The notes under the pieces are model-generated. The model was given only the letters and a program-made list of their open reading frames with translations. It was not told the DNA's origin and searched no databases. The position numbers and the translations under genes are program-made. Shown piece by piece: positions 1 to 48,523 of a DNA stretch of 48,523 nucleotides. The stretch is from a bacterium. Its GTDB lineage: Bacteria > Bacillota > Clostridia > Lachnospirales > Lachnospiraceae. The stretch covers positions 1 to 48,523 of the forward strand of contig JAMPCE010000001.1 of the NCBI GenBank assembly GCA_023666335.1, read 5' to 3'. How positions within the stretch are numbered: position 1 is the stretch's first letter; every line of letters begins with the position of its first letter.

Positions 1-71
1 CTATTATAGCGGCTTTCCTGCAAAAGCGCAATAAAAAGTGAGAGAAAATCGTGCAGAAATGGGAGATTGTA

Positions 72-100
72 TTGATTTTAGATAAAAAATCGCATATAAT
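72..100 (+). promoter_or_regulatory. sigma-A promoter of the GH3 gene
   Basis: A -35 box TTGATT at 72-77 and a perfect -10 box TATAAT at 95-100 are separated by 17 bases. The start codon lies 57 bases downstream, so the leader is short. Confidence 0.7.
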
Positions 101-157
101 GTTTCTATCCGCACTGTTTTCGGGGGTTACGGTGCGACACAAATGAAGGAGGAAACT

Positions 158-1813
158 ATGGGGGCGGCGAAAACGGAGACGAGCGCGACAAAGAGCTTTT
201 TAGCGCTCTGCAAGGATGCGGTAGCGGTACAGGAAAAATTTCTTTTGGACAGGCTTGCGGAAAATAAGGATACGGAGTACGGAAAACTGTTCGGGTTTGA
301 GGATATCCACTCGGTGGAGGAATATCAAAAGGAACTGCCGATCACATTTCACTATGATTATGAGGCGGCGATCGACCGCCAGTTAGGGGGAGAAGCAGGG
401 ACGCTCACGGCGGACAAGCCTGTGTTTTACTGCATCAGTTCGGGCAGCACGGATTCCCCGAAATATGTGCCAATCGTGGAGCAGGATATCAAAAGGCAGT
501 ATTTTTACTGGCATGATCTGATTCGGGAGACGATCAGACGGCACATTCCGGACGCCTCGGACGAAGAATTGTTCGGCAAGATCTTTGAGACGGGTGAGTT
601 TCGCCGTAATTTTATGGAGGACGGCACGATGAGCGGCGTCCGTGCGTCCGCTTTGAACCGCTATCTGGAGGCAAAGGGAGAATTTGATATCGACTGTTAT
701 ACGGCGCCTCTGGAGGTCGTGTTCCCGGAGCAGATGGAGGATATGCTCTATGTCAAACTGCGGTTTGCCCTCGCCTGTAGAGAGGTCACGGCGATCCACG
801 GCGTTTTCGTCAACCGCGTGGTGGGCATGTTCCGTTATCTGGTGGATAACTGGGAGGACTTCCTTTCCGATATCGAGACGGGGAAAGTCAGCGATTGTTT
901 CCCGGTGAGTCACGAATGGCAGCGTTATCTGGAAGAAAAACTTCCGGCGGATCCCGAGCGGGCGGCGGAACTTCGGCAGATCCCGACGGAAAATCTGCAA
1001 AAAGGGCTGGTGCGGAAGATTTGGCCGAAGATCCGATATGGGCAGCTGATCGGCGGCAGTATGTTTGCGGCTTACATGGATAAACTCTGGATGTATGTGG
1101 AGGATCTGCCGATTCATTTCTTTACCTATGCGGCTTCGGAAGGGTGCTTCGGCATTGTCAGGGATATGGGAGAGGAGGACGCTTTCTATGTGCTGCTCCC
1201 GGACACCTGCTTTTATGAGTTTATGCCCGAGACCGGAGACGGCGAGCGCATTTACACGATCCGCGATGTGGAAGTGGGGAGCAAATACGAGATCCTGATC
1301 ACGACGCTCTCCGGGATGTACCGTTACGCGATCGGCGACGTCGTGGAAGTCGTGGGTTTCGAGGGGCAGGCGCCGGTCGTGCGGGTCTGCTACCGCAAGA
1401 GTCAGGTCATCAATATCGCGGACGAGAAGATGAATGTGCGCCAGTTGGAAAATGCGATGCGGAAATTCCAGAGGCGCGCGGAGTGCAGCGCAGAGGGGTA
1501 CTGTGTAGACGGCGATTATACCCAGAAGCTGCCGCGCTATCTGCTTTATCTGGAACTGTCCGGCGGAAAAATGCCGGAAGATGCGGCGGAGATTTTAGAT
1601 GAGTGCCTGATGGAGAGCTGCTCCGGCTATAAGCGGGACAGGGAACTTGCGGAACTGGAAAAAGTGTTTATCCAGCCCGTTCCAAAAGGGGCTTTTAAGG
1701 CATACGGGCGGTTCATGGCAAAGCTTGGCCGCAGGAAAGAGCAGGATAAGCCGCTGCGGATCCTCATCACGGAGGAGCAGAAAGCGTTTTTTGGCGGGGC
1801 GCTTTTGTCATGA
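158..1813 (+). CDS. GH3-family acyl-adenylate-forming protein
   Basis: A 551-aa protein of the GH3 superfamily, which in plants makes acyl-adenylates and conjugates them to amino acids; the bacterial members' substrates are mostly unknown. Motif 1 is visible as SSGSTDSPKYVP near residue 92, motif 2 as YAASEG near residue 325, and motif 3 as YRYAIGDVVEV near residue 393, in the right order for the ANL-like fold. Length fits the family. An ATG at 143 is also in frame, but AGGAGG at 147-152 lies inside that reading and is 5 bases from the ATG at 158, so 158 is chosen. The stop overlaps the next start (ATGA), so the two genes are translationally coupled. Assignment to family is firm; the substrate is not predictable from sequence. 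Confidence 0.85.
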   Translation: MGAAKTETSATKSFLALCKDAVAVQEKFLLDRLAENKDTEYGKLFGFEDIHSVEEYQKELPITFHYDYEAAIDRQLGGEAGTLTADKPVFYCISSGSTDSPKYVPIVEQDIKRQYFYWHDLIRETIRRHIPDASDEELFGKIFETGEFRRNFMEDGTMSGVRASALNRYLEAKGEFDIDCYTAPLEVVFPEQMEDMLYVKLRFALACREVTAIHGVFVNRVVGMFRYLVDNWEDFLSDIETGKVSDCFPVSHEWQRYLEEKLPADPERAAELRQIPTENLQKGLVRKIWPKIRYGQLIGGSMFAAYMDKLWMYVEDLPIHFFTYAASEGCFGIVRDMGEEDAFYVLLPDTCFYEFMPETGDGERIYTIRDVEVGSKYEILITTLSGMYRYAIGDVVEVVGFEGQAPVVRVCYRKSQVINIADEKMNVRQLENAMRKFQRRAECSAEGYCVDGDYTQKLPRYLLYLELSGGKMPEDAAEILDECLMESCSGYKRDRELAELEKVFIQPVPKGAFKAYGRFMAKLGRRKEQDKPLRILITEEQKAFFGGALLS

Positions 1814-3228
1814 AGCTGCCGGAAGCCTTTCTTGCGAGGATGGAGCATCTGTTGGGCGGCGAATATGAGGCTTTTTTGAGAAGTTACGGGGAGGAGCGGC
1901 AGTACGGTCTGCGGCGCAATCCCCTGAAGGCTTCCGAGGAAACATTTATCAGGGTAATGCCCTTTCCGCTCCAAAAGATTGCCTGGGCGCGGGAAGGGTA
2001 TTCTTATGACGCTGCGTCTAAGCCCGGGAGTCATGTCTTTCATGAGGCGGGCGCCTACTATATTCAGGAGCCTTCGGCTATGGCGGCGGTGGAGGCGCTT
2101 GACCCGCAGCCGGGCGAGCGGATCCTCGATCTGTGCGCCGCGCCGGGCGGGAAGACGACGCAGATCGCGGGGCGGATGGACGGAAAAGGGCTTCTTGTGG
2201 CAAATGAAGTCGTCGGGGAGCGCGCGAAGATCCTTTCCCAGAATGTAGAGCGTATGGGGATCGCGAACTGCGTGGTGTGTTCAGAAAAACCGGAGCGGCT
2301 GTCGATGCTGTTTCCGGCTTTTTTCGATCGGGTGCTGGTGGATGCGCCCTGTTCCGGAGAGGGGATGTTCCGCAAGGAGCCTGCCGCGCGGGGGGAATGG
2401 AGCAAGGAAGCGGTCGCCATGTGCGCCGACAGACAGGCGGCAGTCATGAGAGAGGCGGCGAAGCTGGTAAAGCCGGGCGGTGTTTTGGTCTATTCCACCT
2501 GTACGTTTTCTCCGGAGGAGAATGAGGGGACGGTCAGCGCATTTTTGCGGGAGCAGGAGGCATATCATATAGAGGACATTCCCTGCGGCAGTCTGTTTTC
2601 GCCGGGGAGGCAGGACTGGATCATGGAGGCTGCGCCCGGGATCGAGCGGACGGGCAGGATCTGGCCTCATCTGCAAAGGGGAGAAGGGCATTTTGTTGCC
2701 AGACTGCGGCGAAACGGCGCAGGAGAGGCGGCGCAGGCGCCTGTAGAAAGGAAGCGTCGGGAAGCAGGCGGCGGAAAAAGCAGGGGCGGTGTACGGTCGG
2801 ATTCAGAGTTATGTAAACTTGCAGATGGCTTTTTGCGGGACGAGCTGGAAGTGACGGAAGCGTGGAGAGACAGCCATACGGGACGGCTGTTCCGCTTTGG
2901 GGAGCAGATCTATCTGATGCCGGGCGAAATGCCGCCGCTTGCGGGGATCCGTGTGCTGCGCCCTGGATTACAGCTTATGACGGAGAAGAAAAAACGCTTC
3001 GAGCCGGCACACGCGCTTGCCCTTTCTCTCAAGCCGGACGATATTGGAAAAAAGCGGGAAGTTTCCTATGAGGAGGCTTTGGGGTGGCTGCGCGGGGAGA
3101 GCCTGTCCTGTCAGGACGAAGAGGGCTGGACGGCGCTTTTCTATGAGGGTTTCTGCCTTGGATTCGGCAAGGCGTCCGCAGGGCAGATGAAGAACCATTA
3201 TCCGAAAGGGCTGCGGAAAAACTTATAA
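1810..3228 (+). CDS. rRNA cytosine-C5 methyltransferase, RsmF/RsmB (NOL1/NOP2/Sun) family
   Basis: A 472-aa SAM-dependent m5C RNA methyltransferase. The SAM-binding motif ILDLCAAPGGKTTQ (about residue 105), the motif IV cysteine in DAPCSGEGMFRKEP (about 180) and the catalytic-cysteine motif VYSTCTFSPEENEG (about 230) are all intact. The C-terminal half (residues about 340-472) carries the extra PUA-like region seen in RsmF-type enzymes rather than the N-terminal NusB domain of RsmB, so the likely target is 16S rRNA. It begins at the ATG overlapping the GH3 stop by four bases. There is no obvious terminator behind it; a separate promoter drives the following gene. Confidence 0.88.
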   Translation: MKLPEAFLARMEHLLGGEYEAFLRSYGEERQYGLRRNPLKASEETFIRVMPFPLQKIAWAREGYSYDAASKPGSHVFHEAGAYYIQEPSAMAAVEALDPQPGERILDLCAAPGGKTTQIAGRMDGKGLLVANEVVGERAKILSQNVERMGIANCVVCSEKPERLSMLFPAFFDRVLVDAPCSGEGMFRKEPAARGEWSKEAVAMCADRQAAVMREAAKLVKPGGVLVYSTCTFSPEENEGTVSAFLREQEAYHIEDIPCGSLFSPGRQDWIMEAAPGIERTGRIWPHLQRGEGHFVARLRRNGAGEAAQAPVERKRREAGGGKSRGGVRSDSELCKLADGFLRDELEVTEAWRDSHTGRLFRFGEQIYLMPGEMPPLAGIRVLRPGLQLMTEKKKRFEPAHALALSLKPDDIGKKREVSYEEALGWLRGESLSCQDEEGWTALFYEGFCLGFGKASAGQMKNHYPKGLRKNL

Positions 3229-3252
3229 AATACTTAATTTTGACATATGGGC

Positions 3253-3281
3253 TTGCCAAATGATTCCGCCTGGAATATACT
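3253..3281 (+). promoter_or_regulatory. sigma-A promoter of the O-acyltransferase unit
   Basis: TTGCCA at 3253-3258, a 17-base spacer and TATACT at 3276-3281. It lies in the 119-base gap before the MBOAT gene. Confidence 0.6.
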
Positions 3282-3347
3282 AGATTTAGGTTTTTACAAA
3301 AGAGAAACCACTTTAGCTTGTGTTTGCTTGTGCAGGGAGTTTTGTCG

Positions 3348-4766
3348 ATGTTATTCTCCAGCGTTGGATTTTTATTTCGGTTTCTGCCGATTTTTATTCT
3401 GATATATGTTGCGTTGCCAAAATATCGAAACATCATATTGTTGCTCGGGAGTCTGATTTTCTATGGAGTGGGGGAACCGTACTTTGTTCTGCTGCTTCTT
3501 TTGTCTGTTCTGGTAAATTATGCGCTGAACTGTTATATGTTCTGGGAACCCAGATCTCCCCAGACGAATCGGAAGCGGAAGTCGGCAAGACGGAAAAAGC
3601 GGGCGCTTACTCTGGCGGCGGTCTTTGATCTCGGCACGCTGTTTGTGTTCAAATATTGGGATTTTGCGGCGGGAAACGTAAACGCCCTGCTCGGCGAAGA
3701 ACAGGTGCCGCTTCTTGCGCTCGCGCTGCCGCTGGGGATCAGCTTTTACACGTTTCAGATGATCTCCTACCAGATCGACTGCTATCGGGGGACGGTGGAG
3801 AAGCGGGCGGATCTGCTTGCGTTTGCCACGTATGTCTGCATGTTTCCGCAGCTCATTGCGGGTCCCATCCTGCGCTACGGGGAGGTGGCGGACCGCCTGG
3901 AAAACCGCAAGGTGCGGATTCGCGATTTGGAAAACGGCTTGAAACTTTTTACGTTCGGCTTGGGACTGAAAGTGCTTTTGGCGAATCAGATCGGTACGCT
4001 CTGGAACCTGATCATGACGGCGGGGGCGGGGCGGCTGCATACGCTGGTGGCGTGGCTTGGCGCATTCGCTTACTCCTTTCAGATCTATTTTGATTTCTGG
4101 GGCTATTCCGTGATGGCGATGGGGCTGGGCAAGATGCTGGGCTTTTCGATCCCGCGCAATTTCAATAACCCCTATGTGTCCCGTTCCCTCTCGGAATTTT
4201 GGCGGCGCTGGCACATGACGCTGGGGCGGTGGTTTCGGGAGTATGTTTATTTCCCGCTCGGCGGCAGCCGTAAGGGGCGCGGACGGACGGTCTTTAATCT
4301 GTTTGTCGTCTGGGTGTGTACGGGGCTTTGGCATGGCGCGGATTGGAACTTTGTTCTCTGGGGCATCGTTTTTTTTCTGTTCCTGTCTCTGGAAAAGAGA
4401 ACCTACGGGAAATGGATGGAGCGGAGCAGGATTTTCGGGCATGTCTACACGCTTCTGCTGATTCCTGTAACATGGGTGATCTTCGGCATCACGGATATGG
4501 GGCAATTGATCGGGTATCTGGAAAATATGGCAGGTCTGCACAGACAGGAAGTTCTGGTGGGAACGACGCAGCTTCTGCGGTATCTGAAAGAGTATGCACC
4601 ACTTTTGATAGCATGTGTTATTTTTGCGACGCCCCTGCCGGAAAGACTGTATTGGAAATGGAAAGACCGCTGGTTTACCGTGCTGCTGTTGCTGGTTGTG
4701 TTCTGGTGGTCAGTGTATGAAATCCTGTCAGGAAGTAATAATCCGTTTTTGTATTTTCGGTTTTAA
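3348..4766 (+). CDS. MBOAT-family O-acyltransferase (AlgI/DltB-like)
   Basis: A 472-aa polytopic membrane protein that should move acyl (usually acetyl) groups across the membrane onto an exported glycan. The family signature is clear: SEFWRRWHMTLGRWFREYVYFPLGGSR around residue 290 and the catalytic histidine in GLWHGADWNFVLWG around residue 330. About ten hydrophobic segments run from MLFSSVGFLFRFLPIFIL at the start to the C-terminal end. A TTG at 3318 opens the frame, but CAGGGAG at 3332-3338 precedes the ATG at 3348, and MLFSS is the usual N-terminus of this family. The next gene, 30 bases on, encodes an SGNH-like protein, the usual partner that completes extracellular acetyl transfer. Which polysaccharide is modified cannot be read from the sequence. 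Confidence 0.88.
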   Translation: MLFSSVGFLFRFLPIFILIYVALPKYRNIILLLGSLIFYGVGEPYFVLLLLLSVLVNYALNCYMFWEPRSPQTNRKRKSARRKKRALTLAAVFDLGTLFVFKYWDFAAGNVNALLGEEQVPLLALALPLGISFYTFQMISYQIDCYRGTVEKRADLLAFATYVCMFPQLIAGPILRYGEVADRLENRKVRIRDLENGLKLFTFGLGLKVLLANQIGTLWNLIMTAGAGRLHTLVAWLGAFAYSFQIYFDFWGYSVMAMGLGKMLGFSIPRNFNNPYVSRSLSEFWRRWHMTLGRWFREYVYFPLGGSRKGRGRTVFNLFVVWVCTGLWHGADWNFVLWGIVFFLFLSLEKRTYGKWMERSRIFGHVYTLLLIPVTWVIFGITDMGQLIGYLENMAGLHRQEVLVGTTQLLRYLKEYAPLLIACVIFATPLPERLYWKWKDRWFTVLLLLVVFWWSVYEILSGSNNPFLYFRF

Positions 4767-4796
4767 GAAGAAGACGCAATTTGGGTGGGATGAATC

Positions 4797-5840
4797 ATGA
4801 ACAAAAACAAGATAAAATATATACTGGAAATCACATATAACTGCCCGTTTATTTTATTGCTCGTGTGCACGAGTCTTTTTGCGTTCCCCCTTTTTAATAC
4901 GATGGAGAATCGGGAAAACGGTAATATGACAACGGTATTAAAAGAAGTAGAGGAAAAGATCGAGACCGTTGCTCCCGTTGTTTCTTCGAATCCTGTCGAA
5001 GAAAAAATGGAAAATGAAGGAACACGCAAGGAAGAAAATAACGTTATTGAGAACGCGGAAGAACAAAATACAGAAGAGGAAACCGCAGAAACGCCTGTAG
5101 AATCGCGGGAAAGAGAAATCTATGTCAAAAAATTTGAGGAATATACGCCGATTGAGATAAATTCCCCATATTACTCGGATGCAGGAAAAGTTGCATTGAC
5201 CACCCCCTATGATTATGTATTAGAGAACGACAGTTATTTTAATGACGCCGCTTTTCTGGGAGATTCGAGGACTTTGGGCATCTCCGACTATGTCGGTTTT
5301 GAGGAAGCGGATTTTTACTGTGACAACGGTATGACGATCTATAAGCTTCTGGATGATAAGGGTGTGACCTGGCAGCGGACCGGAGAGAAAGTGGATATGA
5401 AAGCGGTCCTGCAGGAGAAGCGGTACGGCAAGATCTATATCATGCTCGGCATGAATGAGCTGGGGTATGGGGACACGGCGATGTATCAGCGCAAGTACCG
5501 ACAGGTCATCCGTCAGATCAGGGAATGGCAGCCGGGTGTGATCATCTATGTGATGGCGAATCTCCATGTGAGTCGGGAGAAGAACAATATGGAGACCGAA
5601 TTTAACAATGTCAATATCAATGACAAGAATGTGGCGGCGGCAAGACTTGCCAACGGCAGGGATATTTTTTATCTGGACTGCAACCCGCTCTTTACGGATG
5701 AAGAGGGCTATTTACAGGCGGAACTCACCTTTGACGGCGTGCATCTCTATGCCCAGAATTACGATAAGTGGCGGACGTTTCTGATGGAGCACGGCGTGGA
5801 GAGAGAGGAAGCGGATCATGGAAACGACGCGGTTGAATAA
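4797..5840 (+). CDS. membrane-anchored SGNH/GDSL-like acyl-transfer partner
   Basis: A 347-aa protein with one N-terminal membrane segment (about residues 17-34), a Glu-rich low-complexity stalk (about 45-108) and a C-terminal SGNH hydrolase-like domain. Block I is FLGDSRTLG with Ser157 as the likely nucleophile; block III is LGMNELGYGD; block V is FDGVHL, supplying the Asp and His. It sits 30 bases after the MBOAT gene, matching AlgI/AlgX-type and similar pairs in which the membrane protein exports the acyl group and the SGNH protein places it on the glycan. The GDSR variant of the GDSL box is common in this group. The last 23 bases overlap the next gene. Confidence 0.75.
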   Translation: MNKNKIKYILEITYNCPFILLLVCTSLFAFPLFNTMENRENGNMTTVLKEVEEKIETVAPVVSSNPVEEKMENEGTRKEENNVIENAEEQNTEEETAETPVESREREIYVKKFEEYTPIEINSPYYSDAGKVALTTPYDYVLENDSYFNDAAFLGDSRTLGISDYVGFEEADFYCDNGMTIYKLLDDKGVTWQRTGEKVDMKAVLQEKRYGKIYIMLGMNELGYGDTAMYQRKYRQVIRQIREWQPGVIIYVMANLHVSREKNNMETEFNNVNINDKNVAAARLANGRDIFYLDCNPLFTDEEGYLQAELTFDGVHLYAQNYDKWRTFLMEHGVEREEADHGNDAVE

Positions 5841-6537
5841 ATATCTTGCCGCCTGCGGGGTATGCTCCAGGCGGGATGCGGATAAGCTGATAGAGGAGGG
5901 CGTCGTCCTTGTAAACGGAGTGACTGCCCGAGCCGGCGTGAAAGTTTCCGCGGCGGATACCGTCACGGTCCGCGGGAAGACGGTTCATGCGCCGCAGGGA
6001 AATGTCGTTCTGGCTTATTATAAGCCGAAAGGTGTGGTCTGTACCGAGCGGGACGCCCATGCGGAGAGGATCGTGACAAAGGAGATCGGCTATTCCAGGC
6101 GGGTGACGTATGCAGGGCGGCTGGACAAGGATTCCGAGGGTCTTTTGCTGCTCACGGATGACGGCGCGCTCATAGAGGCGATGATGCGGGGGCGTCACGG
6201 GCATGAGAAGGAATACATCGTAAAGAGCGATAGAAAGTGGAGTGACGCCGCCATTGCCAATATGCAGGCGGGCGTGTATCTGGCGGAGCTGTCCCAGGCG
6301 ACCCGCCCCTGTAAGATCGAGCGGATCGGGGACAGGACCTTAAAAATGACGCTCACGCAGGGCTTGAACAGGCAGATACGCCGTATGTGTAAAACGCAGG
6401 GCTATGAGGTCACGAGTCTAAAAAGAACACGCGTTATCAATATAGAACTGGGAACGCTCAAGCCGGGGGAGTACAGGGAGCTTACGGATACAGAGAAAAG
6501 CGAACTCTACCGACTCTGCGGCATGGAGCCGACCTGA
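5818..6537 (+). CDS. rluF: 23S rRNA pseudouridine synthase, RluF-type
   Basis: A 239-aa RsuA-family pseudouridine synthase. An N-terminal S4 RNA-binding domain (residues about 5-52, LNKYLAACGVCSRRDADKLI) precedes the catalytic domain with Asp103 in GRLDKDSEGLLLLTDDG. The C-terminal stretch with QGLNRQIRRMCKTQGYEV followed by RTRVIN and GEYRELTD resembles RluF (which modifies U2604 of 23S rRNA) more than RluB or RsuA; the sub-family call is from remembered similarity, the family call is firm. It starts inside the end of the upstream gene, 23 bases before its stop, suggesting coupled translation. Confidence 0.82.
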   Translation: METTRLNKYLAACGVCSRRDADKLIEEGVVLVNGVTARAGVKVSAADTVTVRGKTVHAPQGNVVLAYYKPKGVVCTERDAHAERIVTKEIGYSRRVTYAGRLDKDSEGLLLLTDDGALIEAMMRGRHGHEKEYIVKSDRKWSDAAIANMQAGVYLAELSQATRPCKIERIGDRTLKMTLTQGLNRQIRRMCKTQGYEVTSLKRTRVINIELGTLKPGEYRELTDTEKSELYRLCGMEPT

Positions 6538-6600
6538 GGGGCGGCAGGAGAAAGCGGAGATGACAGGCGGGTCATAACGATAGAAAAGGATGATGGTAAG

Positions 6601-8559
6601 ATGGCGGAAAATCAGATGGAACGGATGCGGGAGCTCGTCTCCCTGTTAAAGAGGGCTTCCGAGGCTTATTATGCAAAGGATGAGGAGATCATGTCCAATT
6701 TCGAGTATGATAAGCTCTATGATGAGCTGGTTTCTTTAGAGCAAAAGAGCGGCGTCACTTTTGCGGACAGCCCGACCGTGCAGGTGGGCTATGAAGCGGT
6801 GGAGGAACTGCCGAAAGAGCGCCACGAGACGCCGATGCTTTCCCTCGCGAAGACAAAGAGCAGGGAAGAGCTGCGCGACTGGTTAAACGGCAGGACGGGT
6901 CTGCTTTCCTGGAAGCTCGACGGATTGACCATCGTTTTGACATATCGGGACGGGGCTTTGCAGAAAGCGGTCACCAGAGGAAACGGCGAGGTGGGAGAGG
7001 TCGTCACGGGAAACGCCAGAGTCTTTCGTAATCTCCCCTTATCCATCCCCTATCGGGGCGAACTGATCCTGCGCGGCGAGGCGGTCATCACCTACAGCGA
7101 TTTTGAGAAGATCAACAGCGGGATCGAGGAAGAGCAGGCAAAGTACAAGAATCCCCGAAATCTTTGCAGCGGCAGCGTAAGGCAGCTCGACAATCGGATC
7201 ACGGCGGAAAGGAATGTGCGGTTTTATGCGTTTGCTCTGGTGCGCGCGGATGTGGACTTCCACAATGCCAGAAAAGAGCAGTTTGCTTTCTTGCGGGAAC
7301 AGGGCTTTGACGTGGTGGAGTACCGCGAGGTGGAAGCGGATACTATATTAAATAACATTGGTTATTTTGAGGAGAAGATACAGACCTACGATGTGCCGTC
7401 GGACGGGCTGGTCCTCACCTATGACGATATGGCATACGGTGCGTCGCTTGGCAGGACGGCAAAGTTTCCGCGGGATTCCATCGCGTTCAAGTGGGCGGAT
7501 GAGCTGCGGGAGACCACGCTTCTTGAGATGGAGTGGAGCGCCAGCCGCACGGGGCTCATCAATCCCGTGGCAATCTTTGAACCGGTGGAGCTGGAGGGCA
7601 CTACGGTGAGCCGCGCTTCCGTCCACAACATCAGTATCGTCAGGGGGTTAAAGCTGGGGATCGGGGACCGCATCACGGTCTATAAGGCGAATATGATCAT
7701 TCCGCAGATCGCGGAAAACCTGACAGGCAGCAATACGCTGGAAATTCCCGAATGCTGCCCCGTCTGCGGAAAACCCACCCGCATCAGCAGGGTGAATGAA
7801 GTGCAGTCCCTCTATTGCGATAATCCGGACTGCGACGCGAAGAAGATCAAATCATTTACGCTGCTTACAAGCCGCGACGCCCTGAATGTGGAAGGGCTCT
7901 CGGAGTCTACTCTGGAAAAGTTCCTTGCCAGAGGGTTTCTGCACGGCTTTGCGGATCTGTTCCGGCTGGAACGCTTCCGCGAGGAGATCGTGCAGATGGA
8001 GGGCTTTGGGGAAAAATCCTGGCAGAATCTGTCGAAGAGTCTGCAAATAGCGCGCAGTACGACGCTGCCCCGCCTGCTCTACGGATTGGGGATCGAGAAC
8101 ATCGGCGTTGCGAACGCGAAACTTTTGTGCAGGCACTTTGGCTATGATCTGAAAGCGCTGCAAAACGCCTCTCAGGAGGAACTTGCCGAGATTGACGGCA
8201 TCGGGGAAGTGATCGCGCAGAGCATCTATGATTATTTCCATGATGAAAAAGCGATGGCGCAGCTGGAGGATCTGCTGAGAGAACTTACCATAGAGACGAA
8301 CGATGCGGAAGAGGAAGAGCAGACGCTTTTGGGTATGAGTTTTGTGATCACGGGGAGTTTGACACATTTCGAGAACAGAAATGCCCTGAAAGAAGAAATC
8401 GAGAAGAAAGGCGGAAAGGTGACGGGCAGCGTGACGGGAAAGACCGTCTGCCTCATCAACAACGATACCGCTTCACAGTCCTCGAAGAATAAGAAAGCGA
8501 AAGAGCTGGGGGTGGAGATCCTCTCGGAAGGGGAATTTATGGCAAGGTATTTGGATTAA
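6601..8559 (+). CDS. ligA: NAD-dependent DNA ligase LigA, divergent active-site clade
   Basis: A 652-aa NAD+-dependent DNA ligase joining nicks in replication and repair. In order: NAD-binding Ia domain, adenylation domain with the nucleotide-accepting Lys105 in WKLDGL, OB fold, a four-cysteine zinc finger (CPVCG and CDNPDC near residues 385-408), helix-hairpin-helix repeats (about 440-560) and a BRCT domain (about 573-652). Full family length. Departures from the textbook motifs: the Glu two residues before the lysine in E. coli (CELKLDG) is Ser here, TRGDG reads TRGNG, and GEDVT reads GEVVT. The FKW motif of the adenylation domain is kept. A 16-bp palindrome (7351-7366) lies inside the gene with codon choice unlike its surroundings. 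Confidence 0.93.
   Translation: MAENQMERMRELVSLLKRASEAYYAKDEEIMSNFEYDKLYDELVSLEQKSGVTFADSPTVQVGYEAVEELPKERHETPMLSLAKTKSREELRDWLNGRTGLLSWKLDGLTIVLTYRDGALQKAVTRGNGEVGEVVTGNARVFRNLPLSIPYRGELILRGEAVITYSDFEKINSGIEEEQAKYKNPRNLCSGSVRQLDNRITAERNVRFYAFALVRADVDFHNARKEQFAFLREQGFDVVEYREVEADTILNNIGYFEEKIQTYDVPSDGLVLTYDDMAYGASLGRTAKFPRDSIAFKWADELRETTLLEMEWSASRTGLINPVAIFEPVELEGTTVSRASVHNISIVRGLKLGIGDRITVYKANMIIPQIAENLTGSNTLEIPECCPVCGKPTRISRVNEVQSLYCDNPDCDAKKIKSFTLLTSRDALNVEGLSESTLEKFLARGFLHGFADLFRLERFREEIVQMEGFGEKSWQNLSKSLQIARSTTLPRLLYGLGIENIGVANAKLLCRHFGYDLKALQNASQEELAEIDGIGEVIAQSIYDYFHDEKAMAQLEDLLRELTIETNDAEEEEQTLLGMSFVITGSLTHFENRNALKEEIEKKGGKVTGSVTGKTVCLINNDTASQSSKNKKAKELGVEILSEGEFMARYLD
7351..7366. repeat. 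16-bp palindrome AATAAC-ATTG-GTTATT (perfect)
   Basis: A perfect copy of the dispersed motif AATAAC-N4-GTTATT, inside ligA. It encodes NNIGY with AT-rich codons in an otherwise GC-rich stretch. Confidence 0.75.
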
Positions 8560-8562
8560 AAG

Positions 8563-8578
8563 AATAACATATGTTATT
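8563..8578. repeat. 16-bp palindrome AATAAC-ATAT-GTTATT (perfect)
   Basis: A perfect motif copy between the convergent stops of ligA (8559) and metA (8613). The whole 16 bases are self-complementary. No separate GC-rich terminator is visible in this 53-base gap. Confidence 0.78.
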
Positions 8579-8612
8579 TGTTGCCCTTGTTTTCGTATCA
8601 CAAAGCAGGAGA

Positions 8613-9527
8613 TCAGACCTCCGCCACATCATAGGGCGTGGTCTGATACACATAGTAATTGAGCCAATTCGAGAACAAGAGCTGTCCCGCGGAGCGCCAG
8701 TTGACGACGGGCGCTTTCGTGGGGTCGTTGTTCGGGAAGTAATTGACAGGGATCCTGGGATTCATGCCCTTATCCCGGTCGCGGGCATATTCGAGCGCCA
8801 GCGTGTCCGCGTCGTATTCCAGATGGCAGGTGACAAAGAAATGGCGGCTGTCTTCGGTCTTTGCGATAGCGACGCCCGCCTCGTCGGAGCAGGCCATCAG
8901 TTCCAGATCCGGAACGGAGGCGATCTGCCCCGGCGCGATCGTCATAAAGCGCGACTGCGGCGCGTAAAACACATCGTCGAACCCGCGAAAGAGCGGGGAC
9001 TGTTTCTTCATGATCCTGTGCGGATAGATACCGGAGAATTTTTCATTCAGGACTTCACAATCCAGCCCGTAATAAAAATAGAGAGCGGCATAAGCGCCCC
9101 AGCAGATATGCATGGTACAGTGCACATGGGTGCGGCTCCAGTCCATGATGGTGCAGATCTCGTCCCAGTATGCCACCTTTTCAAAGCGGACATGCTCCAG
9201 CGGCGCGCCGGTGATGATCATACCGTCAAATTTACGGTCTTTGATCTGGTCGAAAGTCGTGTAAAAGGACGCCATGTGGTTGGAGTCGGTATGCTGCGGC
9301 GTGTAGCTTGCCGTCTGTAAAAACTCGACATTTACCTGCAACGGGGTGTTGGAAAGCTTGCGCAGAAGCTGCGTTTCCGTGACTTCCTTTGTGGGCATGA
9401 GGTTTAAAATCAGCACGTCCAGCGGGCGGATATCCTGATGCAGGGCGCGATACTCCGTCATAACGAAGATGTTTTCCTGTTCCAATATACTGGTTGCGGG
9501 CAGAAGATCTGCGACTTTAATCGGCAT
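8613..9527 (-). CDS. metA: homoserine O-acetyltransferase (MetA family)
   Basis: A 304-aa enzyme that activates homoserine for methionine synthesis in the cytoplasm. With the start at 9527 the family numbering fits exactly: Cys142 (HICWGAY), His235 and Glu237 (CHLEY) form the catalytic set. Residue 111 is Glu (TGAPLEHV); in MetA enzymes Glu111 goes with acetyl-CoA use and Gly111 with succinyl-CoA, so despite the family's usual name this should be an acetyltransferase. An upstream in-frame ATG at 9572 would add 15 residues, but AGGGAGG lies six bases before the ATG at 9527 and MPIK is the usual N-terminus. It has its own promoter on the minus strand and no visible SAM or T-box riboswitch. Confidence 0.93.
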   Translation of the reverse strand: MPIKVADLLPATSILEQENIFVMTEYRALHQDIRPLDVLILNLMPTKEVTETQLLRKLSNTPLQVNVEFLQTASYTPQHTDSNHMASFYTTFDQIKDRKFDGMIITGAPLEHVRFEKVAYWDEICTIMDWSRTHVHCTMHICWGAYAALYFYYGLDCEVLNEKFSGIYPHRIMKKQSPLFRGFDDVFYAPQSRFMTIAPGQIASVPDLELMACSDEAGVAIAKTEDSRHFFVTCHLEYDADTLALEYARDRDKGMNPRIPVNYFPNNDPTKAPVVNWRSAGQLLFSNWLNYYVYQTTPYDVAEV

Positions 9528-9613
9528 GAGCGGCCTCCCTGTTTTCTGATCCTGATTTTCCTTTGCGCGCATGAGGATATCCTATGCGCAGAAGTCTTTT
9601 TGAGTCTGCGCCC

Positions 9614-9642
9614 ATCATACCATAAATGGGGCAGTACTGCAA
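9614..9642 (-). promoter_or_regulatory. sigma-A promoter of metA
   Basis: On the minus strand TTGCAG (9642-9637), a 17-base spacer and TATGAT (9619-9614) with TGG before it, an extended -10. The leader to metA is about 80 bases. Confidence 0.65.
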
Positions 9643-9728
9643 GGCGCGTTCGGCGCTGCCTTGTTAAAAAAGCCTAAAATCTGTTCGCGGTCTTCTGAAT
9701 CTTTGTGAGAAAAAAACAGCTGATCCGG

Positions 9729-9758
9729 TTGACTTGTCCCATAAAGCTATGGTATATT
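9729..9758 (+). promoter_or_regulatory. sigma-A promoter of the secreted-protein gene
   Basis: TTGACT at 9729-9734, an 18-base spacer and TATATT at 9753-9758 with TGG directly before it (extended -10). Transcription would start about 9765, at the edge of a G10 tract. Confidence 0.7.
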
Positions 9759-9766
9759 TTTTCAAA

Positions 9767-9794
9767 GGGGGGGGGGTAAATTTTTTTATCCCCC
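9767..9794 (+). repeat. G10 tract and hairpin at the predicted transcript 5' end
   Basis: Ten Gs at 9767-9776, then TAAA, a T-rich loop, TTTA and five Cs. Five Gs can pair with CCCCC (9790-9794) and TAAA with TTTA (9785-9788), leaving a four-base loop. It begins about eight bases after the -10 box. Confidence 0.7.
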
Positions 9795-9855
9795 AAAACG
9801 ACCACACTTACGGATGACAGTAAAATGACAGCAAATCAAAAGGAGGAAGTTTGAA

Positions 9856-10422
9856 ATGAAGAAAGCAATTGCACTTACTTTGGCAGGCATCATGATCTTC
9901 TCTACCCCTGTTATGGCGCACGAAACAGTTGGCTGCCCCGGATCTCCCGTAGCGGTTTATCTGGAGGGCGGTTCCGATATCGGTGATCCCGAGCAGACAG
10001 TTCTCGCGATCAACGAGGATAAAACCATCGGTGAACATATGAACAATGCAGTTCTCGATCACTGGGATATGGATGAGGTGCAGGATCTTGCAATCGGTCA
10101 GGGCGCTGTCCTTGACGGCGTAGAGGCTCCCGGTCTTACCTTTGATCTGGTAAAGCCTGAGCTTAAGAGAGTTTATGCGGCAAAGGATCTGGCTTATGGC
10201 AAGGGTTCTCTGCTCGCCGTTGCAAACGTACACACCCACGCAGGCTATGCTACCGCAAAGGTAACGTTCTACGCACCCGGCGTAAAGGCTGGTCAGGCGA
10301 TCACCGTTTATCAGCGCATTACGGATGACAACTGGGTAGCGGTTCCTACCGTTGTTACCGATGACCATGTAGTGGTTGACATTACCGCTAACGGTCATCT
10401 GGCATTCATCGAGGCAAAATAA
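9856..10422 (+). CDS. small secreted protein of unknown function
   Basis: A 188-aa protein with a signal peptide (MKKAIALTLAGIMIFSTPVMA, cleavage expected after residue 21 before HETVG). The mature part has no transmembrane segment, no sortase motif and no lipobox. Its C-terminal about 80 residues (VNVHTHAGYATAKVTFYAPG onward, in which a glycine-rich region and a predicted beta pattern are visible) look like a small beta-sandwich domain; I do not recognise a family. Codon use (GTT, GCA, TAC) differs from the GC-rich neighbours and suggests high expression. AAGGAGG at 9840-9846 precedes the ATG. It is monocistronic: own promoter with a G10 leader, own terminator at 10465. Confidence 0.75.
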   Translation: MKKAIALTLAGIMIFSTPVMAHETVGCPGSPVAVYLEGGSDIGDPEQTVLAINEDKTIGEHMNNAVLDHWDMDEVQDLAIGQGAVLDGVEAPGLTFDLVKPELKRVYAAKDLAYGKGSLLAVANVHTHAGYATAKVTFYAPGVKAGQAITVYQRITDDNWVAVPTVVTDDHVVVDITANGHLAFIEAK

Positions 10423-10464
10423 TCAGGCACAGACATTATGAAATGATTCTAAGTGTGGGAACAG

Positions 10465-10496
10465 GCGCCGCCCGTTACGGGCGGTGCTTCAATTTT
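10465..10496 (+). terminator. rho-independent terminator of the secreted-protein gene
   Basis: A ten-pair stem built on GCCGCCCG and CGGGCGGT with loop TTA (10465-10487), followed by TTCAATTTT. Confidence 0.8.
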
Positions 10497-10530
10497 CCGA
10501 TAAAACTTCAATGTGGGGGAAGAGCGGATC

Positions 10531-10821
10531 ATGGAAACAGCTTATCAGAAAGTAAAGGTGCACAATGAACTGGAGTGGTGTCAGGTAAAGGATATGGAGA
10601 CGAAGGAAAAGATTGAAAAAGTGCTGTTAAAGCACCGGGTTTCCTATTTTGTCAAGTGGGAGAAGCCGAAACTCTTTTCCGGCGATCCTTTCGGATCCTG
10701 CGTGTTCTGCGTCAACCAGTTACAGAAAGAGAGCGCGGACGACGCGATCCAGGAGCTGGACGAGGAGACGCGGGACAGGATCCGCTTCATCAATCGCAAG
10801 GTAGACAGAACATTTTATTAA
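10531..10821 (+). CDS. conserved-looking 96-aa protein of unknown function
   Basis: A 96-aa soluble protein rich in Lys and Glu, with three cysteines (EWCQV near residue 17, then CVFCVNQL near residue 57) and no signal peptide or membrane segment. A GTG at 10513 is in frame, but GGGGGAAGAG lies just upstream of the ATG at 10531, which gives MKVHNEL-like short N-termini (here METAYQKVKVHNELEW). The alternating pattern and C-terminal helix (ADDAIQELDEETRDRIRFI) would suit a small alpha/beta fold. I do not recognise the family. It ends 28 bases before a bidirectional terminator. Confidence 0.65.
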   Translation: METAYQKVKVHNELEWCQVKDMETKEKIEKVLLKHRVSYFVKWEKPKLFSGDPFGSCVFCVNQLQKESADDAIQELDEETRDRIRFINRKVDRTFY

Positions 10822-10828
10822 AATATAA

Positions 10829-10844
10829 AACAACATATGTTATT
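10829..10844. repeat. 16-bp palindrome, one mismatch (AACAAC-ATAT-GTTATT)
   Basis: A 15 of 16 copy of the dispersed motif in the gap between two convergent genes, just before the shared terminator. Confidence 0.65.
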
Positions 10845-10880
10845 AAAAAACCTGCCGTGTGACCTACGGCAGGTTTTTTT
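10845..10880. terminator. bidirectional terminator
   Basis: AACCTGCCGT (10849-10858) pairs with ACGGCAGGTT (10866-10875); a T run follows on each strand. It serves the 96-aa gene on the plus strand and the activase gene on the minus strand. Confidence 0.88.
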
Positions 10881-10891
10881 GGATGATACGG

Positions 10892-13800
10892 CTATCCGAC
10901 TTTGCGATCGGTTTTCTGGCTTTGATGCAGATTCTTCTGCGCTGTGGAGAGCATCAGCTTGATGCGGTTTAACTGATTGACTTCGCTGGCGCCGGGATCG
11001 TAGTCGATCGCGACGATGTTCGCGCCGGGGAAGCGTTTCCGCAGTTCTTTGATGACTCCCTTTCCGACGACGTGGTTTGGCAGGCAGCCAAAGGGCTGGG
11101 TGCAGACGATATTGCCCACACCGCTGTGGATCAGTTCCACCATCTCTCCGGTGAGGAACCACCCTTCCCCCGTCTGGTTGCCGATATTGACGATGGGCTT
11201 TGCGTAATCCACCAGCGTGTAGATGCTCACGGGCGGCGTAAAATGCTTACTCTTGGCAAATTCTTCCGCAGCCGGCGCGCGCAGCCACTCCAAAGCCCGG
11301 ATGCCGAGTGCGGATACCAGAGAGGCTTTTTTAGAGGTCCCGAGGTAGTCCGCCTTGTAGATCTGGTTGTAGAAGCAGTAGAGCATAAAGTCCAAAAGAT
11401 CAGGCACCACGGCTTCCGCACCCTCTGCTTCCAGCAGTTCCACTAAGTGGTTATTGGCGGCGGGGGCAAATTTCACCAGAATTTCTCCGACAATGCCCAC
11501 ACGGGGTTTCTTTAAGTTCTCGTCGATGGGGACGGCGTCAAATTCGCGGATCATCTGCCGGCACATTTTCCGAAACGTCAAAAGATTCATATGTTTTTTC
11601 GAGACAAAGTCCCGGCAGCGCGCAAGCCATTTGGCGTGCAGGGCGTCCACGCTCCCCGCCTCTTTTTCGTAGGGGCGCATCCGATAGACGCAGCGCATAA
11701 AGATATCGCCGAAGAGGGCGCTGTAAGCCGCGCGCATCAAAAGCTGCGCATTGATGTGGAAACCGGGATTGCTCTCGATGCCGCCCAGATTTAAGGAGAT
11801 CACGGGGATCTGCTGCATACCTGCCTTTTCCAGGGCGCGTCTGATAAAGCCGACGTAGTTCGTTGCGCGGCAGCCGCCGCCCGTCTGGGTCATGATGACA
11901 GCCACTTTATGCAGATCGTACTTTCCGGAGAGCAGGGCGTCCATGATCTGTCCCACCACCATCAGGGAAGGATAACATGCGTCATTATTGACATATTTCA
12001 GCCCCACGTCCACAGCCCGGCGGTTGTCGTTGTCGAGCACTTCAAAGTGATAGCCGCAGGCATTGAACGCCGCTTCCATGATATCAAAGTGGATGGGCGA
12101 CATCTGCGGGCAGAGGATGGTATAGTCTTGGCGCATCTTTTCGGTGAAAGGCTGCTTCTCGATGGCGCTCGAGCGGATGGTGCGCTGCGTTTTTTTGCGC
12201 TCTCTGACCTGAATGGCGGAGAGCAGGGAACGGATGCGGATCCGCGCTGCGCCGAGATTGTTGACTTCATCGATCTTTAAGCAGGTGTAGATCTTGTCGG
12301 AGCCTGTGAGGATGTCGTTTACCTGATCCGTGGTGACGGCGTCCAGACCGCAGCCGAAAGAGTTTAATTGGATCAGATCGAGGTCTTCTCTTGTCTTGAC
12401 AAAACTTGCCGCCGCATAGAGGCGGGAGTGGTACATCCACTGGTCGGAGACGATCAGCGGGCGTTCCGGAGCCGCCAGATGCGAGACGGAGTCCTCGGTC
12501 AGCACCGCAATATCGTAGGAGGTGATCAGCTCGGGGATGCCGTGGTTGATCTCCGGATCGATATGGTAGGGGCGCCCTGCCAGCACGATGCCGCGCTTGT
12601 GGTTTTCGGTGAGATAGTGCAGCACTTCCTCGCCTTTGCCGCGCATATCCTGTCTGGCGCGCGCCTGCTCGTTCCAGGCGGCTTCCGCTGCATTCATAAC
12701 AGCCGTTATCGGAAGCTCGCTGAATTCTCTGGTCAGGGCTTCGGTGACGGTCTGTAAATTTCGAAAGGACATAAATGGATTGCGGAACCGCACTTCGCCG
12801 CGCCCGATCTCCTCCACATTATTCTTGATGTTCTCGGAATAGGAGGTGACGATGGGGCAGTTGTAGTGGTTGTTTGCCTCGTGAAACTCGTCCCGCTCGT
12901 AAAAGAGGGCGGGATAGAAAATAAAGTCCACATGCTGGTTGATGAGCCATGCCACATGACCGTGCGCGAGCTTGGCGGGATAGCACTCCGATTCGCTGGG
13001 AATGGATTCGATGCCGAGCTCGTAGATGTTGCGGTTGGAGAGCGGGGAGAGCACGACCCGAAAGCCCAGCTTCGTAAAGAAAGTGAACCAGAACGGGTAG
13101 TTCTCGTACATATTTAAGACGCGCGGAATGCCTACAGTGCCGCGTTTTGCCTCGTCCGCGGGAAGCGGCTCGTAGGAAAAATAGCGTTTCAGCTTATAGT
13201 CAAAGAGGTTGGGGACGCCGTTTTCTTTTTTCGCCCGTCCCAAGCCCCGCTCGCAGCGGTTGCCGGAGATGTACTGACGACCTCCCGTAAATTTGTTGAT
13301 GGTCAGGCGGCAGTTGTTGGTGCAGCCCTTACATTTTGCCATGCTGGTCTCAAACTGCAAAGCGTTGATCTGCTCGAGCGTAAGCATCGTGGTCTGAGCG
13401 CCCTCCTGCCAGCGTTCCCTCGCAATGAGCGCCGCGCCGAACGCCCCCATGATCCCTGCGATATCGGGACGTATCGCCTCGCAGTCCGCGATCTTTTCAA
13501 AACTGCGCAGCACGGCGTCGTTGTAGAAGGTGCCGCCCTGCACGACGATGTTTTTCCCCAATTCCGCCGCGTCGGAGACCTTGATGACCTTAAAGAGGGC
13601 GTTCTTGATGACGGAGTAGGCAAGTCCCGCCGAGATATCGGAGACGGACGCGCCCTCTTTCTGCGCCTGCTTGACCTTGGAATTCATGAATACGGTGCAG
13701 CGGGTGCCCAGGTCGATCGGATGCTCGGCAAAGAGCGCGGTCTGTGCAAAGTCTTCCACGCTGTAATTTAAGGATTTCGCAAAAGTCTCGATAAAGGAGC

Positions 13801-15151
13801 CGCAGCCCGAGGAGCAGGCTTCGTTTAACTGTACGCTGTCCACGGTCCCGTTTTTGATCTTGATACATTTCATATCCTGCCCGCCGATGTCTAAGATACA
13901 GTCCACTTCCGGGTCGAAAAAGGCGGCGGCATTGTAGTGGGCTACGGTCTCCACTTCGCCGTCGTCTAAGAGAAAGGCGGCTTTCATCAGCGCCTCTCCG
14001 TAGCCTGTGGAGCAGGAGCGGGCGATTTTTACGCCCTTCGGGAGCAGCCCGTAGATTTCTTTCAAGGAGCGGATAGCGGTCTTTAAGGGGCTGCCGTCGT
14101 TGCTGCTGTAGAAAGAATACAACAGGGAACCCTCTTCGTCCACGAGGGCGGCTTTTGTGGTGGTGGAACCCGCGTCGATGCCGAGGAAACAGTTGCCCCG
14201 GTAGGAGGCAAGGTCAGCAGTCTTCACATGATGGGCGTTATGGCGCGCGCAGAATCCGTCGTAGTCCGCTTGTGTGGCAAAAAGCGGTTCCATGCGCTCC
14301 ACTTCAAATTCCATCTTGATATCGCCCGAGAGTTTGTCGGTCAGTTCTTCCATCGAAAAGCGCGTCTCCTCCTTTGCGTTGAGGGCGGAGCCGATGGCGG
14401 CAAAGAGGTGGGAGTTGTCCGGCGCGATGATATGGGCGTCGTCCAGCTTTAACGTTCGGATGAAAGACTGTTTCAGTTCCGATAAAAAGTGCAGCGGACC
14501 GCCGAGAAAGGCAACATGGCCGCGGATCGGCTTACCGCAGGCAAGGCCGCTGATGGTCTGGTTGACCACCGCCTGAAAAATGGAGGCGGAGAGGTCTTCC
14601 TTTGTCGCGCCCTCGTTGATGAGGGGCTGGATATCGGACTTTGCGAACACGCCGCAGCGGGCGGCTATGGTGTAGAGGGAGTGGTAATTTTTGGCATACT
14701 CGTTTAAGCCTGCCGCGTCGGTCTGCAAGAGGGATGCCATCTGGTCGATGAAGGAGCCGGTTCCCCCGGCGCAGATGCCGTTCATGCGCTGTTCGACGTT
14801 GCCGTCCTCAAAATAGATGATCTTGGCGTCTTCGCCGCCCAGCTCGATTGCCACGTCCGTTGCGGGCGCGAAAGTCTGTAAAGAGGTCGATACCGCGATC
14901 ACCTCCTGCACAAAAGGGATCTGTAGATGGTTTGCCAGGGTAAGCCCGCCGGACCCCGTGATCATGGGGTGCACGGTAAGGTTCCCCAGCTTTTCGTAAG
15001 CCTGAGACAAAAGCCCTGCGAGCGTCTCTCTGATATTGGCGAAATGCCGCTGATAGTCGGAAAAAAGGATCTGCTGCCTTTCATCCAGAATGGCGATCTT
15101 GACCGTGGTGGAACCGATGTCGATGCCAAGGGTATACTGCATATCATTCAT
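10892..15151 (-). CDS. fused 2-hydroxyacyl-CoA dehydratase activase-like protein (BadF/HgdC family, tandem ASKHA)
   Basis: A 1419-aa multidomain protein. Two ASKHA ATPase domains lie in tandem: the first begins [18 protein letters not shown] (residue about 6) with ELGGEDAK and a cysteine-containing [14 protein letters not shown]; the second begins [19 protein letters not shown] (about 320) with DIGGQDMK and [15 protein letters not shown]. The Cys residues in the two glycine-rich loops are those that hold the shared [4Fe-4S] cluster in HgdC-type activases. A cysteine motif ([15 protein letters not shown], about 630) and a long C-terminal region of the DUF2229/CoA-enzyme-activase type follow. 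HgdC proteins inject an electron into (R)-2-hydroxyacyl-CoA dehydratases; no dehydratase gene is nearby, and the substrate of these giant fused forms is not established. The start at 15151 has AAGGAGTG eight bases upstream. Confidence 0.88.
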
Positions 15152-15357
15152 GTATTTTTCACTCCTTGTAAATGGTGGGCTGTCAAAAATTGTCTTTTAT
15201 ACTTATTAAAATGTGTTTTTCGGCACACGACGTCATTATACGACACGGCTTGCAAAAATGCAATCATCCAATTCTTAGGAAAATCAGAAAAATCGTGAAG
15301 TTTTCGGAAGAAAAATATAAAATTTTTATAATCCAACATTTTTGCGGGACTGTATCG

Positions 15358-15386
15358 TTTACTTTTTCAGGGAGGGATGCTATATT
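15358..15386 (+). promoter_or_regulatory. sigma-A promoter of the rhomboid-like unit
   Basis: TTTACT at 15358-15363, a 17-base spacer and TATATT at 15381-15386, overlapping a second TATAAT at 15386-15391. Confidence 0.5.
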
Positions 15387-15437
15387 ATAATAATAGAATT
15401 TCAGGAATAGAATCCGATTTTGGATGGAGTGTGAGAG

Positions 15438-16349
15438 ATGAGTCCTTTTGAGCGGAAATTCGGAAAATATGCGATCAGAAATCTTTCGTTTGTGCTGGTC
15501 TGCTGCTATGCGGTTGGTTATCTTCTGGAACTGGTGGACAGAAGCGGTTTTGTCCTATCCTGGCTGACCTTAAACCCTTATGCCATCCTGCACGGGCAGA
15601 TCTGGCGGCTGGTGACATGGATCCTGATCCCGCCGGAAAGCGGCGGCATTTTCTTCACGCTGCTCATGCTGTATTTCTACTGTTCCATCGGCACGACGCT
15701 GGAGCGCACCTGGGGGACTTATCGGTATAACGTATATTTATTCCAGGGGATGCTCTTTACGATCGCGGGGAGTTTCCTGCTGATGGGGTACTGTTATCTG
15801 TTTGAGCCGGCAGTCACAACCGTGTTATATACAGGCGGTTCCCTGCGCACGGCATCTTTGACTGTGAATATGCCGTATGAATACTTTGGCTATATTGCCA
15901 GAAACTTTAGCACCTATTATATCAATATGTCAATCTTCCTGGCGTTTGCGGCGACTTTTCCGGATGCGCAGGTGCTTTTGATGTTCTTCATTCCGGTCAA
16001 AGTAAAGTGGCTGGGCGTCATCTATGCGGTGATGCTGGTCTTTGACTTTTTCTCCGCGAGCGTGTACGGAAAGTTTGCGATCGGCGCGTCGCTGTTGAAT
16101 TTTATCGTCTTCTTCCTTACGTCGCGGAATATGGCGCACCTGAATCCGAAGCAGATCCACCGCAGGCAGGAGTTTAAGCGGGAGGTGCGCAGGAATACGG
16201 GCATCACGAAGCACAAGTGCGCCATCTGCGGCAGGACGGAAGTGGACAGCCCGCAGATGCAGTTCCGGTTCTGCTCCAAGTGCGACGGAAACTATGAGTA
16301 TTGCGAAGAGCATCTCTATACCCACACGCACATTAAGCGACAGGACTAG
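15438..16349 (+). CDS. rhomboid-like membrane protein without catalytic residues, C-terminal zinc ribbon
   Basis: A 303-aa protein with about six membrane segments. The region ILHGQIWRLVTWILIPPESGG followed by FFTLLMLYFYCSIGTTLERTWGTYRYNVY (residues about 49-100) matches the rhomboid pattern WRLVT...F.H...N...L...G..LE...G..RY, but the catalytic Ser of GxSG and the histidines are absent, so it should be a pseudoprotease of the derlin/iRhom kind. After the membrane part, residues about 255-290 carry CAICG, CSKC and C..H motifs, a probable zinc ribbon on the cytoplasmic side. Function unknown; a role in handling membrane proteins is inference. A 16-bp palindrome lies just after the stop. Confidence 0.7.
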   Translation: MSPFERKFGKYAIRNLSFVLVCCYAVGYLLELVDRSGFVLSWLTLNPYAILHGQIWRLVTWILIPPESGGIFFTLLMLYFYCSIGTTLERTWGTYRYNVYLFQGMLFTIAGSFLLMGYCYLFEPAVTTVLYTGGSLRTASLTVNMPYEYFGYIARNFSTYYINMSIFLAFAATFPDAQVLLMFFIPVKVKWLGVIYAVMLVFDFFSASVYGKFAIGASLLNFIVFFLTSRNMAHLNPKQIHRRQEFKREVRRNTGITKHKCAICGRTEVDSPQMQFRFCSKCDGNYEYCEEHLYTHTHIKRQD

Positions 16350-16364
16350 TGTGTAGAGAAAAGA

Positions 16365-16380
16365 AATAACGCGCGTTATT
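16365..16380. repeat. 16-bp palindrome AATAAC-GCGC-GTTATT (perfect)
   Basis: A perfect, fully self-complementary motif copy in the 75-base gap between the rhomboid-like gene and the sigma-like gene. Confidence 0.78.
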
Positions 16381-16424
16381 AAAAGGCGCGGTCGTCCTGC
16401 GGTTGTGAAAAGATGGAGAGCGGT

Positions 16425-17162
16425 ATGAATCGGGAAATCGAATTTGCCAAAACGCTGGAGGAGGTAAAGAGAAAAGCCAGATCCCGGCAGAATTTTATAA
16501 CAAAAGCGGAGGTGGAGGAAGCGTTTTTATCGCTTTCTCTTTCTGCGGAGCAGATGGAGATGGTCTATGACTATCTGCGGCAAAGTAAGATCGGCGTGGA
16601 CGAGCCGGCGGATGCAGACGCGTTTTTAGAGGACGAGGAGCGGAACTATCTGGAATCCTATCTGGAGGCGGTCGGAGCGCTCCCGGAAGTGACAGATGGA
16701 GAGCGGGAGGCGATCACCCTTTCCGCCATGGCGGGGGATGCGGACGCCGCAAAGCGGCTGACGGAGCTGATGCTGCCTGAAGTGCCGCAGATTGCCAAAC
16801 TCTACACCGGGCAGGGCGTGGGCTTAGAGGATCTGATCGGAGAGGGGAATGTGGCGCTGTCTCTGGGCGTTACCATGCTGGGCGCGCTGGAACATGCGGA
16901 CGAGGTACAGGGAATGCTTGTCCGGATGATGATGGACGCTATGGAGGAGAGCATCGCGGCAAGCGCGGCGGAAGAAAAGAGCGATCAGAAGATCGCCGCC
17001 AAAGTAAACAAGGTGGCGGATGCGGCGAACGCCCTGCAGGAAGAGCTGCGCAGGAAAGTGACGGTGGAGGAGCTGATGGCGGAATCGGGGCTTTCGCGAA
17101 AGGCGATCGAGGACGCCGTGCGCATCAGCGGCGGCAAGATCGAATCAATAATGGTGGAGTAA
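16425..17162 (+). CDS. sigma-70-like protein lacking regions 2.3-2.4 and 4
   Basis: A 245-aa acidic protein whose parts line up with sigma-70: residues about 66-110 (YLESYLEAVGALPEVTDGER) resemble region 1.2, about 120-140 (GQGVGLEDLIGEGNVAL) resemble the core-binding region 2.1-2.2 (compare GRGMLFLDLIQEGNLGL), and about 190-235 (VNKVADAANALQEELRRKVT then VEELMAESGLS) resemble region 3. The aromatic -10 recognition helix and all of region 4 are missing, so it could bind RNA polymerase without recognising a promoter. ATG at 16413 is an alternative start four residues upstream; GGAG at 16415-16418 favours 16425. The next gene follows five bases later in the same operon. Role unknown. Confidence 0.65.
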   Translation: MNREIEFAKTLEEVKRKARSRQNFITKAEVEEAFLSLSLSAEQMEMVYDYLRQSKIGVDEPADADAFLEDEERNYLESYLEAVGALPEVTDGEREAITLSAMAGDADAAKRLTELMLPEVPQIAKLYTGQGVGLEDLIGEGNVALSLGVTMLGALEHADEVQGMLVRMMMDAMEESIAASAAEEKSDQKIAAKVNKVADAANALQEELRRKVTVEELMAESGLSRKAIEDAVRISGGKIESIMVE

Positions 17163-17167
17163 CACAC

Positions 17168-17590
17168 ATGGAGACAGAAAATCGGGATTATAAATATTTC
17201 ATGCAGGATGCGGGGAACATTTATCTGGGCGCGAAGTTGAGCTACGCGGAGATCCTGAAAGATGAGATGGTGAACTTTAAGTATAAGAGCATCGTCGAGC
17301 ACTATATCCTGAAAGATACCGACCCGGAGACGACGCTGGAGAGCCAGCTTTACTATATGACACGGGAGCAGTTTTCCTACAGGACTTACGAACAGTTGAA
17401 AGCCAAAGTGAAGATCAGCATTCTGGCGGAGAAGAAAAGTCTGTTCGGGAAAAAGAAGACGGGTTACGAGACGGAGTTATGTAAACTATCAGACTTTGTG
17501 GACATGAATCTGGCGCGAAAAAAGGCGAGCGGCGTCGTAATTCAGGAACTTGCCATCTCGAAGCTGGCGCTCATGGGATTCAGTGTTTAA
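17168..17590 (+). CDS. 140-aa protein of unknown function, co-transcribed with the sigma-like gene
   Basis: A soluble 140-aa protein (YKYFMQDAGNIYLGAKLSY near the start) with a basic central patch KKSLFGKKKTGYE near residue 95. No signal peptide, no membrane segment and no recognised motif. It begins five bases after the sigma-like protein's stop, so the two are very likely translated together and may act together. No clear terminator follows directly. Confidence 0.65.
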   Translation: METENRDYKYFMQDAGNIYLGAKLSYAEILKDEMVNFKYKSIVEHYILKDTDPETTLESQLYYMTREQFSYRTYEQLKAKVKISILAEKKSLFGKKKTGYETELCKLSDFVDMNLARKKASGVVIQELAISKLALMGFSV

Positions 17591-17652
17591 GCGGGTTTTG
17601 GCGGCGCGATGCCTTGCAGAAAAAAATAATTGCGATTTTTAACAATTTATAC

Positions 17653-17681
17653 TTGCATTCGACAGAAATCTCTGGTATTAT
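17653..17681 (+). promoter_or_regulatory. orphan sigma-A promoter
   Basis: TTGCAT at 17653-17658, a 17-base spacer and TATTAT at 17676-17681 preceded by TGG. No open reading frame follows before the hairpin terminator 30 bases on. Confidence 0.6.
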
Positions 17682-17687
17682 AAGAGC

Positions 17688-17752
17688 TGTAAAATTCCCC
17701 TTTTACACTGAGCAGGCGATGGGCACTATGTCTTTCGCCTGCTCTTTCTTTC
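17688..17752 (+). ncRNA. candidate small RNA of about 65 nt
   Basis: Between the orphan promoter and a T-rich stretch lie two hairpins: GTAAAA/TTTTAC (about 17690-17707) and the ten-pair GAGCAGGCGA/TCGCCTGCTC (17710-17719 with 17735-17744), ending TTTCTTTC. No coding potential is evident. It may instead be the remnant of a lost gene's promoter next to a neighbour's terminator. Confidence 0.4.
17710..17752 (+). terminator. rho-independent terminator
   Basis: GAGCAGGCGA pairs with TCGCCTGCTC across a 15-base loop, followed by TTTCTTTC on the plus strand. It lies directly after the stop of the minus-strand ATPase remnant, where the tail is not T-rich. Confidence 0.65.
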
Positions 17753-18310
17753 AGGATAATAATATCCTGTCATTATCCATCTGCCTGCCGGCGTTTTTTC
17801 GAAATTCGGCGAGCAGGTCTTCTATGGTCAGCTTTTTTCGTTCTTCCCCGGAGGCGTGGAATACGATGCGCCCGCCGTCCATCATCAGCGTTCGGTTTCC
17901 CAGCGAAAGCGCCTGGCTCATATTGTGCGTGACCATCAGGCAGGTGATCCGTCGGTCGGCGATGATCTGTTTCGTGAGGGCGAGTACCTGATCTGCCGTA
18001 GCGGGATCCAGGGCGGCGGTGTGTTCGTCGAGGAGCAGGATCTTTGGGGTTACCATGGTCGCATCAGCAGCGTGAGCGCCTGCCTCTGTCCGCCGGAGAG
18101 AAGCCCTACCGGCTGTTTCATCCGGTCTTCCAGTCCCATGTGAAGGAGAGCGAGCTGCTCCCGGAATTTTGCCTTTTCCTTGGCGCTGATGCGGCTGAAA
18201 TAAGCGTGACTGGCGGTGGAAGCCCGCAGATAGGCGAGCGCCATATTTTCTTCGATCGTCATATGGGGCGCCGTTCCCTTTAAGGGATCCTGAAAGAGAT
18301 GCCCGATCAC
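17751..18310 (-). pseudogene. ABC transporter ATPase remnant (TrpZ-like), N-terminus lost and frameshifted
   Basis: The reading begins at VIGHLFQDPLKGTAP, the Q-loop region, so Walker A and the first third are missing. The signature LSGGQRQALTLLM is present, then a one-base loss near 18062 throws the frame; in the next frame it continues with Walker B (ILLLDEHTAALDP), the H-loop (MVTHNMSQALS) and a normal end MDNDRILLS. The first base of this remnant abuts the truncated substrate-binding gene at about 18311, out of frame by one. A permease gene, normally between the two, is gone. It cannot make a working ATPase. Confidence 0.8.
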
Positions 18311-18892
18311 TTATACTGTAGTCAAGGCCGATGGCTTCGGCGGTCTCCGTGTTGACGGTGGCAATGCCGTTGTCCATGGTCTGTACCGGCATGGAAGCGG
18401 GATCTGCGCCGTTTGCCAGAATTTCGACTACCATATCGGCGGTGGCGGTGCCAAGCTCTACATAGTTTACGCCGTAGCCCAGGAATGCGCCGTTTAAGGC
18501 AAAGGAATCTGCACCGGCGTAGTGGGGCACCTTTGCGTCGATGAACTTTTCATAGATGGCCAGTTCCGCCGTCATGACATTGTTGTCAGTGGGGGTAAAT
18601 ACAGCTTCCACACCGCCGGCGATCAGGGCGTCCGAGGTGCCGGTGATGTTGGAGCCGGGCGCGTCCATGGAAGCCACCAGCCCTGCGCTTACGGGGTCGG
18701 ATACCGCGGAGAAGACCACCGGGATCAGGGAGCCGTCCGCCCGCTCATTTTCCGCGGTGGCGTTCTGCATGACCATGGCGGTGGGCGTTGCCACCGGGAC
18801 GATGATATCTACTTCAGAAGCGATCAGATCGGTTGCGATCTGGTTCATGGTGGTGGCGTCCGCCTGCCCGTTGTAGGTGTAATCCTTATATA
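18311..18892 (-). pseudogene. ABC substrate-binding protein remnant (TrpX-like), central and C-terminal part
   Basis: The frame reads KDYTYNGQADATTMNQIAT onward and matches the PF04392-type substrate-binding proteins of T-box-controlled ABC systems. GSNITGTSDAL runs straight into IAGGVEAVFTPTDNN; family members usually have some 60-70 residues between these points, so an in-frame deletion is likely. The end AEAIGLDYS is cut and joined to the ATPase remnant. A stop codon separates it from its own N-terminal part. Confidence 0.75.
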
Positions 18893-19224
18893 TAGAAAGT
18901 GACGCCCAGCTCTGCGCTCTTTTTGTCCAGCTCTTCCTGTACTGCGGCGACGATCTGGTTTAAGGATGCGTCGTCTACATACTGGACGATGCCCACCTTG
19001 TAAGAAGCTCTGGCGGCAGCGCCATTTTCTACGGGCGTTGCAGATTCGCTTTCCGCGTCTGTATCCGCGTCGCTTGTGTCAGCGTCCGCATCTGTGTTTG
19101 TGTTGGCGGCTGTGTCCGCATTCGTACTGCCTGCGCCTGCATTGTCAGCGCCTGCGCCGCAGCCCGTGAGGGCAGAAGCCGTAACAGCCGCTGCCAGTAA
19201 CAGGGTCAGAGTTTTCTTTTTCAT
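18886..19224 (-). pseudogene. ABC substrate-binding protein remnant, lipoprotein N-terminus
   Basis: A signal sequence with lipobox ALTGC (cysteine near residue 22), a Thr/Asp/Ala-rich linker and the first binding-domain segment YKVGIVQYVDDASLNQIVAAV. It stops at VTFYI inside a (TA)4 repeat; one more TA unit, or two fewer, would restore the frame into the next remnant. The ribosome site AGAGGAGG and ATG are intact, and a truncated T-box leader lies upstream. Confidence 0.78.
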
Positions 19225-19253
19225 AATCGTGTCCTCCTCTAAAAAATTTAATA

Positions 19254-19345
19254 AATAAAAAAAACCATCCCAAGCCGATGCTTGAGACGGTAATAAACAG
19301 AAGTTATTATCGCGGTACCACTCAATTTGAACGGGAAACGCCTTC
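19254..19345 (-). promoter_or_regulatory. 5'-truncated T-box leader (antiterminator and terminator only)
   Basis: On the minus strand the T-box core TGAGTGGTACCGCG occupies 19324-19311, preceded by a small stem (CGGGAA/TTCCCG) and followed by a strong terminator: GCTTGAGACGG (19280-19290) pairs with CCATCCCAAGC (19265-19275), then eight Ts. The long specifier stem I that should lie further upstream is absent; those bases are instead the promoter of the divergent toxin-antitoxin operon. T-boxes sense uncharged tRNA; with no specifier the amino acid cannot be read, though tryptophan is the usual one for this transporter type. Confidence 0.82.
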
Positions 19346-19405
19346 CCGATCCGCTCATTCCATATACGGTCATATCATTTTTCGAAAAATTCATCGAATC
19401 TTCTG

Positions 19406-19434
19406 TTGAACGAACGGATAGACTATGTTATGAT
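19406..19434 (+). promoter_or_regulatory. sigma-A promoter of the toxin-antitoxin operon
   Basis: TTGAAC at 19406-19411, a 17-base spacer and TATGAT at 19429-19434 with TGT before it (extended -10). Confidence 0.65.
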
Positions 19435-19468
19435 AATTGTATCAGTTTTATGGAAAGGTTGTGGTGAT

Positions 19469-19735
19469 ATGCTGACAATTGCACCTGTTTCGGATTTGAG
19501 AAATTATGGCACTGTTTTGGAAAAAGTATCTGTCGGTTCGCCTGTATATTTAACACGGAACGGACACGGCGTATACAGTATCCGGGATATGAAGGATGAG
19601 GAAAACTTCCAGAAAGCGGAGGCTATGATTCAGTTGATGTGTGAGCTGAATGCCGGTATCCGCTCCGCAGAAGAGGAAGGCTGGATTTCGGAAGAGGATT
19701 TCCGTAATCATTTCAAGCACAGAAGGAATAGCTGA
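19469..19735 (+). CDS. Phd/YefM-family antitoxin
   Basis: An 88-aa protein starting MLTIAPVSDLRNYGTVLEKVS, the typical Phd/YefM DNA-binding N-terminus, with PVYLTRNGHGVYSIRDM as the second strand pair and an acidic helical C-terminus that would wrap the toxin. The open frame extends to 19406, but that stretch is the promoter. The stop TGA shares its last base with the toxin's ATG, the usual coupled arrangement in which the antitoxin also represses the operon. Confidence 0.85.
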   Translation: MLTIAPVSDLRNYGTVLEKVSVGSPVYLTRNGHGVYSIRDMKDEENFQKAEAMIQLMCELNAGIRSAEEEGWISEEDFRNHFKHRRNS

Positions 19736-20061
19736 TGATAGAATACAGAATCCGTTATACACCGGAAGCAATACGCGATATGGATGCAGTATGGGATGGT
19801 GTGTATGAGGCGTCGAAAGAGCCTGATGTTGCAGATCGGTATGTGAATGATTTTATGGAAGAGATGGAAAAGAAAAAACAATTTCCGCTTTCCGGGGTAC
19901 CGCTTTTATACAAAGGGCTCTTTACCGGTTTTTATGTTGTTCATTTCAAAAAATATAAAGCCTTTTATCGCGTGAATGACAGTTATATCGAAGTGATCAG
20001 AATCATTATGGAAAAGATGGATTACATGAAAATACTGTTTGAGGAATCGAATGCAGACTGA
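19735..20061 (+). CDS. RelE/ParE-family toxin
   Basis: A 108-aa protein with the ParE pattern: YRIRYTPEAIRDMDAVWDGVYE at the N-terminus and a C-terminal FYRVNDSYIEVIRIIMEKMDY strand pair. Length and position directly after a Phd antitoxin fit type II modules. Whether it is a gyrase poison (ParE) or an mRNA endonuclease (RelE) cannot be settled; the sequence looks closer to ParE. Composition is AT-rich relative to flanking core genes, consistent with transfer. Confidence 0.85.
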   Translation: MIEYRIRYTPEAIRDMDAVWDGVYEASKEPDVADRYVNDFMEEMEKKKQFPLSGVPLLYKGLFTGFYVVHFKKYKAFYRVNDSYIEVIRIIMEKMDYMKILFEESNAD

Positions 20062-20308
20062 TTTAGCAGAAATCCAGAGCTTATGCGATAAAAATTTATA
20101 GAGTGGATTGATTTCAATCGAGGTCAAACTGAAAAGAGCATTTGCAGAAATGAGAAAAATAAACCGCACAGCTGTGTGATCGAACGGGTTGTGAAATAGG
20201 TTAAGTTTTCCTTAAGAATCATATCGTTATTTTTTTAAGAAATGCAGTTTACTATGAATGAGAATGGTAGTGAATGCAGTCAAACATAGTAAAGTGTGGG
20301 AGGACGAT
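20062..20308 (+). other. AT-rich gap with TTAAG direct repeats
   Basis: No gene seen in these 247 bases. TTAAG occurs at 20201-20205 and 20212-20216 (11-base pitch) and again at 20235-20239, a spacing typical of OmpR-type response-regulator boxes. A self-complementary CACAGCTGTG lies near 20167. Promoter elements for the subtilase are not clear. Confidence 0.3.
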
Positions 20309-21262
20309 ATGAGAAGAAAAGGGAAAAGGGCAGGAATTATTCTATTGATAGTAACTTTGGTTATTTCAATGGCGGGCAATGTTTATCTGCTCTATCGTTT
20401 TTCCCGTAATCGAATTTGGAATATTCATTTTCCAGATGTTAATTTGAGGGAAACTTATGATTCTATCCATAACGTAAAAAAGGCGCAGGAGATTAGTACA
20501 GGAAAGGACGTCAAGGTGGGAATTTTAGACTGGGGATTTGCTTTTGCCGATTATGGTGGGCTTTATGCTGGCGGCAGGGATTTTACAACTTACAGTTATC
20601 ATGAGGATAATTTTAACCATACTGCGGAACATGGATTCTGGATGGCGCAGACATTGAAGGAGATAGCGCCGGATGTATCTGTATATGCGCTGGGGACCTA
20701 TTGTCCGGATAGTGAAGATGCGTGGGTGGATGCTATGATCGAGGCAATCGATTGGGCGATGGAAAAGGAGATTGATATTCTCACACTTTCGCATGAGCAG
20801 CTATCCGATCAAAACCGTCCACGTTTTGATGAGGCGGTAAATAAAGCGATTGAAAGCGGCATTGTAACTACCTTTATTCATTATGACAATCCTGATAATA
20901 TACTTCCATGGGGTATTTGGAGTGAGACGGGTGAGGAATATTATCAAAGAGCAGCGGATATCAATATTTTTCCATACGATTATAATACGCTGTTTTTGAA
21001 TGATTATACAGATGCGGTTATACAGGCAGATTTTGACAAAACATATAAATCGCAGCTGTTTACATCGGTTTCTTCTATGTCGGTAGTTACGGCGGGCGGT
21101 GTTGCGCTTTTAATGGAAATTGATCATACTCTCACGCCGTCGCAATATAAAGAAATTCTGGTCAGAACCAGCAGGCCGCTGGAGTACGAAGGGGAATTCG
21201 CAGAGCATGTGATGGATTTGGAGGCTGCCGTACGGTATTTACAGGAGAAGACTATTGAATAA
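20309..21262 (+). CDS. membrane-anchored divergent S8 (subtilisin-like) protease
   Basis: A 317-aa protein with an N-terminal membrane anchor (residues about 9-29) and an extracytoplasmic subtilase domain. The triad can be aligned: Asp74 in VGILDWG, His108 in AEHGFWMAQTL, and Ser256 in SVSSMSVVTAGGVALL, which replaces the standard GTSMATPHVAG; Asn194 in HYDNP fits the oxyanion site. The Pro after Ser is lost and there is no propeptide of usual size, so activity or specificity may be unusual. GGGAGG at 20298-20303 supports the ATG at 20309 over the frame's first ATG at 20258. Base composition is clearly more AT-rich than the neighbours, suggesting acquisition. The 15 of 16 palindrome at 20350 lies in the anchor region. 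Confidence 0.72.
   Translation: MRRKGKRAGIILLIVTLVISMAGNVYLLYRFSRNRIWNIHFPDVNLRETYDSIHNVKKAQEISTGKDVKVGILDWGFAFADYGGLYAGGRDFTTYSYHEDNFNHTAEHGFWMAQTLKEIAPDVSVYALGTYCPDSEDAWVDAMIEAIDWAMEKEIDILTLSHEQLSDQNRPRFDEAVNKAIESGIVTTFIHYDNPDNILPWGIWSETGEEYYQRAADINIFPYDYNTLFLNDYTDAVIQADFDKTYKSQLFTSVSSMSVVTAGGVALLMEIDHTLTPSQYKEILVRTSRPLEYEGEFAEHVMDLEAAVRYLQEKTIE
20350..20365. repeat. 16-bp palindrome, one mismatch (AGTAAC-TTTG-GTTATT)
   Basis: A 15 of 16 copy of the dispersed motif inside the membrane-anchor codons of the subtilase. The AT-rich context makes chance more likely here than elsewhere. Confidence 0.45.
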
Positions 21263-21342
21263 AAATTTCAAAACGCATATAATATTGGCACACGGACAAA
21301 ACAGAAAAAGTTTATGTAATAGATGGAAATTGGGAAAGGATT

Positions 21343-21351
21343 TGTTAGAAT
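21343..21351 (+). promoter_or_regulatory. candidate extended -10 promoter of the S4-domain gene
   Basis: TG at 21343-21344, one base, then TAGAAT at 21346-21351. No good -35 box is seen at 17 bases. A G10 tract starts 10 bases after it, where transcription should begin. Confidence 0.4.
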
Positions 21352-21361
21352 AGGTATGCAA

Positions 21362-21390
21362 GGGGGGGGGGCTATGGCGACATAGCCCTG
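21362..21390 (+). repeat. G10 tract with hairpin in the leader of the S4-domain gene
   Basis: Ten Gs at 21362-21371; the last three plus CTATG pair with CATAGCCC around a GCGA loop (eight-pair stem, 21369-21388). It lies 44 bases before the start codon. Confidence 0.7.
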
Positions 21391-21414
21391 ATTCCATTTT
21401 AAGCGGAGGAAATC

Positions 21415-22191
21415 ATGGCAGTCACAGAGGGAAAAGACTTACAGCAGTTAAAGAACCGTCTGATCGAGCTTGCGGATAAGGCATATACGAGAAACTGCTA
21501 TACCTATACGCCGTTTTTGGGGCTTGCTGAACAGCAGGCTTACTATGCGGTGGAGCGGGAAACAGCGTATGCTGGCTGCCGGATGGAGGGCGGGTCGCCC
21601 CTGTGCGAGCGGAAGATCATCCGTTTCGGAGATCCGGGCTACGAGGAGGCGTTTCCCATCGCGGCGGTGAGGATATTCCCGAAAACGCCGAAATTTGCGG
21701 AAAACCTCACGCACCGTGACTTTCTCGGGGCGGTCATGAATCTGGGGATCGAGCGGGACGTCGTGGGCGATCTGTTCGTGGACGCCGACAAGGAGCGTGG
21801 CGCGCTGTTGTTCTGCCATGAGAACATTGCCGGATATCTCATGGAGAATCTGGAGCGGGTCCGGCACACGAACGTGGCATGCAAGCGGGAGGAGGGGGAA
21901 CTGGCTCTGCAGGGCGCAGAGCCGGAGCGGATCACGCTTACCGCCGCATCCGCCAGGACAGACGGCGTGATCGCAAAACTTTACCACCTTTCGCGCAGCG
22001 ACAGTCAGGAGCTGTTCCGCACGGGGCGGATCTTTGTCAACGGGATCCTTGCAGAGAATGAAGGACGGCAGTTGAAAGAGGGCGACGCCGTCACCGTGCG
22101 GGGGTTCGGAAAATTTATCTTTTACGGAGCGGGCGGCGTCAGCAAAAAGGGAAAAGAGCGGCTTAGTGTGGGCGTCTACGGGTTGCGGTAG
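21415..22191 (+). CDS. YlmH-like S4-domain RNA-binding protein
   Basis: A 258-aa protein of the YlmH family, cytoplasmic RNA-binding proteins linked in Firmicutes to the cell-division cluster and to rescue of stalled ribosomes. The N-terminal domain contains FLGLAEQQAYYAVERE and the central HRDFLGAVMNLGIERDVVGDL typical of the family; a C-terminal S4 domain (residues about 182-245) shows HLSRSDSQELFRTGRIFVNG. Here it is not in a division cluster but stands alone before the M16 protease. AGCGGAGG at 21401-21408 supports the ATG. Its leader holds the G10 tract. Confidence 0.82.
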   Translation: MAVTEGKDLQQLKNRLIELADKAYTRNCYTYTPFLGLAEQQAYYAVERETAYAGCRMEGGSPLCERKIIRFGDPGYEEAFPIAAVRIFPKTPKFAENLTHRDFLGAVMNLGIERDVVGDLFVDADKERGALLFCHENIAGYLMENLERVRHTNVACKREEGELALQGAEPERITLTAASARTDGVIAKLYHLSRSDSQELFRTGRIFVNGILAENEGRQLKEGDAVTVRGFGKFIFYGAGGVSKKGKERLSVGVYGLR

Positions 22192-22228
22192 ATAATTTTA
22201 CCAAAGGGTGATATACTATTAAATAATC

Positions 22229-22428
22229 GCGAAACGCATTTATGGTTAATGATATTGTACAAATAGTATAATCAACGCAGACGCGCTTGCGCTCCATTCC
22301 GAACGTAGTGGTACTAGACTCGGGAGTTGCCGTGCAACTCCAAACCTCGTCAAGTACCAACGTTCTGCAAGGGTCTGCTTATGATTATACTATTTGCACA
22401 ATTATTTCAGCGCTTTGAAGCGTTTCGC
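22229..22428 (+). ncRNA. branched structured element A, copy 1
   Basis: A 200-base stretch that folds on itself. Outer stem GCGAAACGC (22229-22237) with GCGTTTCGC (22420-22428); long stem AAATAGTATAATCA (22261-22274) with TGATTATACTATTT (22381-22394), all paired; GCAGAC with GTCTGC; a GCG-CTTG-CGC hairpin; GAACGT with ACGTTC; TGGTACT with AGTACCA; and an apical GGAGTTGC/GCAACTCC hairpin. Copy 2 at 28356 keeps the fold with compensatory changes. It fills the gap between the S4 gene and the M16 protease. Strand is assigned by the neighbouring genes and is not certain. Confidence 0.7.
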
Positions 22429-22465
22429 ATACATCTAATAATGTGGGCAGAGGAGAAGGACGAGC

Positions 22466-25387
22466 ATGAATTTAGAAAAGATGGAAGCATATACGATTTT
22501 GGGGAGGCAGCGGATCGAAGAACTGAGATCGGACGGGTATCTCTTAAAGCATAAAAAGACGGGAGCGCGGGTGGCGCTTCTTTCCAATGATGATGAGAAC
22601 AAAGTGTTCTACATCGGTTTCCGCACGCCCCCGAAAGACAGCACGGGGGTTGCGCACATCATCGAGCACACGGTGCTGTGCGGTTCCGAGAAATACCCGA
22701 TCAAAGATCCTTTCATCGAGCTGGCGAAAGGTTCCTTAAATACATTCTTAAACGCTATGACGTATCCCGACAAGACGGTCTATCCGGTGGCGAGCTGCAA
22801 TGACAAGGATTTTCAGAATCTGATGGACGTGTATCTGGATGCGGTGTTTCATCCGAACATCTACCGCGAAGAGAAGATCTTCCAACAGGAGGGCTGGCAC
22901 TATGAGCTTTCGGACAAAGACGACGATCTGACGATCAACGGCGTGGTCTACAATGAGATGAAAGGTGCTTTTTCCTCCCCTGACGACGTGCTGTACCGGG
23001 AGATTATGAATTCCCTCTACCCCCACACCTCTTACGGGGTAGAGTCGGGCGGCGATCCCGACGTGATTCCGGAACTGACCTACGAGGGCTTTTTGGAGTT
23101 TCACAGAAAATACTACCATCCCTCCAACAGCTATCTCTATCTCTACGGCGATATGGATATGGAGGAGAAATTAGACTATATCGACAGAGAATATCTGTCA
23201 AAGTATGAGGCGCTCTCCGTGGATTCCGCGCTTTTGTCGGAGCCTGCTTTTCGGGAAACGGCGGTGGTGGAGAAAGAGTATCCCATCATGGAGAGCGAAT
23301 CGGAGGCGGCAAACACCTATCTGTCCTACAATGTCTGTCTGGGGGAAGCCCTTTCCGGCAAGGTGAACCGCGGCTTTCAGGCGCTGGCGGATGCGGTGGT
23401 CGGCGCGCCGGGCGCACCCGTGCGGAAAGCCCTGTTGGATGCGGGGATCGGCACGGATATCAGCAGTTTCTGCGAGGCGGATGTGAAACAGCCCTATTTT
23501 TCCATCGTGGCAAAGAACGCGGAGCGGGAGCAGCGGGATGACTTTGTGCGCATCATCGAGGAGACTTTTACGTCGCTTGTCAATGACGGCGTCGAGAAAA
23601 AGGCGCTGGCGGCGGCGCTGAATCATGACGAGTTTGCCTACAGAGAGGCGGACTACGGTTCTTATCCGAAAGGGCTGATGTACGGCTTACAGATGTTTGA
23701 GACATGGCTTTATGACGAGAACAGACCCTTTGACTATCTGGAGCTGGGGGAGACTTACGGGATCCTCAAGCAGGAAGTGGAGACCTCCTATTACGAGGAG
23801 CTTCTGCGGGATCTTGTGCTGGAAAATCCGCACAAGAGCATCGTGGTCGTGCGTCCGGTGAAAGGGTTGACCGGGAAAAAGGAGAAAGCGCTGGCGGGGC
23901 GTCTTGCGGCGAAAAAGGAAGCCATGTCCGAAGAAGAAATAACAAGTGTTATTGAAGAGACAAAAGCGCTTGCCGCTTATCAGGAGACGCCGGATCGACC
24001 GGAGGATCTGGCAAAGATCCCGCTCCTTTCCCGAGAAGATATCGGAAAATGTGCGCGCGGCTACAAAAACGAGGAGAAAAAGGCGGGGGATACCACGCTT
24101 TTGTATCACGAGGTCTACACGAACGGCATCGGCTATCTGCGGTTTCTCTTTGATCTGAAACAGGTGCCGGAGGAGCTTTTCCCTTATGTGGGGCTGCTGC
24201 AGGTGATGATCGGTCTGGTGGATACGGAGAAACGCTCGTACAGCGAACTGTACAACGAGATCCATTTGCAGACGGGCGGCATCGCGCCGGCGGTGAATGT
24301 CTATACCAGTGCAGACGATCTGGGAAGCTATCGGCTGACTTTCGACCTCAAGGTGAAGACACTGTACGAGAATCTGCCGAAAGCGTTTGCGCTGGCGGAG
24401 GAGATATTGACTGAATCGGTCTATGTAAATGAGAAAAGACTGCTCGAACTGGTGGCGGAGAACCGCTCCGACAAGCAGGCGCAGATGATGTCCGCCGGGC
24501 ATTCGCTGGCGGCGGGGCATGCGCTTTCCTATCTGTCGAAGCAGGCGTGGCTGATGGACCGCGTGAACGGTCTTTCCTTTTATCGGCTGTTGGAGGAACT
24601 GGAACAGGATTTCGACAACAAAAAACAGGAACTTTCCGAGAAGATGGAACGGCTGGTGCGTTATATCTTCCGGCGGGAAAATCTGATGGTGGACTATACG
24701 GCGGAGCGCAAGGGTCTTGCGGGGATCGAGCCTTTGATCGAGAGCCTGAAAGACAAGCTTTATCGGGAGCCGGTGCAGGGCGCGCCCTGTGAGCCGAAGC
24801 CGGAAAAGAAGAACGAGGGCCTGATGAGCGCCGCGCAGATCCAGTATGTGTGCAGGGCGGGCAACTATGCGAATAAAGGGCTTTCCTACACGGGGGCGCT
24901 GCGGGCGCTGAAAGTGGTGATGAGCTACGAATATCTCTGGATGCAGGTGCGCGTGAAAGGCGGCGCTTACGGCTGCATGTGCCAGTTTGGAAAGACCGGA
25001 GAGAGTTATTTTGTCTCCTACCGGGATCCGAATCTGGAAAAGACGATCGAGGTCTACGAGAAAGCGGCGGACTTTGTGGAGGGATTTACCGTGGACGAGC
25101 GCACCATGACGCAGTATATCATCGGGGCGGTCAGCGCTCTGGATACGCCCATGACGCCGCAGGCGTACGGCACTTATTCGCTGGCGGGGTATCTGACGGG
25201 CTTTTCCGAAGAGCGGGTGCAGCGGGAGCGCGATGAACTGCTGTCCGCCGACCAGAAGACGATCCGGGGACTTGCTGCTTACATCCGCGCCTTTATGGAA
25301 GACGACTGCCTGTGCGTGGTGGGCAATGAGGAGAAGATCAAGGAGCAGAAAGAGCGTTTCGGCTCGCTGGAATATTTGATTCATTAA
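22466..25387 (+). CDS. M16C zinc metalloprotease, PreP/Cym1-like
   Basis: A 973-aa peptidase of the presequence-protease (M16C) type, which degrades unstructured peptides inside a two-halved chamber. The inverted zinc motif HIIEH (His64, Glu67, His68) is followed by the distal ligand region NEMKGAFSSPDDVL near residue 162; the C-terminal half repeats the fold without a zinc site and ends with the substrate-binding R/Y region (VRVKGGAYGCMCQFG near residue 830). Full family length, no signal peptide, so cytoplasmic. Element A copy 1 occupies its leader. The palindrome AATAACAAGTGTTATT lies inside the coding region at 23938 and encodes ITSVI. Confidence 0.9.
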   Translation: MNLEKMEAYTILGRQRIEELRSDGYLLKHKKTGARVALLSNDDENKVFYIGFRTPPKDSTGVAHIIEHTVLCGSEKYPIKDPFIELAKGSLNTFLNAMTYPDKTVYPVASCNDKDFQNLMDVYLDAVFHPNIYREEKIFQQEGWHYELSDKDDDLTINGVVYNEMKGAFSSPDDVLYREIMNSLYPHTSYGVESGGDPDVIPELTYEGFLEFHRKYYHPSNSYLYLYGDMDMEEKLDYIDREYLSKYEALSVDSALLSEPAFRETAVVEKEYPIMESESEAANTYLSYNVCLGEALSGKVNRGFQALADAVVGAPGAPVRKALLDAGIGTDISSFCEADVKQPYFSIVAKNAEREQRDDFVRIIEETFTSLVNDGVEKKALAAALNHDEFAYREADYGSYPKGLMYGLQMFETWLYDENRPFDYLELGETYGILKQEVETSYYEELLRDLVLENPHKSIVVVRPVKGLTGKKEKALAGRLAAKKEAMSEEEITSVIEETKALAAYQETPDRPEDLAKIPLLSREDIGKCARGYKNEEKKAGDTTLLYHEVYTNGIGYLRFLFDLKQVPEELFPYVGLLQVMIGLVDTEKRSYSELYNEIHLQTGGIAPAVNVYTSADDLGSYRLTFDLKVKTLYENLPKAFALAEEILTESVYVNEKRLLELVAENRSDKQAQMMSAGHSLAAGHALSYLSKQAWLMDRVNGLSFYRLLEELEQDFDNKKQELSEKMERLVRYIFRRENLMVDYTAERKGLAGIEPLIESLKDKLYREPVQGAPCEPKPEKKNEGLMSAAQIQYVCRAGNYANKGLSYTGALRALKVVMSYEYLWMQVRVKGGAYGCMCQFGKTGESYFVSYRDPNLEKTIEVYEKAADFVEGFTVDERTMTQYIIGAVSALDTPMTPQAYGTYSLAGYLTGFSEERVQRERDELLSADQKTIRGLAAYIRAFMEDDCLCVVGNEEKIKEQKERFGSLEYLIH
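23938..23953. repeat. 16-bp palindrome AATAAC-AAGT-GTTATT (perfect)
   Basis: A perfect motif copy inside the M16 protease gene, identical in all 16 bases to the copy at 25561. Both encode ITSVI in codons (ATA, ACA, AGT, GTT, ATT) rarely used nearby. Confidence 0.78.
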
Positions 25388-25495
25388 AATACATCCGTTG
25401 TTTAATTGCGATGCAACTTTTTCTTTCGACGAAAGGTATTTTGTACAGAAGCGGAAAAGCGGATACAAATGCTTTCGGGAAAGGGAGGAACGATT

Positions 25496-26590
25496 ATGAA
25501 TAAGAGAAAAGTAAACGGAAGAACGGGAAATCGCCTGCGCGTGCTTGTGGCAGCTGTATCAATAACAAGTGTTATTGCCGGTTGCGGCAGTGCAGGCAAG
25601 AATACTTACGAAATGTCGGCGGAGAGCGCTACCTATGATACGGCGGCAGATGCGGGCGGCGTGATGACTGCAAACCAGACGTATGAGTACGCCGAAGCGG
25701 AGGCGGCGGCAGAGGAAGCCGGGTATGCGCCGGAACCGCAGAGCGCGGAAGCTTACGAGCAGGAGGAGGCGTCTGTCTCCACGGAGCGGAAGCTGATCAA
25801 GACGGTGAACATCAATGCGGAGACCGAGGCGTTTGACACGCTGGTGCCTACGCTGCAAAGTCAGGTGGAAGCGCTCGGCGGCTACATAGAGAGCATTTCC
25901 GTCTACGATGTGAACAGCTATTATGTGGAAGATCGACAAGTCAAACAGCGCTGTGCAAACCTGACCGCCCGCGTGCCGAAAGAGAAGCTGGACGGATTTT
26001 TGTCCATGGTGGGCGAGCAGACGAATGTGACCAGCCGCTCCGAGAACGTGGAGGATGTGACCTTACAGTATGTGGATCTGGAAAGCCACAAAAAGGCGCT
26101 GCTCACGGAGCAGGACAGACTGCTGGAACTCCTGGAACAGGCGGAGAGCGTGGAAGATATCATCAGCATCGAGGGACGGCTTTCCGAGGTGCGTTACCAG
26201 CTTGAGAGCATGGAGTCGAGACTGCGCACCTATGACAATCAGATCGACTACAGCACGGTATACCTCTCGATCGAGGAGGTGCGGCAGTATACGCCGACGC
26301 AGACGGCTACCGTATGGCAGCGGATCGGGAACGGCTTTAGGAAGAGCCTTACGGATATCGGCATCGGCATTCAGAATCTTGCGATCGGCTTCGTGATCGA
26401 CATTCCCTACATTGTTCTGGGCATTGTGCTGATCGCGGCGGCGGTACTTGTCCTGCGCATCCTGTGGAAAGCGTGGAAAAAGCATAAGATGCGGAAACGG
26501 GACCGGAAAGCGGCAGCGGACGGGGAAGAAACGGAAGACGAAGAACAGCCGGAGAACGGGAAGCAGCCGGAGAACGGAGAACAGGAGTAA
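25496..26590 (+). CDS. DUF4349-like lipoprotein with C-terminal membrane segment
   Basis: A 364-aa lipoprotein with lipobox VIAGC (Cys30), an Ala/Glu-rich linker, then a beta-alpha domain (KLIKTVNINAETEAFDTLV near residue 100) and a long coiled-coil region (ESHKKALLTEQDRLLELLEQ near 200). A single membrane segment near residues 305-325 is followed by a basic, then acidic, cytoplasmic tail of repeated Glu-Asn-Gly units. This layout is that of DUF4349 proteins, whose function is not established. GGGAGG at 25483-25488 fixes the start; the frame extends upstream to 25406. The gene carries a palindrome within its signal-sequence codons. Era starts eight bases after its stop. Confidence 0.75.
   Translation: MNKRKVNGRTGNRLRVLVAAVSITSVIAGCGSAGKNTYEMSAESATYDTAADAGGVMTANQTYEYAEAEAAAEEAGYAPEPQSAEAYEQEEASVSTERKLIKTVNINAETEAFDTLVPTLQSQVEALGGYIESISVYDVNSYYVEDRQVKQRCANLTARVPKEKLDGFLSMVGEQTNVTSRSENVEDVTLQYVDLESHKKALLTEQDRLLELLEQAESVEDIISIEGRLSEVRYQLESMESRLRTYDNQIDYSTVYLSIEEVRQYTPTQTATVWQRIGNGFRKSLTDIGIGIQNLAIGFVIDIPYIVLGIVLIAAAVLVLRILWKAWKKHKMRKRDRKAAADGEETEDEEQPENGKQPENGEQE
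25561..25576. repeat. 16-bp palindrome AATAAC-AAGT-GTTATT (perfect)
   Basis: A perfect motif copy inside the signal-peptide codons of the DUF4349-like lipoprotein, 65 bases into the gene. Confidence 0.78.
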
Positions 26591-26598
26591 CGGGTGTT

Positions 26599-27501
26599 AT
26601 GGAAAAACAGCTAAAGAGCGGCTTTGCCGCGCTGGTCGGCAGACCGAACGTGGGAAAATCGACGCTGATGAACGCGCTGATCGGACAGAAGATCGCCATC
26701 ACGTCAAAGAAACCGCAGACTACCAGAAACCGCATCCGCACCGTGTATACCTGCGAGGCGGGGCAGATCGTGTTTTTGGATACGCCGGGCATCCACAAGG
26801 CGAAAAATAAGCTGGGGGATTATATGGTGAACGCAGCGGAGAGCACATTTTCCGAAGTGGACGTGATCCTGTGGCTGGTGGAGCCGACCGATTACATAGG
26901 CGCGGGCGAGCGGCATATCATCGAACAGTTGAAAAAAACAAAAACACCTGTTATTCTAGTGATCAATAAGATTGACACCGTGAAGAAAGAACTGATCCTC
27001 ACCTATATCGACGCCTACCGCAAAGAGCTTGACTTTGCGGAGATCGTGCCCGTGTCCGCCCTGAAAAAGGACGGTATGCAGACGCTGATCGACTGCATCT
27101 TTCAGTACCTCCCTTACGGGGAGCCGTTCTACGACGAGGACACGGTGACGGATCAGCCCATGCGGCAGATCGCGGCGGAACTGATTCGGGAGAAGGCATT
27201 GCGCTGTTTGGAAGATGAAATCCCACATGGCGTCGCCGTTGTGATCGAGCAGATGAAGTCGAGGAAAAAGCTTGTGGATATCGAGGCGACCATCATCTGT
27301 GAACGGGAATCCCACAAGGGGATCATCATCGGCAAACAGGGCGCGATGTTAAAAAAGATCGGTTCCCTGGCGAGAAAGGATATTGAGGAACTGGTGGAGA
27401 GCCAGGTGAATCTGAAACTCTGGGTGAAAGTGAAAAAGGACTGGCGCGACAGCGATTTCCAACTGAAAAATTTTGGCTACGATCCCCGGGAGACAGAATA
27501 G
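26599..27501 (+). CDS. era: GTPase Era
   Basis: A 300-aa essential GTPase that binds 16S rRNA during 30S assembly. G1 is GRPNVGKST (residue about 14), G2 region KKPQTTRNRI, G3 DTPG near residue 62, G4 NKID near residue 123, and SALK is G5. A C-terminal KH domain contains IICERESHKGIIIGKQGAMLKKIG near residue 233. Length is standard. A 14 of 16 palindrome (26586-26601) covers the previous stop and this start codon, and a 15 of 16 copy lies at 26940. Era is followed by yqzL and recO, the usual Firmicute order. Confidence 0.96.
   Translation: MEKQLKSGFAALVGRPNVGKSTLMNALIGQKIAITSKKPQTTRNRIRTVYTCEAGQIVFLDTPGIHKAKNKLGDYMVNAAESTFSEVDVILWLVEPTDYIGAGERHIIEQLKKTKTPVILVINKIDTVKKELILTYIDAYRKELDFAEIVPVSALKKDGMQTLIDCIFQYLPYGEPFYDEDTVTDQPMRQIAAELIREKALRCLEDEIPHGVAVVIEQMKSRKKLVDIEATIICERESHKGIIIGKQGAMLKKIGSLARKDIEELVESQVNLKLWVKVKKDWRDSDFQLKNFGYDPRETE
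26940..26955. repeat. 16-bp palindrome, one mismatch (AAAAAC-ACCT-GTTATT)
   Basis: A 15 of 16 motif copy inside era, next to the G4 box, using the codons CCT, GTT, ATT and CTA which are uncommon in this gene. Confidence 0.6.
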
Positions 27502-27566
27502 AAAAAGGCGCATCTGCGCACCCTAAGTTTTGGGACAGAGATAAGGCGGGAAACAGGGGGCGTAAG

Positions 27567-27734
27567 ATGAAGGATTTAAGTTACTGGGAGCAGTTTATGG
27601 CGACGGGAAAGATCGAGGATTTTCTGGCATACAAAAATGCCGTAAGAGAAGAGGAAAGGGAAGCGGAGGCAGCGTCCGGGGAGGAGTTTGATGCAGGAGG
27701 TCACGGAGCTTACAGGGATGGTCTTGAAAGCTGA
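27567..27734 (+). CDS. yqzL: YqzL-like small protein
   Basis: A 55-aa protein, MKDLSYWEQFMATGKIEDFL then an acidic tail. The pattern W..F..TG.I..FL.YK matches the YqzL family, small proteins of unknown role encoded between era and recO in Bacillus, which is exactly the position here. The ATG has a weak ribosome site (ACAGGGGGCG upstream). The last 44 bases overlap the start of recO in another frame. Confidence 0.72.
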   Translation: MKDLSYWEQFMATGKIEDFLAYKNAVREEEREAEAASGEEFDAGGHGAYRDGLES

Positions 27735-28338
27735 ACCGATGGGCGACTACGACAGGAGAGTCGTTCTGCTCACGAAAGAGAGAGGGAAGATCGCCGCTTT
27801 CGCAAGAGGGGCGAGAAAGCCGAACAGCAAACTTGTTGCGGCAACGAATCCGTTCTGCTTCGGCACTTTTAAGCTTTATGAGGGAAGGACGTCCTACAAT
27901 CTGACGGAGGCGGATATCTCCAATTACTTCGAGGGTCTGCGGGAGGATTACGAGAGCGCTTTCTACGGGATGTACTTTCTGGAAGTCATGGATTATTTCA
28001 CGAGAGAGAACAACGACGAAAAGGAGTTTTTAAAACTCCTCTACCAGTCCCTTCGCGCGCTCATGCACGAGGGGCTTTCCCATATGCTGGTCCGCTACGT
28101 CTTTGAGATCAAGGCGGTGGTGATAAACGGAGAGTTTCCCGGGATCCCCGAGGGGGAGAAGTGGGATGAGTCCACGCGTTACGCGGTCTCTTACATAGCG
28201 TCGTCCGGCATTGAGAAACTTTACACATTCACCGTGACGCCGCAGGTTTTGGCACAGCTTGGAGAGATCGCGGCTACGTGCCGCGCGCACTCCATCGACC
28301 GTCCGATGAAAAGTCTTGAAATTGTGGAAAATCTATAA
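27691..28338 (+). CDS. recO: DNA repair protein RecO
   Basis: A 215-aa RecO, which anneals strands and loads RecA with RecR in gap repair. The N-terminal OB fold is clear (TGMVLKAEPMGDYDRRVVLLTKERG then IAAFARGARKPNSKL), followed by the helical domain. It is shorter than many RecO proteins and lacks the CxxC...CxxC zinc motif that often sits near residue 150; in its place is FPGIPEGEKWDESTRY. GGGGAGGAG just upstream supports the ATG at 27691 rather than the TTG at 27688. It begins inside yqzL. Element A copy 2 follows its stop. Confidence 0.88.
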   Translation: MQEVTELTGMVLKAEPMGDYDRRVVLLTKERGKIAAFARGARKPNSKLVAATNPFCFGTFKLYEGRTSYNLTEADISNYFEGLREDYESAFYGMYFLEVMDYFTRENNDEKEFLKLLYQSLRALMHEGLSHMLVRYVFEIKAVVINGEFPGIPEGEKWDESTRYAVSYIASSGIEKLYTFTVTPQVLAQLGEIAATCRAHSIDRPMKSLEIVENL

Positions 28339-28355
28339 TACAATGTAACAGGCGA

Positions 28356-28560
28356 TTGCGAAACGCCTTTATTGATTGTTGAAATTTTGTAAATAGCATA
28401 ACCAACGCAGACGCGCTTGCGCTCCGTTCCGAGCGTAACAGACGCTAAACTCGGGAGTTGTAATGCAACTCCAAACCTCGTTAAGCGCTGACGCTCTTCA
28501 AGGGTCTGCTTATGGTTGTGTTATTTGCAAAATCAGCAAACGTTGAGATGCGTTTCGCAA
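28356..28560 (+). ncRNA. branched structured element A, copy 2
   Basis: The second copy of the 200-base element. Outer stem TTGCGAAACGC (28356-28366) with GCGTTTCGCAA (28550-28560); long stem AAATAGCATAACCA with TGGTTGTGTTATTT, fully paired including two G-U pairs; GCAGAC/GTCTGC; the same GCG-CTTG-CGC hairpin; GAGCGT with ACGCTC; CAG with CTG and CGCT with AGCG; and apical GGAGTTG/CAACTCC. It fills the gap between recO and the lipoprotein gene. Confidence 0.7.
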
Positions 28561-28594
28561 ACGCCAAAAGTCATCAATATAGAAAGGAAACCGT

Positions 28595-29230
28595 ATGCGG
28601 AAGCTTGTGACTGTACTCATACTGCCGATCATGATTCTGGGACTGACTTGCTGCGGGCAGGAGGAAGCGCCGGAGATTTCCTCTCTCTCTTTCAACAAAG
28701 CGGGGGAGATCACGCATCGTATCGTGGGAAAGACCGATCAGAATTATTATCAGATCGAGACAGCTGATCTGGAAAACTTTGCGGCGTCGCGCGTGGAGGA
28801 ATACTGCGCGGGCGGCAGAGAGGGAAGCGTCGTCCTCAATGCTGTGGAGGAGAAAGGCGGCAGCATCATCATGGATTTCGGCTATGTCTCAGCGGAAGAT
28901 TACAGTGGGTTTAACAACAGAATGTTGTATATTGGAACTTTGGAGAACGCGGCGGCGGACGGGTACGAACTGGAGGCGGTTCCTTTTGTTTCAATGGACG
29001 GTCAGGCGGTAGAGATCGGTTTTATGGAAGAGCAGGAGAAAAAGAATCTCGTCGTTCTGGAGACAAAGAGCGGGGAGGAGATCCTGGTCAATCTGCCGGG
29101 GAAGACGCTCTACACGAACCAGAGCGCGCACAGCGGGCAGGAAGTGACGTTCGTGGGGAAAAAGAGCGTGAAGATCAGCAATCAGGACGAGGAGGGGGCG
29201 CGTGCGCTCTCTTACATCATATATGAATGA
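28595..29230 (+). CDS. lipoprotein of unknown function
   Basis: A 211-aa lipoprotein: signal sequence MRKLVTVLILPIMILGLTCC with the lipidated cysteine at about residue 20, then a soluble domain of mainly beta prediction (MDFGYVSAEDYSGFNNRMLY near residue 95; GKTLYTNQSAHSGQEVTFVG near 165). Two internal cysteines are absent apart from EEYCAGG. No recognised family. GAAAGG lies six bases before the ATG. Upstream is element A copy 2, downstream the hairpin leader of glyS. Confidence 0.7.
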   Translation: MRKLVTVLILPIMILGLTCCGQEEAPEISSLSFNKAGEITHRIVGKTDQNYYQIETADLENFAASRVEEYCAGGREGSVVLNAVEEKGGSIIMDFGYVSAEDYSGFNNRMLYIGTLENAAADGYELEAVPFVSMDGQAVEIGFMEEQEKKNLVVLETKSGEEILVNLPGKTLYTNQSAHSGQEVTFVGKKSVKISNQDEEGARALSYIIYE

Positions 29231-29255
29231 CAATAGTTTGCCATGGCGGAGGATA

Positions 29256-29386
29256 GATTGAAAAATCATGCTGATGCACTGATTTTTCAATCACGAGTTT
29301 GTGCCAAAGTCACAAACTCGGAATCGCAGTCGAGAATCTGATATTCTCGACGCGTGTCATCGCAATAAATTGCTCTGACAAGGAGG
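29256..29386 (+). promoter_or_regulatory. structured leader element B, copy 1 (glyS)
   Basis: Four hairpins in a row ending at the ribosome site. H1 29256-29292: GATTGAAAAATCA with TGATTTTTCAATC, extended by TGC-TGAT-GCA with one bulged C. H2 29294-29320: CGAGTTTGTG with CACAAACTCG. H3 29325-29354: CGC-A-GTCGAGAAT, loop CTGAT, ATTCTCGAC-GCG. H4 29355-29380: TGTCA with TGACA, adjoining AGGAGG at 29381-29386. It is not a T-box. Copy 2 precedes alaS. Confidence 0.72.
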
Positions 29387-29391
29387 AAAAT

Positions 29392-30780
29392 ATGGAAAAA
29401 ACAATGGAGAAAATCGTAGCGTTGTCTAAGGCGAGGGGGTTTGTTTACCCCGGTTCCGAGATTTACGGGGGGCTGGCGAACACTTGGGATTTTGGAAATC
29501 TCGGCGTAGAACTGAAAAATAACATCAAAAAGGCGTGGTGGCAGAAGTTTGTCATGGAAAGCCCCTACAATGTCGGCGTGGACTGCGCGATCCTCATGAA
29601 TCCGCAGACCTGGGTGGCGAGCGGGCATCTGGGCAGCTTTTCCGATCCGCTGATGGACTGTAAGGAGTGCCACGAGCGTTTCCGCGCGGACAAGATCATT
29701 GAGGACTATGTGGCGGAAAAGGGCATGACGCTCGAATCTTCCGTGGATGGCTGGAGCCAGCAGCAGATGAAGGATTTTGTCGAAGAACATAACATTCCCT
29801 GCCCGACCTGCGGCAAACATAATTTTACCGATATCCGGCAGTTCAACCTGATGTTCAAGACCTTTCAGGGCGTGACGGAGGACGCGAAGAATACGGTGTA
29901 TCTGCGCCCCGAGACCGCGCAGGGCATCTTTGTGAATTTCAAGAACGTGCAGCGGACTTCCCGCAAGAAGATTCCCTTTGGCATCTGTCAGGTGGGAAAA
30001 TCCTTCCGCAACGAGATCACGCCCGGAAACTTTATCTTCCGCGTGCGGGAGTTTGAGCAGATGGAGATGGAATTTTTCTGCGAGCCGGACACCGATCTGG
30101 AATGGTTCGCTTACTGGAAGAAATACTGTATCGACTTCCTTAAGAGCCTCGGCATGAAGGAGGAGGAGATGCGGGTGCGCGACCACGATCCGGAGGAACT
30201 TTCTTTCTACTCTAAGGCGACGACGGATATCGAGTTCTTGTTCCCTTTCGGCTGGGGCGAGCTCTGGGGCATCGCTGACAGGACGGACTACGACCTGACG
30301 CAGCACCAGAATACTTCCGGCGAGGATCTGACTTACTTTGACGATACAAAGAATGAGAAATATATACCTTATGTGATCGAGCCTTCGCTCGGCGTGGAGC
30401 GGCTGTTCCTGGCGGTGCTCTGCGGCGCGTATGACGAGGAGGATTTGGGCGAGGGGGATATGCGCACCGTGCTGCATTTCCATCCCGCGCTTGCGCCTGT
30501 CAAGATCGGCGTGCTGCCCCTTTCCAAAAAACTGAATGAGGGCGCGGAGAAGATTTTTGCCCAGCTTTCGAAAAAGTATAACTGTGAGTTTGACGACAGG
30601 GGCAATATCGGCAAGCGTTACCGCCGTCAGGACGAGATCGGCACGCCGTTCTGCGTGACCTACGATTTTGATTCCGAGACGGACAACTGCGTGACCGTGC
30701 GCTTCCGCGACTCTATGGAGCAGGAGCGGGTGGCGATCGAGCAGCTTGACGCTTACTTTGCGGATAAGTTTATGTTCTAG
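29392..30780 (+). CDS. glyS: glycyl-tRNA synthetase, dimeric class II type
   Basis: A 462-aa alpha2-type glycyl-tRNA synthetase (the single-chain bacterial/archaeal/eukaryotic kind, not the alpha2beta2 form). Class II motif 2 is [25 protein letters not shown] (residues about 205-229, with FRNE), motif 3 is [10 protein letters not shown] near residue 328 and the anticodon-binding domain follows ([16 protein letters not shown] near 365). A cysteine pair CPTCG near residue 137 with CKEC near 90 may bind zinc. The frame is open from 29299, but AGGAGG at 29381-29386 places the start at 29392. The gene is named glyS or glyQS depending on convention. A hairpin leader adjoins its ribosome site. Confidence 0.93.
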
Positions 30781-30798
30781 GCGGGAACGAGGAAAGCA

Positions 30799-30928
30799 GA
30801 TTGAAAAATAAGTCTGATGACCTTATTTTTCAATCGTGAGTTTGTGTCGGAGCCACAAACTCAAAATCGCAGAGCAGAATTTGAAATTCTGCTCGCGTGT
30901 CTTCGCAAAAAACGCTCCGACAGGGAGG
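30799..30928 (+). promoter_or_regulatory. structured leader element B, copy 2 (alaS)
   Basis: The same four-hairpin order as upstream of glyS. H1 30799-30835: GATTGAAAAATAA with TTATTTTTCAATC, extended by GTC-TGAT-GAC with the same bulged C. H2 30837-30863: TGAGTTTGTG with CACAAACTCA. H3 30868-30897: CGC-A-GAGCAGAAT, loop TTGAA, ATTCTGCTC-GCG. H4 30898-30922: TGTC with GACA, adjoining GGGAGG at 30923-30928. Confidence 0.72.
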
Positions 30929-30933
30929 TACCA

Positions 30934-33591
30934 ATGAGACAATTTACTTCGGATGAGTTGAGAAAGACCTGGAAGCAGTTTTATATTGAACGCGGTCATG
31001 TGGATGTGGGGGCGGTTTCGCTGGTGTCTGACGGTTCTACGGGCGTTCTCTTTAACGTGGCAGGCATGCAGCCGTTAATGCCCTATCTTTTGGGGCGCAA
31101 GCACCCTTTGGGGACGAGGCTCTGTAACGTGCAGGGCTGTGTGCGCACGAACGATATCGACTCGGTGGGCGACAAGAGCCATGTGACCTTTTTTGAGATG
31201 ATGGGAAGCTGGAGTCTGGGAGATTATTTCAAGGAGGAGCGCTGCAAGTGGAGTTTTGAGCTGTTGACGCAGGTGTTCGGCTTTGATGCGGATCACCTGG
31301 CGGCGACCGTCTTTGCCGGGGACGAAAACGCGCCCAGGGACGAGGAGGGCGCACAGTACCGCATCGCTTCCGGTTTCAGGAAAGAAAATATCTATTACCT
31401 GCCGGCGGAAGATAACTGGTGGGGCTTGGAATACGGTCCCTGCGGCCCTGACAGCGAGATGTTCTATGTGGACGACCGTGCGGACTGCGGACCCGACTGC
31501 GGACCGGGATGCAGCTGCGGAAAGTACACGGAACTGGGAAACGACGTCTTCATGCAGTACGAGAAGCATCAGGACGGGAGCCTGACGCCGCTTGCGCAGA
31601 AAAACGTGGATACGGGATGGGGACTGGAGCGCATTCTGGCGTTCTTAAACGGGGCGAGAGACGTCTATCGGATCGACCTGTTTGCGCCGGTGATCGCCTA
31701 TATCGAGAAAGAATCGGGGACGAAATACGAGCAGGACGAAAAACTGACAAGATCTATGCGGATCCTCGCGGATCATATCCGCACGAGCGTCATGCTGATC
31801 GGGGATGAGGCAAGGCTCTTACCCTCCAATGTGGGGGCAGGCTATGTGCTGCGCCGCCTGATCCGCCGTGCGGTCAGACACGGAAAGACACTTGGTCTTG
31901 GCAAGGACCATATCGTAAAGGTGGCGGAACTCTTTATTGACGAGATCTATGCGGAGAGCTATCCCCGCCTGAAAGAAAACAAAGAATTTGTGCTCACGGA
32001 GTTACAGAGGGAGATCGAGCGCTTTGAGGGGACGCTGGAAAACGGCATGAAAGAATTCCGAAAGATCCTCGAAGCGAAGAAAAAGGAAAACTCCGGCGGG
32101 ATCGACGGCAGATCAGCCTTTTACCTGTATGATACCTTTGGCTTCCCCATCGAACTGACTGTGGAAATGGCGCAGGAAGAGGGGCTTAACGTCGATGAAG
32201 AGGGCTTCGCAAAGGCGATGGAGGAGCAGAAGCAGAAAGCGCGGGAGAACCAGAATTTCGAGGCGAAGCTTTCCGAGGGGAATGCGGCGCTTTACGAGAG
32301 CCTGGACGCTTCCGTTGGCAGCACATTCGTTGGGTATGAGAGCCTGACAGCGGAGAGTCAGATCTTTGCCATCACGGACGGAGCTGCGTGGAAGAATGTT
32401 CTGAACGAGGGAGAAGAGGGAACGATCATTGCGGAAAAGACGCCGTTTTATGCGACGATGGGCGGTCAGTGTGCTGACACGGGTGTCATTTCCTGTGGCG
32501 GGAGCACGTTTGTCGTGGAAGATACCGTCAAACTCCCCGGAAACCGGATCGGGCATGTCGGCAAAGTGACAAAGGGAAGCATCAAGACCGGAGATACGGC
32601 GCTTTTGGAAGTCGGGGCAGCAAGACGCGGCGATACCTGTAAAAACCACAGCGCGACCCATCTTCTGCAAAAGGCGCTGCGCATCGTTTTGGGCGATCAT
32701 GTGGAGCAGGCGGGATCCTTTGTGAGCGAAGACAGGCTCCGCTTTGATTTCAGCCATTCTTGCGCGATGACGAAAGAGGAGCTGGAAAAGACCGAACGGA
32801 TCGTCAATGAGCAGATCGGGCTTTCCCTGCCGGTGGTGACGGAGGAGATGTCTTTAGAAGAGGCGAAAAAGACAGGGGCTATGGCGCTGTTCGGGGAAAA
32901 GTACGGCGAGACGGTGCGCGTGGTCAAAATGGGGGATTTTTCCACAGAACTCTGCGGCGGCACCCATGTGGCAAATACAGGAGAAGTGCGCCTGTTCAAG
33001 ATCGTATCGGAGAGCGGCGTAGCTGCCGGCGTGCGGAGGATCGAGGCGCTGACCGGAAACGGCGTGCTGGCATATTATGCAAAAGTGGAGCAGGAACTTA
33101 CGGAGGCGGCAGCGATCGTAAAGACGGCTCCGGCGGAACTGGTTTCCCGACTTTCCCATCTGATGGCGGAACTGAAAGCCCTGCAGAGCGAGAACGACTC
33201 CTTAAAGAGCAAGGCGGCGAAAGACGCGCTGGGCGATGTGACCGATCAGGTGCAGGAAGTCAAGGGCGTGAAGCTCCTTGCAGCCAAAGTGTCGGGCGTC
33301 GATATGAACGGTCTGCGCGAGTTGGGCGACCAGCTGAAAGAAAAGATCGCCGACGGCGTGGTGGTGCTGCTTTCCGAGAAAGAGGGCAAGGTGAACCTGA
33401 TTGCGATGGCTGCGGACGGCGCGATCCATAAGGGCGCGCATGCGGGCAATCTCATCAAAGGGATCGCGGCTCTTGTTGGCGGCGGCGGAGGCGGCAGACC
33501 GAACATGGCGCAGGCGGGCGGTAAAAACCCTGCGGGCATGGACGAGGCGGTCGCAGCGTGTGCGAAAGTGCTGGCGGAGCAGTTGAAATAA
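30934..33591 (+). CDS. alaS: alanyl-tRNA synthetase
   Basis: An 885-aa alanyl-tRNA synthetase. Catalytic class II core at residues 1-240 (FYIERGHVDVGAVSLV; motif 2-like GCVRTNDIDSVG with HVTFFEMMGSWSLGDYFKEE), tRNA-recognition helices, then the editing domain with zinc-binding NHSATHLLQ (about residue 570) and CGGTHVANTGE (about 672), and a C-terminal C-Ala domain with the glycine run GGGGGGRPNMAQAGG near 860. A Cys-rich insert DCGPDCGPGCSCG near residue 190 replaces the usual stretch and may bind metal. The frame extends upstream to 30817, but GGGAGG at 30923-30928 fixes the ATG at 30934. Confidence 0.94.
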   Translation: MRQFTSDELRKTWKQFYIERGHVDVGAVSLVSDGSTGVLFNVAGMQPLMPYLLGRKHPLGTRLCNVQGCVRTNDIDSVGDKSHVTFFEMMGSWSLGDYFKEERCKWSFELLTQVFGFDADHLAATVFAGDENAPRDEEGAQYRIASGFRKENIYYLPAEDNWWGLEYGPCGPDSEMFYVDDRADCGPDCGPGCSCGKYTELGNDVFMQYEKHQDGSLTPLAQKNVDTGWGLERILAFLNGARDVYRIDLFAPVIAYIEKESGTKYEQDEKLTRSMRILADHIRTSVMLIGDEARLLPSNVGAGYVLRRLIRRAVRHGKTLGLGKDHIVKVAELFIDEIYAESYPRLKENKEFVLTELQREIERFEGTLENGMKEFRKILEAKKKENSGGIDGRSAFYLYDTFGFPIELTVEMAQEEGLNVDEEGFAKAMEEQKQKARENQNFEAKLSEGNAALYESLDASVGSTFVGYESLTAESQIFAITDGAAWKNVLNEGEEGTIIAEKTPFYATMGGQCADTGVISCGGSTFVVEDTVKLPGNRIGHVGKVTKGSIKTGDTALLEVGAARRGDTCKNHSATHLLQKALRIVLGDHVEQAGSFVSEDRLRFDFSHSCAMTKEELEKTERIVNEQIGLSLPVVTEEMSLEEAKKTGAMALFGEKYGETVRVVKMGDFSTELCGGTHVANTGEVRLFKIVSESGVAAGVRRIEALTGNGVLAYYAKVEQELTEAAAIVKTAPAELVSRLSHLMAELKALQSENDSLKSKAAKDALGDVTDQVQEVKGVKLLAAKVSGVDMNGLRELGDQLKEKIADGVVVLLSEKEGKVNLIAMAADGAIHKGAHAGNLIKGIAALVGGGGGGRPNMAQAGGKNPAGMDEAVAACAKVLAEQLK

Positions 33592-33617
33592 AAAAATAAT
33601 TATTTTCCATTTTTCGG

Positions 33618-33645
33618 TTGACGCACATCTAAAATGTGGTATAAT
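33618..33645 (+). promoter_or_regulatory. sigma-A promoter of rpsU
   Basis: TTGACG at 33618-33623, a 16-base spacer and TATAAT at 33640-33645 with TGG before it (extended -10). A strong promoter, as expected for a ribosomal protein. Confidence 0.8.
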
Positions 33646-33719
33646 TTGAGTTGTGTGAAAACACGCAAATAACCCAATCAGTCGAAATACTCGGGGACTG
33701 AAGGGAGGTCAGGTGCGGA

Positions 33720-33896
33720 ATGTCAAACGTTATCGTAAAAGAAAACGAGACTCTGGACAGCGCGTTACGCCGCTTCAAAAGAAGCTGCGCAAAGGCGGGG
33801 ATCCAGCAGGAGATTCGTAAGAGGGAGCATTACGAGAAGCCCAGCGTAAGACGTAAGAAAAAGTCTGAAGCGGCAAGAAAGCGCAAGTATAACTAA
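33720..33896 (+). CDS. rpsU: 30S ribosomal protein S21
   Basis: A 58-aa, very basic protein beginning [20 protein letters not shown] and ending [15 protein letters not shown], which is S21 throughout. S21 is the small-subunit protein near the anti-Shine-Dalgarno region of 16S rRNA. It has its own strong promoter and its own terminator, so it is monocistronic here. The ribosome site is AGGGAGG at 33702-33708, somewhat far, with a closer AGGTG at 33711. Confidence 0.96.
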
Positions 33897-33905
33897 GCTT
33901 ATCGG

Positions 33906-33932
33906 GAACAGGTCGAACGGCCTGTTCTTTTT
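33906..33932 (+). terminator. rho-independent terminator of rpsU
   Basis: GAACAGGTC pairs with GGCCTGTTC around a GAAC loop (33906-33927), followed by TTTTT. Confidence 0.88.
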
Positions 33933-33985
33933 ATGTGCGCATCCGCATACCTATAGGTAATAAGAACCCTTGGGGGTGATTTCGT

Positions 33986-35170
33986 TTGCGGACAGGAAAG
34001 AAACGGATCGTACTATGGCTTTTGTTTAGCGGAATCCTTGTAAATTCCCTTTTTATGGCATTGACCATATCAGTCAGTGCGGCGCCGGAGGTGGGTACGC
34101 CCTCCTATATCGTGATGGAGGCGTCCACGGGTCAGGTGATCTGCGAGCAGGATGCGGACACAAAGCGGAGCCCGGCAAGCATCACAAAGATCATGACCCT
34201 GCTTATCATCTTTGAGCACTTAAAGAGCGGGAGGATCCGCCTTACGGACGAGGTGACGACCAGCGCGTATGCGCAGTCTATGGGCGGTTCCCAGGTCTTT
34301 TTGGAAGAGGGCGAGACACAGACGCTCGAGACCATGATCAAGTGCATCGCGGTTGCGAGCGGCAACGACGCAAGCGTCGCGGTGGCGGAGTACATAGCGG
34401 GAAGCGAGACGGAGTTTGTCAAGCTGATGAACGAGAAAGCGGAGGCGCTGGGGATGCAGAATACGCATTTTGAGGACTGCTGCGGCCTGACGGATTCCGA
34501 CGGTCATTTTTCCTCGGCAAGAGACGTTGCCATCATGTCCAGGGAGCTGATCACGAAATATCCGGAGGTCTTCGATTACACAAAGATCTGGATGGAGGAT
34601 ATCGAGCACAGGACGGCGCGGGGCACGAGCGTCTTTACGCTTTCCAGTACCAATAAGCTCTTGAAGCAGTATGAGTGGACGACGGGCTTAAAGACCGGTT
34701 CCACTTCAAAGGCGCTCTACTGCCTGTCCGCTACGGCCAATAAGGACGGGATGGAGCTGATTGCGGTGGTCATGGCGGCGCCCGATCCCAAGACCCGCTT
34801 TCAGGATGCGATGTCGCTCTTAAGTTACGGGTACAGTGTGAGCCAGATGTATACGGATGAGAACGGCGATCCCTTACCGTCGCAGAAAGTGGAGGGCGGT
34901 GTGGAAGATACGGTGAATCTGGTGTATGCTTCCCCGTTTTCCTATCTGGATACGGCGGGAAATAACTTAAACGACATCGAGAAGGAGATCAGCCTGCCGG
35001 GGGTGGTGACAGCGCCCGTCGCTGAGGGGGATGCCGTCGGAGAGGCGGTCTATAAGCTGAACGGTACGCGCATCGGCAGCGTTTCCATTCTGGCGGCAAA
35101 GGGCGTCGAGAAAGCGCGCTATCGGGATTACTGTAAGAAAGTGTGCCTGCGCTATCTGATGAACCGATAG
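33986..35170 (+). CDS. D-alanyl-D-alanine carboxypeptidase (S11 family, DacF-like)
   Basis: A 394-aa low-molecular-weight penicillin-binding protein that trims the terminal D-Ala of peptidoglycan stem peptides outside the membrane. Signal sequence at residues about 8-32; active-site motif SITK near residue 64, SGN near 125 and KTGST near 236 are all intact. The C-terminal domain and a final basic amphipathic stretch (YRDYCKKVCLRYLMNR) would anchor it to the membrane face. The start is a TTG at 33986, supported by GGGGGTGAT six bases upstream. A second family member lies at 37.7 kb. Confidence 0.9.
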   Translation: MRTGKKRIVLWLLFSGILVNSLFMALTISVSAAPEVGTPSYIVMEASTGQVICEQDADTKRSPASITKIMTLLIIFEHLKSGRIRLTDEVTTSAYAQSMGGSQVFLEEGETQTLETMIKCIAVASGNDASVAVAEYIAGSETEFVKLMNEKAEALGMQNTHFEDCCGLTDSDGHFSSARDVAIMSRELITKYPEVFDYTKIWMEDIEHRTARGTSVFTLSSTNKLLKQYEWTTGLKTGSTSKALYCLSATANKDGMELIAVVMAAPDPKTRFQDAMSLLSYGYSVSQMYTDENGDPLPSQKVEGGVEDTVNLVYASPFSYLDTAGNNLNDIEKEISLPGVVTAPVAEGDAVGEAVYKLNGTRIGSVSILAAKGVEKARYRDYCKKVCLRYLMNR

Positions 35171-35185
35171 AACAAAAGTTCGCTG

Positions 35186-35214
35186 ATTGCGGTATGGTGG
35201 GCGGTATGGTACAA
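35186..35214 (+). promoter_or_regulatory. sigma-A promoter of the metallophosphoesterase unit
   Basis: TTGCGG at 35186-35191, a 17-base spacer and TACAAT at 35209-35214 with TGG before it. Confidence 0.6.
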
Positions 35215-35299
35215 TATATTGCGTGTATCGGCAGATTTACAGCGAGTGTGTGTGGGAAATGCGGAGCATTTCGAGTCTGCGCAGATGTCAGGAGGGACT

Positions 35300-36157
35300 A
35301 TGGCGGCGATGTTCATTGCGGTTATCTGTGTGGTCATTTTGATCGGGCTGCTCTCGGCGGCTCTTGACAGCAACCGCTTTGTGACGCGCACCTATGAGAT
35401 CCGGTCCGAAAAGGTCTTAAAGCCCTGCCGTCTCGTCCTGCTGGCGGATCTGCACAATAAATCTTTCGGAAGAGAGAACGAGAGACTGCTCTCCGCGATC
35501 GAGGAGATCGCGCCGGATGCGGTTCTTGCGGCGGGCGATATGCTGACGGCAAAGCGCGGCGCGGATTTTGGGAACGCGCTTGCCCTGATGGAGCGCCTTG
35601 CCGCGCGTTTTCCTGTCTATTACGGCATGGGAAACCACGAATATCGGCTGGGACTGTATCCGGAAAAGTACCCGGGTATGTATGAAAGCTACATGGAGGG
35701 CTTAAAAAAGGCGGGGATCGAGCCGCTCATCAATGAGAGCGCTTATCTGCCCGCATGGAATATCACCGTCTGCGGCGCGCAGATCGACAGGGACTATTAT
35801 CGGCATTTCAGGCGGGCGCCGATGGAGCCTGCCTATCTGACAAAAATACTGGGGACGCCGGAGCGGGAGACATTTCAACTGCTGATCGCCCACAATCCGG
35901 TCTATTTTGACGCGTATGCAGAATGGGGGGCGGATCTTGTCGTGGCGGGTCATGTGCACGGCGGCATCATGCGGCTGCCGATCCTTGGCGGCGTGCTCTC
36001 GCCGAGCCTGACGCTGTTTCCGAAGTACGACGGCGGTATCTTCCGGGAGCATGGCAGCACGATGATCCTGAGCCGGGGCTTAAGCAGCCACACGATACCG
36101 ATCCGCATCTTTAATCCGGGCGAGCTGATCGTGATCACCTTAGAGCCGGACAAGTAG
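35300..36157 (+). CDS. membrane-anchored metallophosphoesterase (YkuE/YaeI-like)
   Basis: A 285-aa calcineurin-like phosphoesterase with one N-terminal membrane segment (residues about 3-22). The metal-site blocks are all present: LLADLHN near residue 52, AAGDML near 84, GNHEYR near 117, AHN near 196 and GHVHGG near 219. Related proteins act on phosphodiesters at the membrane; the substrate is unknown. The frame is open from 35219 but CAGGAGG at 35289-35295 supports the ATG at 35300. It ends 25 bases before scpA and probably leads that operon. Confidence 0.82.
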   Translation: MAAMFIAVICVVILIGLLSAALDSNRFVTRTYEIRSEKVLKPCRLVLLADLHNKSFGRENERLLSAIEEIAPDAVLAAGDMLTAKRGADFGNALALMERLAARFPVYYGMGNHEYRLGLYPEKYPGMYESYMEGLKKAGIEPLINESAYLPAWNITVCGAQIDRDYYRHFRRAPMEPAYLTKILGTPERETFQLLIAHNPVYFDAYAEWGADLVVAGHVHGGIMRLPILGGVLSPSLTLFPKYDGGIFREHGSTMILSRGLSSHTIPIRIFNPGELIVITLEPDK

Positions 36158-36182
36158 TTTTGAAATAGAGAGAGGACAGGCT

Positions 36183-36965
36183 ATGGCAATTCCTGTGAAA
36201 TTGGAGGTGTTTGAGGGTCCGCTGGATCTGCTCTTACACCTGATCGATAAGAATAAAGTGGATATTTACGACATCCCCATCGTGGAGATCACGGAGCAGT
36301 ATCTGGATTATATCAAACAGATGGAGACGGAGGATATGAACGTCGTGAGCGAGTTCCTGGTGATGGCAGCCACGCTCATTGACATCAAGTGCCGGATGCT
36401 CCTGCCGAAAGAAGTAAACGAAGAGGGGGAGGAGGAAGATCCCCGGGCGGAACTGGTGGAAAAGCTGTTGGAGTACAAGATGTGCAAATATATGTCCTAC
36501 GAATTGCGGGACCGCATGGTGGACGCGGAGAAAAGCCTGTACAAGCCGCCGACGCTGCCGCCGGAAGTGGCGGATTACCGCCAGCCTGTGGACTATGAGG
36601 AACTGATTGGGGATATGACCCTGCAAAAACTCCACGAGATCTTCAAGCAGACGATGAAGCGGCAGGAGGACAAGATCGACCCTGTCAGAAGCACGTTCGG
36701 CAGGATCGAGAAAGACGAGATCGATCTGGACTTAAAGACCACTTATGTGGAAGCCTATGTGAGGAGCCACAAAACGTTCAGTTTTCGGAAACTGCTGGAA
36801 AAGCAGCACAGTAAAATGGAGATCATCGTAACGTTTCTGGTGGTTCTGGAACTGATCAAGACGGGGCGCATCGGCATCGAACAGGAAGACACTTTCTCGG
36901 ATATCATCATCACGGCGAAAGAGACGGCGGACGACGGACCGCTGCAGCTTACCAGCGTCAGTTGA
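36183..36965 (+). CDS. scpA: segregation and condensation protein A
   Basis: A 260-aa kleisin that bridges the heads of SMC with ScpB to compact and segregate the chromosome. It begins MAIPVKLEVFEGPLDLLLHL, the family hallmark, followed by IDKNKVDIYDIPIVEITEQY. The C-terminal winged-helix (FRKLLEKQHSKMEIIVTFLVVLELIK near residue 200) is present. Full length. scpB follows after an 89-base gap. Confidence 0.95.
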   Translation: MAIPVKLEVFEGPLDLLLHLIDKNKVDIYDIPIVEITEQYLDYIKQMETEDMNVVSEFLVMAATLIDIKCRMLLPKEVNEEGEEEDPRAELVEKLLEYKMCKYMSYELRDRMVDAEKSLYKPPTLPPEVADYRQPVDYEELIGDMTLQKLHEIFKQTMKRQEDKIDPVRSTFGRIEKDEIDLDLKTTYVEAYVRSHKTFSFRKLLEKQHSKMEIIVTFLVVLELIKTGRIGIEQEDTFSDIIITAKETADDGPLQLTSVS

Positions 36966-37054
36966 CCAAATGAGTCAACAAACGGCAGGCAAAATCAATG
37001 GACGAAGTGAAAACAAACGGGAACATGAAATAAAGCGGTAAGAGGAAACAAATT

Positions 37055-37624
37055 ATGGAGAAGAACAAGGCAAAGGCGGTGCTGGAAGCGATCCTGTTCA
37101 CGATGGGGGACTCCGTGGAGATCGACAGGCTTGCCGCCGTGATCGAGGAAGATAAGGAAACAACGAAAAATCTGCTGGACGAGATGGCGGAGGATTATCA
37201 GAAAGAAAACCGGGGGATCGCGCTCACGACGCTCGACAATGCGGTGCAGATGTGCACAAAGAGCGAGCTCTACGAGTACCTGATCAAGATCGCGAAGACC
37301 CCGAAAAAATTCGCGCTCACGGACACGCTGCTCGAGACCCTTTCCATCATCGCCTACAAGCAGCCCATCACGAGGCTGGAGATCGAGAAAGTAAGGGGCG
37401 TAAGCTGCGACCATGCCGTCAACAGGCTTCTGGAATTTGAACTGATCACCGAGGTGGGCAGGCTCGACGCGCCGGGAAGACCGCTTTTGTTTGGCACGAC
37501 GGAGCAGTTTCTTAGGAGTTTCGGGGTAAAATCCATCGAGGAACTGCCGGAGCTTTCCGCCGTGCAGATCGAGGAATTTAAGCAGCAGGCGGAGTCCGAA
37601 GTGGAGATGCAGCTGGATATCTGA
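37055..37624 (+). CDS. scpB: segregation and condensation protein B
   Basis: A 189-aa double winged-helix partner of ScpA. Typical regions: KAVLEAILFTMGDSVEIDRLA at the N-terminus and LETLSIIAYKQPITRLEIEKVRGV near residue 95, then GRLDAPGRPLLFGTTEQFL near 143. AGAGG lies nine bases before the ATG. Confidence 0.95.
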   Translation: MEKNKAKAVLEAILFTMGDSVEIDRLAAVIEEDKETTKNLLDEMAEDYQKENRGIALTTLDNAVQMCTKSELYEYLIKIAKTPKKFALTDTLLETLSIIAYKQPITRLEIEKVRGVSCDHAVNRLLEFELITEVGRLDAPGRPLLFGTTEQFLRSFGVKSIEELPELSAVQIEEFKQQAESEVEMQLDI

Positions 37625-37697
37625 CGGAGAGTCATGCTGTCATACAAAAGGAAGACGCGCATATATATTAACGAGTGAAAAAGAGTCGGGAATCTTT

Positions 37698-38969
37698 ATG
37701 CGTGTCTTGAAATCTGGCAGAGTAGAACGTCCAAAAAAGCGTCAATGGAAGCGAAACTATTACAGGGTGGCTGCTATCGTCTTAGCGGCTGCCCTGTTCT
37801 GTTGTCCGATTCGGTCAATCTATGCCGAAGAAAAAGAAAAGGATGACCTGCAGCTCTATGCGCAGGCAGCAGTCCTGATGGATGCGGACTCAGGGCGGGT
37901 GCTCTACGGAAAAAACGAGAAAGACGTTCTCCCTATGGCAAGCACGACGAAGATCATGACCTGTATTCTGGCGCTTGAGTACGGCGATCCGGAGCAGATC
38001 GTGGAGGCGTCCGCCTATGCGGCGGGGATGCCGAAAGTGAAATTATATGTAAAATCGGGCGAAAAATATCGGTTGGGAGATTTGCTGTATTCTCTGATGT
38101 TAGAGTCCCATAACGACGCGGCGGTGGTGATTGCCGAGGGCGTGGGCGGCAGCGTGGAGCGCTTTGCTTCCATGATGAATCAGAAAGCCCGCGATATCGG
38201 GTGCTATGACAGTTATTTCATCACGCCAAACGGCTTGGACGCGACGGTGAACGAGACGGGAAAGATTCACTCCACCACGGCGGCGGACTTGGCAAAGATC
38301 ATGGCTTACTGCGTGACGGATTCTCCGAAAAAAGAGGAGTTTCTTGAGATTACCCGCACATTGGGCTACGATTTTACCGATGCGGACGGCACGAGGAGCT
38401 TTCATTGCGATAATCACAACGCCTTTCTGGGCATGATGGAGGAGGCGCTTTCCGGAAAGACGGGATTTACCAATCAGGCAGGATACTGCTATGTCGGGGC
38501 GCTCGAGAGCGAAGGGCGCATCTTTACCGTGGCGCTCCTGGCGTGCGGCTGGCCGAACAACAGGAGCTATAAATGGAGCGATATGAAAAAACTTGCGGCT
38601 TACGGCATGGAACATTACCGCTATCGGGATATCTATGAAGAGAAAGACTTTGCGGACATTCCCGTGCGGGGCGGCATTGCGGGAGAGGATGGAACGCCCT
38701 GGGAGGAAGCCTTTGTCGGCGTCTCGATGGAGGAGCGGGAAAAAAGCCTCCCCTATCTGCTCTGCGAGGAAGACCAAGTGGAGGTAAGGACCCGCGTGGA
38801 AACGGTTCTTGCCGCGCCCGTCGCCGCGGGAGAAAAGGCGGGGGAAGTGTCTTATTACCTGAACGGAGAGCTTGTCAGGCGCTATGATGTGCTGACAGAA
38901 AGTGCGGTGGAGGCGCAGAGCTTTTTGTGGATTCTGGAATATCTCGTAAAACTTGCAATTTTTTTCTAA
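37698..38969 (+). CDS. D-alanyl-D-alanine carboxypeptidase (S11 family, DacB-like)
   Basis: A 423-aa penicillin-binding protein with a basic cytoplasmic tail, a membrane segment (about residues 23-40) and the S11 motifs STTK near residue 81, SHN near 137 (in place of SGN) and KTG near 255. In Bacillus a sporulation carboxypeptidase (dacB) lies shortly after scpAB, and this gene has that position; spmA and spmB do not follow. SHN at the second motif is a known variant but differs from the gene at 33986. A C-terminal hydrophobic end (FLWILEYLVKLAIFF) may attach it to the membrane. Confidence 0.87.
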   Translation: MRVLKSGRVERPKKRQWKRNYYRVAAIVLAAALFCCPIRSIYAEEKEKDDLQLYAQAAVLMDADSGRVLYGKNEKDVLPMASTTKIMTCILALEYGDPEQIVEASAYAAGMPKVKLYVKSGEKYRLGDLLYSLMLESHNDAAVVIAEGVGGSVERFASMMNQKARDIGCYDSYFITPNGLDATVNETGKIHSTTAADLAKIMAYCVTDSPKKEEFLEITRTLGYDFTDADGTRSFHCDNHNAFLGMMEEALSGKTGFTNQAGYCYVGALESEGRIFTVALLACGWPNNRSYKWSDMKKLAAYGMEHYRYRDIYEEKDFADIPVRGGIAGEDGTPWEEAFVGVSMEEREKSLPYLLCEEDQVEVRTRVETVLAAPVAAGEKAGEVSYYLNGELVRRYDVLTESAVEAQSFLWILEYLVKLAIFF

Positions 38970-38996
38970 AATCTGCTGGTCGGGGAATGGATTCTG

Positions 38997-39036
38997 TGTT
39001 ATACTACATTAGTATGTTATGCCACTTTGTGGTAAC
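38997..39036 (+). promoter_or_regulatory. extended -10 promoter and inverted repeat ahead of the decarboxylase operon
   Basis: TG-T-TATACT at 38997-39005 with no good -35. Starting about four bases after the expected start site, GTTA-TG-CCAC (39016-39025), loop TTT and GTGG-TAAC (39029-39036) form an eight-pair stem with a two-base bulge, then GTTTTATTATTT. It may be an operator or a weak attenuator. Confidence 0.5.
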
Positions 39037-39082
39037 GTTTTATTATTTATAATTTATTATCATATAAATGGAGGGCTGAAAA

Positions 39083-40510
39083 ATGAGTACTACATCTCAA
39101 GCGAGTCAAAGAATCAATGCTTTACTCGATGAAAACAGTTTCGTTGAGATCGGCGGTCTCGTGACGGCGAGAGCTACGGATTTCAATCTGAAACAGACCG
39201 AGACTCCGTCAGACGGCGTTGTGACCGGCTACGGCGTGATAAACGGCAGTCTCGTGTATGTCTACAGCCAGGACGCATCCGTCCTCGGCGGGTCTGTGGG
39301 TGAGATGCACGCAAAGAAGATCGTGAATCTTTACGAGCTGGCTATGAAGATGGGCGCGCCGGTGATCGGGCTGATCGACTCCGCGGGATTACGTCTCCAG
39401 GAGGCGACCGATGCGCTAAACGGCTTCGGCGAGATCTACAGGAGCCAGGTGATGGCGTCCGGCGTGATCCCGCAGATCGCGGCTGTGTTCGGAAGCTGCG
39501 GCGGCGGACTCGCCCTGATTCCGGCGATGGCGGATTTCACGTTTATGGAAGAGACGAAGGCGAAGCTGTTCGTCAATTCTCCCAATGCCCTTGAGGGCAA
39601 TGAGATTTCCCGCTGCGACACGTCGTCGGCGGCATTCCAGAGCGAAGAGACGGGGTTGGTGGATATGGTGGCGGACGAGCTTTCCATTCTGGCGCAGATC
39701 AGACAGCTCGTGTCGATCCTGCCCGCGAACAATGCCGATCTGGCATGGACGGAGTGCACGGACGACTTGAACCGCGCCTGCGCGGAGATTTCCGGCTGTG
39801 TGGGCGATACGGCGATCGCACTGTCCCAGATCGCGGACGACGGTTTGTTTGTGGAAGTAAAGCAGGATTACGCGAAAGATATGGCAGCAGGTTTTATCCG
39901 CTTAAACGGCGCGACGGTCGGCGCGGTGGCAAACCGCACGGAAGTTTACGACGACAAGGGCGAACTTGTTGAGAAGTTTGACGCGGCGCTTTCCGCAAGA
40001 GGCGCGGAGAAAGCGGCAGAGTTCGTAAGTTTTTGCGACGCTTTTGACATTCCGGTGCTCTCCCTCACCAACGTGACGGGCTTTGCGGCGACCAAGTGCG
40101 CCGAGAAACGCATGGCAAAGGCGGCAGGCAGGCTGGTCTATGCCTTTGCGAACGCTACGGTCCCCAAAGTAAACGTGATCATCGGCAAGGCTTACGGCAG
40201 CGCTTACGTGGCGATGAATTCCAAGGCGGTCGGCGCGGATATCACCATCGCATGGCCGAATGCCGAGATCGGCATGATGGATGCTGGTCTGGCGGCAAAG
40301 ATCATCTGCGACGGTCAGGGCGCGGAAGCCATCGATGCCTGCGCGAAGGAATATGAAGCGCTGCAGAACAACGTGACGAGCGCGGCAAAGAGAGGGTATG
40401 TAGATCAGATCGTGGAGCCGGCGGACACCAGAAAGTATGTGATCGGCGCCTTCGAGATGCTCTCCTCCAAGACAGAGGGACGTCCCGAGAAAAAACACGG
40501 CACGGTCTGA
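39083..40510 (+). CDS. acyl-CoA carboxyltransferase subunit (MmdA/12S-like)
   Basis: A 475-aa crotonase-fold carboxyltransferase of the family that includes methylmalonyl-CoA decarboxylase alpha, propionyl-CoA carboxylase beta and the 12S subunit of transcarboxylase. Two half-domains are visible: the CoA-binding GSCGGGLALIPAMADFTFM near residue 133 and the biotin-side GKAYGSAYVAMNSKAVGAD near 370, with LTNVTGFAATKCAEKR near 325 in place of the usual D.PGF. It moves CO2 between an acyl-CoA and carrier biotin. At 475 aa it is somewhat short for the family. It heads an operon with OadG, biotin carrier, OadB and a 5S-like enzyme. Which acyl-CoA is used cannot be told from sequence. Confidence 0.85.
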   Translation: MSTTSQASQRINALLDENSFVEIGGLVTARATDFNLKQTETPSDGVVTGYGVINGSLVYVYSQDASVLGGSVGEMHAKKIVNLYELAMKMGAPVIGLIDSAGLRLQEATDALNGFGEIYRSQVMASGVIPQIAAVFGSCGGGLALIPAMADFTFMEETKAKLFVNSPNALEGNEISRCDTSSAAFQSEETGLVDMVADELSILAQIRQLVSILPANNADLAWTECTDDLNRACAEISGCVGDTAIALSQIADDGLFVEVKQDYAKDMAAGFIRLNGATVGAVANRTEVYDDKGELVEKFDAALSARGAEKAAEFVSFCDAFDIPVLSLTNVTGFAATKCAEKRMAKAAGRLVYAFANATVPKVNVIIGKAYGSAYVAMNSKAVGADITIAWPNAEIGMMDAGLAAKIICDGQGAEAIDACAKEYEALQNNVTSAAKRGYVDQIVEPADTRKYVIGAFEMLSSKTEGRPEKKHGTV

Positions 40511-40578
40511 TACGGCAGTCAGGTTTTTTCGTTTTGCAAATATGGTAGCTGCGGTCTTTACGCAGATTACGGAAAGGT

Positions 40579-41319
40579 ATGTGTAACGCTATGAAAAAAC
40601 GATTGGTAATATTGGGGATGATCACCTGCATGCTCTGTCTTGCGGCGTGCGGTGAAACAGAAGCGCAAAGCGGTCCCATAAACGACGAACAGGCATTGCA
40701 GATTGGTACGACCATCGTCGATCAGATGAATGCGATCGTAAGCCAGGGCGCCATCGAGCAGTATGTCGGAACCGATCCCATTCTCTCAAGCGGTTTCCGG
40801 GGATGGGAGAGCGCATTGGATGATATCGGCACCTACGAGGGCGCAAGCAGCGCTTCCGTGGCGTTCGAGGAGGACGAGGTGATTATCCGCGTGGAAGTGC
40901 TGGGTTCCTCCCACGATGCGGAGGTGGAGATCATTCTCGACAGTGCGCTTTCAAATTATCTGGGCATCACCACCAATGTGCATTATTCCACGGGGGAGAT
41001 CCTGGCGAAAGCCGGCATGAATACCCTGATCGGTATGGGAACCGTGTTCGCGGTCCTGATCCTGATCAGCCTGATCATTTCCTGCTTCACGCTGATCTCC
41101 AAGTTTGAGGCGAGGCAGAAGAAAGAAACGCCTGCGGAGACGGCGGCGTCCGACCCGATCGTGGAGCAGATCGCGGCAAAGGAAGAGCTTTCCGATGATA
41201 CGGAGCTTGTGGCGGTCATCGCGGCGGCGGTCGCGGCATATGAGGGAAGCGCCTCTACGGACGGTTTCGTGGTGCGGTCCATCAGAAAAGTAAATCAGAG
41301 CAAATGGCAGAATGCCTAA
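40579..41319 (+). CDS. OadG-family subunit with N-terminal lipoprotein domain
   Basis: A 246-aa protein in the gamma/delta-subunit slot. It opens with a lipoprotein signal ending LAAC (Cys20), then a soluble domain of about 115 residues that would lie outside the cell, one membrane segment (TVFAVLILISLIISCFTLI near residues 155-175) and a cytoplasmic Pro/Ala/Glu tail ending AYEGSASTDGFVVRSIRKVNQSKWQNA, the typical OadG C-terminus. Classical OadG is about 85 residues with only the membrane segment and tail. The added outer domain resembles small DUF3887-like folds only loosely. It should hold the biotin carrier and carboxyltransferase on the pump. Confidence 0.75.
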   Translation: MCNAMKKRLVILGMITCMLCLAACGETEAQSGPINDEQALQIGTTIVDQMNAIVSQGAIEQYVGTDPILSSGFRGWESALDDIGTYEGASSASVAFEEDEVIIRVEVLGSSHDAEVEIILDSALSNYLGITTNVHYSTGEILAKAGMNTLIGMGTVFAVLILISLIISCFTLISKFEARQKKETPAETAASDPIVEQIAAKEELSDDTELVAVIAAAVAAYEGSASTDGFVVRSIRKVNQSKWQNA

Positions 41320-41338
41320 GAGATAGGAGGATATCAAA

Positions 41339-41716
41339 ATGAAGAATTATACAATTACCGTAAATGGCAGCGTATATGATGTAGTGGTGGAAGAGGGCGC
41401 AAGCAGCGGCGCACCCGCGGCAGCGGCTCCTGCGGCTCCCAGAGCGGTTCCGAAAGCAGCGCCTGCGCCTGCGGCAGCACCCGCGGCATCCGGCGCGGCG
41501 GGCAGCATCAAGGTGGAAGCCGGAGCAGCCGGTAAGGTCTTCAAGATCGAGGCGAGCGTAGGCCAGGCAGTCAAGAAAGGCGACCCGGTCGTGATCGTCG
41601 AGGCGATGAAGATGGAGATTCCTGTAGTGGCTCCCGAGGACGGCACGGTAGCCAGCATCAATGTGGCAGTGGGCGATGCGGTCGAGGCGGGCGCGCTTCT
41701 TGCGACCTTGAAGTAA
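41339..41716 (+). CDS. biotin carboxyl carrier protein
   Basis: A 125-aa carrier: short N-terminal domain (MKNYTITVNGSVYDVVVEEG), a 30-residue Ala/Pro hinge and a biotinyl domain with the attachment site EAMKME at Lys91. Biotin on this lysine carries CO2 from a carboxyltransferase to the OadB pump. It is a 1.3S/MmdC-type carrier, free-standing rather than fused to the carboxyltransferase. GATAGGAGG precedes the ATG. Confidence 0.92.
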   Translation: MKNYTITVNGSVYDVVVEEGASSGAPAAAAPAAPRAVPKAAPAPAAAPAASGAAGSIKVEAGAAGKVFKIEASVGQAVKKGDPVVIVEAMKMEIPVVAPEDGTVASINVAVGDAVEAGALLATLK

Positions 41717-41777
41717 TCTGTGACGGTTCTCCCGTAAGGGCGGACTGCCGGAACAAAAACTACAGGAGGTTAAGAAA

Positions 41778-42923
41778 ATGTATATCGTTGAGACGCTTGA
41801 CAACCTGATACATCAGACTGCTTTCTTTAACCTGGAAGTGGGAAACTATATCATGATTGTCGTAGCACTTGTATTTCTATATCTGGCAATCGCCAAAGGT
41901 TTTGAACCGCTTTTGCTGGTTCCGATTGCTTTCGGTATGCTGCTCGTGAATATCTATCCCGATATCATGGCGGCGTATGGAGAGGATGGCGCAGGCGGCG
42001 GTCTGTTGTATTACTTCTACAAGCTGGACGAGTGGGCGATCTTGCCGAGCCTGATCTTTATGGGCGTGGGTGCGATGACGGACTTCGGTCCCCTGATCGC
42101 GAACCCGAAGAGCTTTCTCCTCGGCGCGGCGGCACAGTTTGGTATTTTCGCGGCTTATTTCGGCGCAATCTTCTTAGGCTTCAATGACAAGGCGGCGGCG
42201 GCTATCTCCATCATCGGCGGTGCAGACGGCCCGACTTCCATCTTCCTTGCCGGTAAGCTGGGGCAGACTACTCTGATGGGACCCATCGCGGTGGCGGCAT
42301 ACTCGTATATGGCGCTGGTGCCGATCATTCAGCCGCCCATTATGAAACTTTTCACGACGGAGAAAGAGCGGAAGATCAAGATGGGACAGCTTCGTCCCGT
42401 CAGTAAATTGGAGAAGATCCTCTTCCCCATCGTGGTGACGATCGTGGTTTCTCTGATCCTGCCGACCACAGCGCCCCTTGTCGGTATGCTGATGCTGGGG
42501 AATCTGTTCAGGGAGTGCGGCGTGGTGAGACAGCTGCAGGATACGGCTTCCAACGCCCTGATGTATATTGTCGTTATCGTCCTGGGTACCTCCGTTGGTG
42601 CGACCACCAGCGCAGAAGCGTTCTTAAACTGGGATACCATCAAGATCGTTATTTTAGGGTTGGTTGCCTTTGCTTTCGGCACGGCGGCAGGTGTGCTTTT
42701 CGGGAAACTGATGTGCATTGCGACCAAGGGCAAGGTGAATCCGCTGATCGGTTCCGCGGGCGTGTCTGCGGTGCCTATGGCGGCAAGAGTGTCACAGAAA
42801 GTCGGCGCGGAGGCGGATCCTACCAATTTCCTGCTGATGCACGCGATGGGACCGAATGTGGCGGGCGTTATCGGTACGGCGGTTGCAGCAGGTACCTTTA
42901 TGGCGGTGTTTGGAGTGTTCTAA
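41778..42923 (+). CDS. Na+-pumping decarboxylase beta subunit (OadB/MmdB/GcdB)
   Basis: A 381-aa integral membrane protein that decarboxylates carboxybiotin and uses the energy to expel Na+. The conserved [12 protein letters not shown] (with the Na+-site Asp, near residue 150), [17 protein letters not shown] near 323 and [18 protein letters not shown] near 355 are intact. About nine to eleven membrane segments. CAGGAGG lies nine bases upstream. It follows the biotin carrier by 61 bases. Confidence 0.94.
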
Positions 42924-42924
42924 T

Positions 42925-42973
42925 GGCGTAAATTTCTACGAAATTAACGCCTCGAGGCTGCATGGCAGCCTCG
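42925..42973 (+). other. tandem intercistronic hairpins after the OadB gene
   Basis: Stem 1: GGCGT-A-AATTTC (42925-42936), loop TAC, GAAATT-A-ACGCC (42940-42951), eleven pairs around one A-A mismatch. Stem 2: CGAGGCTGC (42953-42961), loop ATG, GCAGCCTCG (42965-42973). No T run follows. It could be a processing, stability or attenuation site inside the operon. Confidence 0.6.
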
Positions 42974-43027
42974 GCATGGAATATTTTCGGTGTTGAATAA
43001 TTAAAAAATGAAAGGAATGAGAATATA

Positions 43028-44464
43028 ATGGCAGAACAGATTAAAAAGCCGGTTGGTATCATGGAAACGGTTCTTCGCGACGCACATCAGTCTCTGATCG
43101 CGACCAGAATGCCTACCGAGAAGATGCTTCCCATCATTGATACAATGGATAAAGTCGGCTACCATGCGGTGGAGTGCTGGGGCGGCGCTACGTTTGACGC
43201 TTCCCTCCGTTTCCTGAAAGAGGATCCGTGGGACAGACTGAGAAAGCTGAGAGACGGTTTTAAGAACACAAAGTTACAGATGCTTTTCAGAGGGCAGAAC
43301 ATTTTGGGCTACAGACCTTATGCGGATGACGTGGTGTATGCGTTCGTGGAGAAATCCATCGCGAACGGTATCGACGTCATCAGGATCTTCGACTGCCTGA
43401 ATGATATCCGCAACCTCCAGGCGGCGGTAGACGCTACCAATAAGATCAAGAAGCAGGAGGGCAGGGGCGAGTCTCAGATCGCATTGTCCTATACGCTGGG
43501 CGACGCCTATACGCTGGACTATTGGGCGGACATGGCAAAGAAGATCGAGGAGATGGGCGCGGATTCCATCTGCATCAAGGATATGGCGGGTCTGCTCGTT
43601 CCTTACCGCGCGGCGGAGCTTGTGAAGACCCTGAAAGAGAGCACAAAGCTGCCGATCCAGCTGCACACGCATTATACATCCGGCGTAGCGTCCATGACTT
43701 ATCTGAAAGCCGTAGAGGCGGGCGTGGATGTGATCGATTGTGCAATTTCACCTTTCGCGCTGGGTACTTCCCAGCCCGCGACCGAGGTCATGGTCGAGAC
43801 CTTCAAGGGGACAGAGTACGATACCGGCTACGATCAGGAGATCCTGGCGCAGATCGCGGACTACTTCCGTCCTTACCGTGAGGAGTGTATCGCGTCCGGT
43901 CTGATGAGCACGAAAGTGCTCGGCGTGAACATCAATACGCTGCGCTATCAGGTGCCCGGCGGTATGCTTTCCAACATGGTGAGCCAGCTCAAAGAGCAGA
44001 AAGCGGAAGATAAGTATCAGGATGTGCTGGAGGAGATCCCCAGAGTCCGTAAGGACTGCGGCGAGCCGCCGCTGGTTACGCCGTCTTCCCAGATCGTCGG
44101 CACACAGGCGGTGTTTAATGTCTTGATGGGCGAGCGGTATAAGATGGCGACCGGCGAGTTCAAGGATCTGCTGCGCGGCAATTACGGTCAGACCGTAAAG
44201 CCGATGAGTCAGGAAGTGATCGACAAGGTCATCCCCGGCGAGAAGCGTTCCACCGCCCGTTCCGCAGAGGCGACCGGACACACGGAGCCGGAGCTTGCAG
44301 GATTGGAAGCGGAGATGAAAGAATGGAAGCAGCAGGATGAGGACGTCCTGTCCTATGCGCTGTTCCCGCAGGTTGCGATTGACTACTTCAAGTACCGTCA
44401 GGCACAGCAGGAGAAGGTCGATATGACCCAGGCGGATACGAAGAATGGGGTTTACCCTGTTTAA
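43028..44464 (+). CDS. oxaloacetate decarboxylase alpha / transcarboxylase 5S-like carboxyltransferase
   Basis: A 478-aa TIM-barrel carboxyltransferase of the OadA/PycB/5S family acting on oxaloacetate or pyruvate. The N-terminal ETVLRDAHQSLIATRM holds the metal-site Asp; CIKDMAGLL near residue 185 contains the carbamylated-lysine motif, and HTHYTSG near 218 gives the metal histidines. It ends after the conserved C-terminal domain and has no biotinyl domain, so it must use the separate carrier at 41339. AAAGGAATGAG precedes the ATG. With the 12S-like gene at 39083 the operon has two different carboxyltransferases for one carrier. A strong terminator follows. Confidence 0.9.
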   Translation: MAEQIKKPVGIMETVLRDAHQSLIATRMPTEKMLPIIDTMDKVGYHAVECWGGATFDASLRFLKEDPWDRLRKLRDGFKNTKLQMLFRGQNILGYRPYADDVVYAFVEKSIANGIDVIRIFDCLNDIRNLQAAVDATNKIKKQEGRGESQIALSYTLGDAYTLDYWADMAKKIEEMGADSICIKDMAGLLVPYRAAELVKTLKESTKLPIQLHTHYTSGVASMTYLKAVEAGVDVIDCAISPFALGTSQPATEVMVETFKGTEYDTGYDQEILAQIADYFRPYREECIASGLMSTKVLGVNINTLRYQVPGGMLSNMVSQLKEQKAEDKYQDVLEEIPRVRKDCGEPPLVTPSSQIVGTQAVFNVLMGERYKMATGEFKDLLRGNYGQTVKPMSQEVIDKVIPGEKRSTARSAEATGHTEPELAGLEAEMKEWKQQDEDVLSYALFPQVAIDYFKYRQAQQEKVDMTQADTKNGVYPV

Positions 44465-44490
44465 GGTGTTATGATAAAAGGATAGGGGAA

Positions 44491-44535
44491 ACAGCGGGCT
44501 CAATTTCATTTTGAATTGTAAGTCCGCTGTTTTAT
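44491..44535 (+). terminator. terminator of the decarboxylase operon
   Basis: ACAGCGGGCT (44491-44500) pairs with AGTCCGCTGT (44521-44530), continued by CAATT/AATTG with a two-base bulge, then a T-rich tail. The first ATG of the following frame (44534) lies within this tail. Confidence 0.8.
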
Positions 44536-44554
44536 GTATTTTGGGAGGAGAATC

Positions 44555-45202
44555 ATGACAGAAAAAAGAATCAGGTATGTTTTGCTTGCGGCAATGTTTG
44601 TTGGAATGTGCGGTGCGGCATATATTATCTTGGCTTATTCAAAGGATTACTTTCATTCTGACTTTGCAGGATTCCTGTTTCTTGCGAAAGAGCAGTTTGC
44701 ACAGAAAAAGATGTTTCCGGACGGATTCCATTATACAACGGATATTTTTTTCCTGATGCCAAGCGTAACAATGGCTCCGTTTTTTGCTGTTTTGGATAAT
44801 GAACTGCTTATCCACGAGTTAGGGATGCTTTTATACATCATCATACTATGCGCGCTGATTTTTAAATTGTTTTGGAATGGTTATAAAAAAGCGGCAGCGA
44901 TTGCAGTTACCTTTTTTCTGCTCCCCCTGTCATGGGTTATCACAGATATATTTTTTCTCCAGGGGGCTTATCTTGTCATATGTCTTTTTAAGGTATTGCT
45001 ATTGATCGCCATACAGTATTTATTTGCGACGGAAAACGATAAAAGAACCAAAAGATGTATTGCAGGTATCTGTTATTTGGCGGCAGGATTTTTGGCGAAC
45101 TATGCCATGCTTAGAGGAATCGCTACAGATATGCTGCCAATCCTCTTTGCTTTTCTGGCAATGATACTTCTCAGGGAAGGTATTTCTGTTGGGGGGGGGT
45201 AA
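44555..45202 (+). CDS. GT-C-like polytopic membrane protein, N-terminal part (cut by a G9 tract)
   Basis: The first 215 residues of a protein of about 540 aa. About six membrane segments are visible (residues 8-26, 84-102, 113-130, 133-153, 171-185, 191-208). The loop after segment 1 contains YFHSDFAG, an acidic motif in the position where GT-C glycosyltransferases have a catalytic Asp; the family is not otherwise certain. The frame reads GGG-GGG-GGG-TAA at 45191-45202 and stops. With ten Gs (or seven) it would run on into the reading at 45199. GGGAGGAG at 44543-44550 fixes the start at 44555. The gene is AT-rich compared with the operon before it. Confidence 0.7.
   Translation: MTEKRIRYVLLAAMFVGMCGAAYIILAYSKDYFHSDFAGFLFLAKEQFAQKKMFPDGFHYTTDIFFLMPSVTMAPFFAVLDNELLIHELGMLLYIIILCALIFKLFWNGYKKAAAIAVTFFLLPLSWVITDIFFLQGAYLVICLFKVLLLIAIQYLFATENDKRTKRCIAGICYLAAGFLANYAMLRGIATDMLPILFAFLAMILLREGISVGGG
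45191..45199 (+). repeat. G9 tract splitting the GT-C-like gene
   Basis: Nine Gs on the coding strand. The upstream frame stops in the TAA that follows; the downstream frame is open from this point for 326 codons. One added G joins them. Confidence 0.85.
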
Positions 45203-46176
45203 AACAGAAAGCATTACTCCTATATAGTATCAGCACAGTTGCGATCATTGTGGTATCCGGCATACATTATGTCGGGCTTTGCAACAGACTGGGGTTTGAC
45301 AGTTTATCGCTGAAAGTTGGTTTGGTTGACAGCGGCAGCCTTGTGCAGAACATTTTGAAATTGCCCGCGGTGGTTTTAGAGGCGATGGGATGGGTAGCAG
45401 GCGACAGTCTGTTTCAGTTAACAACGGTTAAGTCCTGTGGAATATTCGTTTATGCCATTGTTTCACAGATTGTGATACCGCTATATCTTTTGTCGAAAGT
45501 ACATATCATTAAAAATAAATTTTTGCAGTTTATGGTTTTATATATAAATATCAGTAATTTTACGACATCTTTTGTCATGGTTGCAACGGGGGCGATGGAA
45601 TCCAGATATTATCTGCCTGCATATTTTAACAATTTATTGCTTTTGGGATTAGTGGGAAAATGGCTTTTAGAAAATAAATATGAAGAATTAAAGGCAGTTC
45701 CGGCGATTGCGCTTCTAATGCTGACAGTCTTTGTAGATGCGTCATATATTCATAGCGGGCCGAGCGGATGGAAGGAAAACATTAATTTGTTTGATCCCCA
45801 AGCGGATCAAACCTTTTATGATTTCTTATTGGAGCATGATCTGGCTTATGGATATGCGACTTTTTGGAATGCGTATCCCATTACTTTCCTGAGTAACGAA
45901 AAAGTGGTTGTGGTTGCCCATGATGCAGGAAAACCTACCGTGCCGTATTACTTCAATACAAATGATGAGGATCACTATGACTATTATGCTATTTCCGAAC
46001 ATTATTATGATCCAACGCTGCATCCCGGCAGATGTTTTGTGCTTGTAGAGGGAGGGGAAACGATTCCGGAAGTGTATTACCAGTTGGCGGAGGAAACGCT
46101 CGCTTATGAAAACTTTACGATATTAGTATATTCGGAAAATATCAACGAATATCCGGAACTGGCAGCAGCCCGGTAA
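45199..46176 (+). CDS. GT-C-like polytopic membrane protein, C-terminal part
   Basis: The continuation, about 325 residues starting VKQKALLLYSISTVAIIV from the G tract. The first in-frame initiator is a GTG at 45250 with no ribosome site near it, so this is not an independent gene. It contributes about five more membrane segments and a C-terminal outer domain (residues about 175-325) that includes DPQADQTFYDFLLEH and the aromatic, acidic stretch NTNDEDHYDYYAISEHYYD. This many-helix-plus-soluble-tail plan is that of GT-C enzymes using lipid-linked sugars (GT39/ArnT-like). Joined, it would be an intact protein; no other lesion is seen. Confidence 0.68.
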   Translation, partial: VKQKALLLYSISTVAIIVVSGIHYVGLCNRLGFDSLSLKVGLVDSGSLVQNILKLPAVVLEAMGWVAGDSLFQLTTVKSCGIFVYAIVSQIVIPLYLLSKVHIIKNKFLQFMVLYINISNFTTSFVMVATGAMESRYYLPAYFNNLLLLGLVGKWLLENKYEELKAVPAIALLMLTVFVDASYIHSGPSGWKENINLFDPQADQTFYDFLLEHDLAYGYATFWNAYPITFLSNEKVVVVAHDAGKPTVPYYFNTNDEDHYDYYAISEHYYDPTLHPGRCFVLVEGGETIPEVYYQLAEETLAYENFTILVYSENINEYPELAAAR

Positions 46177-46200
46177 TATTTGCGGTAAAAAAATACAGAC

Positions 46201-46230
46201 TGTTCAAGCGGCGTGTATCTGTGTTATGAT
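46201..46230 (+). promoter_or_regulatory. candidate promoter of the leucine-rich-repeat gene
   Basis: TATGAT at 46225-46230 with TG-T before it (extended -10); the -35 region at about 46201 (TGTTCA) is poor. Confidence 0.45.
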
Positions 46231-46302
46231 ACAAATAATGTGAAATTCGTTTCAAGGCAGATTTCAGTGTGAGAAAATGGAGCAGGGAAAGGAGACAAAA
46301 GC

Positions 46303-46515
46303 ATGTTCAAACAGTTTATGGCATTTGCACTGGCGGGGCTTCTGGCGTTGGAAACACCGATGACAGTCTTTGCCACAGAGCAGAACCGGAATGCGGCGGA
46401 CAGTCAGGAGGCAATCGAGCAGACGACAGAGCCGGAAGAAACCGAGATTGCCCCGGAAAGCGGAGAAGAAGCCGAAAAAGTTGGGGGGGGGGTCAAGAGG
46501 AATCTCCTGACCTGA
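46303..46515 (+). CDS. BspA-like leucine-rich-repeat surface protein, N-terminal part (cut by a G10 tract)
   Basis: Seventy residues: a signal peptide (MFKQFMAFALAGLLALETPM then TVFA, cleavage likely after residue 25) and a Glu/Thr-rich linker. At 46483 the frame enters ten Gs, reads GGGVKRNLLT and stops. With eleven Gs (or eight) it would continue into the long repeat frame. AAAGGAG at 46288-46294 precedes the ATG. Confidence 0.8.
   Translation: MFKQFMAFALAGLLALETPMTVFATEQNRNAADSQEAIEQTTEPEETEIAPESGEEAEKVGGGVKRNLLT
46483..46492 (+). repeat. G10 tract splitting the leucine-rich-repeat gene
   Basis: Ten Gs on the coding strand within the acidic linker. Adding one G, or losing two, restores the frame. 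Confidence 0.87.
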
Positions 46516-48523
46516 CAGACGGCGTTGACAACTCGGGCGAGACGGGGAAAACCGAAGAAGATGAGCCGTCGAAGGAAAGCGAAAATGGCGGGAGCGGTTC
46601 GTCGGATGCGGTTGATGACGCAGCAGAGGATAACGATGCGTCGGAAGAGAACGATGATATTGATGAGGAAAACAATGGGTCAGATGGGATAGAATCGGAC
46701 GCGGAGGACGATGTAGACGGAGAAGAGCAGGAAGAATCGGAAGATACGAATGCGGTTCAGCCGCTTATGGAAACCGGAACAGCCGCCGCAGAAACAGATT
46801 TTACATATACGACAGAGGATTCCAAAGCGACCATTACAAAATATAACGGAAGCGAGACGGAACTGATCATACCGGATACGCTGGACGGGTGTGAAGTCGT
46901 GGCGATCGGTAAGGAGGCGTTTAAGGGAAACGCGCTGGTAAGTGTCGTGATACCGGATACGGTGACGGAGATCGGGCAATCGGCGTTTAGTGAATGCAGC
47001 GCTTTGACAACGGTAAAGATGCCGGATGGCGTGACAGAAATAAAGAGCAGCGCGTTTTTCAAATGTAAAATGTTGACAACGATCGATCTGCCGAAGAATT
47101 TGAAACGCATGGAGGGTCATGCGTTTGGCAGCTGCGAGGCATTAGAAGAACTGGTAATACCGAAAACGCTCGAATATGCGTCAAGCGCATCGGGAACGGC
47201 AGTATTTGAGAACTGCGGACTGACGACAGTTACCGTGGAGGAGGGTCTGACAAAGCTGCCGGAGGCATTGTTCCGTAAGGCGGAAAAACTGACAAGCGTA
47301 ACATTGCCGGATACGGTGACGGAGATCGGAAAATCGGCGTTTAGTGACTGTGCCGCGCTGGAAGAAATCCGGCTGCCGGACCAGATCACGTTAATTCAGG
47401 AGACCGCTTTTTTCCGATGTGTGAATCTGGCAAAGATCAATCTGCCGAAAAACCTGAACAAGATAGAGGGCGGCGCATTCCAAAGCTGTACGGCTCTGCG
47501 TACGCTGGAAATACCGAAGAGCCTGGAAGACGCGGCGAAAGCGACCACAACAGCCGTGTTTGATCATTGTGGTCTGGAAACTGTTACATTTGAAGAGGGA
47601 TCGACGAAAGTGCCGGAAGCCCTGTTCAGAAAAGCAGAAAATTTAAAGAATGTGGTGCTTGCGGATACGATCACGGAGATCGAAGAATCGGCGTTTTATG
47701 GCTGTACCGCTCTTCCGGCGCTTACCCTGCCGGACAGTGTGACGGCAATCGGCAGCACGGCATTTGCAAATTGCAGCGTTTTGGCGGAGATTCATCTGTC
47801 AAAAAGCCTGCTCAGTATCGGCGACGGCGCGTTTATGGGCTGTACGGCGTTAAAAGAACTGGAAGTGCCTAAGAGTCTGAAAGAAGTAGTGAATTACAAT
47901 AGATATGATGTGTTCCAAAACTGCGGTCTGGAAACGGTCACGTTTGAGGACGGCGCAACGCGGGTCGCTGACTATTTATTTCGGAATGCGGTAAATTTGA
48001 AAAGTGTGACTCTTCCGCAGACAGTTACGGAGATTGGACAATCTGCGTTTCGGGGGTGCACTGATCTGTCGGCAATCGCTCTGCCCGACGCTGTCACTGT
48101 GATCATGGCGGATGCGTTTTATGGTTGTACCGGTTTGGCGCAGACCAATCTGCCCAAGAGTCTGCTCAAGATAGAGGGCGGCGCATTCAACAACTGTACA
48201 TCCTTGACAGAGATCGCGGTTCCCATGAGTTTAGAGGAAGTCGGCGGTGCGGTTTTCTACGGCAGCGGTCTTACGACGGTGTCCTTTGACGACGGCACGG
48301 TCAAAGTGTTGGACGCGCTGTTTCAGGGGTGCAGTTATCTGAATTCTGTCACAATGCCGGATACGGTGACGGAGATCGGAGCCGGTGCATTCAAGGACTG
48401 TGTCGAGCTGCCGCAGATCAGGATTCCGGGCGAAGTGACGGCAATCGGCGATTCGGCGTTTGAGAATTGTGCAAAACTTGCCGCCGTTGTGATGCCCGAC
48501 AGCGTTACAACGGTCGGCAGTAC
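46491..48523 (+). CDS. BspA-like leucine-rich-repeat surface protein, main part (runs off the window)
   Basis: An open frame from the G tract to the window end, more than 675 codons, with no good initiator at its beginning, so it is the body of the same gene. It starts with an acidic Glu/Asp/Ser linker (to about 46750), then a small beta domain and about 25 BspA-type repeats (LRR_5 pattern: LTTVTLPDTVTEIGKSAFSDC). The units form a higher-order repeat of about 350 bases: four blocks begin with VF..CGL-type units near 47200, 47550, 47905 and 48248. BspA-type proteins are exported and bind host or matrix proteins or other bacteria. The C-terminal anchor is outside the window. Confidence 0.85.

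Follow-up and report, generated by a model that had tools for sequence, protein, structure and literature searches.

Hairpin-chain leaders of glyS and alaS in a Lachnospiraceae genome: most likely a mobile element aimed at the translation-start region

In a 48,523 nt stretch of a Lachnospiraceae genome (contig JAMPCE010000001.1 of assembly GCA_023666335.1; this whole stretch is called the window below), the neighboring genes glyS and alaS are each preceded by a chain of four hairpins that runs up to the Shine–Dalgarno (SD) motif, raising the question of what two matching leaders, studied here on the + strand, are doing at these positions. The original prediction took them for a cis-regulatory RNA that controls translation of the class II synthetases for the two smallest amino acids. 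The analysis described here points most strongly to a mobile element aimed at the translation-start region rather than to a two-enzyme switch, standing before unrelated genes in many gut bacteria.

Two copies of a four-hairpin unit

The two leaders are copies of one unit (79% identical in BLAST), with the hairpins H1 to H4 in the same order and with GGAGG and the start codon following (Table 1). The paired changes on which the original prediction had been built are all present in the sequence: TCA/TGA to TAA/TTA in H1, TGC/GCA to GTC/GAC at the H1 tip with the TGAT loop and the bulged C unchanged, C-G to T-A in H2, and GTCG/CGAC to GAGC/GCTC in H3. Each copy is more stable than its dinucleotide shuffles (z = −7.3 and −6.6, with none of 200 shuffles equal). 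In both leaders a second SD-like motif lies immediately 5′ of H1.

Table 1. Positions in the window of the two leaders, their hairpins and motifs, and the genes that follow them
Feature	Position	Strand	Basis and remarks
Left SD-like GGAGG, glyS copy	29248–29252	+	Sequence; separated from the element by 3 nt
Element copy 1 (glyS leader), 124 nt, then SD	29256–29379	+	Covariance model R1, 149.8 bits
H1 of glyS copy, 16 pairs, TGAT loop, bulged C	29256–29292	+	Sequence, folding
H2 of glyS copy	29294–29320	+	Folding; loop 29304–29310 is one pseudoknot side
H3 of glyS copy	29325–29354	+	Sequence, folding
H4 of glyS copy	29356–29379	+	Folding, covariation; the H2 loop can pair with its 3′ strand instead
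Right SD GGAGG of glyS	29382–29386	+	Sequence; 5 nt before the ATG at 29392
glyS (glycyl-tRNA synthetase)	29392–30777	+	Pfam PF00587, PF03129
Left SD-like GAGGA, alaS copy	30789–30793	+	Sequence
Element copy 2 (alaS leader)	30799–30921	+	Covariance model R1, 142.3 bits
Pseudoknot strand 1 of alaS copy, GTCGGAGC (H2 stem end and loop)	30846–30853	+	Sequence, folding
Pseudoknot strand 2 of alaS copy, GCTCCGAC (also the H4 3′ strand)	30914–30921	+	Exact complement of 30846–30853
Right SD GGAGG of alaS	30924–30928	+	Sequence; 5 nt before the ATG at 30934
alaS (alanyl-tRNA synthetase)	30934–33588	+	Pfam PF01411

H4 had been described as a hairpin ending directly at the SD. That pairing exists, but its 3′ strand has a second partner: in the minimum-energy fold of the alaS copy this strand pairs with the H2 loop, forming a pseudoknot. 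As H4 and the pseudoknot use the same 3′ strand, the two pairings are mutually exclusive, and the last strand of the unit thus has two alternative partners. The pseudoknot side is weak in the glyS copy, where the H2 loop reads CCAAAGT.

T-boxes are found in the 5′ leaders of synthetase genes in Firmicutes, and the absence of a T-box core from both leaders was correctly noted at the outset: nothing in the window reaches the gathering threshold of any Rfam family, and the T-box model (RF00230) has no match at E ≤ 5 in 29200–30960. Other Rfam families were rejected as the identity of the leaders, as none gave a sense-strand match over threshold. There is, however, a likeness to TD-2 RNA (RF03162), which was reportedly described from Treponema denticola in a 2017 survey. 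The TD-2 model matches, over its whole length, the antisense strand of H3-H2-H1 in the glyS/alaS subfamily, and the H2 stem GAGUUU/AAACUC and the H1 segments UGAAAA/UUUUCA are the same in both. The best matches score 33–44 bits (top 43.7) against a gathering cut-off of 48.7, which none of 10 genomes exceeds; they run antisense to the downstream gene, the sense-strand matches being weaker (23.4 and 21.4 bits), and weak matches (E ≤ 10) also occur in 7 of 14 control genomes. A search of 12 loci, 11 of which had been chosen for other subfamilies, yielded no match to the model at E ≤ 0.05. TD-2 differs further in being typed as a small RNA, and its model has no part for H4 or the SD. By the gathering cut-off the leaders do not belong to TD-2; because the H1 and H2 sequences are so alike, a common origin is plausible.

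Distribution, position and downstream genes of the copies

BLAST and a covariance model built from eight copies (R1) identified 18 clear copies in the window's own 3.1 Mb genome, with scores of 49.5 to 154 bits. At least 17 of 24 same-genus genomes have matches at E ≤ 0.01, with 1 to 48 per genome among the matches listed and with three of the 17 being weak (one or two matches at E above 1e-8); seven genomes have none. Among the matches listed for R1, 1 of 16 genomes of other families has any. Surveys with a second model (R2) found copies in at least 10 of the 295 genomes surveyed in the order (five belong to a single other family; 11 candidates scored per genome) and in at least 1 of 398 genomes of the phylum, this being the window's own (8 candidates scored per genome). 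Deeper scoring, with 150 candidates per genome, gave 46, 35, 11 and 3 copies in four genomes, the 46 being those of genome G310. A scan of named genomes with H1 alone returned at least 117 stretches, of which 80 were listed as loci; the titles among the matches listed are mostly Lachnospiraceae or Acetatifactor, and the remainder name other or unspecified bacteria, the majority from this phylum. Viral contigs contained no match to the H1 pattern, and phages and plasmids none to the glyS copy. Match lengths are mostly 103–160 nt. The family is best described as one of Lachnospiraceae-type genomes that also reaches one further family of the order. Searches of the open-licence full-text literature turned up no account of an element like this.

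The position of the copies was read from 103 copies scoring more than 70 bits, from 16 genomes, with the downstream sequence inspected in the element's own direction. A start codon lies 5–14 nt past the model end in 91 of the 103, and at exactly 8 nt in 63, confirming that the copies stand at gene starts in the sense direction. Copies without relation to gene starts, or in both orientations, which the original prediction had named as the mark of a mobile palindromic repeat, are therefore not what was found, although mobility is still indicated by other evidence (below). An SD-like motif is present within 13 nt to the left of H1 in 97 of the 103 copies, compared with 23% of 1030 control windows located 60–400 nt further upstream (94 copies and 19% of control windows with a stricter motif set). 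On the right, 42 of the 58 copies with GGAGG have it 5 nt from the start codon, a spacing shared by 43 of 297 other genes at these loci; left and right spacings are not correlated. The set found with H1 only comprises, among the matches listed, 81 members, four of them at contig ends; an SD and an open reading frame of at least 60 aa follow in 66 of the remaining 77, and several of the other 11, which fail this filter, show an SD and ATG by eye.

The genes identified behind copies in this genome are glyS, alaS, tyrS, argJ, mrpF, parB and an ABC ATPase, together with genes for a metalloenzyme-superfamily protein (which we take, by recognition, to be deoB), a short-chain dehydrogenase, a GT52 family member, a POR-domain protein, an Fe-S protein and a DUF1385 protein; three more have no Pfam match at the limits used, one match is sub-threshold, and one gene is LacI-like by eye. 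Pfam analysis of these downstream genes revealed no common function. Only three of the 18 copies precede synthetase genes (glyS, alaS and tyrS) and 15 precede others, one of which (the LacI-like gene) was named by eye, so the expectation that matches would sit before synthetase genes did not hold in this genome. The tyrS copy sits between a genuine T-box (RF00230, 99.2 bits, locus L132) and the tyrS start codon; T-box and element thus occur side by side at tyrS, in contrast to the leaders of glyS and alaS. At another locus (L351 of genome G205, 1216–1467), a T-box-like leader scoring 85.5 bits against a cut-off of 93 lies just 5′ of a copy before a valS-like gene (named by eye).

Two further kinds of repeat were noted in the window. 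A second, MITE-like family of about 160 nt occupies 22243–22402 and 28373–28533 (82–83% alike), the copy at 22243–22402 having 21-nt inverted repeats at 22254–22274 and 22382–22402 (ATTGTACAAATAGTATAATCA / TGATTATACTATTTGCACAAT). Five direct repeats of about 98 nt, spaced by 342–354 nt, lie at 46944–48445 and probably encode a repeat-domain protein.

Empty sites, flanking repeats and partial copies

Inspection by eye of 190 nt each from the glyS leaders of 18 other genomes showed that the element is absent from all of them, and it is equally absent from the alaS leaders of G002 and G015. The alaS leader of G006 (L177) carries a partial, different relative, with other H1 and H2 sequences and no recognizable H3 or H4. 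As a separate observation on this gene, in G000, G002 and G015 the first 289 residues encoded by the alaS beside glyS show only about 37% identity to the best alaS match in each of the other same-genus genomes searched; several of those best matches adjoin glyS too, a pattern as if a foreign alaS had replaced the resident one in situ. At seven other sites, being those whose orthologous loci were returned by the search, an H1-like motif within 250 nt is absent from 29 of 30 orthologue leaders, a count that diverged copies would escape; one of the 29, L206 (parB of G002), looks by eye like a 3′-only remnant. The copy at the deoB-like site has GGAGGCAAAAGATG as its right flank, as have three orthologues (L205, L217 and L222), and its left flank carries a second GGGAGGC. 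L222, the sole leader with an H1-like motif within 250 nt, aligns across the joint without an element-sized gap. Both general hallmarks of a small interspersed mobile repeat, many copies and presence or absence at orthologous sites, are found, the comparison being one between species.

The left and right flanks of the copies are alike in the copy-rich genomes G310 and G077, with AATGGRGATTA on both sides in G310. For G310 the match within copies exceeds that between copies (9.05 against 7.45; 22 copies, with none of 3000 swaps as good), and the same comparison gave p = 0.09–0.14 for G077. Of 161 copies compared, 57 have a best left/right match that scores ≥6, and in 45 of these the match stops 2 nt short of the start codon. 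Shifting the register of the flanking repeats by one base abolished the signal. A general target-site duplication was first suggested by the 12-nt flanking repeat of L056; it is supported in G310 and weakly so elsewhere, with 34 of 2000 within-genome swaps and 59 of 2000 spacer-only swaps doing as well. Three G310 loci (L396, L397 and L398) have flanks that are alike and form a larger inverted-repeat-like unit, with no ORF of ≥50 aa right downstream.

The left flank of some copies consists of another copy's 3′ end, and L136 is a tandem pair. A 14-letter pattern from the 3′ end occurs at 90 places in G310 and G077, compared with none for the reversed pattern; 44 of the 90 form the end of a full-length match and 46 do not. 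An open frame follows 45 of the 50 distinct 3′ ends that were read, in a set for which 20 copies had been chosen as partial. Among them are copies that have lost internal sequence but retain H1 and the 3′ end (one deletion junction is common to L473 and L474), 5′-truncated copies and 3′-only copies. With the same motif set and window, a left SD-like motif was found in none of 20 3′-only copies, compared with 95 of 103 full copies, so the left SD could be either the target's or the element's own. Together, the lineage-specific presence, the high-copy genomes and the nested and partial copies indicate mobility.

Pairing and the competing explanations

In a set of 128 non-redundant copies, the strand immediately 5′ of the SD is the partner of the H2 loop. 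The mean duplex energy of this pseudoknot is −12.7 kcal/mol, against −9.1 (sd 0.25) when partners are swapped between copies, a control that removes kinship among copies only in part. An earlier scoring of 87 distinct loop/strand combinations, from which 6 of 103 copies without a clean H2 had been left out, gave 18.0 against 14.8 (sd 0.31) for swapped partners and 11.4 for scrambled loops. Pairing is kept in very unlike sequences, such as TCTGGGCGA/TCGCTCAGA and CCGGAGCGT/ACGCTCCGG. H4 covaries as well in a hairpin-based test (−6.78 against about −5.5, sd 0.12–0.15), whereas a cruder test with fixed segments detected no H4 covariation (−8.4 against −8.5). The covariation proposed from two copies thus persists in the larger set, with the pseudoknot far above its swapped controls and H4 positive in the hairpin-based test.

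Constraint on the structure, as originally proposed, stands, but compensatory changes of this kind could also arise by quasi-palindrome correction of DNA, with no selection acting on the RNA. G-U pairs are scarce in H1 (0.8%) and commoner in the pseudoknot (6.0%), both being shares without a matched control, and the low H1 share may reflect hairpins that are kept perfect as DNA. Among stem changes seen in single copies, 13 G-U and 59 compensated changes kept the pairing and 36 broke it, with about 29 kept under a simple expectation; this excess also fits selection on RNA at individual loci.

We consider it probable that both leaders belong to a small non-autonomous mobile element, one that would target ribosome-binding sites for insertion and then rebuild them. 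Beneath this lie observations: the copy family, its position and lineage-specific presence, the pairing in H1–H3, the pseudoknot and H4, and the partial copies that retain a 3′ end with its SD. An enzyme supplied in trans would actively direct the element to the SD region, where it would land in sense orientation in the gap that separates SD and start codon, and insertion would leave an SD-like motif on either side. Its 3′ end would provide an SD of its own at a near-fixed 5 nt from the start codon; because a working SD is brought along, the host gene would still be translated and the insertion tolerated. The hairpins and the pseudoknot would serve the mobile stage, and any effect on translation would be mild and not ligand-specific. 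Later deletions would strip the 5′ part to give 3′-only remnants, which would be kept because the 3′ end had become the gene's SD. No transposase, reverse transcriptase or autonomous copy was found, the enzyme search being for Y1_Tnp (PF01797) only.

Short, multi-copy, palindromic, non-coding intergenic repeats are familiar in bacteria as REP, NEMIS/Correia and bcr. Passages of one paper describe BOX, RUP and SPRITE in the same terms (PMC3049150). The element resembles all of these in its small size and palindromy and differs in being nearly always in one orientation, placed exactly in the SD-to-start gap, and in providing the SD; targeting of this gap is not mentioned in the passages of that paper or of a review of MITEs (PMC10969869). 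Passages of the same review describe Rickettsia palindromic elements as mobile palindromes strictly tied to reading frames (PMC10969869), but many of those lie in frame within coding sequences, unlike the present element, which lies before the start codon. It differs from MITEs in having no terminal inverted repeats (complementarity of the first and last 25 nt, 3.8 against 4.2 for shuffled sequences; 128 copies).

Alternatively, mobility could have spread a true cis-regulatory RNA that adopts either H4 or the H2-loop pseudoknot beside the SD, the two states being exclusive, and that now tunes many genes as a regulon. That both alternative pairings covary, that placement at the SD is exact and that pairing is retained in many single-copy changes are in keeping with this reading, but the target genes share no function, the copies are absent in other species, and we judge it unlikely. 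Folding leans both ways: removing the element makes the right SD slightly more accessible (unpaired 0.48, against 0.39 with the element in place; p = 0.003, 89 copies), but with a shuffled element it is no more accessible (0.36 against 0.39, p = 0.2), and this second comparison does not support SD sequestration. An upstream start codon is a further candidate feature. NTG occupies element positions 3–5 in 114 of 128 copies, most commonly 5 nt after the left GGAGG, a count that is partly a selection effect, as the H1 scan pattern fixed T4 and G5; position 2 also avoids C. A conserved upstream start codon is possible on this biased count, but a conserved upstream peptide was rejected, as the stops of 121 possible upstream ORFs fall anywhere (24 in H1, 11 in H2, 43 in H3, 15 in H4/SD and 23 past the gene start, with none before an in-frame fusion in 5).

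A bacterial SINE-like element, in which an RNA ending in the SD is copied into DNA primed by the complement of another gene's SD, is improbable in our estimate. Such a route would account for the sense orientation, the exact placement at ribosome-binding sites, the flanking of full copies by an SD left and right, the intact 3′ ends alongside many 5′-truncated copies, and the conserved RNA pseudoknot.

We give very little weight to the movement of a REP-like palindrome by a Y1 (TnpA/RAYT) transposase acting on single-stranded hairpins. The near-perfect palindromes with few G-U pairs in H1, the fixed side of a short target motif and the lack of terminal inverted repeats would suit it, but PF01797, found in 8 of 23 genomes, is absent from G310 with its 46 copies, from G000 and from five other copy-rich genomes (G002, G006, G009, G014 and G020), and is present in G022, a genome without copies. 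Y1_Tnp as modeled by Pfam is accordingly an unlikely mobilizer, a diverged HUH enzyme being still conceivable, and the same absence separates the element from REP/RAYT or IS200/IS605-like systems. Regulation of class II synthetases for small amino acids is hardly credible, since, despite the two neighboring synthetase genes and tyrS with copies here, it is refuted as a general statement by the 15 of 18 copies before other genes (three without a Pfam match), the empty glyS and alaS leaders of other species and the T-box upstream of the tyrS copy.

If the leaders are indeed copies of a mobile element, then it is one that targets the translation start site itself and repairs its own disruption, and ribosome-binding sites would have been rewritten genome-wide, as the 90 matches to one 3′ end in two genomes would attest. 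The copies would constitute a natural experiment on leader structure and translation, and would point to Rfam TD-2 as a possible relative, read from the opposite strand. They would also serve as a warning that leader RNAs beside functionally linked genes can be mobile repeats.
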